Part shown: one piece after another, positions 1 to 64,000 of the stretch
Layout of the letters: each line of letters begins with the position of its first letter
Numbering within the stretch: position 1 is the stretch's first letter
From: Polyangiaceae bacterium
GTDB lineage: Bacteria; Myxococcota_A; Polyangia; Polyangiales; Polyangiaceae
Reading direction: 5' to 3'
Length of the DNA stretch: 64,000 bases
Assembly (NCBI GenBank): GCA_015075635.1
Contig: JABTUA010000001.1
Coordinates: 1,612,001-1,676,000 of the forward strand
Program-made: the position numbers and the translations under genes
Notes under the pieces: generated by a model
What the model was told of the DNA's origin: nothing
Databases searched by the model: none
Seen by the model: the letters and a program-made list of their open reading frames with translations, nothing else

Positions 1-2
1 GG

Positions 3-659
3 GTGGCGCGCGCAATCACCCCCAAACAGAAGACCTTGCCGCCGAAGCCTGCGGCTGGCCCGGCGCCGAGCGCGTCCGCGGACGTCTCGGAGCCCGCGGT
101 GGTCGAGCTCGGAGAGCGTTACCTCGCCGCGGTGCCGCTCGATCAGAACGGGGTGGCGCTCGGCGAGCCCAAACCGGTCACGCCGAAGAACGCGCACGTG
201 CTGGTGTTCGATTTGGCGCCGGGGGCAGATGGCTCCGCGCTCCTTTCCTGGCGCGACGACGACTCGGCGCCGGGCGCCGAGGAGCGCCGCATCCACCTGG
301 GGAGGGTGCGGGCGGACGGCTCCGTGGAGCGCCACTTGCTCGACGACGAGGGGCCGGGCGTGGGGGCGCCCGCGCTCCTGGTGGACTCGGCGCCGAAGGA
401 CCCGAGCGCGCCGCACGGCTGGCTCTCGCTCGGCAGCGTGAGCGACGCCACCCGCATCGGAGCGGTGAACGCCAGCGCGAGCCTGCTCGACTCCCTCGGG
501 CCCGAGCCCGTCGTGCGCAGCGCGGAGCTGCTCGCGCTCGCGCGGGGCCGCCTGCTCCTGGCGCGTCCGAGGGGGCTCGCGATGGAGCTCAGCGTGGTGG
601 AGTGCAAGCCGGGGCCGGCGCCGGCGCTGGCTGTCGCGCCTCCCGCATCATCCAAGTGA
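3..659 (+). CDS. Hypothetical protein, probably cut by the window edge
   Basis: The reading frame is open from the first bases of the window to a TGA at 657-659. The first possible start is a GTG at base 3, but the first ~30 residues form a Pro/Ala/Lys-rich linker rather than a signal peptide, so this is more likely the C-terminal part of a longer protein. The visible 218 residues resemble a beta-rich extracytoplasmic domain (short strands, conserved Gly/Asp turns, one Cys near the end) and recall the WD/propeller-type repeats of myxobacterial surface proteins, but I recognise no family. The next gene is convergent, 10 bp away. Confidence 0.55.
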   Translation: MARAITPKQKTLPPKPAAGPAPSASADVSEPAVVELGERYLAAVPLDQNGVALGEPKPVTPKNAHVLVFDLAPGADGSALLSWRDDDSAPGAEERRIHLGRVRADGSVERHLLDDEGPGVGAPALLVDSAPKDPSAPHGWLSLGSVSDATRIGAVNASASLLDSLGPEPVVRSAELLALARGRLLLARPRGLAMELSVVECKPGPAPALAVAPPASSK

Positions 660-669
660 GCCGACTGGC

Positions 670-2109
670 TCAGGGCGTCAGCGACAGGTCCGCGGAGAGC
701 AAGTTCGTTCCGGTCGTCGCGTCCCAGCCCGTGGCGTTCGCGAAGCGGATGGCGTACTCCGGGATCTCGCGCAGCGCGGGCGCAGGATCCGGCAGCCGGA
801 GCGCCAGCGAGTAGCTGCCCGGCGGCAGGGACGCTGGCAGGGGCACCGAGACGTCGAAAGCGTGACTGCCGGCGTCGAAGCGCCGCGGATCGACCGGGAG
901 CTTGGCCACGAAGCGGGTCGGGCCATCGAGGATCAGCTCGAGCTCGCGCGCGTGATAGGGCGCGGCGAAGCCGTCGTTGCGGAGCTTCACCGACAGGGGC
1001 AGCGCGCAGCCGGGGCTCGCCGTCTCCGGGAAGGTCGCCGACTCGAGCACCAGGCGATAGCCGAGCCGGCTCGCGATCTCGTCGTAGCAACCCTCGCTCT
1101 GGAAGCGGGCGAGGGCGGCGGGGTGGTAGACCGCGTTCAGGAAGGACCAGCGGAGCTGGCTCATCTCGGGCACGGCGACCTTGCAGGTCGTGCGCGCGGG
1201 GTAGTCCGCGCAGGTCTCGCCACCGATGGGCACGAAGCGCGTGTCCTCTCCGATCAGCGCCTTCCACGCGGCGGCCTGCCCGGACGGGTAGGTGCCCATG
1301 TCGTCGTCGCTGGCCAGGAAGCAGTCGTTGTGATGCCCGAGGCGCGAGACCGGCGTGCCGTCGAAGGCCTGGGCCGCGGTGACGGGACCTCCCGCGTGGT
1401 CGTGCTTGAAGCTCCAGCGGCGCACGAGCACGAACATGTCGGCGGGAGTCGCGGCGAGCAGCGCGTCCAGGATCGCCTTCTTGGCTGCGGCGTCGGTGTC
1501 GAGGCCGTTGCTGCTCGAGTGCCACTCGCCCCACGGACCGATGAAGCCCGCCTCGAGCACCGCGATCACGTCAGCGTGCTGCTTCAAGAGCGGGGCGAGA
1601 GCCTGAATGTGCTCGAGGATCCGCGGCAGCTTCGCGTCGTTGGGAGCCGCCATGTCGTTCCGGTACACGAAGCGCAGGATCACCTTGATCTTGGCGGCGC
1701 GGACCCGGTCGAGGCCCGCGGAGAGCTGGCTCAGGAAGCCGCTCGGGATGGGCGCGTCGAGGTAGTCGAGGAGCGACACGCCGGCGTAGGCCAGCGTGCG
1801 GCCCGCGGCGCGCACCCCCTGGAAGTCGTCGGTCGAGGCGAGATCGACGAAGTCGTGGAAGCCGCGTCCCGGATTCAGCACCTGCTCGCTCGGGCCGAGG
1901 GCGACGAAGGTGTGCAGGGTCGGGGCGCCGGGGCAGGCCGGCGCATCGGCGGAGGCGTCGCCGCCGGAGCCGCCGCCGCCGGCGCTGCCGCCGCTGCCGG
2001 CGCTGCCGCCGCTGCCAGCGGTTCCACCCGTCGCCGCGACCTCGGAGGTGTCGTCCCCACAGGCCGCGGCGAGCGCGAGCGGCACGAAGCAGAGCAGTGC
2101 TCGCGGCAT
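670..2109 (-). CDS. DUF4874/DUF4832-type secreted lipoprotein
   Basis: 479 residues. A short signal peptide ends in a lipobox (LAAAC, Cys about residue 17), followed by a Gly/Ser/Ala-rich linker to about residue 50. The folded part begins with an NPGRGF motif and a TIM-barrel-like region (VILRFVYR; GFIGPWGEWHSSS), features I associate with DUF4874 followed by DUF4832, a pair seen in secreted bacterial proteins presumed to act on carbohydrates. The C-terminal ~120 residues look like a beta-sandwich. Gene order gives no pathway. The catalytic role is unproven; the family call rests on motif memory. Confidence 0.7.
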   Translation of the reverse strand: MPRALLCFVPLALAAACGDDTSEVAATGGTAGSGGSAGSGGSAGGGGSGGDASADAPACPGAPTLHTFVALGPSEQVLNPGRGFHDFVDLASTDDFQGVRAAGRTLAYAGVSLLDYLDAPIPSGFLSQLSAGLDRVRAAKIKVILRFVYRNDMAAPNDAKLPRILEHIQALAPLLKQHADVIAVLEAGFIGPWGEWHSSSNGLDTDAAAKKAILDALLAATPADMFVLVRRWSFKHDHAGGPVTAAQAFDGTPVSRLGHHNDCFLASDDDMGTYPSGQAAAWKALIGEDTRFVPIGGETCADYPARTTCKVAVPEMSQLRWSFLNAVYHPAALARFQSEGCYDEIASRLGYRLVLESATFPETASPGCALPLSVKLRNDGFAAPYHARELELILDGPTRFVAKLPVDPRRFDAGSHAFDVSVPLPASLPPGSYSLALRLPDPAPALREIPEYAIRFANATGWDATTGTNLLSADLSLTP

Positions 2110-2172
2110 GCGCTTCTCAGCTCGCCGCTCCGGCGCGCTCGTTCAGCACCTTCTTGCGCTCCTGCACGGGGC

Positions 2173-3150
2173 TCAGGGCTCGAGCAGACACGAGCCGACG
2201 GTCTGCCGCGCCTCCATGGTGCGGTGAGCCTGCTCTGCTTCGCGGAGCGGCCAGCGCCGGGTGATGTCGATCTTCACGATGCCCCGAGCGACCACGTCGA
2301 ACAGGGCGTTGGCGCTCGCGATCAGCTCCTCGCGCTTGGCCGTGTAGGCCATCAGCGTGGGGCGAGTGAGGTAGAGGGAGCCCTTGGTCGAGAGCAGTTG
2401 CATGTCGAAGGGGTCCGGCTTGCCGGAGGCGTTGCCGAAGCCGACCAGCATGCCGCGCGGGGACAGGCAGTCGAGGGAGCCCAGGAAGGTGCTCTTCCCG
2501 ACGGAGTCGAATACCACCGGCACGCCGGCGCCGCCGGTCAGCTCGCGCACGCGCTTCGGGAAGTCTTCCTCCGTGTACACGATGGTGTGCGCGCAGCCGT
2601 GGGCCCGGGCCAGCTCCGCCTTCTCGCGGGAGCCGACGGTGCCGATGACGGTGACGCCGAGGTGACGGAGCCACTGGCAGGCGATGAGACCCACTCCGCC
2701 CGCCGCGGCGTGGAACAAGACGGTCTCGCCGCTCCGCACCGGCCGGCAGCGTTGCGTGAGGTACTCGACGGTCATGCCCTTGAGCATCATCGCGGCGGCC
2801 TGCTCGTCGGACACCGACGGCGGGACGTGCACCAGGCGATCGGCGGGGATCAGGCGCGCCTCGGCGTAGGCTCCCGGCGGACCGCCGGCGTACGCCACGC
2901 GATCGCCGACCTTCACCTCGGTCACGCCCGGCCCGATGCTCTCGACCACGCCGGCCGCTTCCATGCCGATGCCGTGGGGCAGGGCGGGGAGGGGATACAA
3001 GCCGCTCCGGTGATAGGTGTCGATGAAGTTCAGCCCGATGGCGCGGTGGCGCACCAGCGCCTGACCCGGTCCCGGCTCGGGCAGCGCGACCTCGTCGAGC
3101 GAGAGCACCTCGGGCCCGCCGGTTTGGTGGATGCGGATGGTCTTGGGCAT
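2173..3150 (-). CDS. qor: NADPH:quinone oxidoreductase (zinc-independent MDR family)
   Basis: 325 residues, the usual length for QOR enzymes, which reduce quinones with NADPH in the cytoplasm. The N-terminal GroES-like domain has the NFIDTYHRSGLYP signature and lacks the zinc ligands of alcohol dehydrogenases. The Rossmann domain carries AAAGGVGL at residues 148-155 for NADPH. The ATG start gives a standard N-terminus (MPKTIRIHQTGGPEVL). It lies 63 bp upstream of the DUF4832-type gene on the same strand, without evident functional linkage. Confidence 0.93.
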   Translation of the reverse strand: MPKTIRIHQTGGPEVLSLDEVALPEPGPGQALVRHRAIGLNFIDTYHRSGLYPLPALPHGIGMEAAGVVESIGPGVTEVKVGDRVAYAGGPPGAYAEARLIPADRLVHVPPSVSDEQAAAMMLKGMTVEYLTQRCRPVRSGETVLFHAAAGGVGLIACQWLRHLGVTVIGTVGSREKAELARAHGCAHTIVYTEEDFPKRVRELTGGAGVPVVFDSVGKSTFLGSLDCLSPRGMLVGFGNASGKPDPFDMQLLSTKGSLYLTRPTLMAYTAKREELIASANALFDVVARGIVKIDITRRWPLREAEQAHRTMEARQTVGSCLLEP

Positions 3151-3407
3151 GGCGGGGAGCTTAGGGCAGGGGCTGGTTCACGTCACCCGCGCAGGGAGCG
3201 CGCCATTGCGCTCGTTCTCTACTCGTCGGCGTCCGGCCAGTAGTCGAGTAGGTGCGACCGCGGTTGCGAGCGCATGCTGCTCACCGTGCGAGCGTAGCTC
3301 ACCGCTCCATCATCTGCGACACGAGACGCGATCATGGCACTTCGCCTCGTCCGGGCCGCGAAAGGTCTAGTGGCTACGGACCTCCAACGGGGTGTATATT
3401 GGTGAGT

Positions 3408-4628
3408 ATGGTCGTGAGCTGGCTGCGCGTGTCGTCGCTGTTGGTGCCGCTCGCCGTCGCGTTTGCCTGCACCTCCACCACGGAGCACTCGAAGACGGGA
3501 GCCGGGGGCGCCGGCGCCGGCGGTACCAGCGGCGCCAGCGGCGCATCGAGCAGCGCTGGCGCGAGCGGAGGAGCGGCGGGCACGCCGCCGTGCAACGACG
3601 GCGGTGTCCTCACGGACGAGAACAACTGCGGCTCGTGCGGCCATTCCTGCCTGGGAGGAGGATGCGTGGCCGGCAAGTGTCAGCCCGCGGTGGTCTTCTC
3701 CAAGCCGGGCTCGAGCTCGACCTCGGGCACTCTGGGTCCGCTGGTCGCCGACGGTCTTCACTTGTTCGTCGGGGACTCCGGAGATCTGGGGAAGTCGGTG
3801 CTGACGGGGGCGTTGTGGGTCATGGACCTCGACGGCAAGAACTTCGAGCGTCTCGACCCTGGCGGGTCCACGGAGGTCGTCGCCCTCGCGAGCGACTCGA
3901 CCACCGTCTACTGGACGTCGGCCGAAGGGGAGCTCAAGGCGGTCAACAAGGAGGGTGGGGCGGTCTCGTCGCTCGTCAGTGACCCGGTGACGATGCACGG
4001 AGTCGCGGTGTCCGGGAAGCATGCCTTCTACGTCGGTGGCACCACCGTGAAGCAGGTGTACCTGGTCGGCAACAAGAGCTGGCCGCTGACCGGACCGCTC
4101 CCGAATCCCCGCGCGCTCGCCGTGAGCGGCGGCGCTCTCTACCTCACCACGATGGGAAACGGCCCCGGGTTCCTGGATGGCACCGTCAGCCGAATCGCGG
4201 TCGACCTGGGCGACTCGCCCAGCCCAACGCTGAAGACCGTCGAGCCCCTCGTGTTGGATCAGTTCTCGCCGGGGCCCCTGGCCACCGACGCGACCCACGT
4301 CTATTGGAGCACCGCGGAGGGCGACATCCATCGAATGGCGTTCGTCGGGGCTGCGCCGGAGTACGTCGCAAAAGCGACCGATGCCGCCGATCAAGCGCCC
4401 CAGGCCATCGCCGTCGATGAGGCTCACGTGTACTGGACGAGCTGGGGGGCCTGCGTCACGACCGGCTGCACCATCCAGGGCCGCGTGCAGCGCGCGCCCA
4501 AAGCCGGCGGGTCGAAGAAAGAGGTGCTCGCCGAGGGCGAGATGCTGCCCACGGGTATCGCGGTCGCCCAAGGCGCGGTGTACTGGACGAACTGGTGGTT
4601 CGCCTCGGTGTCCCGCCTCGCGCTCTGA
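3408..4628 (+). CDS. Lipoprotein with beta-propeller-like repeats
   Basis: 406 residues from the ATG at 3408, chosen because it puts a hydrophobic signal peptide and lipobox (VAFAC, Cys about residue 21) at the N-terminus; the frame is open further upstream but that part is not signal-like. A Gly/Ala/Ser linker is followed by a Cys-rich CGSCGHSC segment, then repeats with recurrent VYWT/VYWS and ALAV motifs, as in DUF5050/NHL-type propellers of myxobacterial lipoproteins. It is probably an outer-membrane-anchored binding protein; the ligand is unknown. A hairpin-rich repeat array begins 20 bp after the stop codon. Confidence 0.8.
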   Translation: MVVSWLRVSSLLVPLAVAFACTSTTEHSKTGAGGAGAGGTSGASGASSSAGASGGAAGTPPCNDGGVLTDENNCGSCGHSCLGGGCVAGKCQPAVVFSKPGSSSTSGTLGPLVADGLHLFVGDSGDLGKSVLTGALWVMDLDGKNFERLDPGGSTEVVALASDSTTVYWTSAEGELKAVNKEGGAVSSLVSDPVTMHGVAVSGKHAFYVGGTTVKQVYLVGNKSWPLTGPLPNPRALAVSGGALYLTTMGNGPGFLDGTVSRIAVDLGDSPSPTLKTVEPLVLDQFSPGPLATDATHVYWSTAEGDIHRMAFVGAAPEYVAKATDAADQAPQAIAVDEAHVYWTSWGACVTTGCTIQGRVQRAPKAGGSKKEVLAEGEMLPTGIAVAQGAVYWTNWWFASVSRLAL

Positions 4629-4647
4629 AGACCTGACGGGTGAGCCA

Positions 4648-5330
4648 GCCGCGAAGCGGCGCGGCCGCGCGAGCGGCCCCGGGATCACCTCCCGGGTCTT
4701 GCCACGGTCAGATCACGATCCGTCAAAGAGGCGTGGCGCCCGAGAATACTGGCGAGGCCAGCGCGGGCATGTTGCAGGTGGGAAGAGCCGCCAGGCGGTG
4801 ACACGTGCGCGAGCGAGAATGAGAAATTCTCCGCCGCGAAGCGGCGCGGCCGCGCGAGCGGCCCCGGGATCACCTCCCGGGTCTTGCCACGCTCAGATCA
4901 CGATCCGCCAAAGAGGCGTGGCGCCCGAGATTACTGGCGAGGCCAGCGCGGGCATGTTGCAGGTGGGAAGAGCCGCCAGGCGGTGACACGTGCGCGAGCG
5001 AGAATGAGAAGTTCTCCGCCGCGAAGCGGCGCGGCCGCGCGAGCGGCCTCCGCCACTACGTCGTGGGTCTGGCCAAGATCAGATCACGATCGGCCACTGA
5101 GACCCAGACGCCCGCGAATACTGGCGAGGCCAGCGCCGGCATGTTGCAGGTGGGAAGAGCCGCCAGGCGCTGACACGTGCGCGAGCGAGAATGAGAAATT
5201 CTCCGCCGCGAAGCGGCGCGGCCGCGCGAGCGGCCTCCGGCACAGCATCTTGGATCTTGCCAAGATCAGATCCCGATCGGCCACTGAGACCCAGACGCAC
5301 GAGAATACTGGCGAGGCCAGCGCCGGCATG
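4648..5330 (+). repeat. Tandem array of a hairpin-rich ~185-bp repeat (3 full units plus a partial fourth)
   Basis: Units start at 4648, 4833, 5018 and 5205; the last stops at about 5330. Units 1 and 2 differ at only about four bases; units 3 and 4 diverge from them in the first half. Each unit contains GCCGC-GAA-GCGGC, then GGCCGC-GCGA-GCGGCC (a GNRA-type loop), a near-invariant core TCAGATCACGATC (4708, 4893, 5079; one change at 5266), and CTGGC-GAG-GCCAG. Units 1 and 2 add CCCGGGA/TCCCGGG. No frame looks like a protein. The array fills a convergent intergenic region and is read in the direction of the preceding gene. A diverged copy lies at 41531-41635. It may be an RNA structure, a REP-like element or a bidirectional terminator. 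Confidence 0.9.
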
Positions 5331-5385
5331 CATCAGCGAGCCACGATCGCCTGACGCCAGTGCAGGCGTGATCGCAAACGAAAAT

Positions 5386-6497
5386 TCAAACATAAGGATT
5401 CCAGCACGCCACGCGGTGATGGCTGCCCTTCTCAATCTCCTGCAAAGGCGGGCTCTCGACGTCGCACTTGCCCTTCTCCGCCCTGGGGCAGCGCGGGTGG
5501 AAGCTACAGCCGGTCGGTGGATCGATGGGGCTCGGGACGTCGCCCTCGAGCAAGATGCGCAGGCGGCGGCGGGCCGGATCGGGGACCGGGATGGCCGAGA
5601 GCAGCGCGCGCGTGTAAGGATGGTGGCGCTTTTCGTAGAGCGTGGCGGCCCGGGCGACCTCGACGATCTTGCCGAGGTACATCACGGCGACGCGCCGGCT
5701 CACGTATTCGACCACCTTGAGGTCGTGGGAGATGAACAGGTACGAGAGCTTGTACTCGTCCTGTAGGTCGAGCAGCAGGTTGACGATCTGCGCCTGGATC
5801 GACACGTCCAGGGCGCTGATGGGCTCGTCGCAGACGATGAAGTCCGGCTCGACGGCGAGCGCCCGGGCGATGCCGATGCGCTGGCGCTGGCCGCCGCTGA
5901 ACTCGTGGGGGTAGCGGTGCATCGCTTCGGGCCGGAGGCCCACCCGCGTGAGCAGGGCCTCGACCTTGGCCTCTTCCTCCGAGCGCGAGCTCGCCAGCTT
6001 GTGGATGCTGAGCGCCTCTCCCACGATGGCGCGGACGGTCATGCGTGGGTTCAGCGACGAGTACGGATCCTGGAAGATGATCTGCATGCGCCGCCGGAGC
6101 GGGCGCAGCTGGGCCTGGGAGAGCGGCGTGATGTCCTTCTGGTCGAAGACGATGCGGCCGAAGGTCGGCTCGATCAGGCGCAGCACGGTGCGGCCCAGCG
6201 TGCTCTTGCCGCAGCCGCTCTCCCCCACCAGGCCGAGCGTCTCGCCGGAGCGCACGTAGAAGGTCACGCCGTCCACCGCGCGCACCAGCTTGGTGCGGCC
6301 GAGCAGGCCCTTCCTGACCGGGAAGAACTTCGCCAGGCGCTCGACCTGGAGCAGCGTCTTCTTCTTCTCGCGCGGCGCCTCCGCGGCGTCGGGTGCCCCG
6401 GCCACCGCCGCAGCCGCTTCTTCCGCCGGCGGCTCCCAGAGCGCAGCGCTCCCGAGCTCGTCGTTACCGCCGTTCTTCTCCTTGTCGTCGGGCTCGC

Positions 6498-6501
<4 letters not shown>
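5386..6501 (-). CDS. Oligopeptide/dipeptide ABC transporter ATPase, OppF-type
   Basis: 371 residues. An Ala/Glu-rich N-terminal extension (residues 1-45) precedes a standard ATPase: Walker [10 protein letters not shown] at 93-101, Q-loop ([10 protein letters not shown]), signature FSGGQRQR and Walker [12 protein letters not shown]. The C-terminal oligopeptide-type domain includes the [10 protein letters not shown] Cys motif found in Opp/Dpp ATPases, some of which bind an Fe-S cluster. It follows the OppD-type ATPase with a 4-bp overlap, so the two probably form the heterodimeric motor of a peptide importer. No permease is adjacent; candidates lie at 39660-41461. The substrate cannot be told. 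Confidence 0.9.
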
Positions 6502-7508
<1,007 letters not shown>

Positions 7509-7546
7509 CGCCGGGACGTTAGAGCGACTTCATCGCCGATGGAACC

Positions 7547-8194
7547 TCACCTCACGTAAATCTCCAGGCGCGGGCTCCTTCCGCCGCTCGTGCCGGTCGC
7601 GAAGCTCGCGCCGGCGCTGTCGCCGGAGCCGGCGCGGAGCGCGATCCCGTGGTCGCTTCCGGCGTTTTCGGCGAGGTGAGTCACCAGCGCCGTCACGTCG
7701 ACGCGCAGCGGGCTCGGGGGCGTGGAGCGCGCGAGGCCGCGGCTGCGCGGCGGGCCGAGCTCGGGCTGCTCGATCCGGGTGAGGGAGCTCGGCTCCCAGC
7801 GCTCTCGCACGCGCCACACGTCCACGGCGACGTCCTCGGCGCTGCCGAAGGTCGCCGGCATCGGCTCGAGGATCAGGAACGCGGCTTCGATGCGCCGCTT
7901 GTGGCGCCAGACCGGCGGGAACTTCAGGTACAGCGTCGAGGTGCCGTTCGCGCCGCCGCCGAAGGTGACCGCAGCCGGCAGCTCGCCGGGCTCGGTCGCG
8001 GCGTTGCCCACCACGGCCATCTGCTCGGGCTCGAGCACCAAGCGGTGGCTATCCGCGGGCACCGGATCGCCGCCGGCGACCACGCAGCGGTTGGCCAGGC
8101 ACTCCTGACCCTCGGGGCAGACGCCGGCGGAGGCGCAGGGCTCCGGCCCGCGGGAGCATGCGGCAGCGAGGGCGAGCAGGCAGAGGGACCTCAT
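7547..8194 (-). CDS. Lipoprotein with DNRLRE-like beta domain
   Basis: 215 residues from the ATG at 8194, chosen because it opens with a signal peptide and lipobox (LAAAC, about residue 13). A small Cys-containing segment (CASAGVCPEGQECLANRC) follows, as in many myxobacterial lipoproteins. The rest resembles a DNRLRE/disaggregatase-related domain: STLYLKFPPV, AFLILEPM, VDVWRVRERW and a final VDVTALV...GIALRA pattern. These domains usually sit on extracellular surface proteins; the ligand is unknown. Located 38 bp upstream of the OppD-type gene on the same strand. Confidence 0.65.
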   Translation of the reverse strand: MRSLCLLALAAACSRGPEPCASAGVCPEGQECLANRCVVAGGDPVPADSHRLVLEPEQMAVVGNAATEPGELPAAVTFGGGANGTSTLYLKFPPVWRHKRRIEAAFLILEPMPATFGSAEDVAVDVWRVRERWEPSSLTRIEQPELGPPRSRGLARSTPPSPLRVDVTALVTHLAENAGSDHGIALRAGSGDSAGASFATGTSGGRSPRLEIYVR

Positions 8195-8263
8195 GCGAGC
8201 GCCGGGGATAGTAGCCCCGTGTTGCGCGCTTTGGCGTCCGAGAATGCCCGGCGGGGTTCGCAT

Positions 8264-11200
8264 CTACTTCCGTCGTCCGCGCCGGCGTGCCAGCAGGATC
8301 TCGGCGGCGCTCATCTGACGGGAGGAAGCTGGCCCCGCCGCAGGCTCGGCGCCGGCCTGGGCCGCGTGCGCCGGTGGCGGGGCGACGACCGGTCGCGGGG
8401 CAGGGGTCGCGTGGCCGAAGCGAGGCACGCTGGGGGGGGCGGCGTCGGTCGTGACGCGGGGGTGCGGGAGCTCCGCACCGCGCTCGTGCTTGCGCTCCCG
8501 AAGCGCGCCCAGCGTGCTGGTGGCTGCTCGGGACTCTTCCGCGCGCGCTTCGGCCGCGGCCTGGGTGCGCGCCTCCCGCGCGCGCGCCCGCGCCCGCCAC
8601 CGGGCCGGGAGCGAGCTCAGGCGCTCCGGCAAGGCGAGCTTGCGCGCGCCGACCCCGAACAGCAGCGCGAGCGCGGCGAGGAGCAAGAGCGGCGGAGTCA
8701 GGCTGGTGTAGGCGAAGCGCTTGACGCTGCGCTCCTTGAAGATGCCGGCGAGCGTGTCGCGGACCTGTCCGCCGGTGATCTCGGCGACGCGGGTCAGCAG
8801 GCCGCGGTCGGTGCCCGTCGGCCGAAGCTCTTCGCCGGCGCTCAGCACCGCCCCGGTGGTCGCGACGGCGTCGCCGGCGATCTCGTCGATTGCCGTCGCG
8901 ATGTAGGCGCCCGGGCGCGAGAGCGGGATGGTCGCGGCGTAGGCGCCGGCGCCCACGGCCTCGAGGGGGATCTCGCGCTGGAACCCGTCGGGACCCGCCA
9001 CGCGGGCCTTGAGCCGGCGGAAGCTCTCGGCGCGCCCGTCGTCGCCGACCAGGTTCGCTCGCACGTGCAGCTCGCCGCCGGCCGCGTCGGCTTCGAGGCG
9101 CACTCGCGGGTCGTCCGCGCGTCGAGTCAGATCGCGCGCGAGCTGGCCGAACAGACGCGACGCCTCCGGCGACGAGGTCCAGGCGCGGCCCCAGCGGTCC
9201 TTGTAGTCGCTGGTGAAGGCCCCAGCGCGGCCGATGCCGATCGACCAGGTGGCCAGGATGGGATCCCCCTCGGGGCCCCTGAGGTGGACCTGCGCGCGCC
9301 CCTTCGGGATCGTGACCACGTAGCCGGTGAGCACCGGGAGCGCGCCGAGGTCGATGCCTCGGGTGGCAGCGCCGGGCGAGGCCGGCTCCGCCTTGAAGGT
9401 GGTCTCGTTGATCGAGCTCTTGGCGGCGAGCACGGTCTCTTGAGCGAAGATGCTGGGGAGCCGGCCCGCGTCCTCGACCAGGTAGAAGCGCCCGTCGCCG
9501 AGGCGCGCCATCTTCTCGAGATCCGCCGTGTCGGAGCCGCGGCCCAGGGAGATGACGCTGGTGGTGATGCCGCGGGACTTCGCCCCCGCGACCAGGCCGA
9601 AGGCCCCCGCGCGCTCCTCGGCGTCGGAGCCGTCCGCGAACAGGAGCAGGTGCTTGAGGTTCACTTTCTCGCGATCGAGGGCGGCGTAGGCGGCTTGCAG
9701 GGTGAGGTCCACGTAGATGCCGCCGCCGCCGGGCCCCACGGCGCGGATGGCCTTGCTGATGGCCGCCTTGTCCGTGAGCGGCCCGAGCGGGACGGTCCAG
9801 CTGACCACGGTGTCCACGTGCATGACTCCGAGCCGATCGCCCGTGCCCAGGAGCTCCGCCGAGCGCGCGGCCGCCTCGTTGGCGAGCTCGAGCTTGGTGT
9901 GCTTCCCTGCGCGCATCGCCATCGAGCCGGAGTAGTCGATGGCGATCACCTCCGCGAGGCTCGCGCGCCGGCGCTCCTGCTTCAGGTCGAAGGAGACCGG
10001 GCTGACCTCCTCGATGGGGGTCTTGCCGTAGCCGCCCGGCCCGAGGGACTTGTCACCTCCCATCAGGAGCAGGCCCCCGCCCAGATCGCGCACGTAGCTG
10101 GCGAGGGCGTCGATCTGGGTCGGGGACAGATCGGGCGCCGGGATGTCGGAGAGCACCAGCACGTCGTAGGAGGCGAAGCCCGCGATGTCGGCGGGAACGC
10201 TGCTCGGGCCGACGCTGTCCACGCGGAAGGCAGCCGCCTCGAGCGCGCGGATCATGGCTCCGGCGAGCTTGGGATCGCGCTCCATCACCAGGGCCGCGGC
10301 CTGGCCGCGGACGCGCACGAAGGTGGACCCGGTGTTGTCCTCGGGCCGCACGTCGAGCTTCGGATCGAGCGCGGTGATCTCGACGTCGTAGCGGTGCAGG
10401 CCCGGTCCCGGCGCCTGCTCCCGGAGGCGCAGCACGTCCTCGCCGGCGGCGACCTTGGCGTTGCCCTTCCGGAGCAGCTGTCCGTCGCGGAAAATGCGTA
10501 GCTCGAGCGGCGTCTCGGCGCTGGCGGAGGTCACGATCCGCATCTCGATGGTCTCCCCTTCGCTGGCCCGGGGGGGCATGCGCAGCGCGGCGACGCGCAC
10601 GTCGGGGACCTTGGACTGGTCGAGGGGCACCGCGTCGACCGGGATGCCGGCGGCGACGGCGGCGGCGGCGGCTTCGAGCGGATCGCCCCGGGTCGACACG
10701 CCGTCGCTCAGCACCACGATGCGCGCGGCGGAGTCTGCCGGGACCTCGGCCAGAGCACGGCGGATGGCTCCGGCGATGTCGGTGCCGTCGCGCCCGAGCT
10801 CGACCTTTTGGGGCGCCGGCAGGCGGCTCCGAGGCCTGAGCGGGTCCTCGACCGCGGCCTCGGCGGCGAAGGCGAGGGTCCCGATGCGGTCGTCGTCACG
10901 CATGCCGAGCTCGGCGATCTGGAGCTCGCTTCGGACCCGCGCGTCGGCGTCCGGGACGAGGTCGATGCTGCGGCTGCGGTCGATGACCACCAGGATGGCG
11001 AGGCGATCGAGGGGCTTGCCGAGCTCCGCGCCGGACACCGCGAAGGCCGCAGCGAGCGCAGAAAACCCAATCAGGAGCTCGGTGAGCGTGCGGCGGGCGG
11101 CGCCCTGGCGCGGCGACAAGCCGAGCAGCCGGTGAGCGATCGCGGCGACCACGACGGCCGCCGGCAGGGCCAAGAGGGGGCGCTCGAACCGGACGTAGTG

Positions 11201-11392
11201 CTCCGAGAGCACCCGCGCCCAGGTCAGGCCCAGGTAGAGCACCGGCAACACGCCGAGCAGGCTCAGGCCGAGGAGCAGCGGCCGCCGCCCGAGCCCTGCG
11301 CGCCGCAGGGCCCAGCCGAGGTAGCTGCCGAAGACCACCAAGCCGAGCGCGAGGGCCAGCCAAGGCAGCTGCGCACCGAGGGCAGGAGGCAT
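8264..11392 (-). CDS. Large membrane protein with two VWA domains and a glutamine amidotransferase-like domain
   Basis: 1042 residues from the ATG at 11392, whose A overlaps the stop of the upstream VWA gene (TGATG). Three or four N-terminal membrane helices (residues 8-125) are followed by a first VWA domain with a DRSRS motif at 138-142, a class I amidotransferase-like segment (YDVLVLSDIPAPDLS; GGLLLMGGDKSLGPGGY), then a second VWA domain with a MIDAS motif (DYSGSMAM). A membrane helix lies near residue 900, and the basic, Ala-rich tail ends in RRRGRRK. This architecture accompanies MoxR/DUF58/BatA genes in many bacteria; the amidotransferase fold is usually non-enzymatic there. It probably works with the neighbouring BatA-like protein in the envelope. 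Confidence 0.85.
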   Translation of the reverse strand: MPPALGAQLPWLALALGLVVFGSYLGWALRRAGLGRRPLLLGLSLLGVLPVLYLGLTWARVLSEHYVRFERPLLALPAAVVVAAIAHRLLGLSPRQGAARRTLTELLIGFSALAAAFAVSGAELGKPLDRLAILVVIDRSRSIDLVPDADARVRSELQIAELGMRDDDRIGTLAFAAEAAVEDPLRPRSRLPAPQKVELGRDGTDIAGAIRRALAEVPADSAARIVVLSDGVSTRGDPLEAAAAAVAAGIPVDAVPLDQSKVPDVRVAALRMPPRASEGETIEMRIVTSASAETPLELRIFRDGQLLRKGNAKVAAGEDVLRLREQAPGPGLHRYDVEITALDPKLDVRPEDNTGSTFVRVRGQAAALVMERDPKLAGAMIRALEAAAFRVDSVGPSSVPADIAGFASYDVLVLSDIPAPDLSPTQIDALASYVRDLGGGLLLMGGDKSLGPGGYGKTPIEEVSPVSFDLKQERRRASLAEVIAIDYSGSMAMRAGKHTKLELANEAAARSAELLGTGDRLGVMHVDTVVSWTVPLGPLTDKAAISKAIRAVGPGGGGIYVDLTLQAAYAALDREKVNLKHLLLFADGSDAEERAGAFGLVAGAKSRGITTSVISLGRGSDTADLEKMARLGDGRFYLVEDAGRLPSIFAQETVLAAKSSINETTFKAEPASPGAATRGIDLGALPVLTGYVVTIPKGRAQVHLRGPEGDPILATWSIGIGRAGAFTSDYKDRWGRAWTSSPEASRLFGQLARDLTRRADDPRVRLEADAAGGELHVRANLVGDDGRAESFRRLKARVAGPDGFQREIPLEAVGAGAYAATIPLSRPGAYIATAIDEIAGDAVATTGAVLSAGEELRPTGTDRGLLTRVAEITGGQVRDTLAGIFKERSVKRFAYTSLTPPLLLLAALALLFGVGARKLALPERLSSLPARWRARARAREARTQAAAEARAEESRAATSTLGALRERKHERGAELPHPRVTTDAAPPSVPRFGHATPAPRPVVAPPPAHAAQAGAEPAAGPASSRQMSAAEILLARRRGRRK

Positions 11393-13353
11393 CACCGCCC
11401 ACCTCGCGCCGCGGGGCGGTCCGGCAGCTTCGGCGCCGCGACCGCCAGCGGCGAGCCGACCCGGGGCCGTCGCGTCAACCACCAGGCGTCGAACGCGATG
11501 AACGCCAGGGCCAGGGCGGCGAGCACCCACGCCCAGTCGGTGTGCGAGTCCGCCACCGACGCCGCGTCCGAGACCCGGACCGGGGCGCCTCCGCTCGGCA
11601 GGGTCTTGGGGGCGATGTTGCTCTCGACCTCGCTGGTGAGGTTGGCGGCCACCAGCACGCTGCCCGGGCGCTCGCCCTTCCAGCTCACGAAGTAGAAGCC
11701 GGCCCGAGCCACCTCGGGCACCACCGTGAGCCCCGCCTTGGCGGGGATCGACAGCTTCTTTCCCGCCGGATCCTCCACCTCGACGCTGGTGAGGTCGGGC
11801 GGCACCCGCACCGTCATCGGCTCGCCGGTGCGTGCTGGGCCGGTGACGCCGCGGGCCCGATGGGAGCGCGCGAGCTCCACCACGTTGCGGACGAACAGCA
11901 CGAACGACGCCTTCAGGGGCCAGTTGCTGTCGCCGACGTCGAAGCCCACCAACGTGCCGGTACGGCCTGGAGAGGACACGTCGCTGATCAGCACGCCCTC
12001 GCGGGTCTTCACTAGTGCGTCTGCTTGCCCCTCAGTTTCGATTTTGCGAGCGCGGGCGACCTCCACCCCATCCAAGGTCAGAAAACGCAAGCGCGGGTCG
12101 GCCTCGCTCCAGGACGTGATGCTGGGCCTCTCGAGGGGCTCGCCCACCAGCGCCGTGCGACACTTGCCGGCCGGCGGGTTCAACAGCAAGACGTCGCCCC
12201 CGGGCAGCGGTGCGGGGCACGCGCCGTCCACCACCAAGAGCGCGTCATCGGGGACCGCCGCTGTAGAGAGCGCTTGGAGGCTCGCGCCCAGGAGCTCCAC
12301 GTCCGGATCCGCGGAGAGCGCGCGCTTCACCCAAGGGGCGCCGTCGCCCGGGGCGAGCACGACCGGGATCTTCCGCCCCATCGGCACCCGGGCGTAGGCC
12401 CGGTCGTCCGTCGGCAGGGCGTCGTCCGGCGACAGCTCGACCACCAGCCCCGTGCCGCGGTCGCCGGTCGTGGGCTCGAAGGTGAGGACCACGGGTGCCC
12501 GCTCGCCCGGCGCGAGCGTCAGCTTCCGCGACGCCAGGGGCTCGGTCACGTTGCGCTGGCGGAGCGTGACGAAGACGTCCCGCGGTGCCTTGCCGTAGTG
12601 GGCGAGCAGCACGAAGGCCTGAACTTGATCGCGTTTCGTGGCTGGATCCAGGCCACTTCGCACGTCCACCCGGACGATGGCGGTGTTCGACGCCTCGCCG
12701 CCGACGTCGACCACGTCGACCGGAAGCGACACGGCGGCGAGCGACTCCGGATCGGTGAGCGCTCGATCGGTCACGACCACGATGCGCTTGTCCCCCGGCA
12801 GCTGCCGGAGGCGGTCCGCCGCGATGGCCAGGGAGCGGCCCAGGTTGCCCTCGATGTCGCCGGGCTCGAGCCGCTCGATGGCCGCCTCCAGGCGGCGCCC
12901 ATCCCGGTCGAGCGGCGAGGCGATGCGGGCCTCGCGACCCGCTTCGATAATCAGCGCGTCCGCCCCCGGTCCCAGCGCGCGCACCACGTTGATGGCGGCC
13001 GCGCGGGCGGCCTGGATGCGGGTCGTGCCTTCGGGCGTCCGCGCGGCCATCGAAGCGCTGACGTCCACGACGATGGCGACGTGGTCGCCGACGATGGCTC
13101 CCCCGCGCGTGGCGGGCTTTGCGAACGCGAGGGCGAGCAGCAAGAGAGCCGCGAGCTGAAGCAGCAGGGGGACCTGCACCAGCAGGCGTTTGAAGGGGCT
13201 TTTTGCCAGCAGATCGCGCTCCGCGACGGCCCAGAGCCAAGTCGAGGCGACGCGCAGCTGTACGCGGCGCACCTTCAGCACGTAGAGGAGCACCAACGGC
13301 ACGACGAGCCCGAGCAGCCAGAGACCCCCGGGGCTACGCAGCTCGATGGGCAT
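11392..13353 (-). CDS. BatA-type VWA membrane protein
   Basis: 653 residues. An N-terminal BatA segment with two membrane helices (about 8-27 and 58-79) and the motif WLWAVAERDLL precedes a VWA domain with MIDAS DVSAS at 97-101. A long beta-rich region follows, with a membrane helix near residue 615 (WAWVLAALALAFIAFDAWWL). BatA proteins are periplasm-facing partners of MoxR ATPases and DUF58 proteins. It is translationally coupled (1-bp overlap) to the double-VWA gene downstream, so the two are probably made together. Confidence 0.88.
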   Translation of the reverse strand: MPIELRSPGGLWLLGLVVPLVLLYVLKVRRVQLRVASTWLWAVAERDLLAKSPFKRLLVQVPLLLQLAALLLLALAFAKPATRGGAIVGDHVAIVVDVSASMAARTPEGTTRIQAARAAAINVVRALGPGADALIIEAGREARIASPLDRDGRRLEAAIERLEPGDIEGNLGRSLAIAADRLRQLPGDKRIVVVTDRALTDPESLAAVSLPVDVVDVGGEASNTAIVRVDVRSGLDPATKRDQVQAFVLLAHYGKAPRDVFVTLRQRNVTEPLASRKLTLAPGERAPVVLTFEPTTGDRGTGLVVELSPDDALPTDDRAYARVPMGRKIPVVLAPGDGAPWVKRALSADPDVELLGASLQALSTAAVPDDALLVVDGACPAPLPGGDVLLLNPPAGKCRTALVGEPLERPSITSWSEADPRLRFLTLDGVEVARARKIETEGQADALVKTREGVLISDVSSPGRTGTLVGFDVGDSNWPLKASFVLFVRNVVELARSHRARGVTGPARTGEPMTVRVPPDLTSVEVEDPAGKKLSIPAKAGLTVVPEVARAGFYFVSWKGERPGSVLVAANLTSEVESNIAPKTLPSGGAPVRVSDAASVADSHTDWAWVLAALALAFIAFDAWWLTRRPRVGSPLAVAAPKLPDRPAARGGR

Positions 13354-13787
13354 GCGCGGGGGAGCTTAGCTTGGACTGGGCCCCCGGTCTGCGGCGCATT
13401 GGCGACGCTGCGCGGGCCGCCGTCCGGGAGGTCGTTCGTCACGCCGTATGGGTGCGCCCGCGAAGGGGCGTTTTGCGGGGTTTCTGCGTGAAAAATCAGG
13501 GTGTGCGTCGCGCCGCCACGCGCCGACGAGACGCGCTCGCACGCGCTCTCGATCGCTGCGCCGCGAGCGTGACGACACGCCGTCGAGCGCCGCTCCGAGA
13601 GCGTGTGCGACGCACGCACCGACGCGCGCACCGAGCGCACGTTCGTGGTGTGCGCGCGAGCACGTCGCGCGCGCGAGTCGACGTTCGAGATCGCGATGCA
13701 TGAAAAGATCGTCTTGACGAGATGCACTCGAATGGATGAAAGTGTGTTCACCCTGCTCATTCAGTGAGCTGATACGGAGAACAGATC
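13354..13787. other. 434-bp intergenic region rich in CG steps, upstream of the H1-like gene
   Basis: No credible gene is visible. From about 13500 to 13700 the sequence is unusually dense in CG, CA and TG steps, including an uninterrupted CGCGCGCG run near 13668, so it is close to alternating purine-pyrimidine. It then shifts to more A/T-rich sequence (13690-13787), which probably holds the promoter of the H1-like gene. It is also the divergent upstream region of the BatA-type gene. Base composition is unlike the flanking genes. Confidence 0.5.
13714..13779 (+). promoter_or_regulatory. Putative promoter and RBS of the H1-like gene
   Basis: TTGACG at 13714-13719 matches a -35 element; a -10 element at the right distance is weak (ATGAAA near 13736). 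A clear GGAG at 13776-13779 lies 8 bases before the ATG at 13788 and supports that start. This is the most A/T-rich stretch of the surrounding kilobases. Confidence 0.4.
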
Positions 13788-13961
13788 ATGGCGGCTAAGA
13801 AGAAGGCATCGAAGAAGGCAGCGGCGGCGGCAGCAGCTCCGGCAGCGGCACCCGCGGCAGCCCCGAAGAAGAAGGCGCGTCGCAAGAAGGCAGCCAAGAA
13901 GGCGGCCAAGAAGGCGGCTCCGAAGAAGGCCAAGAAGAAGGCCCGTCGGAAGAAGAAGTGA
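13788..13961 (+). CDS. Small histone H1-like Lys/Ala-rich DNA-binding protein
   Basis: 57 residues composed almost only of Lys, Ala, Arg and Pro. A short KKKASKK start and a poly-Ala/Pro linker precede repeated KKAAKKAAKKAAPKK blocks and an RRKKK end. It resembles the C-terminal tail of eukaryotic H1 and the bacterial Hc1/AlgP-type basic proteins, which bind DNA or RNA non-specifically. It has its own RBS and is followed by a strong hairpin, so it looks monocistronic. It is the only plus-strand gene within the minus-strand MoxR/VWA locus. Low complexity makes homology weak evidence, but the clean RBS, ATG, hairpin and codon phase argue for a real gene. Confidence 0.85.
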   Translation: MAAKKKASKKAAAAAAAPAAAPAAAPKKKARRKKAAKKAAKKAAPKKAKKKARRKKK

Positions 13962-13970
13962 GTCTCTCTC

Positions 13971-14008
13971 GGTGCCAGGTCGCTGGGCTCGCCCAGCGAC
14001 TCGGTACC
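13971..14008 (+). terminator. Strong hairpin after the H1-like gene
   Basis: GTCGCTGGG (13979-13987) and CCCAGCGAC (13992-14000) form a perfect 9-bp stem with a CTCG loop. It is extended by GGTGCC/GGTACC (13971-13976 and 14003-14008, one G-U pair). It begins 9 bases after the stop codon. No U-tract follows, so it may stop transcription inefficiently or mainly protect the 3' end. Confidence 0.6.
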
Positions 14009-14098
14009 TGAGGGGCTCGAGCGGTGGCGAGCGCGGCGGCTCGAGAGCGTCGCGCTCCTCCCGCGTTCTCTTTCCGTCGTCCGTCAGCGCGCTGACGT

Positions 14099-14998
14099 TC
14101 AGTCGATGGAACGAGCGACGAATCGTCGGACGGCGCCTTCGAGGGCCTCGTCCGTTGCGACGCGTACGTAGCTCGCGCCGTGGCGTCGGGCCCAGGCGCG
14201 CAGCTCTTCCACGAGACCCGCGAAGCGGAGCACGTAGGCTTCGACGGCGCTGGCATCCATCGTGATGCTCAGCGACTGTCCCGTCTCCGCATCGACGAGC
14301 TCGTAGTCTCCCTCCAATTTCGGCTCGATTTCCCCTCGATCCACCACTTGTACGAGGGCCACGTCGTGTCCGGACACGACCGCGCGGCTGAGCGCGGCGG
14401 TCACCGGCCCGGGATCGAAGAAGTCGCTCAGCACGACCAGCATCCCGGGGCGAGGCGACTGTGCGACCACGTCGTCGATGGCGCGCGCCAGATCGACGCG
14501 TCCGCTCGGAGCGTCGCGCCCGAGATCGCGGAGCAGCCCGGCGAGCCCACCGCGTCCGCGGCGGGCGTTCGCCCGGCGCGAGATCCCGGTCGTCGTCTCC
14601 CGGGCACCCGCCACCAGGACCTGCGCGCGCTGCGAGCCGGCGAGCGCCATGTAGCCCAGGGCCGCGGCCAGGCGGCGGGCGACCTCGATCTTGGGCGGGT
14701 CGCCGAACTCGAGGGACGCCGAGGCGTCGAGGAGCAGGCGCACGACCACGTCCTCCTCGGCGCGAAAGAGCTTCACGACCGGGGTGCCCGTGCGGGCGAA
14801 CGCCAGCCAGTCCACGCGCCGCAGGTCGTCGCCAGGCTCGTAGTAGCGGTGCTCCTGGAACTCCGCGGAGCCGCCGCGGCGCTTGGCCGCGTGCTCACCC
14901 GCCGCTCCGGACCGCGCGCGGATCTCCAGTCGGCGCCTGAGCGCTTCGAGCTCGCGGATGAACTCGGGGTCGAGCAGCGAGGGATTCGTACCCGACAC
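14099..14998 (-). CDS. DUF58 protein
   Basis: 299 residues. The DUF58 hallmark EHRYYEPGDDLRRVDWLAF lies near residues 48-66, followed by a VWA-like region with a degenerate MIDAS (LDASASLEFG). DUF58 proteins are almost always partners of MoxR AAA ATPases. Here it is the last gene of the minus-strand operon that includes moxR, starting 3 bp after the ABC permease gene. Function is inferred from family and neighbourhood only. Confidence 0.9.
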   Translation of the reverse strand: MSGTNPSLLDPEFIRELEALRRRLEIRARSGAAGEHAAKRRGGSAEFQEHRYYEPGDDLRRVDWLAFARTGTPVVKLFRAEEDVVVRLLLDASASLEFGDPPKIEVARRLAAALGYMALAGSQRAQVLVAGARETTTGISRRANARRGRGGLAGLLRDLGRDAPSGRVDLARAIDDVVAQSPRPGMLVVLSDFFDPGPVTAALSRAVVSGHDVALVQVVDRGEIEPKLEGDYELVDAETGQSLSITMDASAVEAYVLRFAGLVEELRAWARRHGASYVRVATDEALEGAVRRFVARSID

Positions 14999-15001
14999 GA
15001 C

Positions 15002-16725
15002 TCAGCTCTCCTGGGTCGGCGCTTCGGCCGGGGCCGCCTCGGGCTCGGGCTCGGGGCCACGCCGAGCTGCTTCTTCCTCGGCCGCGAGCATGGCGTCGAG
15101 CTTCTCCTGCGCCTTCTGGTGCTCCCGCACGACGCGGCGAGTGCGCGTCGCGGCAGCACCAAACAGGCCAAATCCCAGCAATCCCCAGCCGAACGCGCAG
15201 GCCGCGCCCGCCGCCAGCACCAGCTCCGAGTCCGGGGAGGTGCTGCCGATCTGCTTGAGCATCACGATCACGTAGGTGGGGGAGGGCGAGGCGAACACGA
15301 AGGCGCTGTCGCTGCCCTCGGTCAGTACGCCGGCCACGGCCATCGCCAGCCAAGGTCCCGCCGTGGTCAAGAACAACGCGGCCACCAAGAGCGCGCGGGG
15401 CACGCTGGTGGTCGAGGCGCGGGCCCGGGTCCAGGCGGCGAAGCCGGCCAGAAACAGGCAGTAGCCGGCGACGTAGCCGCCGAACGCGACGACCCGCAAC
15501 GCGTTCTCCTCGGCGGCGGGCGAACGAGAGCTGAGCTCGAGGGCCACGCCGATGGCCATCTGCAGCGCGACGCACGCGGTGCCGACGACCATCAGCAGCG
15601 AACAGGCGCGGGTGATGCCGGGTCCGAGATAGCGACGGAGCTTGCCGACCCGCTGCCGGTCCCAGTGGATCAGCACCCGGCGCGAGGGGCCCAGGGGCTC
15701 GCCGGCGAAGACGAACGCCATCACCACCAGGAACAGGAAGGTCAGGCTGAGGGCGATGGCCACCGCGGCCCAGTAGTCCGACGGGACGGCGAAGGCCGGC
15801 ACGACCGTGGCGATGGTGAAGGCCGGCGCGGCTACCAGGAACCAGCGCCGGACCCCGCTCGAGCGGTCGTCGCTGATGCCGCCCATGTTGGCGACGGTGA
15901 TTTCGTACAGGAACCAGGCCGGCAGGGCGATTGTCGCGAGGGGCGCCGCCACCAGGAACGCGATGTATTCGAGGCCGAAGTCGGCGCGGACGTAGGCCGT
16001 GGGCAGCCAGACCGGCGCGCCCTTGGGGATCGCCGGCCAGAGGTCGTGGACGGCGATCGAGAGCACCACCCCGCCCAGCACGTAGATCAGCAAGGAGAGC
16101 GGGATGGCCACCAGCAGCGTGACCACGATGGCGACCGCGGTGCTGGAGAACTGCGAGCTGATGCTGAGCCCGAAGGCGACCGACAGCACGCCGAAGCAGA
16201 ACAGCAGCGCGAAGGCGCACAAGACCTCCAGCGCGCTGACGCCGCCGAACAGGAAGGGCAGCGCCCCCACCGGCACCAGCATCACGATGTAGAGGGAGAT
16301 GTAGCTGAGCGACGCCAGGAACTTCCCCTGGGCGATGGTGGTGGCGCCCAGGCCCGTGAGCGAGAGCGCCTCCCAGGTGCGACCGCCGCGCTCGCTGGCG
16401 ATGGTGCTGGCCGCGACCGCCGGGCCGATCCAGGTGACCACGGCGAAGGCCAGCGAGAAGAAGGTGTGAAACAGCGCGACGCCGACCTTGGCGGGCTCGG
16501 TGGCGACGCTGGCCACGCCGCCCACGGCGCACATCAAGAGCGCCATCAGGCCGGTGATGATGGCCAGGATGATCGGCGTGCGGCCCAGGCGCGCGGCCTG
16601 GCGCATCTCCCGCATCCAGATCGGGTTCGGGTCGTTCCGGAGCTTCTCCACCCGGATGCGCGCGCGGTCGATGCGCCGCGACGAGGGCGGCGCGTCAGCC
16701 AGGGTCGGGCGGCCCGTCTGCGCGC

Positions 16726-16729
<4 letters not shown>
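15002..16729 (-). CDS. ABC-2 type transporter permease
   Basis: 575 residues, starting at the ATG at 16729, which overlaps the stop of the ATPase gene. It has about twelve hydrophobic segments. The N-terminal region contains PIWMREMRQAARLGRTP and an ERGGRTWEALSLTGL motif, both common in ABC-2 permeases next to MoxR/VWA loci. The charged Glu/Ala-rich C-terminus (after residue 530) is cytoplasmic. It probably pairs with the ATPase encoded just upstream as an exporter of unknown substrate. Confidence 0.85.
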
Positions 16730-17882
<1,153 letters not shown>

Positions 17883-17886
<4 letters not shown>

Positions 17887-19978
17887 GGCACGCCTCCCAC
17901 TCCGACCACCCGCACCAGCACCCGGTCGACGTCCACGGACAGGCCCGAGTCGGCCGTCTTGCCCTCGCCGCCCTCGAGCTGTCCGATCAGCGCCGGCGCG
18001 TCGTCCGGCCACCAGTTGACGTTGTTGTCGATCAGGTCGTCGAGGGCCTTCCAGGCCTCGCCGGCTCCCTTGACGTCGGCCTCGAGGGTCGCCGCGAAGT
18101 CCTGCGCGTCCAGATCCCGAAGGTTCAGCGTCCCGATGAAGCGCCGCCGGCCGATCTTCTTCGGCAGCGTGCGGCCGGCTGAGGCGAGCACGCTCTGCCC
18201 GTCCTCGATGCGCGGGAAGTAGGTGACCTCACCCTTCGGCCGCCACACCAACACTCCGATCAGGTCGCGGGCCGTGCGGTTCTTCACCTCCACGTCGGTG
18301 CCACGCTCGATCAGGCTGACGCCTCCGCCCAGCGACGTGAAGCCGTCCTCGCGCACCACCACCGTCTGCCAGGGCTTGGCCTGGAACTTCTCCAGGCGGG
18401 CCCCGTCGCGATCGACGACCAGCTCCCGCGAGGTCTCGCTGGCGTCGTCGCCGGCGACGTCGAGCACGTTGCCGCGATCCGAAGCGCGCACGAGGAGCTG
18501 CTCCGCCGCCGAGGCGTAGAAGCCGCGGAAGCGCGTGACCGCGCCGCGGGTCATGCCCGCGCCCGCCTCGATGAAGGTCAGGTGCCGAGCGCGTCCGGAG
18601 ACGCCCTTCGCCATGGCGCCGAGCACGACGATGGCTGCCATCGTCGCTCCGGACCAGATCGGCAAGTGCCAGAGCGCCCTGAGCGGCTTGCCCTTCTTGG
18701 AGGCCAGGTAGAAGTTCAACGGACCCGCCAGCATCGAGTACGCGATCAGGAGCAGCAGGGCGACGACGATGGCCCAGCGCGCGCCCTCGTTCGGATCGAG
18801 CTGCTTCCTGATGCTGTCGAGCGCGCCGCTGTCGAGGGCGGTTGCGGCGTGCGGCAGCGCCACCGACACCTGTCGGTCCCAGGCGTGGCGCACGAGGTCC
18901 ACGATCTTGAGCCGCGCCCACTCGTCGCTCGCGGCGGGGTCCTTCGTGGCGTCGAAGCCGAGCAAGGTCAGCTCGCCCATGCCGTAGCTGGCCGTCGCGC
19001 CCCAGGGGCTCGGGCGCAGGTTGCCGCCACCGTAGCCCGTCAGCTTGACCTCGGCGCCCGGCGACGCGCGCTTGACGACGTTGCGGGGCGCGTAGCCGTA
19101 GCTGCCCCCGGTGTCCGTCGGCACCACGAACTCCGCCTGGCCGCCGAAGCCGGCAGGCGGGGGCGCGGGCTGGATGTTGGCGCCGACCATCGCCGACAAG
19201 ATGGGTGAGCGCAGATCCTCCGGCCTGGAGATCACCACCGCCAGCGAGCCGCCTCCCAGGACCCAATGGCAGAGCGCGTCGAGCTCCGCGCCCTGGAGCG
19301 CCGTGAGTTGATCGCTCTTGGCCAAGATCAGCGTGGCGGGCGCGTAGCCCGCCGCTCGGTCCGGCAAGACCGGCTCCCCGGTCGCGGCGTTCACCTGCGG
19401 CGACGCCACTCCCAGCGAAGGCGCGCTGTAGCTGTAGCTGGAGCGGAACGGTGCGGTATGCTGCGCGGCCACCCGTTTGCCGCGAACGCCGGGTCCGATG
19501 CGGCTCGGCATGCTCAGATCGAACAGCGTCGGCTCGAGCGGGCGCGGATCCGGGAGATTCGCCGAGGCGAGCTCCTTGCCCTTGCCGTCGAAGGCCTTCA
19601 CGGCGAGCTGCGGCGGCGTGTGCATGAAGCCGTGGGTCGGCAGCTGGAGCGTCACCCGCCCCTTGCCCGCCACGGCGAACGGAGCGCGGGTGCGCAGGCG
19701 CTTCTCGCCGCGGCTCCAGCTGAGCTCACTGGTCAGCTCGACGTGGCCCTCGAGCTGCTGCTCGGTGGTGTTGACCAGGCGCACCACGGTCGAGAGCCAG
19801 CGCTCCCCCGCTGGCGAGCCCGGGCCGAGCAACGGCACGGCGTCGAGCAAGAGGGCCGCTGGGCCAGCGGGGGCAGCGGGTCCGGCGCCCGGCGCGGGCT
19901 CGGGATCCTGGGCGCTCGCCAGCACGGTCGAGAGCAGGAGCGCCAGGAGCGCCAGGAGAGCGCGGACCCGACGCACGC

Positions 19979-19982
<4 letters not shown>
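17883..19982 (-). CDS. Periplasmic/membrane protein of the MoxR-ABC operon
   Basis: 699 residues. A signal peptide (LLALLALLLSTVLASA) and Pro/Ala linker are followed by a large periplasmic region. This includes an amidotransferase-like segment (ALCHWVLGGGSLAVVISR) of the type seen in GldG/DUF4350-like proteins, and two or three membrane helices (about 420-490). The C-terminal part is beta-rich. It is overlapped by 4 bp at both ends, by moxR and by the ABC ATPase gene, so it is a core part of this operon. No catalytic residues are evident. The role is unknown; a substrate- or partner-recognition subunit of the exporter is a reasonable guess. Confidence 0.75.
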
Positions 19983-21013
<1,031 letters not shown>

Positions 21014-21049
21014 GGGACCTCCGGAGCGTAGTCGGAAATCAGCCGCTGC

Positions 21050-22870
21050 TCACGGCTGGAAATAGCGGCCCACTTGCTCGCGGTACTCTTCGGGGACCTC
21101 GGAGCCCTCGACCCCGCCGAGCTCGCTCGGCCCTGCCTGCCCGAGCGCGCCGGTGCCGGCCTGGTTCGCCGTCTCACCGGGGCGCGACGGCGCCCGACCG
21201 AGCGTGCTGCCTTGCATGGGCGCGCCGGGGTTGAGCTTCGCGCCGGCCTTCGCCCGCAGGCCCTTCGCGTCGAGCTCTTTGGTGTTGCCCTTGTGATCGC
21301 CGGTGCCGAAGTCCTTCTTGCTGCCGGGTCCGCCGGAGCCGTCGCCCTTGTTGCCCTTGTCGCCCTTCTGGCCAGGGCCCCCCGGGTTGCCCTTGTCCCC
21401 CTTGTCGCCTTGGCCGGGGCCGGGCTGACCGTTGCCTTCCATCGGCACCGGCGCCATCCCGCCGAGCCCGCGCTCCGCTTCGGCTCCGCCCTTCTCCGCG
21501 TCGCCGAGACCCTTCTCGCGCTCGCCTTCCTGGCTCGCGTCGGGCTTGGCCAGCTCCTTCAGCTGCTCCTCGAGCGCCTTCTGTCCTTCGGGCGTGCCGA
21601 GACGCTTGGCCAGTTCGTCGATCTGCTCCTTGGTCATCGGGTTGGCGCCGCCGGGCTGCTGTTCCATCTGCTTTTGCAGCCGCTCCGCCAGGCGCTTGCG
21701 CTCCTCTTCGCTCATGCCTTGCAGGGCCTTCTCCAGCGACTCCGCCAGGCGCTTCTGCGCTTCGGGGCTGCCGCTCTGGCCGAACTCCTCCAGGTCCTTC
21801 AGGGCCTCTTCGCTCAGCTTGCCCTTCAAACCCTTGGCCAGCTCGCGCAGCGCTTCGGCCTTGGCTTCGCGTTTCTCGAACAGCTGCTGCTGCTCCTCGA
21901 GGGCCTTGGCCAGCTCCTTCGCGCCCTTCTCCCGCGCGGCCTTCTCCGCCTCCTTGAGCGCTTGCTTGGCGGCCTCGCGATCCGCCTTCTCGGCCTTGTT
22001 GGCCAGCTCCTGCATCTTCTTGTCGAACTCGACCAGATCGCCGTCGCCCAGGGCCTTCGCCGCGTCTTTGGTGGACTTGTTGTCGGCGAGCTTGCCCACC
22101 GCCGCCTCCAGACCAGCGCGGTTCTTCTGATCGCCGAGCTTGAGCCGCTCCGCGGCGACGTCGTCGCGGAGCTTGGCGATCTTCGACTGGGCCTCGCGCT
22201 TCTCCATGCCCTTGGAGAGCTGCTCGCGGAGCCGCTTCGCCTCTTCGGCGATCTGCTTCAGGCGTTCACGCTGCTCGGCGTCTCGCGCGTCGAGCTTCTC
22301 CAGGCGCTCGATCTTCTCCAGGCCTCGTAGGTCGGCGATTTGAACCAGCGAAGAGCCGGGCGGTGGCGGTGGCGCGGCGGGCGCAGGTGGCAGCGGGATC
22401 AGGCAGAGGTAGACCAGGGCGCCGGCGCCGGCGGGCGCGAGCGCGTGGAGCCAGGCGAGCACGCGCGGTCTCGCGCGCTTCGGATCGCCCTTGTCGAGGG
22501 CGTCGGTCGCGTCGCCGAGCACGACGGCGCGCGCTTCGTCGCTGCGCTCGCCGACCTCGAGGGCGGTGCTGATGGCCTCCTTCGCGTCGAGGCGGGCGTC
22601 GAGGTAGAGGGCGACGTCGGCGTCGCTGAGCCTGCGACGGAGCGCGACGAAGGCCGCGACCAGCACCCCGAGCAGGCCGAGCGCCGCGGCGAAGGGGCGC
22701 AGCGAGCCGAAGCGCTGCCACCAGAGGGCGGCGGCTGCGATCGCACCGAGCGCGAGCCCGATGGCCAGGCCCGAGAGGACCCAACGCAGCGCGAGGCGCA
22801 GCCGCACCTGGCGGGCCCAGCGCTGGAACAGTCGGCGGAAGCGGCCGAGCTCGGAATCGGCAGGCGGCAT
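21050..22870 (-). CDS. Membrane-anchored coiled-coil protein with collagen-like region
   Basis: 606 residues from the ATG at 22870. Two N-terminal helix pairs (about 25-75) and a further helix near residue 155 precede a very long Glu/Lys/Ala/Leu-rich coiled coil (about 185-475). Gly-rich triplets resembling collagen follow (GDKGDKGNPGGPGQKGDKG, about 495-530). The end is Gly/Pro-rich with a conserved-looking YREQVGRYFQP terminus, which is typical of DUF4175-like proteins encoded beside MoxR. First gene of the moxR operon, 36 bp upstream of it, and divergent from panB. It is probably an inner-membrane scaffold. Confidence 0.75.
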   Translation of the reverse strand: MPPADSELGRFRRLFQRWARQVRLRLALRWVLSGLAIGLALGAIAAAALWWQRFGSLRPFAAALGLLGVLVAAFVALRRRLSDADVALYLDARLDAKEAISTALEVGERSDEARAVVLGDATDALDKGDPKRARPRVLAWLHALAPAGAGALVYLCLIPLPPAPAAPPPPPGSSLVQIADLRGLEKIERLEKLDARDAEQRERLKQIAEEAKRLREQLSKGMEKREAQSKIAKLRDDVAAERLKLGDQKNRAGLEAAVGKLADNKSTKDAAKALGDGDLVEFDKKMQELANKAEKADREAAKQALKEAEKAAREKGAKELAKALEEQQQLFEKREAKAEALRELAKGLKGKLSEEALKDLEEFGQSGSPEAQKRLAESLEKALQGMSEEERKRLAERLQKQMEQQPGGANPMTKEQIDELAKRLGTPEGQKALEEQLKELAKPDASQEGEREKGLGDAEKGGAEAERGLGGMAPVPMEGNGQPGPGQGDKGDKGNPGGPGQKGDKGNKGDGSGGPGSKKDFGTGDHKGNTKELDAKGLRAKAGAKLNPGAPMQGSTLGRAPSRPGETANQAGTGALGQAGPSELGGVEGSEVPEEYREQVGRYFQP

Positions 22871-22987
22871 GCGGGTCCTATTCTGGGCCCTCGGCCCGCT
22901 TCTTTCTACGAGCGACAGGGGGGATAGTGTTCCCGGGTGACCCGGCCCAAGGGCCGGCATGGCCCATGTTAGGCTCCGGCGGCCCAA

Positions 22988-23881
22988 ATGAAGCCCGACA
23001 AGGTCACGGTCCCGAGCCTGCGCGCCCGCAAGGGGGTGGGTCCGAAGATCGCGATGGTCACCGCGTACGACGCGACCCTGGGCCGGCTGCTCGACGAGGG
23101 CGGGGCCGACATCCTTCTAGTGGGTGACTCGCTGGGCATGGTCGTGCAGGGACACGCCAACACCCTGAGCGTGAGCGTCGAGGAGATCTGCTACCACGGC
23201 CGCGCCGTGGCCCGGGCGGCGCGCCGCGCACACGTGGTCGGCGACATGCCGTTCATGAGCTTCCAGGTCTCGCCGGAGAAGGCCTTGGAGAACGCCGGGA
23301 GCCTGTTGAAGAACGGCGGCTTCGAAGCGGTGAAGCTCGAAGGTGGCCTGGTGGTGGCCGAGCACGTGCATCGCATCGTGCAGGCGGGCATTCCGGTGAT
23401 GGGCCACGTCGGGCTCTTGCCGCAGTCGGTGCACGCGATGGGCGGTTTTCGCGTGCAGGGCAAGGGTGAGGACGCCGCGGCCGGCGTGCTCGCCGACGCC
23501 AAAGCTCTGGAGCAGGCTGGCGCGTACTGCATCGTGCTCGAGGGGCTGCCGGCGACCGTCGCGCGGCGCATCACCGAAGCGGTGCGCATTCCGACCATCG
23601 GCATCGGCGCAGGCCCGCACTGCGACGGGCAGGTGCTGGTCTGCTACGACTTCCTGGGCATGTACGAAGACGTGCAACCGAAGTTCGTCAAGCGCTACGC
23701 CGAGCTCGGCGACGCGGTCGTCCGGGCGACGCAGAGCTACGTCAGCGAGGTGCAGTCCGGTGCGTTCCCCGGCGAAGCCCACAGCTTCGGCATGGGCAAG
23801 GCGCACAGCACCGGCGAGCCCACCGGCGCCAAACCCGTGGTCGCCTCCGAGCCACCGGGCTACGGCCCCACCGAGGACTGA
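22988..23881 (+). CDS. panB: 3-methyl-2-oxobutanoate hydroxymethyltransferase
   Basis: 297 residues. PanB makes ketopantoate from 2-oxoisovalerate and methylene-tetrahydrofolate, the first step of pantothenate synthesis. Family motifs are visible: MVTAYDATLGRLLDEGGAD, LLVGDSLGMVVQGH, VVGDMPFMSF, VKLEGG, GHVGLLPQSVH and PTIGIGAGPHCDGQVLV. The last ~30 residues are a longer, Gly/Pro-rich tail than usual. panC lies 4.7 kb downstream on the same strand, separated by a hydrolase, a convergent lipoprotein gene and a transposase remnant. Confidence 0.96.
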   Translation: MKPDKVTVPSLRARKGVGPKIAMVTAYDATLGRLLDEGGADILLVGDSLGMVVQGHANTLSVSVEEICYHGRAVARAARRAHVVGDMPFMSFQVSPEKALENAGSLLKNGGFEAVKLEGGLVVAEHVHRIVQAGIPVMGHVGLLPQSVHAMGGFRVQGKGEDAAAGVLADAKALEQAGAYCIVLEGLPATVARRITEAVRIPTIGIGAGPHCDGQVLVCYDFLGMYEDVQPKFVKRYAELGDAVVRATQSYVSEVQSGAFPGEAHSFGMGKAHSTGEPTGAKPVVASEPPGYGPTED

Positions 23882-23887
23882 GCGCGC

Positions 23888-25783
23888 ATGAAGGCGTCGC
23901 GCGACGGCGATCCGAGCCACGCCGAGTACCTGGCGCTCCGCCCCGCGCGCTTTCGGGGCTACGAGCGACGCTCCGAGTACCTCCAGATGCGGGATGGCAC
24001 GCGCATCGCCGTGGACGTGTGCCTGCCGCGCGGGAAGGGCGGCGCGAAGCTACCGACGATCCTGCGACAAACCCGCTACTTCCGCCGCTTTCGCGTGAAC
24101 CCCGCGCTCCGGCCGCTGCTCGACGAGCTCACCCTCGATCCGATGAACGGCCCGATGCGGCAGCTCTTCACCTCCCGCGGCTACGCCTGGGTGGACGTGG
24201 ACGCGCGGGGCTCGGGCGCCTCGTTCGGCGAGCGGCCGTGCCCGTGGTGGCTCGACGGCGAGGTCGCCGACGGCGCCGACATCGCCAGCTGGATCGTGAA
24301 GCAGCCCTGGTCCAACGGTCGCATCGGCTCGACCGGCGTCTCCTACGAGGGCACCACGGCAGAATTTCTCGGCATCACCGGGCACCCCGCGGTGCGCGCC
24401 GTCGCGCCGCGCTTCTCGCTCTTCGACGTGTACGCCGACGTCGGCTTCCCGGGCGGGCTGCACTCCTCGTATTTCACCCAGGCCTGGGAGACGGCCAACG
24501 CCGCGCTCGATCGCAACCAGGCCGGCGAGATGGTCGCGCTCGTTTACATGCTGCAAGCGCACGGCCTGCTCCCGCCCGCGGTCGCGCGTCGCCTGGACCA
24601 CCCGGCGCTCCGTCGCGCGCTGGGCCGCGTGATCGACTGGGGCCTCGGCGGCGTCGCGGGCACCGACGACGATCCGCGTGGCGAGATCCTGACCGACGCG
24701 CTGCGCGCGCACGCCGACAACTACTACGTGCACGATGGCGCGAGCGAGGTGACCTTCCGCGACGACGTGCCGACGGACGCGCCGATCCCCGGCAAGTCGA
24801 GCGAGTACTTCAGCCCGCACTCGTACGTGGCGCAGCTCGCGAAGGTCGCCGTGCTGAGCTACGGCGGCTGGTTCGACGGCGGCTACGCCAACGCGGCGGT
24901 CAAGCGCCACGCCGCGCTCGAGCGGCTCGGCGCCGACAGCCGCCTGCTCATCGGCCCTTGGGTCCACGGCGGTCAGCTCGACCTCGATCCGGAGGCGCCC
25001 GGGCGGCGCGCCTCGTTCGATCATGCCGCGGAGCTGCTGCGCTTCTTCGACGCGCACCTCGTCCCCGAGCAGTCGCCGCGCGCGCAGGCGCCGCGGGTGC
25101 GTTATTACCTGATGGGCGAGGGTCGCTGGTCCACGGCCCCGAGCTGGCCGCCCACCGACGCGCGGGTCGCGAGCTTCGGCTTCGCGCGCGGTCGCCGGCT
25201 GCTCCGCGACGGAGTGGGACAGGGGCGGGACACCGCCAGCATGCCGCTCGACGTCGGCGCCGGTCAGCGCTCGCGCTGGCGCACCCTGCTCTGTCCGTTC
25301 CTGGTGGCGGACGGGCGCGGGCGCTCGCCAGAGGGGTACCTGGTCTTCGACTCCGAGCCGCTGTCGGCTCAGCTGGTCGTGGCTGGGCATCCGGTGCTGG
25401 TGCTGGCCCTCGCGTCGAGCGCGCCGGACTCGGCCATCGTGGTGTACCTGGAGGAGGTCGAGGCTTCTGGGGCCTCGCATCTGCTCAGCGAGGGAGCCCT
25501 GCGCACGCTGCACCGCACGCGGCTCGTCGAGGACGGAGCGCGACCGCCGTGCGTGGAGGCGAGCTTCCTGCGAAGAGACGCGCGCACGCTCGCGCCGGAC
25601 GAGCTCGCCACGCACGCCATCGAGCTCCTGCCGCTGGCCACGCGATTTCGGGCCGGCACACGCCTGCGGCTCGTGCTGGGCGCCGCCGACGTGGATCACT
25701 TCACCACGCCGCCGGGGCCACGTCCGGTCCGCTGGGCCATCGAGCTCGGGGGGTCGCGGTTGCTCCTGCCGGTGGTCGGCTGA
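23888..25783 (+). CDS. CocE/NonD family alpha/beta hydrolase
   Basis: 631 residues, near the family's usual length. The N-terminal hydrolase domain has VDVDARGSGASFGERP and the nucleophile elbow GVSYEG with Ser152. The C-terminal jelly-roll half is typical of CocE/X-Pro dipeptidyl-peptidase enzymes (LVVAGHPVLVLALASS; LRLVLGAADVDHF). Members hydrolyse acyl esters, beta-lactam side chains or X-Pro peptides; the substrate cannot be predicted. No signal peptide. It starts 6 bp after panB and is probably co-transcribed, though there is no obvious metabolic link. Confidence 0.9.
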   Translation: MKASRDGDPSHAEYLALRPARFRGYERRSEYLQMRDGTRIAVDVCLPRGKGGAKLPTILRQTRYFRRFRVNPALRPLLDELTLDPMNGPMRQLFTSRGYAWVDVDARGSGASFGERPCPWWLDGEVADGADIASWIVKQPWSNGRIGSTGVSYEGTTAEFLGITGHPAVRAVAPRFSLFDVYADVGFPGGLHSSYFTQAWETANAALDRNQAGEMVALVYMLQAHGLLPPAVARRLDHPALRRALGRVIDWGLGGVAGTDDDPRGEILTDALRAHADNYYVHDGASEVTFRDDVPTDAPIPGKSSEYFSPHSYVAQLAKVAVLSYGGWFDGGYANAAVKRHAALERLGADSRLLIGPWVHGGQLDLDPEAPGRRASFDHAAELLRFFDAHLVPEQSPRAQAPRVRYYLMGEGRWSTAPSWPPTDARVASFGFARGRRLLRDGVGQGRDTASMPLDVGAGQRSRWRTLLCPFLVADGRGRSPEGYLVFDSEPLSAQLVVAGHPVLVLALASSAPDSAIVVYLEEVEASGASHLLSEGALRTLHRTRLVEDGARPPCVEASFLRRDARTLAPDELATHAIELLPLATRFRAGTRLRLVLGAADVDHFTTPPGPRPVRWAIELGGSRLLLPVVG

Positions 25784-25784
25784 G

Positions 25785-26936
25785 TCAGGGCCTGGCCGTC
25801 GCCACCGTCAGGTCGTCCACCCAGAAGGACTGCGCCACCGGCGAGCCGTCGCCGATGTACGGCAGCATGGCGAACTGGTTGAACTTCAGCGTCGCGTGTG
25901 CGCTCGTGCGCATCAAGATCTTGTCGGACGCGATCAGCGTCACGCCGTCCTGCACCCAGCGGATCTTGCCGTCCGCCACGCCCTTGCCGCCCTGGATCGA
26001 GTTCATTGCGAAGTAGACCTCGACGAAGTGCCAGTCGCCCTTGTAGCTCGGGCCGGCGGCATCGACCCATGCGTTCGCAGCCGTCCAGCTGCGCGAGCTG
26101 TACCAGGTGCCATTGCCGTTCGAGAAGCAGTCGCGGCCCTGGAGATCGCCCAAGAGGCCGTTGCAGGCGCAGACCGAGCGGTTCTCGGTGAACGGATAAG
26201 TCGCGAAGTTGCCGTTGCAGCCGGCGAAGCTGTCGTCGTTCTTCAAGATGCAATTCAGGTCCACGTTCTTGCTGTCTTGCAGCCCGAGGAACGCCTTGCC
26301 GGCCACGACCTCCATGTAAGTGGTCAGGTAGGTGTGCGAGGGACCGACCCAGTCGCCGTCCAGGTCGTTGATGAAGTGGAACATGTGCGGGTGATACGGC
26401 TTGCCGGAGCCCACCCAGTTCGAGCTGAGCTTGAGCCAGAAGCTCGCGTAAACCGTCTCGCTGGGCGTGATCTTGTGGCGCGCCGGCTTGCCGGCGGAGC
26501 AGGCGGTGCCGCCTTGGGCGAACGCGCACTGGAACGAGCTCGTGCTGCCGGGAGCGTGCTCGGTCTGGCTGATCGTGCCCTGAGAGCCGTCGTACCAACC
26601 GCGGGCGGTGAAGCTCGCGTCGTCGAACTTCTCCTGGAAGAGCACCGTGCCGCCGCCCGGGATGTCGCCGTTCGCGCCGCCCCCGGTGCCGGCGCCGCCG
26701 GCGCCCGCGCCGCCTCCGCTGCTCGCGCCGCCAGTTGCGCCGCCGCCGGTGCCGCTGCCACCAGTGCCGCCGCTGCTGCTACCGCCGGTCGGGGTGCCGG
26801 CGCTGCCGCCGCCGCTCGGTGCGCCACCCGTGCTGGGGGTGCCGCCGCTCCCCGCGCTGCCGCCGCCGTCGTCGCCACCACACGCGGCCAACGCCGCCCC
26901 GAGCCCCACCACCCACCCGAGCGACCTGCCCGTCAT
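25785..26936 (-). CDS. Secreted lipoprotein with lyase-like jelly-roll domain
   Basis: 383 residues from the ATG at 26936. Signal peptide and lipobox (AALAAC, about residue 19), then a ~75-residue Gly/Ser/Thr linker. The folded domain (LFQEKFDDASFTARGWYDG; YASFWLKLSSNW; WHFVEVYFAMN; WVDDLTVATARP) looks like a concanavalin-type jelly roll, as in polysaccharide lyases or laminarinase-like proteins. It contains several paired Cys (CILKND..CNG; CACNG). Catalytic residues are not assignable. A 104-bp element shared with the pspA upstream region ends 44 bp before the start codon. Confidence 0.7.
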   Translation of the reverse strand: MTGRSLGWVVGLGAALAACGGDDGGGSAGSGGTPSTGGAPSGGGSAGTPTGGSSSGGTGGSGTGGGATGGASSGGGAGAGGAGTGGGANGDIPGGGTVLFQEKFDDASFTARGWYDGSQGTISQTEHAPGSTSSFQCAFAQGGTACSAGKPARHKITPSETVYASFWLKLSSNWVGSGKPYHPHMFHFINDLDGDWVGPSHTYLTTYMEVVAGKAFLGLQDSKNVDLNCILKNDDSFAGCNGNFATYPFTENRSVCACNGLLGDLQGRDCFSNGNGTWYSSRSWTAANAWVDAAGPSYKGDWHFVEVYFAMNSIQGGKGVADGKIRWVQDGVTLIASDKILMRTSAHATLKFNQFAMLPYIGDGSPVAQSFWVDDLTVATARP

Positions 26937-26980
26937 GACCCAAGCGGAGCACGAGCGCGGTGCCGCCGACAAGCCCGGGC

Positions 26981-27084
26981 AGTCTCGATCGGTTCTCCGC
27001 GAGTCGAGCTGGGTCGCCACCACCGGCGGGGAAGTGGTGCCCCGGGGACGGGGCGGTGGAGAGGTACTGGGCCGCACAGGAGCA
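26981..27084 (-). repeat. 104-bp dispersed element, copy A
   Basis: On the minus strand this is about 90% identical, with one small compensating indel pair, to 56037-56140 on the plus strand. The best-kept block is the last ~45 bases, from GCCGGTGGTGGCGACC to GATCGAGACT. CTCGA and TCGAG can pair around an inner CTC-GCG-GAG hairpin. The element ends 44 bp upstream of the lyase-like lipoprotein start, in the same direction. No coding frame is convincing. Confidence 0.85.
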
Positions 27085-27179
27085 AGTGCCATCGAGCCTC
27101 TACGGGGGCAGGAGCCCGAGGGCGGTGATCGACGCGGAGTCTGTCAAAGAGCAGGTCGGCGCGAAGGCCTCGGCACGGG

Positions 27180-27885
27180 TCACGCAGGCGCCGGCGGGAG
27201 CCGGCGGTCACTCGAGTTTCGAGGGGTCTCTGCGGTGGCCTTGACTGTGCAGAGCCAGATGTCGCGCATCAGGTCGCGCCAGGGCCGCCTACGCTGTTCG
27301 TCGCTGCGCAAAGTCACCCCGCGCCAGAGCGCGAGCAGCGTGTATGCGATGCGCCGCAGCACCATCACGACGACCGTGGCTCGCGGGTTCTGTTCGATCC
27401 ACGGATGATGGTCCTCGGCGAAGGCGCCATCGAGAAGCTGATGGGCAGTCTCGACGCCCCAGTGGCGCCGTACGACGAGCAGCCACTCGGCATCGGTGAG
27501 ACGAGAGCGTGGCAAGCTGGAGACGAAGTAGCGGTTGTCGTTCGCGACCCGGACGCCATTGGAGTCGAGGGTCTCGACCTCGACGCGGAGCACGGTCCTG
27601 AGATGCTCCCAACCTTCCGGCGCGGCAAGGGCTTCACCGAGGTAGATGCGCCGCACGACGGAGCGACTGTGGTCGAGATCCGTGCTGGTGGCGGCGGCCT
27701 GGTCAGGCTCCAGGCCACCCATCCAGCGCACGGCCTCGGTGTGGAGGGAGGGTTGGGTGCTCTTGACCGCAAACAGGTAGTGAAGTCCGAGGTCGCGCAC
27801 CGCCCGAGCGCCAGCGACGCCCGCGTGGGTTGCGCGGGTCGCGGACCTCGTCGAGGCGCGCGTCGCCGAAGCGTTTGACGAGCAT
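27180..27885 (-). pseudogene. Decayed ISAs1-type transposase
   Basis: An N-terminal piece (about 27885-27815) reads VKRFGDARLDEVRDPRNPRG, matching the start of ISAs1/H-repeat transposases. In another frame, 27800-27180 gives the C-terminal catalytic part (DLGLHYLFAVKSTQPSLHTE; RYFVSSL; VRRHWGVETAHQLLDGAFAED; NPRATVVVMVLRRIAYTLL). The roughly 170 residues normally between them, with the first acidic catalytic residues, are missing, so the gene is inactive. No terminal inverted repeats or target duplication could be recognised. Confidence 0.85.
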
Positions 27886-28571
27886 GCCGATGACTCTGCG
27901 TTGAGTGCGACCTGTTCGAGGCACAGATGAGCTCACCGCTGGCACGCAGAGCGCGTTTCGAGCACCGGAAAGCGTCGCGCGTCGTCGCGCGCACGAACGC
28001 GCACGAGCGCGTCACCACGCGCGAGCGAGAGGCCCTCACCCGCGTGGTCGTCGAACGCGAACGCGCGTCGCTCGAGAATGCGTCAAGAGAAATCGACGTC
28101 TCGATGCTCTTTCCTTCAGGTCACCGTACGCTGAAACGCTGCTCGCACGCCCGCAAACAAACGGGCGTGCACGGGATGCCCTTGGTGGTCTTTGTCAGCG
28201 GCAGCGCCGTGGGTCCGGAAGCTGCGCGTCGAGCTCGAGTCCGATGGCGCTCCCTCCAGGCAGCTGCACGCAGTGCCGCACTCGCGGTCATCGAGCTCTG
28301 CGTCGTGCGCTCGACCGCTGCGCCGACGCCGCCAGCGCTTCACCAACGCCCGGCGCCACCCGAGAGCCACGCCCCGACCTCCAGCGCCGGCCCGTCCTGA
28401 CCTCGAGTGCGAATTTGCGCCTGCTCGCGCGCCGTACCCGTGACCGTCCTCAACTCTTCGAGAACGCGTCGCTTCTCAACCTCTGTCCGGCCCGACTACC
28501 GAGCGGGACTGCAAGCCCGGGGGGTAATCGTAGCCGCCGCGCCGCGCCTGTGCATGAATCCGGTGCCTTCC
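27886..28571. other. Gene-free stretch between transposase remnant and panC
   Basis: About 690 bp with no supportable gene. 27955-28080 is dense in CG-containing alternating tracts, similar in style to 13500-13700 but without obvious sequence alignment. 28080-28160 is locally less GC-rich. Open frames exist but have Arg/Ala-rich translations typical of shadow frames. The panC promoter probably lies in its last part; I see no clear -35/-10. Confidence 0.45.
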
Positions 28572-29453
28572 ATGCCGCTCGAGCTCTGCCGGACCGTCGC
28601 CGACTTCCGTGCTGCCTGCGACGGCGTGCGGGCGCGGGGGCGTCGGCTCGGCCTGGTGCCGACCATGGGCGCCTTGCACGCCGGGCACATCGCCCTGGTG
28701 GGCGAAGCGCGCCGCAGGAGCGACGACGTCGCGGTGACCATCTTCGTGAACCCGACGCAGTTCGGTCCGAGCGAGGACTTCGCGAAGTACCCGCGAACGC
28801 TCGAGACGGATCTGGAGAAATGCGAGGCGGCCGGTGCGGCGCTGATCTTCGCGCCGGAGGTAGCCGAGATGTACCCTGCGGGTGAGAAGACCCGCGTGCG
28901 CGTCGACGGGCTCACGGAGCATTTCTGCGGCCGCTCGCGCCCCGGTCACTTCGAGGGAGTGACGACCATCGTGGCCAAGCTGTTCGCGGCGGCGGGCCCG
29001 TGTACGGCGGTGTTCGGCCGCAAGGACTACCAGCAGCTCAAGGTGATCCAGCGCATGGCGAGGGATCTGCTCCTCCCGGTCAGCGTCGTCGGCCACCCGA
29101 CCGTGCGCGAGCCCGACGGACTGGCGCTCTCCTCGCGCAACGCCTACTTGTCGGCGGAGGACCGCGAACGAGCGCTGGTGCTGTCGCGCTCGCTGGCGGC
29201 GGCGGTCCGCCGCTTCGAGGCCGGGGAGCGCAACGCCGGCGCGCTCCGCGGACCGGTCGAAGCGGCCGTCGTCGCTGCCGGCCTGAGCCCGGACTACGTG
29301 ACCTTGGCCGACAGCGAAGAGCTCGAGCCCTTCGCCGACGACGCGAGCGTCGGCGAGCGCGCCGTGCTGGCGCTGGCGGTGCGGGTCGGCGCCGCGCGCC
29401 TCATCGACAACGTGGTCCTGGGCGAGGACGGCCCGCCGGGAGCCGCGGCGTGA
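28572..29453 (+). CDS. panC: Pantothenate synthetase
   Basis: 293 residues from the ATG at 28572; an in-frame ATG at 28554 would add six residues, but the family spacing to the LVPTMG motif favours 28572. PanC joins pantoate and beta-alanine using ATP. Signatures: [16 protein letters not shown] with the HxGH nucleotide-binding motif, SIFVNPTQF-like [24 protein letters not shown] and [10 protein letters not shown]. It is overlapped by tmk at GTGA. Confidence 0.96.
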
Positions 29454-30109
29454 GCCCGGTGCGCGGGCGCTTCGTCGTGCTCGAAGGCATCGACGGTGCC
29501 GGCACGACGACTCAGCTCGGACGGCTCGCTCGAGCGCTCGAGGCTCGTGGTCTCGCGGTCCACCAGACGCGGGAGCCCAGTGACGGGCCCGTCGGTGCGT
29601 TGATTCGCCAGTACCTGCGCCACGCCGTGACGGGGCCGAGCGGCGAACCGCGCACGGCGAGTTGGGACAGCATGGCGCTCCTGTTCGCCGCCGACCGCGT
29701 CGATCACGTCGCGAGCGAGATCGAGCCGAAGCTCGCGGCGGGCGCTTGGGTCGTCTCCGATCGCTACGATCTCTCGAGCCTGGCGTACCAGTCGGTCACG
29801 GCGCCGAGCGAGCAGGTGGTCGAGTGGATCCGCCAGCTGAACGCCCGGGCGCTGCGCCCGGATCTCACGCTGGTGGTGGACGTCCCCGCGGAGCTGGCCG
29901 AGCAGCGCCGCGGCGCTCGGGGCGGGAGCGAGGAGCTGTACGAGAAGCGCGAGCTGCAGCGCCGCTTGGCGGAGATCTACGCACAGGCCGAGCGCTTGGT
30001 GCCCGGTGACCGCCTGGAGCACGTCTCGGGCGTCGGCAGCCCCGACGAGGTGGCGGGGCGGGTCTTCGCTGCCGTCGACCGAGCGCTCAGAACACCCAGC
30101 CCACCGTGA
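29450..30109 (+). CDS. tmk: Thymidylate kinase
   Basis: 219 residues from the GTG at 29450, which overlaps the panC stop by 4 bp. It phosphorylates dTMP to dTDP. The P-loop reads [11 protein letters not shown], with Thr where most enzymes have the Walker Lys. The DR motif ([14 protein letters not shown]) and the C-terminal LID-type segment ([14 protein letters not shown]) are present. Length is normal, so the enzyme is likely functional, but the P-loop change deserves attention. The 3' end overlaps the convergent gene by 23 bp. Confidence 0.93.
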
Positions 30110-30629
30110 AGTCCAGGCCGAGCGTGGTCTGCGTGTTGGGTGCGAGCCGACCGTCTTCGTCGAAGTCGTGGAGCACGTCCACGGACGCTGCGACGCTGAG
30201 CTCCTGCAACCCCCAGAGAACGAAGCGGTTGCCGAACCCGAAGCGCTCTTGGACCTCCCACATCGCGCCGACGTGGCGGTCCGTGGGCACGTAGCGGACG
30301 GAAGTGCGGGCGGCGTCGAGCGCGAGCGCCAGGTACGGGCCTGCCATGCCCGCGTAGCCCGACGCCCAGTCGCGACGCGTGAGCCAGAAGCGTCCCTCGC
30401 TGAGCACGGTGACGGTGTGGGAGCTGAAGTCTTCGCGCGCGGCGCGGCGCGCGCCGAGCCCGCCGGCGACGCTCCAGCGCTCGGCCAAGTAGCGCTCGTA
30501 CTGCACGCTGAGCCCGCTCGAAGCCAACGCGAAGGGTTTGTGGGAGATGGCGTTGCGCTTGCCCTGGGGCGCGGCGCCGGCTGCGCAGGGCAAGACGAGC
30601 ACCATCAGCGCCGCGAGCCAGCCTCTCAT
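30087..30629 (-). CDS. Secreted outer-membrane beta-barrel-like protein
   Basis: 180 residues. A cleavable signal peptide (LAALMVLVLPCAAGA) is followed by alternating hydrophobic/polar strands with aromatic girdles ([35 protein letters not shown]). A C-terminal aromatic (F) end fits an outer-membrane barrel. No family is recognised. The ATG overlaps the stop of the upstream alpha/beta hydrolase gene by 4 bp, so the two are co-transcribed. Confidence 0.65.
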   Translation of the reverse strand: MRGWLAALMVLVLPCAAGAAPQGKRNAISHKPFALASSGLSVQYERYLAERWSVAGGLGARRAAREDFSSHTVTVLSEGRFWLTRRDWASGYAGMAGPYLALALDAARTSVRYVPTDRHVGAMWEVQERFGFGNRFVLWGLQELSVAASVDVLHDFDEDGRLAPNTQTTLGLDFTVGWVF

Positions 30630-31489
30630 GGCTCACCGATGTGGCGTGCCAGAAAGTCGGCGATGACCAGCCAGGCCTCCGGCGTCTCGAGCAGCACGCC
30701 GAATTGCAGCTCGCCTGGATCGGCGCCGGGCTGAACCAGGTGGCCGCCACCCGCCAAGCGCAGCTCGTCCGCTTCCGTGCCCACGGCGCGCAGGGCGTCG
30801 CGCATCCAACGCGACTGCTCGGGCACGCCGATCCAGTCGCCGCCGCCGCTCACCAGCAAGAACGGTGGCTCCCCGGGGTCGATCTGCGCGATGGGCGAGG
30901 CCTGTTGGTACTTGTCGGGGAGCTCCTCGAGCGTCCCGCCCATGAAGTCCTGAACCCACTCGACATCGGCGCGCGCGCGCAGATCGTGGGCGCCCGCGCC
31001 GGGGATGACCGCGGCTGGGCGCTCCGGTGGTCCCCACTCGCAGTCGGGCTCGATGCTCGGCTCGTTCCAGGCCACGCCGAGCAACGAGGCGAGGTGACCG
31101 CCTGCCGAGTAGCCCACCACGGCGATGCGCTCCGGGTCGATGCCGTAGTCGCCGGCGTTCTTCTGGAGGAATGCCAGCGCACAGGCCGTGTCGCGCGGTC
31201 CGTTCGGGAACGCGCCCTCGGGCACCAGCCGGTAGTTGATGCTGGCCGCCACGTAGCCGGAGCGTGCGAAGCGGCGCGCGGCATTGGTGAAGTGGCGCTT
31301 GTCGCCGAAGCGCCAGGCCCCGCCGTGGATCAACATCACGGCGGGCTGAGCGCCCGATTCGTCCGGCAGGTACAGGTCCAGCTTCGTCGAGTCGCCGTAG
31401 CGGGGGTCGTAGGGGACGTCGTCGATCTCGGTGGGCGCCCGGCAACCCAGCGAAAGCAGGCAGACCAGAAGCAGGGCCCGGCGCCTCAT
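30626..31489 (-). CDS. Alpha/beta hydrolase lipoprotein (carboxylesterase type)
   Basis: 287 residues from the ATG at 31489, which gives MRRRALLLVCLLSLGC with a lipobox (Cys16); an ATG at 31510 is possible. The oxyanion motif HGGAW (55-59) and nucleophile elbow GYSAGG (Ser128) identify an HSL/carboxylesterase-like enzyme. GGGHLVQPG near the C-terminus supplies the likely catalytic His. It is probably an envelope-anchored esterase acting on small esters. Cotranscribed with the beta-barrel-like protein. Confidence 0.88.
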   Translation of the reverse strand: MRRRALLLVCLLSLGCRAPTEIDDVPYDPRYGDSTKLDLYLPDESGAQPAVMLIHGGAWRFGDKRHFTNAARRFARSGYVAASINYRLVPEGAFPNGPRDTACALAFLQKNAGDYGIDPERIAVVGYSAGGHLASLLGVAWNEPSIEPDCEWGPPERPAAVIPGAGAHDLRARADVEWVQDFMGGTLEELPDKYQQASPIAQIDPGEPPFLLVSGGGDWIGVPEQSRWMRDALRAVGTEADELRLAGGGHLVQPGADPGELQFGVLLETPEAWLVIADFLARHIGEP

Positions 31490-31548
31490 GCTCCCGAGCA
31501 TAACCCCCAAAGTTGCCTGGCTGGCCAGGGCCGGCCCATATTCCAGGC

Positions 31549-32091
31549 GTGAAGCCCGGGCTGATTCGCCTTCTTCCCTTTGCCCTCACCCTGGTCGCCT
31601 GCGGAGCGCGGGAGAGCGAGGCGGAGTATCCGCCGAGCGACGTGCTGGTCGAAGAGGCCGACGCCGAGGACGCCATGAACAGCGAGCCGGCGCGGCCGGC
31701 GCCGCCCGCGGGGTCGCTCTGGCGCGACGAGGTGCACGCCACCGTGGAGGCGGGCCTCGGGTGGTTCTTGCAGCGCGTGGAGGTCGAGCCGTCCCTGGAG
31801 GCTGGTCGCTTCCGAGGCTTCCGGGTCGTGCAGCTCAAGCCGCCGGACTTCTGGCAGGGTGTGGACCTGCGCCCGGGCGACGTCGTGCTCAGCGTGAACG
31901 GCATGCCCATCGAGCGCGAGACGCAAGCCTACGCGGCGTTCCAGTCGCTGAAGAACGCCAACGAGCTGCGCGTGCGCTACCTGCGCGCCGGGCGCGAGCG
32001 CGACCTCGTCTACCGCATCGTGGATCCGCCGCCGGAGCCCGAGGCGAAGGTCCGGGCGGACGACACCGTCGCCCGGAACGCCAAGCGCTGA
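31549..32091 (+). CDS. PDZ-domain lipoprotein
   Basis: 180 residues from the GTG at 31549, chosen because it yields a signal peptide with lipobox (LTLVAC). After an acidic linker, the second half is a PDZ domain resembling that of GspC/type II secretion proteins (FRVVQLKPPDFWQGVDLRPG; DVVLSVNGMPIE; LRVRYLRAGRERDLVYRI). No other secretion genes are nearby. It may dock a partner in the periplasm. Convergent with the Gly-rich lipoprotein, 1 bp apart. Confidence 0.78.
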   Translation: MKPGLIRLLPFALTLVACGARESEAEYPPSDVLVEEADAEDAMNSEPARPAPPAGSLWRDEVHATVEAGLGWFLQRVEVEPSLEAGRFRGFRVVQLKPPDFWQGVDLRPGDVVLSVNGMPIERETQAYAAFQSLKNANELRVRYLRAGRERDLVYRIVDPPPEPEAKVRADDTVARNAKR

Positions 32092-32092
32092 C

Positions 32093-32944
32093 TCACTTGT
32101 CGACGCAGCTGCCGGACTTGGTGCCCGAAGAGCCGGTGCACGAGGCACCGCTCGGTACGAGGCAGGCGATGGCCGGGCAGATCACGCCGACGTTGCAGCC
32201 CGAGGTCACCCAGGAGGTCTTGAGCTGTTGCAGCTTGGTGATCTCCGCCGTGTTGGCCGGGTTCGCATAGGTCGAGCAGGGGCAGGCGAGCTGATCGTCG
32301 ACCAGCACCGTGCACTGCAGCGTCGGAAGGAGCGTGCTGCACTCCTTCGCGGCGGCGAGCGTCGTCTTGTAGTCCGCTTCGAGGCCGCTGCACGAGCTGC
32401 CGCCCGTGCCCCCGGTGCCGCCCTTGCCGCCCACGCCGCCGAAGCCGCCGATGCCGATGCCGCCCGTACCTCCGGTGCCGCCCTTGCCTCCGGTGCCGGC
32501 GGTTCCGCCGGTTCCGCCGATGCCGATGCCTCCGGTGCCGCCGGTACCAGTTCCACCCGTGCCGCCGCTGCCGCCCGTGGCCGAGCCGCCGGCGCCACCG
32601 CTGCCGCCGGTTCCAGGGCTGCCGCCGGTCCCCGAGCCGCCGCCGGCACCCGCGCTGCCGCCGGTCCCCGCGCCGCCGCCGGCGCCCGCGCCGCCGCCGG
32701 CGCCGCGCGCGCCGCCGGCGCCCGCGCTGCCACCCGAGCTAGTGCCGCCGGAGCTGGTGCCGCCGGAGCTCGCGCCGCCGGAGCTCGCGCCGCCGGAGCT
32801 CGCGCCGCCGGAGCTCGCGCCGCCGGAGCTCGCGCCGCCCGTGCTCTTGCCGCCGCTGCCGTCCGAACCGCCGTCGTCGCCGCCGCACGCCGCCGGCAAC
32901 CCCACCAACACCAGCGCGCCCAGACCAAGCCAGATCTTCTTCAT
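32093..32944 (-). CDS. Gly-rich repeat lipoprotein
   Basis: 283 residues from the ATG at 32944. Signal peptide and lipobox (LPAAC), an Asp/Gly segment, then about 160 residues of Gly-rich repeats: GGASS units followed by GGxGG and GIGGTGG runs. A small Cys-containing C-terminal domain follows (CSGLEADYKTTLAAAKEC; CTVLVDDQLACPC; CTGSSGTKSGSC). The linker probably extends the domain from the membrane. Such proteins are abundant in Polyangia; function unknown. Confidence 0.8.
   Translation of the reverse strand: MKKIWLGLGALVLVGLPAACGGDDGGSDGSGGKSTGGASSGGASSGGASSGGASSGGASSGGTSSGGTSSGGSAGAGGARGAGGGAGAGGGAGTGGSAGAGGGSGTGGSPGTGGSGGAGGSATGGSGGTGGTGTGGTGGIGIGGTGGTAGTGGKGGTGGTGGIGIGGFGGVGGKGGTGGTGGSSCSGLEADYKTTLAAAKECSTLLPTLQCTVLVDDQLACPCSTYANPANTAEITKLQQLKTSWVTSGCNVGVICPAIACLVPSGASCTGSSGTKSGSCVDK
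32736..32840 (-). repeat. 15-bp tandem repeat coding GGASS units
   Basis: Seven 15-bp units, of which about five (32766-32840) are identical or nearly so at the DNA level, within the Gly-rich lipoprotein gene. The repeat is in phase with codons, so copy changes would lengthen or shorten the linker without frameshift. Confidence 0.85.
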
Positions 32945-32985
32945 GTCGTCACCCGATCCCACGAGTGAGGATAGCCGAGCGTCAC

Positions 32986-34113
32986 TCAGGACGACAGCTG
33001 GAACTTGGCGACCGCGTCCATGAGCGCGCTGAAGCGCTGGCGATTGAAGTGGGCGCCGCTGGTCATCCAGTCCACGTGGCGCCGCTCTTTCTCGTCATCG
33101 TGAAAATGTCCGAGCACATCCAAATGATCGCCTTCGCCACACCACACGAGATCGCCCCACAGCTGGCTCAGGGTCGGCACGATGCCGTCGCTGCTCTTGT
33201 CCGTGACCTCCTCGCGGATCCCGACCTTCAGCAGCACCTGCTGCTCGGGCGTCGGGTTGGCGTAGGGGTACATCTTGTGACGTTGGCTGGTGAACTGGTA
33301 GAGCGTCGAGTACATCGCCGCGGTGAGCGCCGCGTAGGGTGAGCGCACCTTTTTGGCGAAGCGGATGGCCTGCGGTGCCGGCGCTGCGGTGACCACCGAG
33401 CCGTAGCGGATGTTCGGGTTGTCCTCGGCGGTAGCGTTGAACAGGTCCATGGCCTCGGGCATGATCTGCACGACGCCGCCCTGATCGCTGCGGATCTTCT
33501 CCAGGAAGCCCGAGATCTCGCTGCGCCCGCCTTTGTCGACGAAGCGCAGGATCAAGTCCGTGGCTCCGCTGATCAGGCGCACGTCGCCGCCGAAGAGCTG
33601 CTCCACGCTGCCGAGCGCCGCCAGCAGCTTGGAGAAGACTGCCAGCGAAGGCTCACCCACCGACAGCGACACCACGGTGAGCAACGACAGCGCGTACAGG
33701 ACGCGCGTGCCGGACACCGTGGCGAAGTAGCTCGCGAGCGGCGTGCCGTAGTGCGGCGTGTTGAGCGATATCGCGCTCACCACCCGCGGGCGCCAGCGCA
33801 GCCGCTCCGCGTCGCTCTGCAGATCCGTGGTGGGAGAGAGCACCAGGCGCACGTCGAGCCCTCCGGTGGAGTGCCCCACCAGATGGATCGGACCTTCGCC
33901 GCTGGCGCTTGCCCGGACGGCCTTGGCGAGCATGCGCGCGCGGTGCCGGAGCGACGACGTGGGCGGCGTTGGGACGACTTCTGCCACGAGCTCCACCCCG
34001 GCGTCGGCGAAGCGCTGCTCGAGCGCGACCCGCACGTGGTGGAAGTAGTCGTAGCCGGCCAGGCTGCCGAAGCCGAACATGCCGGGCACGAAGTAGACGC
34101 GGTGGGTCTTCAT
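32986..34113 (-). CDS. Lipase-like alpha/beta hydrolase
   Basis: 375 residues, no signal peptide. It starts directly with a strand and oxyanion region (VYFVPGMFGFGSLAGYDYF), followed by the lipase nucleophile elbow GHSTGG (Ser82) and SLNTPHYGTPLA, typical of lipase/PGAP1-like enzymes. SSDGIVPTLSQLWGD and HLDVLGHFHD supply the likely Asp and His. The ATG overlaps the kinase gene's stop by 4 bp. Substrate unknown; a lipid or acyl ester is likely. Confidence 0.85.
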   Translation of the reverse strand: MKTHRVYFVPGMFGFGSLAGYDYFHHVRVALEQRFADAGVELVAEVVPTPPTSSLRHRARMLAKAVRASASGEGPIHLVGHSTGGLDVRLVLSPTTDLQSDAERLRWRPRVVSAISLNTPHYGTPLASYFATVSGTRVLYALSLLTVVSLSVGEPSLAVFSKLLAALGSVEQLFGGDVRLISGATDLILRFVDKGGRSEISGFLEKIRSDQGGVVQIMPEAMDLFNATAEDNPNIRYGSVVTAAPAPQAIRFAKKVRSPYAALTAAMYSTLYQFTSQRHKMYPYANPTPEQQVLLKVGIREEVTDKSSDGIVPTLSQLWGDLVWCGEGDHLDVLGHFHDDEKERRHVDWMTSGAHFNRQRFSALMDAVAKFQLSS

Positions 34114-36038
34114 CCCGCGGGGAGAGTACTCCGGGCGAGCGCATCGAGCGCCTCGAAATCCGCCTCCGCGCTGCCGTGGGCCGGGGACAGCGGGAACCCG
34201 AGGAGCGTCTCGCCACCCCGGCGAATCACATGGGAGGAGTCCACGGCGCCATGAGCGGAGCCCGCTCGGTGCAGCGCCGCGAGCGCGTCGCCGAGCTCGC
34301 GGCGCTCCTGCGGGTCGAGCAGGGTAACGCGCTCCCCGCTCACGACCTCCACCCAGACGGCGCTCTTATCCGGCTGCACGCAGAGGACGCTGGCGAGCGC
34401 TCGGTGGTCGGCGCGCGCGAAGGCGCGGGCGCGCTCTGCGGCGGCGCTCGCCAGCTGGAGCACGTAGACGTCGCGCTCGAGCCAGCTGTCGCGGTAACGC
34501 ACGCCGTCGATCAGGGTGAGCCTGCCGCGGGCGCTCGCGGCGGGGTGCGACACCGGCGCGACGCTCGCGGGCCGGCGCGGCGGCTTGGTCCGCGGCCAGC
34601 TCGACGCGGCGAGCAGGTCGCGCGCCTCGAGCGCGCTCTCGGGTCGCGCGGGCTCGGGGCCGATCAGGCGCCGCACCAAGTCCCGCTGAGCGTCGCCGAG
34701 CTCGTCCGAGAGGAAGTCGCGGTCTTCTGCCGGCGGGGCGTCGGTCAGCGCGTGCCAGAGCAGCGCCCCCACGCCGTAGACGTCGCTTCGGGCATTGGCC
34801 GGCGCGCCCGCGCGCTGCTCCGGCGCCATGTAGGCCAGCGTGCCGATCACGCCGCTGGTGACCGTGGCGGCGGCGTCGGCGACGTGGGCCGTGCCGAAGT
34901 CCGCGAGGTACGCGGCGCCGGCGGCGTCGAACAGCACGTTGGCCGGTTTGATGTCGCGGTGCAGGATGCCACGGCGGTGGGCCTCCGAGAGCGCGCCGAG
35001 CACGGCGACGGCGATCTCGACGGCGCGCGCCGGCGAGATCGTGTCCTGCTCGAGCAGATCCGCGAGGGAGCCGCCGGCCATCCACTCCAGCACCACCGCC
35101 GGGCCCTCGGGGACGTAGCCGCGGAGCGGTACGATGGCGGGGTGGCGCAGCTTGCCGAGCGCGACGGCCTCGCGCTCGAAGCGCACCAACGCGTCGCGAC
35201 CCGCGTCGCGCAGGGACGCGGCGGAGAAGAGCTTGACGGCCACCTCGCCGCCGGCGACCAGATCCAGAGCCCGCAGTACTCGCGCGGTCGGAGTGCGGGC
35301 GACGTCCGCGACCACGCGGTAGCGCCCGAACAGCACCGACTCACCGGGCTCGGTGGCGGGCGAGCTCTGGGCCCGTGCCTGCGCCTGCGCGCCGAGCGCT
35401 CCAAGCTCGGGTCCGAGCTCGGCGACTGCGTCGGTGAGGCCCAACGCGGAGAGCGCGCGAGAGAGCAGCGGCAGCGCTCGTGCGCGCTCCGGCGCGCTCT
35501 TCGGGATCCTCTGGAGCACACGCACCGCGGCGTCGTGTCGCGCGTGCTCCAGGTAGAGCTCCCCGAGCATCAAGTGCGCTTCGAACCCCGCCGTCTCGTC
35601 CTCAGCCGCCTGCTCCAGGCAGCGCGCCGCCCGGCGCGGGTCGGAGGCCGCGCGGTGCGAGCGCGCCGCGTCGAGCCAGGCCCCGACGCGCTCGAAGGCG
35701 CCGGCCGCGGCGCCCGGGTCGCCGAGCGCGAGCCAGAGCCGCGCCGCGCTGGCGAAGCGCCCTTGGTCGGACAGCTGCGCGGCGAGCAAGGCCGCCTCGT
35801 GTGGGGTCTTCGCGAGCTCGCTGCTGGCTCGGGCTTCGAGCTCGGGGGACGCCGCCCGGACGGCGAGCGTCATCGCTCGGCGGGCGTCGCCCGCGGCGAG
35901 GGCAGCGAGCGCCGCGCGATCGTAGCGGCAGGCCCGCTCCCAGAGCCGCGCCGCCTCGGCGTGCGCGGCGCTCGACTCCGCCAGCTCAGCCGCCTCTTCC
36001 AGCCGGTCGCTCCGTTCGAGCTCGGCGACGGTCTTCAT
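34110..36038 (-). CDS. Ser/Thr protein kinase with helical N-terminus and degenerate second kinase-like region
   Basis: 642 residues from the ATG at 36038. Residues 1-230 are Ala/Leu/Arg-rich helical repeats resembling TPRs. The Hanks-type kinase domain (about 238-490) keeps VAVK (Lys269), HRDIKPAN (360-367), DFG (380-382) and APE (405-407), but its Gly-rich loop is replaced by VARTPTARV. The C-terminal ~130 residues include LHRAGSAHGAVDSSHVI (His596 region), which looks like a catalytic loop stripped of its Asp and Lys, i.e. a pseudokinase remnant. No transmembrane segment. Central gene of an operon with the M15-like peptidase and lipase, overlapping each by 4 bp. Confidence 0.88.
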   Translation of the reverse strand: MKTVAELERSDRLEEAAELAESSAAHAEAARLWERACRYDRAALAALAAGDARRAMTLAVRAASPELEARASSELAKTPHEAALLAAQLSDQGRFASAARLWLALGDPGAAAGAFERVGAWLDAARSHRAASDPRRAARCLEQAAEDETAGFEAHLMLGELYLEHARHDAAVRVLQRIPKSAPERARALPLLSRALSALGLTDAVAELGPELGALGAQAQARAQSSPATEPGESVLFGRYRVVADVARTPTARVLRALDLVAGGEVAVKLFSAASLRDAGRDALVRFEREAVALGKLRHPAIVPLRGYVPEGPAVVLEWMAGGSLADLLEQDTISPARAVEIAVAVLGALSEAHRRGILHRDIKPANVLFDAAGAAYLADFGTAHVADAAATVTSGVIGTLAYMAPEQRAGAPANARSDVYGVGALLWHALTDAPPAEDRDFLSDELGDAQRDLVRRLIGPEPARPESALEARDLLAASSWPRTKPPRRPASVAPVSHPAASARGRLTLIDGVRYRDSWLERDVYVLQLASAAAERARAFARADHRALASVLCVQPDKSAVWVEVVSGERVTLLDPQERRELGDALAALHRAGSAHGAVDSSHVIRRGGETLLGFPLSPAHGSAEADFEALDALARSTLPAG

Positions 36039-36730
36039 CGAACGCCGGGTCGTGGGCTCTTCCGCGCGACCTTCTTCGCGGGCTTCTTCTGCTTGACGGG
36101 GCGGCTGCGCTCTCCCGGGCCGCTCGAGTCTACCCAGTAGTGGGGGCTCTCGCGCACGTCCACGTGCACGAAGCCGCTCCTCGGATAGAGCCCGACGCCC
36201 GTGTTGCCGAGCGAGCGCGCGTAGGCCGCCAGCTTCGCGTCGTCCACGCCGGGGAGCACGATGTCGGCGGCGCGCCCGCGCGCGTGCTGCGAAGCGCCGC
36301 CGGCGCGATACGCGCTGACCACCCGCACGCAAGGTGCGTCGAAGTGCCGTTGCAGCCGGTAGAGCAGATCGAGCAGCTCGGCATCGGCGGCGCGGTCGCC
36401 GCCGCGGTGTGTGTCCCGGAGCACGCTCGTCGCGCGCGCGCGCTCCGCTTCGCTGAACCCGCCGCCGTCGCCCAGTGCCTCGAGCTCGACTCGCTCCTTG
36501 GTGTTGATGTTCTCCAGCACGAGCTTCGGGCGCCCCTGCGCGTCCAGCGGAGCGCGCGCGGCGTCGTCCTTCGCGTGCCAGCGGAGCACGTGGGCGCGGT
36601 AGGCCGCGCCGGTGGCGCGTCGCGCGGTCGGGCGAGCCTTGGGCTTGGCCTCGGCCTCGACGGCGAAGGCGACGAGGCTCGCGCACAGCGCGAGCAGGAT
36701 CGACGAGCGCGCTGCCGGGCCGATCCGCAT
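36035..36730 (-). CDS. DUF882/M15-type peptidoglycan peptidase
   Basis: 231 residues. Signal peptide (LLALCASLVAFAVEAEA), then a YcbK/DUF882 domain: RVVSAYRAGG, SQHARGRAADIVLPG (zinc ligands His and Asp) and SGFVHVDVRESPHYW (zinc His). The C-terminus is Lys/Arg/Pro-rich. Members are periplasmic zinc metallopeptidases of the M15 group acting on the cell wall. The stop overlaps the kinase start, suggesting that wall remodelling and signalling are co-expressed. Confidence 0.87.
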   Translation of the reverse strand: MRIGPAARSSILLALCASLVAFAVEAEAKPKARPTARRATGAAYRAHVLRWHAKDDAARAPLDAQGRPKLVLENINTKERVELEALGDGGGFSEAERARATSVLRDTHRGGDRAADAELLDLLYRLQRHFDAPCVRVVSAYRAGGASQHARGRAADIVLPGVDDAKLAAYARSLGNTGVGLYPRSGFVHVDVRESPHYWVDSSGPGERSRPVKQKKPAKKVARKSPRPGVR

Positions 36731-36739
36731 GGGGCGGGC

Positions 36740-37615
36740 TCAGGGCTTGAAGGTCACGCTGGCGCCGAGCTCGAACTGGAACCAGAGCTCGCCGAAATCG
36801 ACGCCAGGGGCGCGGAAGCTGGCGGTCCGGATGCGCGAGAGCGAGAAGCGGCCGGCGCCCGAGTGGACGAGCTTGCCCGCCGGAATGGTGCCGGTGCCCA
36901 TGTCGTCGCGGAAGGCGCAGGCGACGACGCCGTCCTGGGTGGCGAGCTCGGCGACCACGATGTCGCCGCTCGCGCCCACGCCCCAGGTCACGTCGATGGG
37001 CGCACCGGTCCCGAGCTCCTTGACCTCGGCGAGGGCGACGCCGCCGACCGCCACGCTGTCGAGCTCGACCGGAGCCTCACGGGTGATGTTGAGGGCGGGC
37101 ATGGAAGGACCGCCGACCGTGCGGACGGAGTACGAGCTCGCGGCAGGGAAGGCGGAGGCCGAGCGATCTCGCGAGGCGTAGAGCACGCCGGCGATCTGCT
37201 CGGTGACGGTGGGGAAAGCGTGAGGGGCCAGGGTCGTCTCGCTGCCGGGTGCGCCGACCCACACGTCGCCGGCCTCGAGCAGCTCGACGCGACCGACGCC
37301 CGAGAGCGGCGGCGCCGCGTCGGGGCCGAGGCTCTTCTCTCGGCACTGTCCGAGCGCCGGCATCGCGGCGCGCAGCCCGAGCAGCTCGTACAGCGGTCGC
37401 GAATCGACGTCCGCCGGCACGCGCACGAAGCCGGCGAGCACGTCGGCCCGCGCCGCGCTGCCGTCGGCGGCGACGGAGCGCTGCACGGTGACGAGCGCGT
37501 GGGCGCTCGAGGCGGTATCCGCGTCCGTGCTGTAGCTCTCGAGCTCGGCGGAACAACCCAGCGAGAGCGCGCCCAACAGCGCGAATACACTTGACCGACC
37601 GGCGACCGGGTTCAC
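36740..37615 (-). CDS. Lipoprotein of unknown function
   Basis: 291 residues from the GTG at 37615, which is the only start giving a signal peptide with lipobox (GALSLGC). The mature part is beta-rich with regular strands (VLAGFVRVPADVDSR; SYSVRTVGG; VDFGELWFQFELGASVTF). No family is recognised. The start of the DUF882 gene lies 9 bp downstream, so the gene may head that operon. Confidence 0.65.
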   Translation of the reverse strand: MNPVAGRSSVFALLGALSLGCSAELESYSTDADTASSAHALVTVQRSVAADGSAARADVLAGFVRVPADVDSRPLYELLGLRAAMPALGQCREKSLGPDAAPPLSGVGRVELLEAGDVWVGAPGSETTLAPHAFPTVTEQIAGVLYASRDRSASAFPAASSYSVRTVGGPSMPALNITREAPVELDSVAVGGVALAEVKELGTGAPIDVTWGVGASGDIVVAELATQDGVVACAFRDDMGTGTIPAGKLVHSGAGRFSLSRIRTASFRAPGVDFGELWFQFELGASVTFKP

Positions 37616-37695
37616 GCTCGCTATCCTAGGCCCTGGGCCGGGGCCGGGCAACGGCCCCCGGAGCAAATGGGCGATATGTCGGAGATTTCCCCGGT

Positions 37696-38568
37696 TCACT
37701 TCCATAGGTTCAAGATCACCGCCGCCCCGGGGGCGAGCGTCACTCCGTCCAGCTTGGCGCTGTGGCGGGCGCGTCCGCCCGTCGCGCCGGTGAGCTGAAT
37801 CGAGCCGTTGCCGGACTGGTAGCCGGCGTCGAGCTCGACGGCGACGGTGACCGGGTGGATGGAGACACCGAAGCCGAGCACGCCGAGCGCGAACCAGCGC
37901 TCGGCCTCGAACGGCGCCTCGTCCGCCTGCGTCGGATCGGTGTCGATGCGGATCACCGCGGTGCCGCGCAGCCGCTCGTAGCCGCCCCGTCCGCCCACCC
38001 AAACCTGGAACAAACTGGCGGTGCTGCGCCAGCCGACCAGGAGCGGAACGTCGAAGCCGAAGCCGGAGACGCCGCCGACGTCGAGACCGGGGACTTGCTC
38101 GTCGCTGCCGCCTCGGGCCTCGGTCGGAGGATCGCTGCCGGGCCGCGCCAGGACGCCGCTCGCGCCCAGGCCCGCGCTCGCGGCGAGGCTGTCGTTTGCG
38201 AGAGCGTAGCGTCCGTCGATGCGCACCGCGCGCCCGCTGTAGGTCATGCCCGCCTCCGCCGAGTAGCCGAGGCCTGCGCGCGCTCCCACCCACGGCGCGA
38301 GCCCGGGTGCGAGCAGGCTGTGCGCCAGCGCCCCGCCCACGTACCGGTCCCGCTCCGCGTCGGAGTCCACGGCGCCGTCGCTCATCGCGGCCCGCGCGTC
38401 GGCGATGCGCGAGTCCGCGTCGCCGGTCACGAACTGGGAGCTCACGCCCGCTCCCATCGCCACGTGCTCCTCGGGCAGCGGGTGCGCGGGGTGGAGCAGC
38501 GGCGCGCCGCCGCCGCATCCGGCGCCAAAGAGCGCGCTCATCACCACGGTCAGCCGCCTCATCCTCAT
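37696..38568 (-). CDS. Outer-membrane beta-barrel-like lipoprotein
   Basis: 290 residues from the ATG at 38568 (a second ATG at 38562 is equally possible). The signal peptide has a lipobox-like FGAGC. The rest shows amphipathic strands ending in VILNLWK and motifs typical of barrels (VGARAGLGYSAEAGMTYSGRAVRIDGRYAL). It follows the ferredoxin gene by a single base, so they are co-transcribed. Function unknown. Confidence 0.65.
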   Translation of the reverse strand: MRMRRLTVVMSALFGAGCGGGAPLLHPAHPLPEEHVAMGAGVSSQFVTGDADSRIADARAAMSDGAVDSDAERDRYVGGALAHSLLAPGLAPWVGARAGLGYSAEAGMTYSGRAVRIDGRYALANDSLAASAGLGASGVLARPGSDPPTEARGGSDEQVPGLDVGGVSGFGFDVPLLVGWRSTASLFQVWVGGRGGYERLRGTAVIRIDTDPTQADEAPFEAERWFALGVLGFGVSIHPVTVAVELDAGYQSGNGSIQLTGATGGRARHSAKLDGVTLAPGAAVILNLWK

Positions 38569-38569
38569 C

Positions 38570-38875
38570 TCACTTTCGGAAGCGCGACGGCACCTCGCCG
38601 CGCTGGGCGCGAGCTTGGAGATCCGGGTCGTTCGGGTGCAGGCGGAGCGCACGCTCGAGCAGCACCGGCTCGGTCTCCACCCGGAGCGGATCCGGCAGGC
38701 AACACTTCACCGGGCAAACCGCCTGACAGGCCTCGTGGTCGAAGTAGCCGACGCACTCGGTGCAGCGCTCCGGGTCGATCTCGTAGATCTCGTCGCCCTG
38801 GCTGATGGCGTCGTTCGGGCAGTCGGGCTCGCACGCGCCGCAGTTGATGCAGTCGATCGTGATGTGTGTGGCCAT
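38570..38875 (-). CDS. yfhL: YfhL-type 2[4Fe-4S] ferredoxin
   Basis: 101 residues from the ATG at 38875, which aligns with the E. coli YfhL start (MALLITKKCINC). Cys at 9, 12, 15 and 19 and at 38, 41, 50 and 54 form two cluster-binding sets. The spacing CTECVGYFDHEAC is the long-insert form characteristic of Alvin/YfhL-type ferredoxins, which have low and split redox potentials. The C-terminal tail is extended by about 20 residues. The electron partner is unknown. Confidence 0.92.
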   Translation of the reverse strand: MATHITIDCINCGACEPDCPNDAISQGDEIYEIDPERCTECVGYFDHEACQAVCPVKCCLPDPLRVETEPVLLERALRLHPNDPDLQARAQRGEVPSRFRK

Positions 38876-39006
38876 GCCGCGGGCGCGCCCATGCTGCTCA
38901 TAGAGCGCTTTTCCGCCCGATGGAACCCGAGGTGCCGCGGGGCCCGGGGGCAAACGGCGTTTCGTCGTGACTTTTCCGGTGAGGTCGCTAGAGTCCGCCC
39001 GCTCAG

Positions 39007-39663
39007 ATGGCGCGTCCCGACCTCGATCGCTGGGCCTTGCTCGCCGCTCTGACGGCGTCTCTGGCGTTCGGCTGCAAGCCGGAGATCGGCGACGAGTGCT
39101 CGGTGTCCACGGACTGCTCCAACGTCGGTGACCGTCTCTGCGACACCACGCAGCCGGGCGGCTACTGCACCATCTTCAACTGCGAGCCCGGCACCTGCCC
39201 CGAGGAGGCCATCTGCGTCGCGTTCTACACCTCCGACAGCTTGGTCTGCCAGGACCCGCAGGAAGAAGATCGCCTCCAGCGCACGTTCTGTCTGCGCAGC
39301 TGCGGCGGCAACGGTGACTGCCGTTCCGGCTACGCTTGCGAAGACCTGAGCGCCAAGGACAACCCCTGGGGAGCGGAGGTGGTGGAGTGGGGCTCACCGA
39401 GCGGCAAGGTGTGCGTCGTGCCCTACTCGGGGACTCCGCTGCCCGAGAATCCCAACACCGAGGTCTGCACCGGCACCGACGCGGGCTTCGACGTGAAGCC
39501 CTGGCAGCCGGACGCGGGCGCGCCGGAGGACGCGGGGAGCGACGCGCCCGCTGACGCCAGCGAGGGCGGCAGCGACGCGGGCGATGGCGGCGCCGACGGC
39601 GCCAGCGACGGCGGAGCGGGCGACGCCGCCGACGCCGGGACCGACGCCTCCACCGACGCATGA
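39007..39663 (+). CDS. Cys-rich lipoprotein with Asp/Ala/Gly tail
   Basis: 218 residues. Signal peptide and lipobox (LAFGC), then about 130 residues with some ten Cys in close pairs (CSVSTDCSNVGDRLCD; CTIFNCEPGTCPEEAIC; CLRSCGGNGDCRSGYAC), suggesting a disulfide-rich module. The last ~70 residues are an acidic Asp/Ala/Gly repeat. The stop overlaps the start of the OppB-type permease by 4 bp; this coupling hints at a role in the same transport system, for example as substrate-binding or accessory lipoprotein, but it does not resemble peptide-binding proteins. Confidence 0.75.
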   Translation: MARPDLDRWALLAALTASLAFGCKPEIGDECSVSTDCSNVGDRLCDTTQPGGYCTIFNCEPGTCPEEAICVAFYTSDSLVCQDPQEEDRLQRTFCLRSCGGNGDCRSGYACEDLSAKDNPWGAEVVEWGSPSGKVCVVPYSGTPLPENPNTEVCTGTDAGFDVKPWQPDAGAPEDAGSDAPADASEGGSDAGDGGADGASDGGAGDAADAGTDASTDA

Positions 39664-40643
39664 CCGAGCGCTCGGGCGGGAAGCTCCACGACGCGTTCGT
39701 GGCGGCGTTCCGGCTCGGAGCCACGGTGCTCGGACGCACCGGCGGCGCCCTCCTCACGCTGGTCGCGCTGGCCAGCCTGACGTTTCTGGCGCTGCGCCTT
39801 CTGCCGGGCGATCCCGCAGCCCTGGTCCTCGGGGAGCAGGCATCGGAGAGCGATCGCGCGCTCTTGCGCGCAAAGCTCGGCCTCGACCGCTCGCTGCCGG
39901 TGCAATACGCGCGCTTCCTCGCGGGCCTCGTGCGGCTCGATCTCGGCGACTCGCTGGCGCGCCCGGGGACGGCTGCCTTCGACGAGGTGGGGCGCGCCCT
40001 CGGTCCGACCGCGGCACTGGCGGGCAGCGCCGTCTTGATCGGCGCGCTCGCCGGCATCGCCGCGGCGGTCTTGTGCGTGGGGCCCTGGCTCGGGCCGCGG
40101 CGCGAGTGGTTGCACCGCGCCGTGCTCCTGGTGGCGGCGACGCCGCTCCTGGCGTTCGCGCCCCTCGCCACCTTCGTGCTCGCGGTGCGCCTGCGCTGGG
40201 TGCCGCTGCCCGGCGATCCGGAGAGCGGCGCGAGCGGCCTGCTCTTCGCGGCCGGACTGCTCTCGCTGCCTCTCGGAGCGCAAGTGGCGCGCATCGGTCG
40301 CGCCGCGCTGCTCGATCTCGGGCGCGCGAAGTTCCTGGACGTGGCGGCGGCGAAAGGCGGCTCGGCCTTCCGGGTCTGGGTGGTGCACGCGCTGCCCGCC
40401 GCTTCCGCGCCCATCTCGGTGGTGATCGCCGCGCAGCTCGGCGCGCTCCTCGGCGGCGCGGTGGTGCTGGAGCGGCTCTTCGAGCGCCCGGGCCTCGGCA
40501 CGCTGATGCTGAGCGCCTACGCGGCGCGGGACATCCCGGTGCTCGAGGCCAGCGTGGTCGCGGCGGGCCTGCTCTTCGTCGCGGTGCAGGCGCTGGCCAT
40601 CGCGGTGCACGCCGCCATCGATCCGCGCGGGAGGGAGCAGTGA
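39660..40643 (+). CDS. Oligopeptide ABC transporter permease, OppB/DppB-type
   Basis: 327 residues with six membrane segments. The N-terminal block LTFLALRLLPGDPAALVLGEQ and the EAA-type loop LGRAKFLDVAAAKGGSAFRVWVVHALP are typical of DppB-like permeases. Overlaps the lipoprotein gene upstream and the OppC-type gene downstream by 4 bp each. The ATPases that would drive it may be the OppD/OppF pair at 5386-7508. Substrate unknown. Confidence 0.9.
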   Translation: MTERSGGKLHDAFVAAFRLGATVLGRTGGALLTLVALASLTFLALRLLPGDPAALVLGEQASESDRALLRAKLGLDRSLPVQYARFLAGLVRLDLGDSLARPGTAAFDEVGRALGPTAALAGSAVLIGALAGIAAAVLCVGPWLGPRREWLHRAVLLVAATPLLAFAPLATFVLAVRLRWVPLPGDPESGASGLLFAAGLLSLPLGAQVARIGRAALLDLGRAKFLDVAAAKGGSAFRVWVVHALPAASAPISVVIAAQLGALLGGAVVLERLFERPGLGTLMLSAYAARDIPVLEASVVAAGLLFVAVQALAIAVHAAIDPRGREQ

Positions 40644-41461
40644 CCGAGGACCTGCGCACGACCCGGCGGCGCAAGGCGGCTCTGTCGGCGCTGGTCCCCG
40701 CGCTGGTCTTGGCCGTCGTCTGCGCGCTCGTCGCGCTCGCGCTCGAGCGCTCGCCGTCGCGCCTGAGCCTCCCGCTCGCCTGGGCTCCGCCCAGCGCCGA
40801 ACGCCCGCTCGGGTCGGGCGACGCCGGCGTGGATCTGTTGGCCCTGGTCAGCCACGCCACGCTGCGCGCGCTCGCGCTCGCGGCGCTGGTCTCGCTGTTC
40901 GGCTTCCTGGTGGGCACGCCGCTCGGGGCCGCGGCGGGCCTCGCGCGCGGACGCTTCGAGCGCTGGACGCTGCGCGCCTGCGATCTGGTGCAGTCGTTCC
41001 CGACCTTCCTCCTGGCGCTGGCGGTGCTGTCCGCGGTGAGCACGCCGTCGCGCCTGCACATCGGCCTGGTGTTCTGCGTCACCGCCTGGGCGCCGTTCGC
41101 GCGGGTGGCGGCGGCGCAGGCCCGCATCCTGGGCGAGTCGCAGTTCGTCGAGGCTGCCAGGGCGCTCGGGCTCGGTCGCGCCGCCATCGTGCTCGTTCAC
41201 GTGATCCCGAATTTGCTCGGTCCGGTCGCGGTTCAGATCGGGACCTCGGCCGCCGGCGTGGTGCTCGGCGAGACGGCGCTGGGCTTCGTCGGCCTGGGCC
41301 CGCCGGACGGCGTGAGCCTGGGCGCGCTGCTCGAGCAGGGCACGCTGGCGATGTTGCGCGCGCCTCACGTGCTGGGCGTGGGCGTCGTCGCGGTGATGCT
41401 GGTGAGCGGGACCTTGCAGCTGGCGAGCGAGGGCGTGCGGCGCTGGGTGCACGTGGAGTAG
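40640..41461 (+). CDS. Oligopeptide ABC transporter permease, OppC/DppC-type
   Basis: 273 residues from the GTG at 40640 (GTGA overlap; GGAGGG just upstream serves as RBS). Motifs: PLGSGDAGVDLLALVSHATL, where most DppC proteins have a longer DxxGRDxxSRL-like segment, and the EAA loop VEAARALGLGRAAIVLVHVIPN. Six membrane helices. Last gene of the operon. It is slightly shorter than typical DppC. Confidence 0.9.
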   Translation: MTEDLRTTRRRKAALSALVPALVLAVVCALVALALERSPSRLSLPLAWAPPSAERPLGSGDAGVDLLALVSHATLRALALAALVSLFGFLVGTPLGAAAGLARGRFERWTLRACDLVQSFPTFLLALAVLSAVSTPSRLHIGLVFCVTAWAPFARVAAAQARILGESQFVEAARALGLGRAAIVLVHVIPNLLGPVAVQIGTSAAGVVLGETALGFVGLGPPDGVSLGALLEQGTLAMLRAPHVLGVGVVAVMLVSGTLQLASEGVRRWVHVE

Positions 41462-41530
41462 GTCACGCTCTTCATCTCGCTCCGCGGACTGGCCCCCAAC
41501 TCCTCGCGTCGCTTCCGCACGGTTCAAACA

Positions 41531-41635
41531 GCCGGCGCCCGGATTCGCCGGGTCTTCTCACTCTCCTCTCTTTGGCCGATCGTGATCTGATCTTGCCAAG
41601 CCCCATGGCGTGATTCCGGGCCCGGCCTGCGGCCG
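41531..41635 (-). repeat. Diverged single copy of the hairpin-rich repeat
   Basis: On the minus strand this carries the same core TCAGATCACGATC (41590-41578), then GGCCAAAGAG as in the 4.6-kb units. Upstream is CGGCC-GCA-GGCCG, replacing GGCCGC-GCGA-GCGGCC. Downstream is CCCGG-CGAAT-CCGGG, replacing CTGGC-GAG-GCCAG, preceded by a matching GAGAA. TTGGC and GCCAA can pair around the core. It lies 102 bp past the nosY stop, in the same orientation, between convergent genes, just as the array lies past its upstream gene. Confidence 0.75.
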
Positions 41636-41700
41636 AGTGCTCGCACCAGCTTCTGTTCTGCTTCTGAGCCCGTCCCCGCTCTTCCTCTTCTACCTGCCCG

Positions 41701-41724
41701 TACTCGTACTCGTACTCGTGCTCG
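41701..41724 (+). repeat. Short tandem repeat (TACTCG)
   Basis: Three exact TACTCG units followed by TGCTCG, between the repeat copy at 41531-41635 and the 3' end of nosY. Non-coding. Confidence 0.8.
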
Positions 41725-41737
41725 ACTCGCGCTGGTC

Positions 41738-42580
41738 TCACGCCACCAGATCAGCCCGCGAGAGCCGTCGCGCCGCCAGCATCAGGCACAGCGAGCCCAG
41801 CACGACGGGCCAGCCGACCCCGACGAGCAGCGTGAGCTTCGAGCCGAACGAATTCGCGAGCCAGAAGCCCACCGGACCGAGCACGCCGAGCTCAGGGTCG
41901 ACTCCCGAGAGCAACGCGACCCGCGCGGCCTCCACCGGGTTCGCGGCGGCCAGGGCGAACACCGCCTCCGGCGCCAGGCGGAAGCGCAGGAGCGCGCCGA
42001 TCAGCGCGAAGTCGTGGAGCGCCGCGCCCACCACCCACGCCAGGAGCGCGTACACCGTTGCGCGCTCGGGCGTGGGCGCCAGCGAAGAGGCCAGGAAGCC
42101 GATGCCGAGGAACGCCCAGGACAGGCCCGCGGTGACCGCCAGGCTGCGCAGGACCAACGGCAAGAGCGCCTCGTCGGAGCCGGTGACCAGGCCCGTGACG
42201 AGCGTCCCGAGCAAGAGCCCTGCGAGGGGCCCGAGCACGACCACGACCCGCGAGGCGATCACCGCGACCAGCCAGTCCTGCCGCCGGCAGGGCTGGGCCA
42301 GCACCAGCTCGAAGAACCCGGAGGTGCGCGCGCGCACGATGGTCTGGCTGGACGCGACCAGCGCGACCAGCGGCACCGCGATGACCACCGCGTTGGCGAC
42401 GTTCAGCACCACGCGGGACAGGCCCGTGAACCCCAGCACCGTGGACTCGCGCAGCCCGAGCCAGACGAACGCCGCGAACACCGCGCCGTAGACCGCCGCC
42501 GTGAACACCACCCAACGCGAGCGCAAAGCGTCGGCCATCTCGAGGCGGAACAGGGCGTTCTGGCGATCGGACTGGCTCAT
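41738..42580 (-). CDS. nosY: NosY-like ABC permease of the nitrous oxide reductase cluster
   Basis: 280 residues from the ATG at 42580, which overlaps the nosL stop by 4 bp. Six hydrophobic segments; the N-terminus (RQNALFRLEMADALRSRWVVF) and first cytoplasmic loop (VALVASSQTIVRARTSGFFELVLAQP) match ABC-2 permeases of the NosY group. With NosF and NosD it forms the maturation complex that supplies copper/sulfur assembly for NosZ. Last gene of the cluster. Confidence 0.85.
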   Translation of the reverse strand: MSQSDRQNALFRLEMADALRSRWVVFTAAVYGAVFAAFVWLGLRESTVLGFTGLSRVVLNVANAVVIAVPLVALVASSQTIVRARTSGFFELVLAQPCRRQDWLVAVIASRVVVVLGPLAGLLLGTLVTGLVTGSDEALLPLVLRSLAVTAGLSWAFLGIGFLASSLAPTPERATVYALLAWVVGAALHDFALIGALLRFRLAPEAVFALAAANPVEAARVALLSGVDPELGVLGPVGFWLANSFGSKLTLLVGVGWPVVLGSLCLMLAARRLSRADLVA

Positions 42581-42969
42581 GGCTTCTCCGCGCGCTTCTT
42601 GGCGGCGCGCTCGACGTCCGCGAAGCTGGCGTCGCCGTCCGGCGCGTGAACGAAGCCGAAGTCCATGGGTGTCTTGCCGCCGGTCTTGAACTTCGCGCTG
42701 CGCGCGTCCACCCAGGTGCCGGCCGCGTCGCGCACCCACATCTTGGGCGGGCTGATGTTGCGTTCCAGCACGTAGGCGGCCAGACAGCCGACGTCGTCGA
42801 AGTACACCCGCGTGCCGTCCGCGGTCACGAGCTGCGCGGCGTGGGGCGGCTCGCTGACCAGCATGGCGCAGCTGCCGCAGGGCTGCTTGCCCCAGATGGG
42901 GTCCTTCGGCGCGTCGGCGGACTCGCAGGCGACCAGAAGGGCCATCAGGGCAAGGGCGAGCCTCTTCAT
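42577..42969 (-). CDS. nosL: NosL copper chaperone lipoprotein
   Basis: 130 residues. Signal peptide and lipobox (LLVAC, Cys15) lead to GKQPCGSCAMLVSEPPHAAQL with Cys31, Cys34 and Met36 as probable Cu(I) ligands. VYFDDVGCLAAYVLE is a NosL signature. NosL is an outer-membrane-anchored Cu(I) donor that delivers copper to the NosDFY complex. Placed between nosF and nosY with a 1-bp gap and a 4-bp overlap. Confidence 0.92.
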   Translation of the reverse strand: MKRLALALMALLVACESADAPKDPIWGKQPCGSCAMLVSEPPHAAQLVTADGTRVYFDDVGCLAAYVLERNISPPKMWVRDAAGTWVDARSAKFKTGGKTPMDFGFVHAPDGDASFADVERAAKKRAEKP

Positions 42970-42970
42970 T

Positions 42971-43876
42971 TCACACCACCTTGAGCCGCGGCTCGCTGGC
43001 TCGCTCGGTCAGATCCAGCTCGTCCACGTGGTAGACGCTGAGGTCGGAGATGGAAGCGCCGTGCTCACGCACCAGGCGCGCGACGATCGCCACCTTGTCC
43101 GTCTGGGTCACCAGGGACTCGAAGCGCTCGGCGCCCGCCGCGCTGAAGCCGCTCTCCAGGAGGAAGGCTCGCACGCTCTCCGGCGCGGCCTTCGCCAGCG
43201 TGACCTCGACGCGGAAGCGCTGGCGATCGGCCAGGAGCTCCTCCACGGAGGCGTCGCGCTCGATGCGCCCCTCCCGGAGCTCGACCACACGGTCGACGAG
43301 CTGCCGCACCTCGTCGAGGCGGTGGGAGCAGAGCAGGGTGACGTGGTGCTTGGGGCGGGCGTCCAGCTCCGCGAAGAACGCGGCGCGTGCCTGCGCGTCC
43401 AGGTTCGCCGTGGGCTCGTCGCAGACCAGGATCGGCGCCTCCGCCGCCAGCGTCAGCGCCGCGAGCACCTTCTGCTTCGTCCCGCCGGAGAGATCCCGGA
43501 AGCGCACCTTGTCCACCTCGGAGAGCACCAACCCGAGCCGGCTCGCGCGCTCCGCCACGGCCTTCGGCTTCACCTCCCGGAGCCGGCAGATGGCCGCCAC
43601 CACCTCCCGCACCGGCGCCTCGATGGGCGGCGCGATCTGCGGCATGTAGGCCACGCTCTTGAGCGCGACCTCCGGGCTCACCGCCACGTCCACGCCGGCG
43701 ATGCTCACGCGGCCGTCCACGCGCAGGAGGCCGAGCAGGCTGCGCAGGAGCGTGGTTTTGCCGGAGCCGTTCGAGCCGATGAACGCCACGCGCTCTCCCG
43801 GGTCGATGCGCAGGCAGACGTCGCGCAGCGCGACCACGCGGCCGAAGGACTTGCTGACGTGCGAGAGCTCGATCAC
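42971..43876 (-). CDS. nosF: NosF ABC ATPase
   Basis: 301 residues. Walker A GSNGSGKTT at 34-42, signature LSGGTKQK and Walker B ILVCDEPTANLD are intact. It energises the NosY/NosD complex needed for copper-site assembly in NosZ. The C-terminus is a further ~90-residue domain. The ATG overlaps the nosD stop by 4 bp. Confidence 0.92.
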   Translation of the reverse strand: MIELSHVSKSFGRVVALRDVCLRIDPGERVAFIGSNGSGKTTLLRSLLGLLRVDGRVSIAGVDVAVSPEVALKSVAYMPQIAPPIEAPVREVVAAICRLREVKPKAVAERASRLGLVLSEVDKVRFRDLSGGTKQKVLAALTLAAEAPILVCDEPTANLDAQARAAFFAELDARPKHHVTLLCSHRLDEVRQLVDRVVELREGRIERDASVEELLADRQRFRVEVTLAKAAPESVRAFLLESGFSAAGAERFESLVTQTDKVAIVARLVREHGASISDLSVYHVDELDLTERASEPRLKVV

Positions 43877-45207
43877 GGTCGCCTCCGCCCGAAGCTCGGC
43901 GTGCCGTCCGAGAGGAGCTTGCGCTGCGAGAAGGTCGGGACGGCTTCGGAGATGGCGTCCACCAGGCTCATCGCCACGGTGCCGCGGAAGAAGCGCAAGA
44001 CCGGGCGCGCGTCGGTGAGCTCGCCGGACAGGCGCTTCACCTCGAAGGGGACGTCGCCCTGGCCGTCGCGGTTCAGATCGTAGCCTGCGTAGTCCGACCA
44101 GTAGTTGCCGGAGAAGGTCAGCGCCAGCATGTCGCCGCCTCCGTCCACCTCGCCGACGGTCCCGTTCCCATGCATGTCGTTGTCTGCAAAGCGGATGCCG
44201 CGGTTCGAGCCGTGGGTGCGCAGCGCGACGTCGTTCAAGGCCAGCACGTTCCGCTCGAAGCGTACCTCCTGGTTGGGCGAGCGCGGCGTGTGATCGAGGT
44301 AGATCCCGGTGGTGTTGGCCACGACCCAGTTGTCGTCCAGGACGACGGCTTCGCTCTCCTTGAAGCCGAAGCCCATTCCGGCGGAGCCCTTGGCCCCCGC
44401 GAGCACGTTGCCCTTGGCAAACACCCGCGAGCTGTACATCACGAAGATCCCCACCTCGTTGTCGATGAAGCGACCGTCCTTCGAGGCCGAGTCGTGCGCG
44501 TACATGAAGTGCGCGCCGTAGCGGCTGCCCCGCACGGTGAGCCTCTCGAGCGTCACGCCCCGCGAGTACCAGACCACCACGTCGCGGGCCCGCTCCACCA
44601 GCGACGCCCGGACCACGGAGTCGTGGGACTCCCAGATCTTGATGCCGTCGCCGCGCAGCTCCTCGCCGGCCGTCCCGGCGACGTGTACGCCTTCGACCAG
44701 GCAGCCGTGACAGATGGCGAGCTGGATGCCGAAGAGCGTGTCCTCGGTGCGCAGGTTCCGGAGCACGATGCCCTTTCCGGTGGCCTTCACGCCCGAGTCT
44801 TCCTGGGTGTGGCGCCGGCCGGAGTCGCGCAGCGTGAGGTTCTCAACCGTGACGCGATCGGCCTCGATGCTGAGTACGGTGCCGGCGCCGGAGCCGTCGA
44901 GCACGCTCTGCCCCGTGCCGCGCAGGGTGAGCGGGCGCTTGACCTCGAAGTCGCCGTGGTAGACCCGCGCATCGAGCCAGATCTCGCCGGGGCCGCTCGG
45001 GTCGCCGAGGAGCTTGCCGAGCTCGGCCTCGTCCCGCGCCAGCGCCGCGCCGGGCGGGGGTACGAGGGTCGCCGGGCCCCTGGGAGTCGGCAGCTCACCC
45101 GGCGCGTGCCAGCTCGGGCGCAGGTTCTTGGCTGCGACGAGCGTCAGCGCGAGCCCCACCGCGGCGGCGGTAGCCCAAGCTGCTCGCCGCCGCGCGGAGG
45201 GGGTCAT
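43873..45207 (-). CDS. nosD: NosD periplasmic maturation protein
   Basis: 444 residues from the ATG at 45207, which overlaps the preceding stop by 4 bp. Signal-anchor sequence (WATAAAVGLALTLVAA), then a right-handed beta-helix of the CASH/NosD type: repeated short turns such as VTVENLTLRDSG, GIVLRNLRTED, GVTLERLTVRGS, GIFVMYSSRVF and GIYLDHTP. It ends with the NosD-typical FSGNYWSDYAGYDLNRDGQGD. NosD binds NosL and NosZ in the periplasm during copper-site assembly. Confidence 0.94.
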   Translation of the reverse strand: MTPSARRRAAWATAAAVGLALTLVAAKNLRPSWHAPGELPTPRGPATLVPPPGAALARDEAELGKLLGDPSGPGEIWLDARVYHGDFEVKRPLTLRGTGQSVLDGSGAGTVLSIEADRVTVENLTLRDSGRRHTQEDSGVKATGKGIVLRNLRTEDTLFGIQLAICHGCLVEGVHVAGTAGEELRGDGIKIWESHDSVVRASLVERARDVVVWYSRGVTLERLTVRGSRYGAHFMYAHDSASKDGRFIDNEVGIFVMYSSRVFAKGNVLAGAKGSAGMGFGFKESEAVVLDDNWVVANTTGIYLDHTPRSPNQEVRFERNVLALNDVALRTHGSNRGIRFADNDMHGNGTVGEVDGGGDMLALTFSGNYWSDYAGYDLNRDGQGDVPFEVKRLSGELTDARPVLRFFRGTVAMSLVDAISEAVPTFSQRKLLSDGTPSFGRRRP

Positions 45208-45935
45208 GGACTTGCGCCTGCCTTCGGTCCGATGAAGGCGTCGCGGCAGACCGCGCCGCAGCTCCCGGCCTTCGCGCAGCCCGCGCACACCCGGCCGCGC
45301 ACGATGGCCGCAGCGGCGAGCGCCACGAAGGCGCCGACGGCGAGCCAGAAGCCGGTGGAGGGTTGCGCGAAGGTCATGAACTGGCCGATCTGTCCGTTGC
45401 CGAAGAGCTGCGGGGTGAACGGCGGCAGGCGGATGGGCGCCTCCGGGTTCATGTTGTGGCCGAAGCGGTACATCCAGTAAAAGCTGTCGGCAAGGAACAC
45501 GAACGGGAAGCTGAAGCCGACGACGGCGAGCAGCTTGCCGAGCTTCTTTCCGGCCAGGAGCGCCACCACCACGACCGCGATGGCCAGGAACGCGACGCCG
45601 TAGCCGGCGAGCTGGCGCTCGAGCACCGCGGCCTTCGTCAGGCTCTCCATGCCGATGTAGTGGTTGAGGATGTCCACCTCCTTCGCGTCGCCGGACACGC
45701 CGGTGAGCGAGATGACCATCTTCAGCCCCTTGGGGTACTGCGGCGCGTAGAGCTTGATCCACCACCAGGGCTGGAAGAACGACGCGACCTGAAGCCCGAC
45801 CGCGGCGAGGCAGAGCGCTATCACGCTCCACCTCGCCACCGTGCGGCGCGGGGCGGGCTCGGGTTTCACGACCGCCAGGTGGCGGTGGCCATCGTCAACT
45901 TCGACTTCGTGCTCGAGATCCGCCGTCGCGGTCAT
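45204..45935 (-). CDS. NosB-like membrane protein of clade II nos clusters, with C-terminal Cys cluster
   Basis: 243 residues with four membrane segments (about 36-54, 108-128, 135-151 and 196-213) and a periplasmic loop containing WWWIKLYAPQYPKGL. Clade II (atypical) nosZ genes are typically followed by nosB, a membrane protein of unknown function, and position and topology fit. The cytoplasmic tail carries Cys217, Cys220, Cys226 and Cys230, a possible metal site; I cannot say whether this is usual for NosB. It starts 25 bp after nosZ and overlaps nosD by 4 bp. Confidence 0.75.
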   Translation of the reverse strand: MTATADLEHEVEVDDGHRHLAVVKPEPAPRRTVARWSVIALCLAAVGLQVASFFQPWWWIKLYAPQYPKGLKMVISLTGVSGDAKEVDILNHYIGMESLTKAAVLERQLAGYGVAFLAIAVVVVALLAGKKLGKLLAVVGFSFPFVFLADSFYWMYRFGHNMNPEAPIRLPPFTPQLFGNGQIGQFMTFAQPSTGFWLAVGAFVALAAAAIVRGRVCAGCAKAGSCGAVCRDAFIGPKAGASP

Positions 45936-45960
45936 GTCAAGTGCTCGACGATCTCCCCCG

Positions 45961-47952
45961 TCACTGACCCTTGGGTTTCACCAGCAGGTAGCCCGCCATC
46001 TCCAGGTGGAGCGCCGAGCAGAACTCGGTGCAGAAGAACGGGAACACTCCGGGCGTGTCGGCCTTGAAGGTGATGTTCTCGTGCTTGCCGGGCTCGAGGC
46101 TGACGTTGATGTTGTACATGTTGAGCGCGAAGCCGTGGACCTGGTCCTCGGCGCTTTCGAGGCTGGTGATGTGGAGGTTCACCGTGTCGCCTTCGTTGAC
46201 CTCGATCTGGTCGGGGACGAAGTGGCTGCGGATCGCGGTCATCCACACGTCCACCGTGGTGCCGTTGCGGGTGATCTTCGCCGACTTCTCGTTGAGCGTC
46301 GCGTTGGGATCCACGTGACCGGTGTAGGGGTTCTCGCCGGGTTTGTAGGCGCTGATGGGCTTCAGCTTGTCGACCTTGATCATCTGCGAGTAGTGCGGCT
46401 CGCCGAGGCCGATCGGGGCGTCCACCAAGATGCGCATCTTGTCACCCGTGGTGTCCACGAGCTGGAAGTTCTGCGGGTAGAGCGGCCCGACCTTCGTGAA
46501 CCGGTCCATGCTCATCTTGTTCATGGCCACGACGTATTTGCCGTCGGGGCTGACCGTGTCGCCCTCGGCCGCCATGATGTGGCCGATGTTGTAGTGCACC
46601 GGCAGCTTCTCCACGGTCTTCAGGTCCTTGACCGACCACTTGGCGACCACGCTCTCGATGAACACCGAGGTGTAGGCGAAGCCCTTGTCGTCGAACACGG
46701 TGTGGAGCGGCCCGAGGCCGATCTCCACCTGGCCGCGAATCGCGTCCTTGAAGGCCATGATCGGCACGCCGTAGGCGTCCTTGCCCTCGAACTTCTTCTC
46801 GTCGATGAGCGCCTTCATCTTGGCGAAGTCGTAGACCGTGGCGTGGGTGTCGAGCTTGCCGCCGACCACGACGGCGGTGCCGTCGGGCGTCACGTCGCAG
46901 CCGTGGGGGCTCTTGGGCTCGCCGACCAGCGTGAGCACGCCCTCGGCCCCGGTCACGCTCATCGGCAGGACCTTCACGCCCTTGATCGTAGTGGCCTTGC
47001 CGTCCTTGACCAGCTGCTCGGCCTTCTTCCAGTTGATGACGTGCAGGTAGTCCATGTCGTTCTTGGACGCCCCGCTCTCGATCGGCGGCTTGCCTTCCAG
47101 CGTGCCTCCGGTGGCCATCTCGGTGTTGAAGGAGTTGACGAAGGCCCAGCCGTCGCTGACCAGCTTACCGGCGTCCGCCAGATCCTGAGTGTAGGGCGGG
47201 AGCTCGATGCCGAAGCTCTTCTCGGGGTCGATGCGGCCCTTCTCCTTGTCGAACTTCCAGAACATCGCGAGGCCGCGATACTTCTCCTTGTACTCGCTGA
47301 TCGGCGCGTAATCGCGGCCGAGCGGGGCGGGGTACTGGCTGGTCTCGATGACGTACTCGGTGTTGGGATCCACGAACGCGCCGCCGTGATCGCTGGCCAC
47401 CAGCGGGTTTGGCACGATCTGCTTGGTCATGAAGTCGGTGAGGTCCACCACCGCGACGCGACCGTTGGACTTGTCGTTCACGAACAGGTACTTGCCGTCG
47501 TAGTCACCCTTGGTCTCGCTCAGGTTCGGGTGATGCACGTCGGCCCAGCTGAGCTTCCGGTTGCCCTGGTTGCCGGCGGCGAGCACCTTGTCGCTGTCAC
47601 CGCCGTAGCCGTAACCCTGCCAGGGCTCCGGCGCGAAGACCGCGATCACCTTCAGGATGCGCATCGACGGTACGCCGATCACGATCACCTGACCGGAGTG
47701 ACCGCCCGAGGCGAAGATCATGTACTCGTCGGACTTGCCGCCCGGCACGTAGGTCTTCACCGCGGCCTCGACGTCGGCCTCGCTGAGGCCACGAGTGTCC
47801 ATCAGCTGCTTGAGCGACGCGGACGCACCCAGGGCGCCGCTGGGCGCTTGGGTGGCCTTCTTCTCCGCCTTGTTCTCGCAGGACGCCGCCGCGACGGCGA
47901 TGCCGAGGACTGCGCCCCCCATGATGAGCGCCTTACCGATCGAGAGTTGCAT
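45961..47952 (-). CDS. nosZ: Nitrous oxide reductase, clade II
   Basis: 663 residues from the ATG at 47952, which has GGAGG 6 bases upstream. NosZ reduces N2O to N2. The N-terminus is a Sec-type signal (GKALIMGGAVLGIAVAAASC) with no twin-arginine motif, as in clade II enzymes; the Cys could be lipidated. CuZ-type region motifs include DVHHPNLSETKGDYDGKYLF and WAFVNSFNTEMA. The C-terminal cupredoxin CuA site reads FCTEFCSALHLEM, with Cys641, Cys645, His649 and Met652. It is followed by the nosB-like gene. No nosR is present, also typical of clade II. Base usage matches its neighbours. Confidence 0.97.
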   Translation of the reverse strand: MQLSIGKALIMGGAVLGIAVAAASCENKAEKKATQAPSGALGASASLKQLMDTRGLSEADVEAAVKTYVPGGKSDEYMIFASGGHSGQVIVIGVPSMRILKVIAVFAPEPWQGYGYGGDSDKVLAAGNQGNRKLSWADVHHPNLSETKGDYDGKYLFVNDKSNGRVAVVDLTDFMTKQIVPNPLVASDHGGAFVDPNTEYVIETSQYPAPLGRDYAPISEYKEKYRGLAMFWKFDKEKGRIDPEKSFGIELPPYTQDLADAGKLVSDGWAFVNSFNTEMATGGTLEGKPPIESGASKNDMDYLHVINWKKAEQLVKDGKATTIKGVKVLPMSVTGAEGVLTLVGEPKSPHGCDVTPDGTAVVVGGKLDTHATVYDFAKMKALIDEKKFEGKDAYGVPIMAFKDAIRGQVEIGLGPLHTVFDDKGFAYTSVFIESVVAKWSVKDLKTVEKLPVHYNIGHIMAAEGDTVSPDGKYVVAMNKMSMDRFTKVGPLYPQNFQLVDTTGDKMRILVDAPIGLGEPHYSQMIKVDKLKPISAYKPGENPYTGHVDPNATLNEKSAKITRNGTTVDVWMTAIRSHFVPDQIEVNEGDTVNLHITSLESAEDQVHGFALNMYNINVSLEPGKHENITFKADTPGVFPFFCTEFCSALHLEMAGYLLVKPKGQ

Positions 47953-47969
47953 GAAGAGCCTCCGGGTCT

Positions 47970-48001
47970 CGCGGCACGTCACGAGCAACTGCCGTGCCGC
48001 G
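47970..48001 (-). promoter_or_regulatory. Putative sigma-54 promoter and 9-bp inverted repeat upstream of nosZ
   Basis: On the minus strand GGCACGGCAGTTGC (47998-47985) has GG-N10-GC spacing and matches the sigma-54 consensus TGGCACG-N4-TTGC except for the first T. The predicted start is near 47973, giving a ~20-base leader with GGAGG before nosZ. The same bases form part of a perfect inverted repeat, CGCGGCACG / CGTGCCGCG (47993-48001 and 47970-47978, 14-bp spacer), which could instead be an operator or leader hairpin. Confidence 0.55.
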
Positions 48002-48142
48002 AATTTCGTGGGGGCTGACATCCGTCATGCCCCGGGTTCGAGCTGTCGTTTCGTGGATAACGGTGTCCGTTGTGGGTCTGAGAGCCGCGCGCGGCTTGCG
48101 TGCGACAATTCGCCGCACGCACGGCTTGCGCGATTTCGGGAG

Positions 48143-48712
48143 CTATTTCTTCGGCGGCAGGAGCACGCCGTCGACGACGTGGACGATGCCGTTCGAGGCC
48201 CGGATCGAGGCCACGACGTTGGCCTCGTTGATGCTGATCTTCCCGTCCTTGACCTTCACGGTGGTCTTCTGGCCGTTGGCCATCGACAGGGTGTCGCCGT
48301 CCTTCAGGTTGTCCGCGTCGTAGACCGAAGTGGTCACGTGGTACTTGAGGATCTCGCGCAGATCGTCCTTCTTCTCGGGCTTGACCAGGCCGTCCACGGT
48401 GCCCGCCGGGAGCTTGTCGAAGGCGGCGTTGGTCGGCGCAAAAACCGTCAGGGGCCCGGCATTCGCCACGGAGGGCACGTAGTCCGCGGCCTTGAGCGCC
48501 GTCACCAGCGTGGTGTGGTCCTTCGAGCCGATGGCGATGCTGACGATGTTCTTGGGGTCGAGGGGCGGCAGGTTCGACTGCGGCGCGGGCGCGCTCGCCG
48601 CCGCAGGCGCCGCGGTGCTCTCCGCCGCCGCGCTGCCGGTGGTCGAAGCTTGGGGGTTGTCGCAGCTCACCGCTGCCAGGGCCAGTCCGACGATGATGAT
48701 CACCTTGTGCAT
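48143..48712 (-). CDS. Fasciclin-domain lipoprotein
   Basis: 189 residues from the ATG at 48712, preceded by GGAGGAG at the right distance. Signal peptide and lipobox (AAVSC, Cys17), Ala/Pro/Ser linker, then one fasciclin (beta-Ig-H3) domain: FAPTNAAFDKLPAG, LKYHVTTSVYDADNL and NGIVHVVDGVLLPPK. Fasciclin proteins mediate adhesion or binding at the surface. It lies directly upstream of nosZ on the same strand, 190 bp apart, and both have sigma-54-like promoters, so co-regulation is likely. Confidence 0.9.
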   Translation of the reverse strand: MHKVIIIVGLALAAVSCDNPQASTTGSAAAESTAAPAAASAPAPQSNLPPLDPKNIVSIAIGSKDHTTLVTALKAADYVPSVANAGPLTVFAPTNAAFDKLPAGTVDGLVKPEKKDDLREILKYHVTTSVYDADNLKDGDTLSMANGQKTTVKVKDGKISINEANVVASIRASNGIVHVVDGVLLPPKK

Positions 48713-48771
48713 TTGAGCTCCTCCGGCCGGGGACAATGGATGCCTGAATCCGTTGAACCGCGCCCCCCGCA

Positions 48772-48787
48772 AGCACTCCGCGTGCCA
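48772..48787 (-). promoter_or_regulatory. Putative sigma-54 promoter of the fasciclin gene
   Basis: TGGCACGCGGAGTGCT on the minus strand: the -24 half matches the consensus TGGCACG exactly, and the -12 half keeps GC with one mismatch (GTGC for TTGC). GG-N10-GC spacing is right. The predicted start, near 48760, would give a ~48-base leader. Confidence 0.55.
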
Positions 48788-48833
48788 ACGCCAGGTTGGC
48801 GACCCCAGGCTGGGGGGCTAGCCTCCGCGCCTC

Positions 48834-49943
48834 ATGTTCGGCCTGTCCCCATTGCCACGGACCCTCGCCGCGGCGCTGCGCGACGCCGGGGACAAGAAGC
48901 TCGAGGTCCGGGTGTCGGCGGTGCGGGACCTGGGGCGCCATGCCCGAGAGGGAGCGGACGTCGCGGTCGAGCGACTGCGGCGGGTGCTCTCGGAGGACTC
49001 GGCCGTGGCCGTGCGCGCGGAGGCGGCGGTGGCGCTGGCGGACGCCGGCGCGCGGGCGGCGCTGCCCGCGCTGGTGGAGGCCGCGGGCCGGGACGATGCG
49101 CCGCGCGTGCGCCAGATGGCGCTGGTCGCGCTCGGTGAGCTCGGCCAGGCGGACGACGAGGACGCCACCCGGGTGATCGAGCGGGCGCTCCGTGACGAGC
49201 AACCGGAGCTGCGCTTCCAGGCGTTGATCGCCTTCGCTCAGCTGCAGGGGGCCGGAGCGCTCGACGTGCTCCACCGCTTCGTGCGCGACGAAGATCCCCA
49301 CGTCCGCTACGTGGCGCTGCGACTGGCGGAGGAGCGCTGGCTCGAGAGCGGTGACGTCGAACTGCCGGAGCGCTTGGGCAACGCCGCGCGCGCCGCGCTC
49401 GACGACACGGACACGAGCGTGAAGCTGGCCGCGGCGCTGGTGCTCGGGCGAGCGGGAGACAAGAGCGGCGCGAGCGTGATCGTGGACGCGGTTCGGAGCG
49501 GTCAGGGCGCCGCGGAGCCAGAGGACGCGGAGGCCGCCATCGAGCTCGCCGGGGCGCTCGGGTTGGACGACGCCCGCGGCGGGCTCGCGCGTCGTGCCTT
49601 TGGTGTGTTCGGGGTGAGCCGTGATCCGTTCGCGTGGCAGGCACGCGTCGCGCTGGCCCGCCTCGGCGACGCCCGGGCACGGCAGGCGATCCTGCGGGGG
49701 CTCGGTTCCTGGTCGCGAGATGCACGCACGCTGGCGGTGGCCGCCGCCGGGCGCGCGCGGCTCGCCGAGGCGCGCCCGCTGCTCGAAGCCATGCAAGGCA
49801 AGCCCGATCGCGCCGAGCCGAGCGCGGTGGAAGAAGCGCTCGGGCTGCTCGCCCCGCCCGAAGGCGTTGACGCCCGGACCGACCGCGGCGAAGACGAACG
49901 GCATGATTCAGCTCCGCGACAAGACCCTGGCCCGGATCCGTGA
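48834..49943 (+). CDS. HEAT-repeat protein
   Basis: 369 residues made of about eight to nine HEAT/PBS-lyase-like repeats (VRVSAVRDLGRHA; VRAEAAVALADAG; VRQMALVALGELG; LRFQALIAFAQLQGA; VRYVALRLAEERW; VKLAAALVLGRAGD; RVALARLGDARA). No signal peptide or enzymatic motif; probably a cytoplasmic binding scaffold. It overlaps the next gene by 41 bp, a strong sign of translational coupling. Confidence 0.85.
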   Translation: MFGLSPLPRTLAAALRDAGDKKLEVRVSAVRDLGRHAREGADVAVERLRRVLSEDSAVAVRAEAAVALADAGARAALPALVEAAGRDDAPRVRQMALVALGELGQADDEDATRVIERALRDEQPELRFQALIAFAQLQGAGALDVLHRFVRDEDPHVRYVALRLAEERWLESGDVELPERLGNAARAALDDTDTSVKLAAALVLGRAGDKSGASVIVDAVRSGQGAAEPEDAEAAIELAGALGLDDARGGLARRAFGVFGVSRDPFAWQARVALARLGDARARQAILRGLGSWSRDARTLAVAAAGRARLAEARPLLEAMQGKPDRAEPSAVEEALGLLAPPEGVDARTDRGEDERHDSAPRQDPGPDP

Positions 49944-50424
49944 CGAGCTCCTGGAGGTCGGCCAGCCGCCAAGCGTCCACTTCATGAAGGCCGCGGCGGA
50001 CGACGACCCGTTCGCAGGCGATCCGGACGCCAAGGCGCGCTTCGAGGCCTTGTTCGAGGTGATGTGCCTGATGGTGATGGCGGACGGCAAGGTCACCGAC
50101 AGCGAACGCGAGGTGCTCCGCGGCGCGGTGCGCGGGCTGACGCAGCACGCCGTGCGCACGCATCACATCGAGAAGCTCTTCGAGCAGTGCGCCGAGCTCG
50201 CCAAGCAGGGGCTCGAGGCCCGGCTCGCGGCGGTGGCGCCCACGCTGAAGGAGGACCCCGCGCTCGTGGACGCGGCCTTCTCCTTGGCGGCTGCGTTGGC
50301 CTTCGCCGACAGCGAGATCGAGGACAGCGAGAACGAGGTGATCAACGCGCTGGCCGAGGCGCTCGAGCTCGACGACGACCGCACCACGGAGCTTCTGAAC
50401 ATGCTCGAGGCGGAATCCGAGTGA
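49903..50424 (+). CDS. TerB-like protein
   Basis: 173 residues from the ATG at 49903. The helical domain repeats the motif VMVMADGKVTDSEREVL and again AALAFADSEIEDSENEVINALAEAL, typical of the TerB/DjlA-N fold, which binds metal ions in some members. It overlaps the HEAT gene by 41 bp at its start and the E1 alpha gene by 4 bp (GTGA) at its end. Role unknown. Confidence 0.75.
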   Translation: MIQLRDKTLARIRDELLEVGQPPSVHFMKAAADDDPFAGDPDAKARFEALFEVMCLMVMADGKVTDSEREVLRGAVRGLTQHAVRTHHIEKLFEQCAELAKQGLEARLAAVAPTLKEDPALVDAAFSLAAALAFADSEIEDSENEVINALAEALELDDDRTTELLNMLEAESE

Positions 50425-51542
50425 CGGCGATGCAGCGCCTGCCGGACGGGGATCCCAGCGTCGGGCTCCTCTGCACGCTCCGCGACGACGGCAGCGCGGA
50501 TCCGGCGACGGATCCCCGGCTGCCCCGCGAGACGCTGCTCCGCATGTACCGCGAGATGCGCAAGATGCGCGTGCTCGAGACGCGCATGGTGGGCCTGCAG
50601 CGCCAGGGTCGCGTCGGCTTCTACGGCACCTGCACCGGGCAGGAGGCCACGCCCATCGCCACGGCGCTGGCCACCGAGCCCCGCGACTGGATCTTCCCCG
50701 CGCTGCGCGAGAGCTCGATCATGCTCGTCCGCGGCTTCCCACTCGACCAGTACTTGGCGCAGGTGTTCGGCAACGAGCTCGACGTGCTCAAGGGTCGCAA
50801 CATGCCGAGCCACATGGCCGGCCGGGCGGTGAACCAGGTGTCCTGGTCGAGCTGCATCGGCCCCCAGATCCCCCAGGCCGTGGGCGCCGCCTGGGCCGCG
50901 AAGCTCCGGAGGGAGCCCGTCGTGGCGGTCGGCTTCCTGGGCGACGGCGCCACCAGCCAGCCCGACTTCCACAACGCCATGAACTTCGCGGCGGTGTTCC
51001 AGGTGCCGTGCGTGATGATCTGCCAGAACAACCACTGGTCCATCAGCGTGCCCACGGCGCGGCAGACGGCGTCGCAGACCCTGGCGGTCAAGGCCAAGGC
51101 CTACGGCCTGCCCGGCGTGCGCGTGGACGGCAACGACGCGCTGGCGGTCTACCGCGTGGTCAAGGACGCGGTCGAGCGCGCGCGCGCCGGCGGTGGCCCG
51201 AGCTTCATCGAGTCGTTCACGTATCGGATGGGCGCGCACTCCACCAGCGACGACCCCACGCGCTACCGCTCCGAGGACGAGGTGAAGCGCTGGGCCGAGA
51301 AGGACCCGATCGACCGCCTGCGGCGCTACCTGGAGCGCGAAGGACACCTCGACGCCGCGGGCGTAGAGCGTATCGACCAGGAGCTGAACGAGGAGATCTC
51401 ACGCGCCATCGACGCGGTGGAGAAGCTGGCTCCTCCCGCCCTCGACACGCTGTTCGACGACGTCTACGCGGAGCTGCCCTGGCACCTCTCCGAGCAGCGC
51501 GAAGAGATGCGCCGCGGGCCCAGGGCGCCGAGCGGGCACTGA
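50421..51542 (+). CDS. 2-oxoacid dehydrogenase E1 component, alpha subunit
   Basis: 373 residues from the GTG at 50421 (GTGA overlap with the TerB-like gene); an ATG at 50430 would remove three residues. Thiamine diphosphate-binding motif FLGDGATSQPDFHNAMNFAA with CQNNHWSIS, and TYRMGAHSTSDDPTRYR, a phosphorylation-loop-like segment of branched-chain 2-oxoacid or pyruvate dehydrogenase E1 alpha. The N-terminal 40 residues and GQEATPIATALA fit the branched-chain type. The partner E1 beta and E2 genes are not in the window; an E3 gene lies at 54602. Confidence 0.9.
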   Translation: MTAMQRLPDGDPSVGLLCTLRDDGSADPATDPRLPRETLLRMYREMRKMRVLETRMVGLQRQGRVGFYGTCTGQEATPIATALATEPRDWIFPALRESSIMLVRGFPLDQYLAQVFGNELDVLKGRNMPSHMAGRAVNQVSWSSCIGPQIPQAVGAAWAAKLRREPVVAVGFLGDGATSQPDFHNAMNFAAVFQVPCVMICQNNHWSISVPTARQTASQTLAVKAKAYGLPGVRVDGNDALAVYRVVKDAVERARAGGGPSFIESFTYRMGAHSTSDDPTRYRSEDEVKRWAEKDPIDRLRRYLEREGHLDAAGVERIDQELNEEISRAIDAVEKLAPPALDTLFDDVYAELPWHLSEQREEMRRGPRAPSGH

Positions 51543-51619
51543 GGGTCGAGCGCCGGCGGGGGTGTCTTCGCGAGCCAGCGCGCGGCTTGCATGCCGAGCT
51601 GCGCACCCGAGGGAAGCTC

Positions 51620-52033
51620 TCACGCGCGCAGTAGCCTGCCTGGCGGCACCACGACGCGCGGCGCCTTGGTCGCCAGTGCTCGATCGTAGCTCGCCATCGG
51701 GACCCCTTCGCGCAGCGCGAGCTCGACGAAGAGCACGTCGTAGGCGGACTGGCGCAGCGTGACCGCGCGGGAAGTCGCGCCGCGCCACAGCTCGGACACG
51801 TCGACCGAGGTGATGCCGAGGAGCTCAGCAGCGCGGAACAGGTCACCCAGGGCATCCGCGGGCACGGCACCGAACACGACTGCTTTCCAGAACACGTTCG
51901 CCAGCTCGGCCTTCCAGTGTGACGGAGCGAGCAGCACGTCCGCCTTCGCGAGCAGGCGAGCGGCCTCCGCGCCTCTGCGCTCTTCGCCGAGCAGGGCCGC
52001 CGCAACCACATCCGTGTCGACGACGACTCTCAT
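51620..52033 (-). CDS. vapC: PIN-domain toxin (VapC-type)
   Basis: 137 residues with the PIN acidic residues in place: Asp6 (VVVDTDVV), Glu43, Asp99 and Asp117. Such toxins are Mg-dependent ribonucleases, often cleaving tRNA or mRNA. Its ATG overlaps the antitoxin stop by 4 bp. Convergent with the E1 alpha gene, 77 bp apart. Confidence 0.9.
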   Translation of the reverse strand: MRVVVDTDVVAAALLGEERRGAEAARLLAKADVLLAPSHWKAELANVFWKAVVFGAVPADALGDLFRAAELLGITSVDVSELWRGATSRAVTLRQSAYDVLFVELALREGVPMASYDRALATKAPRVVVPPGRLLRA

Positions 52034-52260
52034 GGGCGCCCTTCGCGGATCGCGGTGTGGATCTCTGCGATGCGCATGCGGCGTGGCAGCGACCGCCGGA
52101 GCTCGGCCAGGCGCTCCTCGAGCGAGCGCTGATCGATCGTGCCTTGGCGCACCAGGGTCAGGAGCTCGCTCTGCACGGAGCGTCCGTTGCGTTTGGCGCG
52201 TCGTCGCAGCTCCTTCACTACGTCCTCTGGCACGTTGCGCAGCGTCAGTGTCTTCGACAT
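52030..52260 (-). CDS. vapB: Ribbon-helix-helix antitoxin (VapB/FitA-type)
   Basis: 76 residues from the ATG at 52260. The N-terminal TLTLRNVPEDVVKELRRRAKRNGRSVQSE is a FitA-type ribbon-helix-helix DNA-binding motif. The C-terminal Arg/Leu-rich half (EERLAELRRSLPRRMRIAEI) probably wraps the toxin. Encoded upstream of the PIN toxin and expected to autoregulate the pair; I see no clear operator. Confidence 0.9.
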   Translation of the reverse strand: MSKTLTLRNVPEDVVKELRRRAKRNGRSVQSELLTLVRQGTIDQRSLEERLAELRRSLPRRMRIAEIHTAIREGRP

Positions 52261-52486
52261 GACTCTACTATGCAGGCAATCTGACATCAGTGCAACTGCG
52301 GTCCGTACATGCGACACTCGGACCGAGCGCCTGCACCCCCCAAGCTGATGAACCGCTCGGCCTCCAGCGGGATGTCAAGCCCCGTGAGCCGAGAGCCAAG
52401 GCACGCGGGTCCCGTCCGCCGAGCGAGTCACACATGCGCTCACGCTCATTGGCTCGGCCGGGATCGTGTACGCTCGCCGCGTGGAG

Positions 52487-54565
52487 ATGCCGGCGGAGGT
52501 GAGCGGGAGCGTACCCGACGTGTCGAGCTTCGCGCGCGGGCTGACCGCGGGCGGCTACACGACGCGGGCGGTGAAACAGCTGCACGCGCGGCTGGCGGCG
52601 CTCGACCCGGCCAGCGATCTCGAGCACCGCGTGGAGGGCGTGGAGCAGCTGGCGCGCTGGTTGTGCGACGGCCCGAAGCCGCCGCCGGTGGAGGGGGCGC
52701 CGCCCGAGCCCTACGCGACCACGCGCCTGCGATTGCTGCTCCGCGCGCTCGACGTGGCGCCGGTCTTCCGCGAGCGGCTGAGCGGCTGCATCGGCTCGCT
52801 CTTGCGCGAGTCGAACGCCCTGGGACTCCTGTGCGAGGTCGGGCTGCCGAACGACCGTGGCTTGCTCGACGAGACCAGCGATCGGCTGGCCCGGCGCTTC
52901 TTGCCGTCGCCGCCGGACTACGGCGATCTGGCGAAGCTGTTCGCGCGCATGTTCCGCACCAATCGCGACGCAGACTGGCTGGCGTCGCTGCCGGCGGAGC
53001 TCGTGCTCGACCTGTTCGCGCGCCTCGGCGACGTGTGGCAGCCGCTCAGGGACGCGACCGAGGACGCCCTGGCGCTGCTCACGACGCGCGTCTCGGCGCT
53101 CGGCCTCTCCGACGACATCCGGCGCCGTGGACCTGTGGGGCCGGTGCGCGAGTCGCCCTTCTTCCGCCTGCCCCACGCCAGCCGGGAGGAGCTGCCGGAT
53201 CTGTGCCTGATGTGCCGGCGCGACATGGTCGTGGTGCACGAAAACCTGGAGCGCTTCGGCGTCAGCGTGGACGTCGTGTACCGGCTCGACGTCATCACCA
53301 AGTGCCTGGAGCGCGTCGAGTCCATCCTGGTGGCGCTCGATCCGCGCAGCACGCCGGAGCTGGTCAGCGCGGAGACCACGTTCGTGGCCGAGCTCTGCCG
53401 GGCGCGCCTGCGCGAGCGCAGCGTGCGCGGGGTCATCCGCGACAACATGCAGCTCCTGGCCCGCAAGGTGATCGAGCGCGCGGGTGAGACCGGCGAGCAC
53501 TACATCACGGTGTCGCGGGGGGAGTGGTGGAAGATGCTCGCCTCCGCCGGCGGCGGAGGCTTCCTCACCGTGTTCACCTGCGTGATGAAGTTTTTCACCA
53601 AGTGGGCGCACTTCGCGCCGGCGGTGGACGGTATGGTGTCGGCGTTCAACTACGCCGGCAGCTTCGTGACCATGCAGCTGCTCGGCTTCACGCTGGCCAC
53701 CAAGCAGCCGAGCATGACGGCCGCGGCGTTGGCCGGCTCGATCCGCGGCCAGCGCGACGAGCACCAGCTCGACGACCTGATCACGACCATCGCGCGCATC
53801 TGCCGCTCTCAGCTGGCGGCGGCGCTCGGCAACATCGGCGTGGTCATCCCGTCGGCGGTGTTGTTCGACGTGGTGTTTCGCGCGTCCACCGGTCGCACCT
53901 TCCTGGACGCCGAGAACGCGCAGTACACCATCGACTCGTTCCACCCTTGGAAGAGCGGCACCATCCCCTACGCTGCGCTGACCGGCGTCTTGCTCTGGGC
54001 CTCCAGCATCGGCGCCGGCTGGCTGGAGAACTGGGCGGTGTACCGCCGAATCCCCGAGGCCATCGCGCAGCACCGCTCGAGGCGCTTCTTCGGCAAACGC
54101 TTGCTCGGCTGGCTCGGCAAGCTCTTCTCCAAGCACGTCGCCGGCTTCGGCGGCAGTGTCACCCTGGGCGTGCTGCTCGGCATGACCCCCGCGTTCGGCA
54201 AGTTCTTCGGGCTGCCGCTGGACGTGCGCCACGTGACGCTGTCGAGCGGCGCGCTGGCGCTCTCGGTCAAGTCCATGGGCCTCGCGGGCCTCACCGATCC
54301 CAGCGTGGGCTGGGCGGCGCTCGGCATCCTGGCCATCGGCAGCATGAACTTCGGCATCAGCTTCCTGTTGGCCCTGGGGGTCGCGTTCCGCGCCCGCGAG
54401 GTGCCGCTCGGTCGCGGCCTGCGCCTGCTGTTCGCGGTGCTCGGGCGCTTCTTGCGCTCGCCGCTCCAGTTCATCTATCCGCCGCGGAGCGAGACGGTCG
54501 AGGTCTTCTCGCACCGTCCCAGCATGATCCCCCGCGGCTCCGCCGCGTCGCTGCATCGGCACTAG
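52487..54565 (+). CDS. Gcr-family "site-specific recombinase" membrane protein
   Basis: 692 residues from the ATG at 52487; GTG starts at 52466 or 52481 are possible as no RBS decides. The N-terminal half is helical and the C-terminal half has about seven membrane segments. ITVSRGEWWKML and GGFLTVFTCVMKFFTKW, then LATKQPSMTAAALA, are hallmarks of PF10136 proteins. Despite the name, these have no tyrosine- or serine-recombinase catalytic motifs and are better described as membrane proteins of unknown function. It lies 62% of the way through a run of unrelated genes. Confidence 0.85.
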   Translation: MPAEVSGSVPDVSSFARGLTAGGYTTRAVKQLHARLAALDPASDLEHRVEGVEQLARWLCDGPKPPPVEGAPPEPYATTRLRLLLRALDVAPVFRERLSGCIGSLLRESNALGLLCEVGLPNDRGLLDETSDRLARRFLPSPPDYGDLAKLFARMFRTNRDADWLASLPAELVLDLFARLGDVWQPLRDATEDALALLTTRVSALGLSDDIRRRGPVGPVRESPFFRLPHASREELPDLCLMCRRDMVVVHENLERFGVSVDVVYRLDVITKCLERVESILVALDPRSTPELVSAETTFVAELCRARLRERSVRGVIRDNMQLLARKVIERAGETGEHYITVSRGEWWKMLASAGGGGFLTVFTCVMKFFTKWAHFAPAVDGMVSAFNYAGSFVTMQLLGFTLATKQPSMTAAALAGSIRGQRDEHQLDDLITTIARICRSQLAAALGNIGVVIPSAVLFDVVFRASTGRTFLDAENAQYTIDSFHPWKSGTIPYAALTGVLLWASSIGAGWLENWAVYRRIPEAIAQHRSRRFFGKRLLGWLGKLFSKHVAGFGGSVTLGVLLGMTPAFGKFFGLPLDVRHVTLSSGALALSVKSMGLAGLTDPSVGWAALGILAIGSMNFGISFLLALGVAFRAREVPLGRGLRLLFAVLGRFLRSPLQFIYPPRSETVEVFSHRPSMIPRGSAASLHRH

Positions 54566-54601
54566 GGTCTTTCCCGTGCCCGGTGTTATTAGGGGCGAAA
54601 G

Positions 54602-56014
54602 ATGGAAGAGCGAAGCTTCGACGTGGTCGTGCTCGGTGGAGGTCCCGGCGGTTACCCCTGCGCCATTCGGCTGGGTCAGCTGGGGTTGAAGGTGGCGTGC
54701 GTCGAGGCCGAGGAGTACGGCGGCGTGTGCCTGAACTGGGGCTGCATCCCGTCCAAGGCGCTGATCAGCACGGCGCACCAGTACGAGAAGGCGGGCAAGG
54801 CCGGCGAGCAGGGCCTCTCGTTCGGCAGCGTCTCGCTCGACGTCGCCAAGCTTCAGAGCTGGAAGAACGGCATCGTCAAGAAGCTCACCGGTGGCGTGCG
54901 CCTCTTGCTCAAGCAGAACGGCGCCGAGGCCATCGAGGGCATGGGGCGCTTCGTGGACCCAAAGACGCTGGAGGTGACGCGCGCGAACGGAGACAAGCTG
55001 CGCGTCAGCGCCACCCGAGGCATCGTGATCGCCACCGGCTCGGCGACCATTCAGGTGCCGGGCTTCGAGTTCGACGGCAAGCAGATCATCGGCGCCCGCG
55101 AGGCCGTGAGCTTGGCGGAGGTGCCGAAGCGGCTCGCCGTGATCGGCGGCGGCGTGATCGGTCTCGAGCTCGGCATGGTCTACCAGGCCTTCGGCGCACA
55201 ACTCACCGTGATCGAGCTGACGCCGAGCCTGCTCCCGGGCGTGGACCCCGACGCGGTCAAGATCGTCGAGCGCTCGCTGACCAAGAAGGGTGGCCGGGTG
55301 CTCAAGCAGGCCAAGGCCGAGCGCTGGGAGCGGAGCGCCGACGGCAGCGTCGGCGTGGTCGTCTCCGTGGGCGGCGCCACGGAGCGCGTCGACGCCGACG
55401 TGGTCTTGGTGGCGGTGGGCATGCGCCCGCGGTCCCGCGGCATCGGTCTGGAAGAGGTGGGCGTGAAGGTGGACGCGCGAGGCTTCGTCCCGACCGACGC
55501 CGAGTGCCGCACCAACGTGCCGGGCATCTTCGCGGTAGGCGACGTCAGCGGTCCGCCCATGCTCGCGCACAAGGCCACCAAGGAAGGCGAGATCTGCGCC
55601 GAGGTGATCGCCGGCAAGGCGTCGGCCAAGGACTGGGTGACCATCCCGGGCATCATCTTCACCGATCCGGAGATCGCCACCGTCGGCCTGACCGAGGCGC
55701 AGGCGAAGGAGCAAGGCCTCGAGGTCAAGGTCGGGCGCTTCCCGTTCGCGGCCCTCGGCCGCGCGATGAGCATCCGCGAGACGGACGGCTTCGTGAAGGT
55801 GCTCACGGACAAGGCCTCCGGTCGGGTGCTGGGGATCCACATCGTCGGACCCTCGGCCAGCGATCTGATCAGCGAAGCCGCGCTGGCCCTGGAGATGGTG
55901 GCGACCGCAGAGGACATCGCGCTCACCGTCCACCCGCACCCGACGCTGGGCGAGGCGCTGATGGAGGCCGCCGCGCACTCCCTGGGTCACGCCATCCACA
56001 TCACCAACCGCTGA
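54602..56014 (+). CDS. lpdA: Dihydrolipoamide dehydrogenase
   Basis: 470 residues. FAD-binding GGGPGGYPCAIRLGQ, redox disulfide GGVCLNWGCIPSKAL (Cys43/Cys48), NAD-binding VIGGGVIGLELGMVYQAFG, GIFAVGDVSG and the C-terminal catalytic HPHPTLGEAL are all present. E3 component of pyruvate/2-oxoacid dehydrogenase complexes. It may serve the E1 alpha encoded 3 kb upstream. A 104-bp repeated element starts 23 bp after the stop. Confidence 0.97.
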   Translation: MEERSFDVVVLGGGPGGYPCAIRLGQLGLKVACVEAEEYGGVCLNWGCIPSKALISTAHQYEKAGKAGEQGLSFGSVSLDVAKLQSWKNGIVKKLTGGVRLLLKQNGAEAIEGMGRFVDPKTLEVTRANGDKLRVSATRGIVIATGSATIQVPGFEFDGKQIIGAREAVSLAEVPKRLAVIGGGVIGLELGMVYQAFGAQLTVIELTPSLLPGVDPDAVKIVERSLTKKGGRVLKQAKAERWERSADGSVGVVVSVGGATERVDADVVLVAVGMRPRSRGIGLEEVGVKVDARGFVPTDAECRTNVPGIFAVGDVSGPPMLAHKATKEGEICAEVIAGKASAKDWVTIPGIIFTDPEIATVGLTEAQAKEQGLEVKVGRFPFAALGRAMSIRETDGFVKVLTDKASGRVLGIHIVGPSASDLISEAALALEMVATAEDIALTVHPHPTLGEALMEAAAHSLGHAIHITNR

Positions 56015-56036
56015 CGGGGCTTCGGCACTGGGCGGG

Positions 56037-56140
56037 TGCTCCTGTGCGGCCCATGCTCCTCTCTACCGCCCCGTCCCGGGTCACCATTGCCCTGCCGGTG
56101 GTGGCGACCCAGCTCGACTCGGGGAGAACCGATCGAGACT
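56037..56140 (+). repeat. 104-bp dispersed element, copy B
   Basis: About 90% identical to 26981-27084 on the opposite strand. It ends 48 bp before the pspA ATG at 56189, in the same direction as pspA. The conserved 3' half contains CTC-GGG-GAG inside CTCGA/TCGAG. In copy A the loop is GCG, so the stem is kept while the loop changes. It lies in the short lpdA-pspA intergenic region. Confidence 0.85.
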
Positions 56141-56188
56141 GAGGCTAGGCTCTGGCGACGCGCTTTGGGCCGTGGCATGGTCTCGGTC

Positions 56189-56923
56189 ATGGGGATCTTC
56201 GATCGTATGGGCCGCGTGATTTCGAGCAACTTCAACGCGTTGCTGGACAAGGCGGATGACCCGAAGAAGTCCATCGAGCAGACCGTGCTCGAGATGCAGG
56301 AGCAGGTGCGCGCCGGCCGGCAGGAGGTCGTCCGGGCAGTCGCTGCCGAGAAGCAGCTCCGGCAGAAGGTCGCCGAGCTCGACACCGAGGTCGAGAAGTG
56401 GTCGAAGCGCGCCGAGCTGGCGGTCAAGCACGACGACGACGATCTGGCGCGCGAGGCGCTGGTGCAGAAGAAGCGCGTGACCGCCGAGCGGGATCGGGCC
56501 GAGGCGCTGCGGGCCGAGCAGCGCGGCGCCGCGCTGGAAATGAAGTCCGAGCTCGAGCGCATGGAGCACAAGCTCGAGGAGATCCAGGCCAAAAAGAACA
56601 CCATCATCGCCAAGGCCAAGCAGGTCAAGGCGGGCGGAGGCGTCGAAGGGCTCGGCGCCAGCGGGTCGGGCACCAGCGCGTTTTCGGAGTTCCGGCGCAT
56701 GGAGGACCAGATCGAAGGCGTCGAAACGGCGGTGCAGGCTCAGCGCGAGCTGGACGAAGCGCTGGGCGGTGGGCGCGGGCCCGGTGGCATGACCAAGCAG
56801 GAAGTCGAAGCCAAGTTCCGCGCGCTCGAGTACGGCGGTGGAGGGGCGGACGCGCCCAAGGGCGGCAGCGAGGTCGACGACGAGCTGGCCCAGCTCAAGA
56901 AGAAGATCCGCATCGGTACATGA
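56189..56923 (+). CDS. pspA: Phage-shock protein A (IM30/PspA family)
   Basis: 244 residues from the ATG at 56189, which gives the canonical MGIFDRMGRVISSNFNALLDK; an ATG at 56177 would add four residues. The protein is a long coiled coil with family motifs DPKKSIEQTVLEMQEQV and AEKQLRQKVAELD. It has a Gly-rich linker about residues 150-165 and a short C-terminal tail. PspA polymerises on stressed inner membranes. Its stop overlaps the next start (ATGA), so the STAND-like gene is translationally coupled. Confidence 0.93.
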   Translation: MGIFDRMGRVISSNFNALLDKADDPKKSIEQTVLEMQEQVRAGRQEVVRAVAAEKQLRQKVAELDTEVEKWSKRAELAVKHDDDDLAREALVQKKRVTAERDRAEALRAEQRGAALEMKSELERMEHKLEEIQAKKNTIIAKAKQVKAGGGVEGLGASGSGTSAFSEFRRMEDQIEGVETAVQAQRELDEALGGGRGPGGMTKQEVEAKFRALEYGGGGADAPKGGSEVDDELAQLKKKIRIGT

Positions 56924-59184
56924 CCGGTCCCGATCGCATCGTCGCGTGTTTCCGCTGGCGCGGTGCGGTGGCGCTCGCGGATCGTTCGGAGGACTACGCG
57001 CGCGCCGCGCATGCGGTGTTCTCCCGAGCCGAGGCCGGCGGCGGCAAGCTCGTGGCCTGGCACGCGGCCAGCTTTGCGGTGGCTTTTCCCCCGGACGGCA
57101 TGGAGAGCCTGGTCGAGCTACTGACGGGAGACGACAGCCCGGCGCTGGGCTTCAGCGTCGGCATCGCACAAGGTGAGCTGGGCGAGATCGGCGGGACGGG
57201 TCGGATGTCGTTCGCCTGGGGGCCGCCCTTGGTGATGGCCTGGGCGCTCGCGCGCGTGGCGCGCTCCGGCGAGGTGCTGGTCGATCCCAATATCGCTGCC
57301 GTGCGCGACGAACGGCTGTTGGTCCGCGGCTCGCGCATCGGCCTGCTCGGCGGGGCGCGCGTGCGCGGCGTGCGGCTCGACGTGCGCCACCCGTGGCAGC
57401 CCGAGCGCGGCTTTCCGACCGTGGCGCTGGTTCGGGCGCGTTACCTGGGCCAGGCCCCGGTCGCGCCGCCGCCGGGCACCTTGGGTCTGGTGACCGGACG
57501 GCGCGGCTCCGGCGGTACGCGCTGGCTCGAAGAGCTGGCAGCCCGGGAGCGCGCGCGCCGCACGCTCTGGCTTCGGCCGCGGCTGGGTGAAGCGCTCGGC
57601 TCGCTCAGGCGCGCGCTGGCCCGCGCCAAGGAGGCGCAGGCGGAGCTCGATCCGGCGCTGTCGTCCTCGCTCGAGAGCGTGCTCGCCGGCGAGGGCCTCG
57701 ACCTGGACACCTCGAGCAACTTGCTGGCGGCGCTCTTGCGCCGCGAGGACAGCCCCGGGCTGGTGCTGATCGACGACGTCGAGCAGATCGACGCGGACAG
57801 CCTCGAGGCGGTCGTGCACGCGGCGAAGTCCGGGGCGTTCGCGGTGGTTGCGCGGGCGCTGGACGGCCTGGCGCTGCCGGAGGCGCTCTCGCACCTGACC
57901 CGCGCTTTCGAGGTCGAGCTCGGTCCCCTCGAATCCGAGCAGGCCGTCGAGCTGGTGAACCAGCTGTCGAGCGGGCGCCTGCGCGGCTCCGAGGCCAAAC
58001 GCTGGTCGGCGCGCGGCGGCGGGCTGCCCCTCGGCATTCTCGCGGCGCTCTCCGACGCGCTCGAGAGTGGGGAGCTGGTGCTGAAGGAGGACGCCAGCCT
58101 GAAGCGCACCGCGAAGGCCGGGGCCTTCTCACCGCAACAGTTGCTGGCGCGACGCGTGCGCCGCTGGGATCCTCGGGTGAAGACCGTGCTCAGCGGCCTG
58201 GCGGTGCTGGGAGGGGACTCGGAGGAAGAAGAGCTGGCAGCGCTGCTCGGCATGATGAAGGAGCCGCCCCCGAGCGAAGAGATGCTCCACGCGCTCGAGG
58301 CGGCAGACCTGGTGCTGCGCGACGGCGCTCGCCTGATGTTGCCATCGGCGACGCTGGGTTTCGTGCTCACGGACGCCCTCGCCGAGGCCGAGCGCGCTCG
58401 CCTGCACCGAGCCGCCGCGGCGGTGCTCGCTGGCGCGGACCAGCCGCTGTGCGCGGTCGCGGCCACGGTGCACTCGATGCTGGGCGGCGACGTCGATCGC
58501 GCGTTGCCGCTGGCGCGGCGCGGCGCGGGGGCGCTCCGGGCCGGTGGGCTCGAGGACACGGCGATGGCGTTCGAGGTGTTCGGCGAGAGCGGTGAGCCTT
58601 CGCTGGTGCGGCACCGCGGGCTGTTTGCCGGGGCGCACGCGGACCGGGCTGGGCTCCAGCGCTCGGACGTGCCCCCGCCGCCGTCGATGATGCCCGCGCC
58701 GATCTCCGACCGCCCGTCGCGAGCGCCGCCGCCGTCCGGCGAGGTGGCCGCGCAGCGCTTCGTGCAGGCGCTCAAGCACGGGGACCACGCCGCGATGGAA
58801 GTTCTCGCCTCCGAGTTGCGTGACGACGGCACGCAGCACGTAGTCGCCGACCGCCTCGAGGGCATGGCCAGCCTGGCGCGCGGCCAGGTCACCGACGCGC
58901 TCCGGCGCCTACGCAGCGCGAAGCTCGGCGCCCAGCGCCTGCCTCCTGGCGACAAGAGCCGTGCGGCGCTGGCCTTGGGCGTGGCGCTCGCGAGCGCCGG
59001 GCGCGGCACCGAGGCGTTGCTCGAGGGGCTCGAGGCGCTGGCCCGGGCCCGCGAGGCGCACGACCAAAGAGGCGAGATCGCGTGCGCTCGCTTCCTGGCT
59101 CAGCTCTCTCACGCGGCGGGCAGCGAGGACGCCGCGCGGACCTGGACCCAGGTCGTGGAGCAGACAGCCGCCGCTCAGCGCTGA
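56920..59184 (+). CDS. STAND-like multidomain protein with damaged P-loop
   Basis: 754 residues. The N-terminal ~160 residues weakly resemble a class III cyclase-like domain (SFAWGPPLVMAWALARVARSGEVLVDPN). A P-loop-like GRRGSGGTR at 193-201 has Gly where Lys is required, followed by a Walker B-like LVLIDDVEQID. Winged-helix-like and helical repeat regions follow. A Pro/Ser linker (about 590-625) leads to TPR-like repeats. With the P-loop Lys missing, ATP binding is doubtful. Overlaps the pspA stop by 4 bp and the convergent sctU by 10 bp. Confidence 0.7.
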   Translation: MTGPDRIVACFRWRGAVALADRSEDYARAAHAVFSRAEAGGGKLVAWHAASFAVAFPPDGMESLVELLTGDDSPALGFSVGIAQGELGEIGGTGRMSFAWGPPLVMAWALARVARSGEVLVDPNIAAVRDERLLVRGSRIGLLGGARVRGVRLDVRHPWQPERGFPTVALVRARYLGQAPVAPPPGTLGLVTGRRGSGGTRWLEELAARERARRTLWLRPRLGEALGSLRRALARAKEAQAELDPALSSSLESVLAGEGLDLDTSSNLLAALLRREDSPGLVLIDDVEQIDADSLEAVVHAAKSGAFAVVARALDGLALPEALSHLTRAFEVELGPLESEQAVELVNQLSSGRLRGSEAKRWSARGGGLPLGILAALSDALESGELVLKEDASLKRTAKAGAFSPQQLLARRVRRWDPRVKTVLSGLAVLGGDSEEEELAALLGMMKEPPPSEEMLHALEAADLVLRDGARLMLPSATLGFVLTDALAEAERARLHRAAAAVLAGADQPLCAVAATVHSMLGGDVDRALPLARRGAGALRAGGLEDTAMAFEVFGESGEPSLVRHRGLFAGAHADRAGLQRSDVPPPPSMMPAPISDRPSRAPPPSGEVAAQRFVQALKHGDHAAMEVLASELRDDGTQHVVADRLEGMASLARGQVTDALRRLRSAKLGAQRLPPGDKSRAALALGVALASAGRGTEALLEGLEALARAREAHDQRGEIACARFLAQLSHAAGSEDAARTWTQVVEQTAAAQR

Positions 59185-60209
59185 CCGGACCGCTCCCGCT
59201 CGCTCTCGGCCCAGGCCTCGCGCACGATCTCGGCGACGGCCTCGTACAGCGCCTCCGGGATCTCGTCGCCCACCTCGAGCTCGAGCAGGGCGCGGGCGAT
59301 GGGCACGTCGCGCACCACGGGCACTCCGAAGGCGTGTGCCGCCTCGACCATTCGCCGCGCGAGATCACCGCGACCCTGCGCGACCACGCGTGGGGCCTCG
59401 TCGCTCTCCTCGTCGTAGCTGAGCGCCGCCGCCAGGTGGGTCGGGTTGACGACCAGCACGGTCGCAGTGCGCACGGCGGCCACGGTGGCGCTGGCCAGCA
59501 TCTCTTGGTGGGCCCGGTGCCGCGCGCTCTTGAGCTCGGGGTCGCCCTCGCTCTCCTTGTGCTCGCGCTTGACCTCGTCCTTGCTCATGCGGTTTCTGCG
59601 CAGCCACGCTTGCCGCACCACCAGGACGTCCACCGCGGCCAGGGCGAGGCCGACCAGCGCCGCGATCCAGGCGAGCTTCTCGAGCAGGTGGCCGGCGACG
59701 ATGCCGCCCTTCTCCAGCGCGCCGGTGGTGGCCGCGACGTCCGGCGCGTGGGTCATCACGAGGCGCACGGCGAGGTAGGCGACGACCAGCGACGCGACCA
59801 AGGCGCGCGCGATGCCGATCAGGCGCTCGCGGGTCAGGAGCGCCTTCAGGCCCTGCGCCGGATTGAGCTTGCTGAAGTCGGGCCCGAGCTTCTTCCAGGC
59901 CACCACGCCGCCGGCCTGCACCGCGCCCGCGAAACCGCTGGCGAGCGCGGCGGCGGCGACGATGGGCAGCGACAAGACGAGCACGTCCAGAGCCAGCGCG
60001 AGGGGCGTGTGAGGAGCGCCGGGATTCTCAATCGCCCGGGGCAAGAGCTCGGCGCTCCGCGCCAGCGTCGCGGCGATGGCGGCCGGGGCGAGCGCCACCG
60101 CCACCACGAACGCGAGCGCCTGGGTGAGCGGCTGCGAGATCGGGCTGTCGCCTTGCTCGCGAGCCTTCCTGAGCCGTTGTGGAGTGGGCTCTTCGCTCTT
60201 GTCGCTCAC
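59175..60209 (-). CDS. sctU: Type III secretion export apparatus protein (SctU/FlhB family)
   Basis: 344 residues. N-terminal DKSEEPTPQRLRKAREQGDSPIS, four membrane helices (about 32-50, 72-95, 130-152 and 176-198) and a cytoplasmic domain with the autocleavage motif NPTH at 255-258. It lacks the flagellar-type extended C-terminus, so the non-flagellar SctU name is used, but FlhB cannot be excluded. No other secretion gene is within the window. Normal length. Confidence 0.9.
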   Translation of the reverse strand: MSDKSEEPTPQRLRKAREQGDSPISQPLTQALAFVVAVALAPAAIAATLARSAELLPRAIENPGAPHTPLALALDVLVLSLPIVAAAALASGFAGAVQAGGVVAWKKLGPDFSKLNPAQGLKALLTRERLIGIARALVASLVVAYLAVRLVMTHAPDVAATTGALEKGGIVAGHLLEKLAWIAALVGLALAAVDVLVVRQAWLRRNRMSKDEVKREHKESEGDPELKSARHRAHQEMLASATVAAVRTATVLVVNPTHLAAALSYDEESDEAPRVVAQGRGDLARRMVEAAHAFGVPVVRDVPIARALLELEVGDEIPEALYEAVAEIVREAWAESERERSGQR

Positions 60210-60218
60210 CGCTTCAGA

Positions 60219-61307
60219 CTAGAACGGCAGCCCGGGGATTTGCCAGCCTTGGCCGCCGCTCGAGCGCCAGCTGGACGCGGCCTGCTGGATGACGGGCGTG
60301 CGGATCTGCGGCGGCGGGTGCGAGCGCTCGAAGTTGAACACGTCGATGGGCGAGAGCGAGTCCAGCCCAGCGAAGAACTGCATGGTCAACAGGCCGCCGC
60401 CTTCGGTCCAGTGATACGCCGGCGCGCGGCGCTTGCCTGCGCCGAGCACGTTGTTCGTGCCGGCGACGTCAGCGCCGAGCTCGTTCGGCTGGTTGAACAG
60501 CGGCACGACGCTCGAGAGCACGTGGTTGACCTCCGCCGCCGTGACGCCGCCTCCGGTCGCGGTGCACGGCAGGTGTCCCAGGTAGTGGTGCGCGAGCTCG
60601 TGTCCGAGCACGAACGCGACTTGCTCGTCGAGGATCTCGTGTTGCCGCTTGACCTTGCGGCCGTCGGCGTCCTGGGCCGGGTCGAAGAAGCCGGCAGCCG
60701 GCCTCACGATCGGGCTGCCGGGCTTCTGGTGTTTGGCCACCAGCTGGATGTATTGCCCGGTCTTCTGCGTGCCGAAGATCTCGTCTGTGGCCTTGGCGCG
60801 GGCCAGGTGTGCCTCGATGTCGAGCAGTCCGTCGCTGATGGCCATCACACTCTTGCCGCCCTTGGTGCAGGCGGCGAAAGCGTTCACCTCGCCCACGCGA
60901 TCATCGACGATGAGCGGGATGCCGGCGACCTTCTGCGACTTTCCTGCGTCGAGCGCAGCGATCAGCTCCTGGATCACCGCCTGCGCGCGCCCGCGCAGGA
61001 AGAGCACGTCCGTCGCGTTGATGGGATCGTAGGCCACCGGAGGCAGCGGCGGCTGCGCCGGCTGGGTCGGCGTCGGCGCCGGCTGCGGCTGGCCCGGTTG
61101 CGGTTGGTTCGGGTAGCCGGGGGGCGGCGGCTGGCCGTAGCCCGGGGGCGGCGCTTGCCCCGGAGGGTAGCCGCCGTAGTAGCCGGGCGGGCCTTGTTGG
61201 GGCGGGTATTGCGCGGGGCGCGAGCTCCCGCTGTCGACCTCGCAGGCGAGCGCGGCGACGCCGAGGCCGAGGAGCGGGAACACGAGAGCGCGACGGACGG
61301 CGGACAT
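60219..61307 (-). CDS. M48-like zinc metallopeptidase lipoprotein
   Basis: 362 residues from the ATG at 61307. Signal peptide and lipobox (AALAC, Cys22), a Pro/Gly/Gln-rich linker (about 30-90), then an M48-type domain with NAFAACTKGGKSVMAISDGLL and the zinc motif HELAHHYLGH (His236, Glu237, His240). NELGADVAG supplies the third, Glu/Asp ligand. It is probably an outer-membrane-anchored periplasmic protease. It starts the sctU-proximal pair but is separated from sctU by only 9 bp. Confidence 0.88.
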   Translation of the reverse strand: MSAVRRALVFPLLGLGVAALACEVDSGSSRPAQYPPQQGPPGYYGGYPPGQAPPPGYGQPPPPGYPNQPQPGQPQPAPTPTQPAQPPLPPVAYDPINATDVLFLRGRAQAVIQELIAALDAGKSQKVAGIPLIVDDRVGEVNAFAACTKGGKSVMAISDGLLDIEAHLARAKATDEIFGTQKTGQYIQLVAKHQKPGSPIVRPAAGFFDPAQDADGRKVKRQHEILDEQVAFVLGHELAHHYLGHLPCTATGGGVTAAEVNHVLSSVVPLFNQPNELGADVAGTNNVLGAGKRRAPAYHWTEGGGLLTMQFFAGLDSLSPIDVFNFERSHPPPQIRTPVIQQAASSWRSSGGQGWQIPGLPF

Positions 61308-61411
61308 GGCTGAAGGATAGCAGGCGGGGCGGATCATCCCGAGGGAATGTACGGCCAAGGGTCGGGGAAGCTTCCCGAGCGGCCGCGCTCCACTATGCTT
61401 GGGCCAAAGCC

Positions 61412-62554
61412 TTGGAGCTTCGCACCCACGACTCGATCCGCGACGTCGGGGAACGGACCTGGAACGAGCTGGCGTCGTCCGCGCCGCCGTTTCTCTCGTT
61501 CACCTGGCTGGACGCGCTGGAGACCACCGGCTGCGTGCGCCCCGAGCGGGGCTGGCTGCCCATGCACCTGACGCTGGAAGAGGACGGGCGAGTGCTCGCG
61601 GCCGCGCCGGCCTACGTGAAGGGCAACAGCGAGGGAGAGTTCGTCTTCGACTACGCCTGGGCCAGCCACGCGGAGGGGCGGCTGGGGCTCGACTACTACC
61701 CGAAGCTGGTGGTCGCGGTGCCGTTCACCCCCGCCACTGGCCCGCGCCTGCTCAGCGCACCCGGCGCCGATCCGGCGCGCGTGGCCCGCGCCTTCGCCGA
61801 AGGTCTCGCTGCGCTCGCCGAGCGCATCGGCGCCTCGGGAGCTCACGTGCTGTTCCCGAGCGCGGACGAGGCCGATCGGCTCGAAGCCGCCGGCATGGCG
61901 CGCCGAGCTGGAATCCAGTTTCACTGGGAGAACGCCGGCTTCGCGAGCTTCGACGACTTCCTCCGGAGCTTCGACGCCAAGAAACGCCACCAGCTCCGGC
62001 GCGAACGGCGCGAGGTCGCCGAGAGCGGCCTGTGCATCGAGTCGATGCTCGGGAGCGCGCTCTCCTCCGCGCAGATAGACTCGGTGTACGAGCTGTACCT
62101 GACGACGGTGGACAAGTTCGTCTGGGGTCGCCGCTACCTGACCCGCGAGTTCTTCCACGAGGTCTGCGCCAAGATGGGCGAGCAGATCCACCTGGTGTTC
62201 GCCCGCGACGCGAGCGGGGGCGAGCCCATCGCCGGTGCGTTCAACCTGCTCGGGCGCGACGCGCTCTACGGCCGCTACTGGGGCGCGCGGGAGGAGCGCC
62301 GCTTCCTGCACTTCGAGGTCTGCTACTACCGAGGCATCCAAGACTGCATCGAGCGCGGGCTCGCACGCTTCGAGCCCGGAGCGGGCGGCGAGCACAAAGC
62401 GGCGCGCGGCTTCTTGCCAACGGTCACCCACAGCACCCACCTCCTCTTGGACCGGCGCCTCGACCTAGCGGTGCGCGACTTCGTGCAGCGCGAGCGGGCT
62501 GCCGTGATCGAGCACGTGAGCCGGGAGCGGGCGCTCACTCGGCCAGGCCGCTGA
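61412..62554 (+). CDS. FemAB-like acyltransferase (DUF482/PF04339)
   Basis: 380 residues from a TTG at 61412; no in-frame ATG lies close upstream. The family's motifs are visible: PFLSFTWLDALETTGCV, AAAPAYVKGNSEGEFVFDYAWA, RLLSAPGAD, FFHEVCAKMGEQIHLVFAR and the C-terminal ARGFLPTVTHSTHLL. DUF482 proteins have a GNAT/FemAB-type fold and probably transfer an acyl or aminoacyl group; the substrate is unknown. Convergent with the next gene, overlapping it by 20 bp. Confidence 0.88.
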   Translation: MELRTHDSIRDVGERTWNELASSAPPFLSFTWLDALETTGCVRPERGWLPMHLTLEEDGRVLAAAPAYVKGNSEGEFVFDYAWASHAEGRLGLDYYPKLVVAVPFTPATGPRLLSAPGADPARVARAFAEGLAALAERIGASGAHVLFPSADEADRLEAAGMARRAGIQFHWENAGFASFDDFLRSFDAKKRHQLRRERREVAESGLCIESMLGSALSSAQIDSVYELYLTTVDKFVWGRRYLTREFFHEVCAKMGEQIHLVFARDASGGEPIAGAFNLLGRDALYGRYWGAREERRFLHFEVCYYRGIQDCIERGLARFEPGAGGEHKAARGFLPTVTHSTHLLLDRRLDLAVRDFVQRERAAVIEHVSRERALTRPGR

Positions 62555-63179
62555 GCAGCACGCTGTGCCAGGACAGGACCACCAAGACGGCGTGGTCACG
62601 TTCGTCCGCACCGCCGGGGTCGAGCCAGCGGTACACGTAGCGCGCCTCGAGCCAGGGCCCAGAGGCGTTCTGGAAGAAGGGCAGACCCGCGCCGAGCGAG
62701 AGATCGAGCCCGCGCGCCGAGCCGAAGTCGCGGCCGCGCGGCTGTGCGAAGAACGCGCCCATCCCCAAGGACAGTGAGTCGATGGCCAGATCGAGGGTCG
62801 CTGGGCCTTGCTCCAGATCCTGTGACCAGCGCGGGAGGAAGAGCGGGCGGAGCTCCGCGCCGAAGGAGCCGAAACGCCGGGTCTCTCCCTCCTGGCCCAG
62901 CCCGTCGGCGTACACGGCGTACACCCCCAGCGTCGAGTAGTAGTGCAGGCCGAGCCGGGCTGCGCCGAGCGCGTCGTCCTGCGTCGTGCCGAGCCCGAGC
63001 CCGAAGCCCAGGTCGAAGTCGCCGGCGAAGCGCCCGTGCACGCCGTCGCCGCGACCGCCGCGTGGCTCGGAGATCTGCCCGCGCACGCGCGAGGCAGTGG
63101 GCTCGCCGGGGTCCCAGCCCTGGGCCAGGAGCGGCGCGGGTGTGAGCAGGAGCGCGGCGCACCACCAGAGGCGAGGCAT
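62535..63179 (-). CDS. Secreted beta-barrel-like protein
   Basis: 214 residues. Signal peptide (ALLLTPAPLLAQG), then amphipathic strands with Gly/aromatic patterns (FDLGFGLGLGTTQDDALGAARLGLHYYSTLGVYAVYADGL; DLSLGAGLPFF; WLEARYVYRW). It could be a small outer-membrane barrel. The ATG shares one base with the stop of the HD-domain gene, so the two are coupled. No family is recognised. Confidence 0.65.
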   Translation of the reverse strand: MPRLWWCAALLLTPAPLLAQGWDPGEPTASRVRGQISEPRGGRGDGVHGRFAGDFDLGFGLGLGTTQDDALGAARLGLHYYSTLGVYAVYADGLGQEGETRRFGSFGAELRPLFLPRWSQDLEQGPATLDLAIDSLSLGMGAFFAQPRGRDFGSARGLDLSLGAGLPFFQNASGPWLEARYVYRWLDPGGADERDHAVLVVLSWHSVLLSGLAE

Positions 63180-64000
63180 CAGCTCTCCACGGCGCGGCTG
63201 ATCTCGTCGCGCAGCTCCTCGGCGAAGATCAAGCGCACGCGCGCCATGCGCTGGCCGCGTAGACGGCCGAGCAGGTAGGAGACGTCACCCGGGCGGCGCG
63301 GCGCGCCCGTCGGGAAGATCACCGTGAGCGAGCCGTCGGAGTCGTCGAAGGGTAGGTCGGACGCGCAGTCGAGCCCGACGTACACTTCGGGATCGAGCCC
63401 CGCGGCCCGCGCCACTTCTCGAGCGCGTTCGAGCAGCTCCCGGCGCACCTCCGGCTCGGCCTGGGCGCCGTACAGCTCGTAGGTCTTGAAGAGCTTGCGC
63501 GTCGACAGGCGCGTGCACAGGTCCCGCAGCACCGGATCGCCGGCGTTCTTCCACTCGGCGAGCGCCGTCCAGAGGATCGCGTCGTCGAGCGCGAGGTAGT
63601 CGCCGAGCGCAGCGTCCCCGTCGCGGGAGAGGGACGCAACGGCCTGCGGAACGCCGCCGAGGCGCGTGCCGTCGACGAGCAGCTGGCGCACCCGGCCGAG
63701 GATGCGAGCCAAGAGCCACTCGCTGGCGCGGCAGGTCTTGTGGAAATAGACCTGCTGGAACATGAAGAGCCGCGCCAGGATGAACGACTCGATGGCCGGC
63801 AGGCCCTTGGCGCCGTCGATGGCGAGCGGCGGCGCTTGTCCGTCCACTTGGGGTGCGCCGAGGCGCAGGCTGCGCAAGAGCCAGTCCAGATCGAACGAGC
63901 CGTAGCCGACGCCCGTGAAGTAGGCGTCGCGCAGCAAGTAGTCGCAGCGATCGACGTCGAAGGTGCCGCTGACCGCGCGCGCCAGAAAGGTGAGCTCGTG
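63179..64000 (-). CDS. HD-domain phosphohydrolase (SAMHD1/YwfO-like), 5' end outside window
   Basis: 273 visible residues, open to the window end. The fragment starts HELTFLARAVSGTFDVDRCDYLLRDAYFTGV, matching the DxDRxDYLxRDS(Y) block of SAMHD1/dGTPase-like HD hydrolases, though here Cys replaces Met. Downstream are a helical domain (FMFQQVYFHKTCRASEWLL) and a Tyr-rich segment (KLFKTYELYG). The catalytic HD motif itself should lie beyond 64000. These enzymes hydrolyse dNTPs or phosphodiesters. Confidence 0.85.
   Translation of the reverse strand, partial: HELTFLARAVSGTFDVDRCDYLLRDAYFTGVGYGSFDLDWLLRSLRLGAPQVDGQAPPLAIDGAKGLPAIESFILARLFMFQQVYFHKTCRASEWLLARILGRVRQLLVDGTRLGGVPQAVASLSRDGDAALGDYLALDDAILWTALAEWKNAGDPVLRDLCTRLSTRKLFKTYELYGAQAEPEVRRELLERAREVARAAGLDPEVYVGLDCASDLPFDDSDGSLTVIFPTGAPRRPGDVSYLLGRLRGQRMARVRLIFAEELRDEISRAVES

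Follow-up and report, generated by a model that had tools for sequence, protein, structure and literature searches.

What is the tandem array that lies just past a gene end in a Polyangiaceae genome and looks, with its many hairpins, like a structured RNA? The window, the 64,000-nucleotide stretch of DNA analyzed here, holds this array at positions 4648 to 5330. We conclude, with a probability of about 0.85, that the array arose when a single copy of a mobile element was amplified in tandem; the element is GC-rich, nonautonomous, and MITE-like and belongs to a few Polyangiaceae genera. A striking "RNA-like" array would in this way be explained as mobile DNA.

Structure and surroundings of the array

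TRF reported the stretch from 4648 to 5330 as a tandem array with a period of 185, 3.7 copies, 92% matches, and a score of 1042. It is the strongest tandem repeat within the 64-kb window by a wide margin, and the tandem organization described in the initial annotation is real. All four units lie on the plus strand. Unit 1 (4648 to 4832) carries the core TCAGATCACGATC at 4708 to 4720. Unit 2 (4833 to 5017; core at 4893 to 4905) differs from unit 1 at 4 bases, and the view of these two as recent duplicates holds. The core had been called near-invariant; it is exact in units 1 to 3, including unit 3 (5018 to 5204; core at 5079 to 5091), but reads TCAGATCCCGATC at 5266 to 5278 in unit 4 (5205 to 5385). 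Three stem-loops had been named, and all are present in the array. One of them, CTGGC-GAG-GCCAG (4749 to 4761 in unit 1, plus strand), is kept mostly unchanged as CCGGCGAGGCCGG elsewhere in the family. The repeat is not a product of chance: allowing at most 1 mismatch, a search of the source genome found 101 occurrences of the 13-base core and 0 of a reversed control.

The units differ from one another by segment. Unit 3 matches unit 1 at 84% over the first 80 columns and at 98% over the last third. The first part of unit 3 is nearer to unit 4, with which it is shared at 90 to 96%. Over the last third, units 1 to 3 are 97 to 98% alike and the diverged unit 4 is 47 to 48% identical. Such a mosaic is consistent with several rounds of local duplication, the original right edge being retained by unit 4. 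The array had been thought to end at 5330. Unit 4 continues beyond that point with its diverged last third, and its match to the family profile extends to 5362; the array therefore takes up the whole space as far as the stop of the facing gene at 5386.

The description of the array as lying past the 3′ end of a gene was correct for the stop at 4628 but incomplete, since the array occupies the gap between two convergent genes, whose stops are at 4628 and 5386. The flanking gene (3408 to 4628, plus strand; TGA at 4626 to 4628; start codon uncertain) has no Pfam match. The facing gene (5386 to 6501, minus strand; stop TCA at 5386 to 5388) encodes an oligopeptide-type ABC transporter ATPase (PF00005, PF08352). 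In the source genome, a 4.7-kb segment (660 to 5385), made up of three genes with the array as its right end, parts the window's first gene (3 to 659) from the transporter gene. This segment is missing between the orthologous flanking genes of two relatives, G001 and G002, where the ortholog of the first gene directly faces the transporter gene across no more than about 10 bp. In three relatives (G001, G002, and G022), no array is present next to the orthologous transporter gene. A solitary b-type copy of the family was found by profile search at 41491 to 41623 on the minus strand (G000:C1:1653491-1653623). The window also contains a long low-complexity GC-rich tandem repeat at 32398 to 32855 (TRF periods 9 to 54).

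A dispersed family, its ends, and its targets

The array is one site of an undescribed dispersed repeat family. BLAST with unit 2 found 47 places in the source genome, and a sequence-only profile (R1), built from 34 copies, raised the number in this 9.5-Mb Polyangiaceae genome to at least 150; the genomes are drafts, and copy numbers are lower bounds. The earlier view of an unnamed repeat family rather than satellite DNA was right. The core consensus across 134 copies is GTCTTGnCAnGATCAGATCnCGATCnGC, with most positions above 90%. Well-preserved copies are 200 to 270 bp long and contain no gene. Subfamily a comprises the array units, b has an extra left hairpin (GGCCGcAGGCCGAGC), d is marked by TCAGATCTCGATC, and c and e are without the extra hairpin. 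In some copies (among loci L029, L025, L034, and L284), the hairpin loop is interrupted by another GC-rich repeat, ACGCGCTTCGCGACGACCCTTGGAAGTCCCCGGAGGGGGATACCCGACGGGGTGG; at loci of the same set, the core contains a short sequence related to it, CGACCGGAGGAAGCACCC...GGGTG. The 70-bp form of this other repeat has 16 matches in the source genome.

Of 108 Polyangiaceae genomes, 10 carry the family, representing 3 of 48 genera, and its named bearers among the relatives are Polyangiaceae and Myxococcales MAGs. Single weak profile matches (E ~5e-4) in other families of the order (L094 in G026 and L095 in G028) are possibly due to chance. Copies in G022, from another genus, are of c type, with CTAG followed by nCTCGACTTGGGCAGTCTTGGCACGATCAGATC at the left and GCCCAAGTCGAGn followed by CTAG at the right. 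The c type has CTAG flanks, and its inverted repeats read (n)CTCGACTTGGGC; the exact 12-mer of the c-type end is too common for use as a search probe. At one G022 locus (L097, on C4), a second copy begins at the CTAG adjoining the right end of the first, a tandem insertion at the duplicated target. A third genus, represented by G093, has elements of about 270 bp in which the core is at both ends, inverted, inside a terminal repeat of about 40 bp; CTAG adjoins nACTACTTCGCCAGTCTTTGGCAGGAGCAGATCTCGATCGG on one side and nACTACTTCGCCAGTCTTGAATGGCCAGATCACGATCGG on the other. Derivatives of about 79 bp, composed of little more than the two ends fused at the core, occur in G093 at two separate loci, beside CTAG. 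In the source genus, the core is at one end only.

Terminal inverted repeats were found in the d, c, e, and G093 types. The d type has 17-bp ends, GGGGTGTCCCTAGTTCG...CGAATTAGGGACACCCC, with CTAG on each side; one d-type copy has GTAG on both sides. The e-type ends are CTCGACTTTCGC...GCGAAACCCGAG. Identical flanking 5-mers were present in 12 of 18 e-type copies, versus a permuted mean of 2.6 and a maximum of 8 in 10,000 permutations; where several right ends were possible, the better flanking match was chosen, which slightly favors agreement. These 5-mers (TCTGA, ACTGA, GCTGA, TCAGA, TCAGG, and TCATG) differ between copies and agree within a copy, and no duplication is longer than 5 bp. Target duplications across the family are either CTAG-like (4 bp) or NCTGA/TCAGN (5 bp). 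Duplication of TA only is excluded for the e type by its 5-bp duplications; the flanks of the CTAG types can equally be read as a TA-only duplication with the C/G belonging to the ends. Clear terminal repeats or target duplications were not found in the array units (a type) or in b-type copies.

Several insertion sites are empty in relatives. The site at C3:2119213 is uninterrupted in G001, where ...GCCTTCTGA adjoins CGAGTCACC with a single TTCTGA at the junction. The site at C1:582014 is empty in G001 and G002, and that at C1:1929676 is empty in G001, G002, and G022. The insertion at C1:136626, between orthologous genes whose proteins are 94 to 99% identical, is common to the source genome and G001; therefore, not all copies are recent.

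We postulate that a transposase supplied in trans would recognize the element ends, of which the conserved core GTCTTGnCAnGATCAGATCnCGATCnGC would be the inner part. It would mobilize the element and insert it at the short 4- or 5-bp targets, duplicating them. Surviving insertions would lie mostly between convergent genes, where the targets coincide with stop codons, and the 185-bp array would have arisen later through local tandem duplication. The dispersion of the family, the terminal inverted repeats, the target duplications, the empty sites, the core in both terminal repeats of the G093 elements, and the mini-elements are the observations that carry this explanation. We infer the transposase itself, its binding to the core, and the mechanism of amplification. 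The core is at both ends of the G093 elements and at the fusion point of the 79-bp derivatives, which argues that it is part of ends sufficing for dispersal. Its conservation may best be read as protein recognition of DNA; the core is most likely a DNA site recognized by the transposase rather than part of a structured RNA. The family most likely works in a MITE-like manner, as a nonautonomous DNA transposon; the array units themselves might still be mobile, clear ends and duplications having been seen only in other subfamilies. Counting against this explanation are the lack of clear ends and duplications in a- and b-type copies, the single-ended core of the source genus, and the differences among subfamilies in termini and target lengths, which are unusual for a single transposase.

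Searches with the left end of the d type (80 bp) and the right end of the e type (90 bp) revealed no insertion sequence with either end; all matches were additional copies, fragments, or a 75-bp internal deletion. No transposase gene with matching ends was found in the source genome or G093, which are drafts and in which the partner may be lost or its ends diverged. The core, common to different ends and targets, is a handle for finding this missing transposase. An internal-deletion derivative of the d type, about 75 bp, lies between two CTAGs in the source genome (L281, G000:C2:2522513-2522594).

Gene ends and stop codons

For the analysis of gaps between genes, genes were called with a simple home-made codon-usage caller. 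Of 150 listed copies, 149 lie outside predicted genes and 1 overlaps one. Gaps that bear an element are convergent in 48.5% of cases, versus 13.8% for the remaining gaps (Fisher P = 8e-15), and divergent in 7.5%, versus 24% (P = 1e-5). Such a distribution, together with the abundance of GC-rich hairpins, would be expected if the elements, however they originated, were kept because they insulate facing genes from each other or terminate transcription in both directions. Purifying selection alone also predicts the gap bias, because convergent gaps are without promoters; moreover, a scan of the array for terminator-like sequences gave 2 against 0.8 expected, and the tested sites are empty in relatives. 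We regard this role, which is compatible with a mobile element, as possible but not favored.

Among 30 insertions with both boundaries defined, 27 have a neighbor's stop codon within the duplicated target (e type, 11 of 12; d type, 16 of 18), and the ends of G093 elements abut TAG, TAA, or TGA. Both observations would fit active targeting of stop codons or gene 3′ ends by a mobile system, as opposed to survival there by selection. However, the median length of convergent gaps that lack an element is 6 bp, and 64 to 68% of the suitable targets in them already overlap a stop codon, which leaves a small excess (P = 0.06 and 0.018). Strong stop-codon targeting looked overwhelming against a genome-wide null and shrank when the null was restricted to convergent gaps; we rejected it in that form, and we consider active targeting unlikely. 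Because convergent gaps are tiny and the targets resemble stop codons, survival in a compact genome together with stop-codon-like targets accounts for most of the overlap. With considerable doubt, we speculate that the machinery might prefer gene ends and insert into the stop codon between facing genes (TAG or TGA within the duplicated target), with the subterminal core kept while outer ends and target length were exchanged between lineages. No relevant report of stop-codon-targeting insertion elements was found in the literature searched. With its many natural insertions at the stop codons of facing genes, the family offers material in which aiming and survival can be tested against each other.

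RNA structure and comparison with known repeats

The initial annotation read the stems around an invariant loop as suggesting a structured RNA. The array could then be a 3′-UTR element or small RNA, multiplied in tandem, whose stems present the core as a loop. Each unit does contain several perfect local stem-loops, the core is strongly conserved, and the hairpin CCGGC-GAG-GCCGG is kept in most copies; this best hairpin is nearly invariant and so carries little information on the RNA reading either way. However, the predicted fold of a single array unit is no more stable than that of dinucleotide-shuffled sequence, whichever strand is taken (z = −1.4 and −1.0). Subfamily consensus fold energies are near those of shuffled controls on both strands, and the sole type to reach z = −2.5/−3.1, again on both strands, is d, whose long terminal repeats pair. 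RNAalifold gave no consensus structure from a mixed 34-sequence alignment. The covariation test that the initial annotation had set as a check, run on three subfamily alignments (41, 26, and 26 copies), found none above background: among the top 60 covarying columns there were 3, 11, and 6 base pairs, against background fractions of 0.093, 0.234, and 0.121, so that the strongest columns were not enriched for pairs. Elements in codirectional gaps show no preferred orientation (31 versus 40), Rfam returned no relevant match at either lax or curated thresholds, and the core belongs to both DNA ends in G093. With covariation at background level, no bias toward one strand, and nothing relevant in Rfam, the structured-RNA interpretation is not supported by these comparisons, and we judge it improbable.

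A REP-type element had been suggested as well. REP/BIME-type palindromes, whose movement depends on a RAYT (Y1) transposase, resemble the present family in being GC-rich, extragenic hairpins near the 3′ ends of genes that occur in tandem clusters, and the location is indeed REP-like. REPs are palindromes of 20 to 40 bp, and most can be grouped according to whether one end carries a GTAG or a CGTC tag (PMC3733652). Short palindromes tagged in this way were not what we found: the present elements are 200 to 270 bp long, with terminal inverted repeats and 4- to 5-bp target duplications, and are not REPs proper. We consider REP/BIME membership very improbable.

The MITE-like reading, in contrast, places the family beside bacterial MITEs such as Correia/NEMIS, ERIC, and RUP (PMC2229807, PMC10969869), which are likewise short, noncoding, dispersed, and intergenic, with terminal inverted repeats, target duplications, stem-loops, and no transposase of their own. 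Those elements are AT-rich and use TA targets, whereas the present family is GC-rich, has CTAG-like or NCTGA targets of 4 to 5 bp, and combines terminal sequences that differ between subfamilies with a common subterminal core. QMITE2 of Coxiella burnetii is reported mainly from 3′ untranslated regions of open reading frames (PMC10969869); the likeness is in reported location alone, and the tight fit between facing stops was measured for the present family only. In the literature searched, we found no description of repeats of this kind in Polyangiaceae or in Myxococcales/Sorangium. The family adds to Polyangiaceae a large GC-rich MITE-like group with a shared subterminal core and differing outer ends and target lengths.

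The BrickBuilt MITE/minisatellite of Porphyromonas gingivalis (PMC4596501) also combines a MITE with tandem repetition. In BrickBuilt, the tandem repeat is 23 nt long and internal to one element, whereas in the present family the repeated unit is the whole element of about 185 bp or, elsewhere, its 3′ half of about 95 bp. The 3′ half alone is in tandem at L159 (G000:C1:2872423-2872883) and L155 (C1:2664395, 2664492), with a period of about 95 bp and five copies at one place. Whole-element arrays with 153- to 161-bp spacing were found too. At another locus (L004), a tRNA gene (1695 to 1766, minus strand) lies within 20 bases of the a-type copy that most closely resembles the units of the array.
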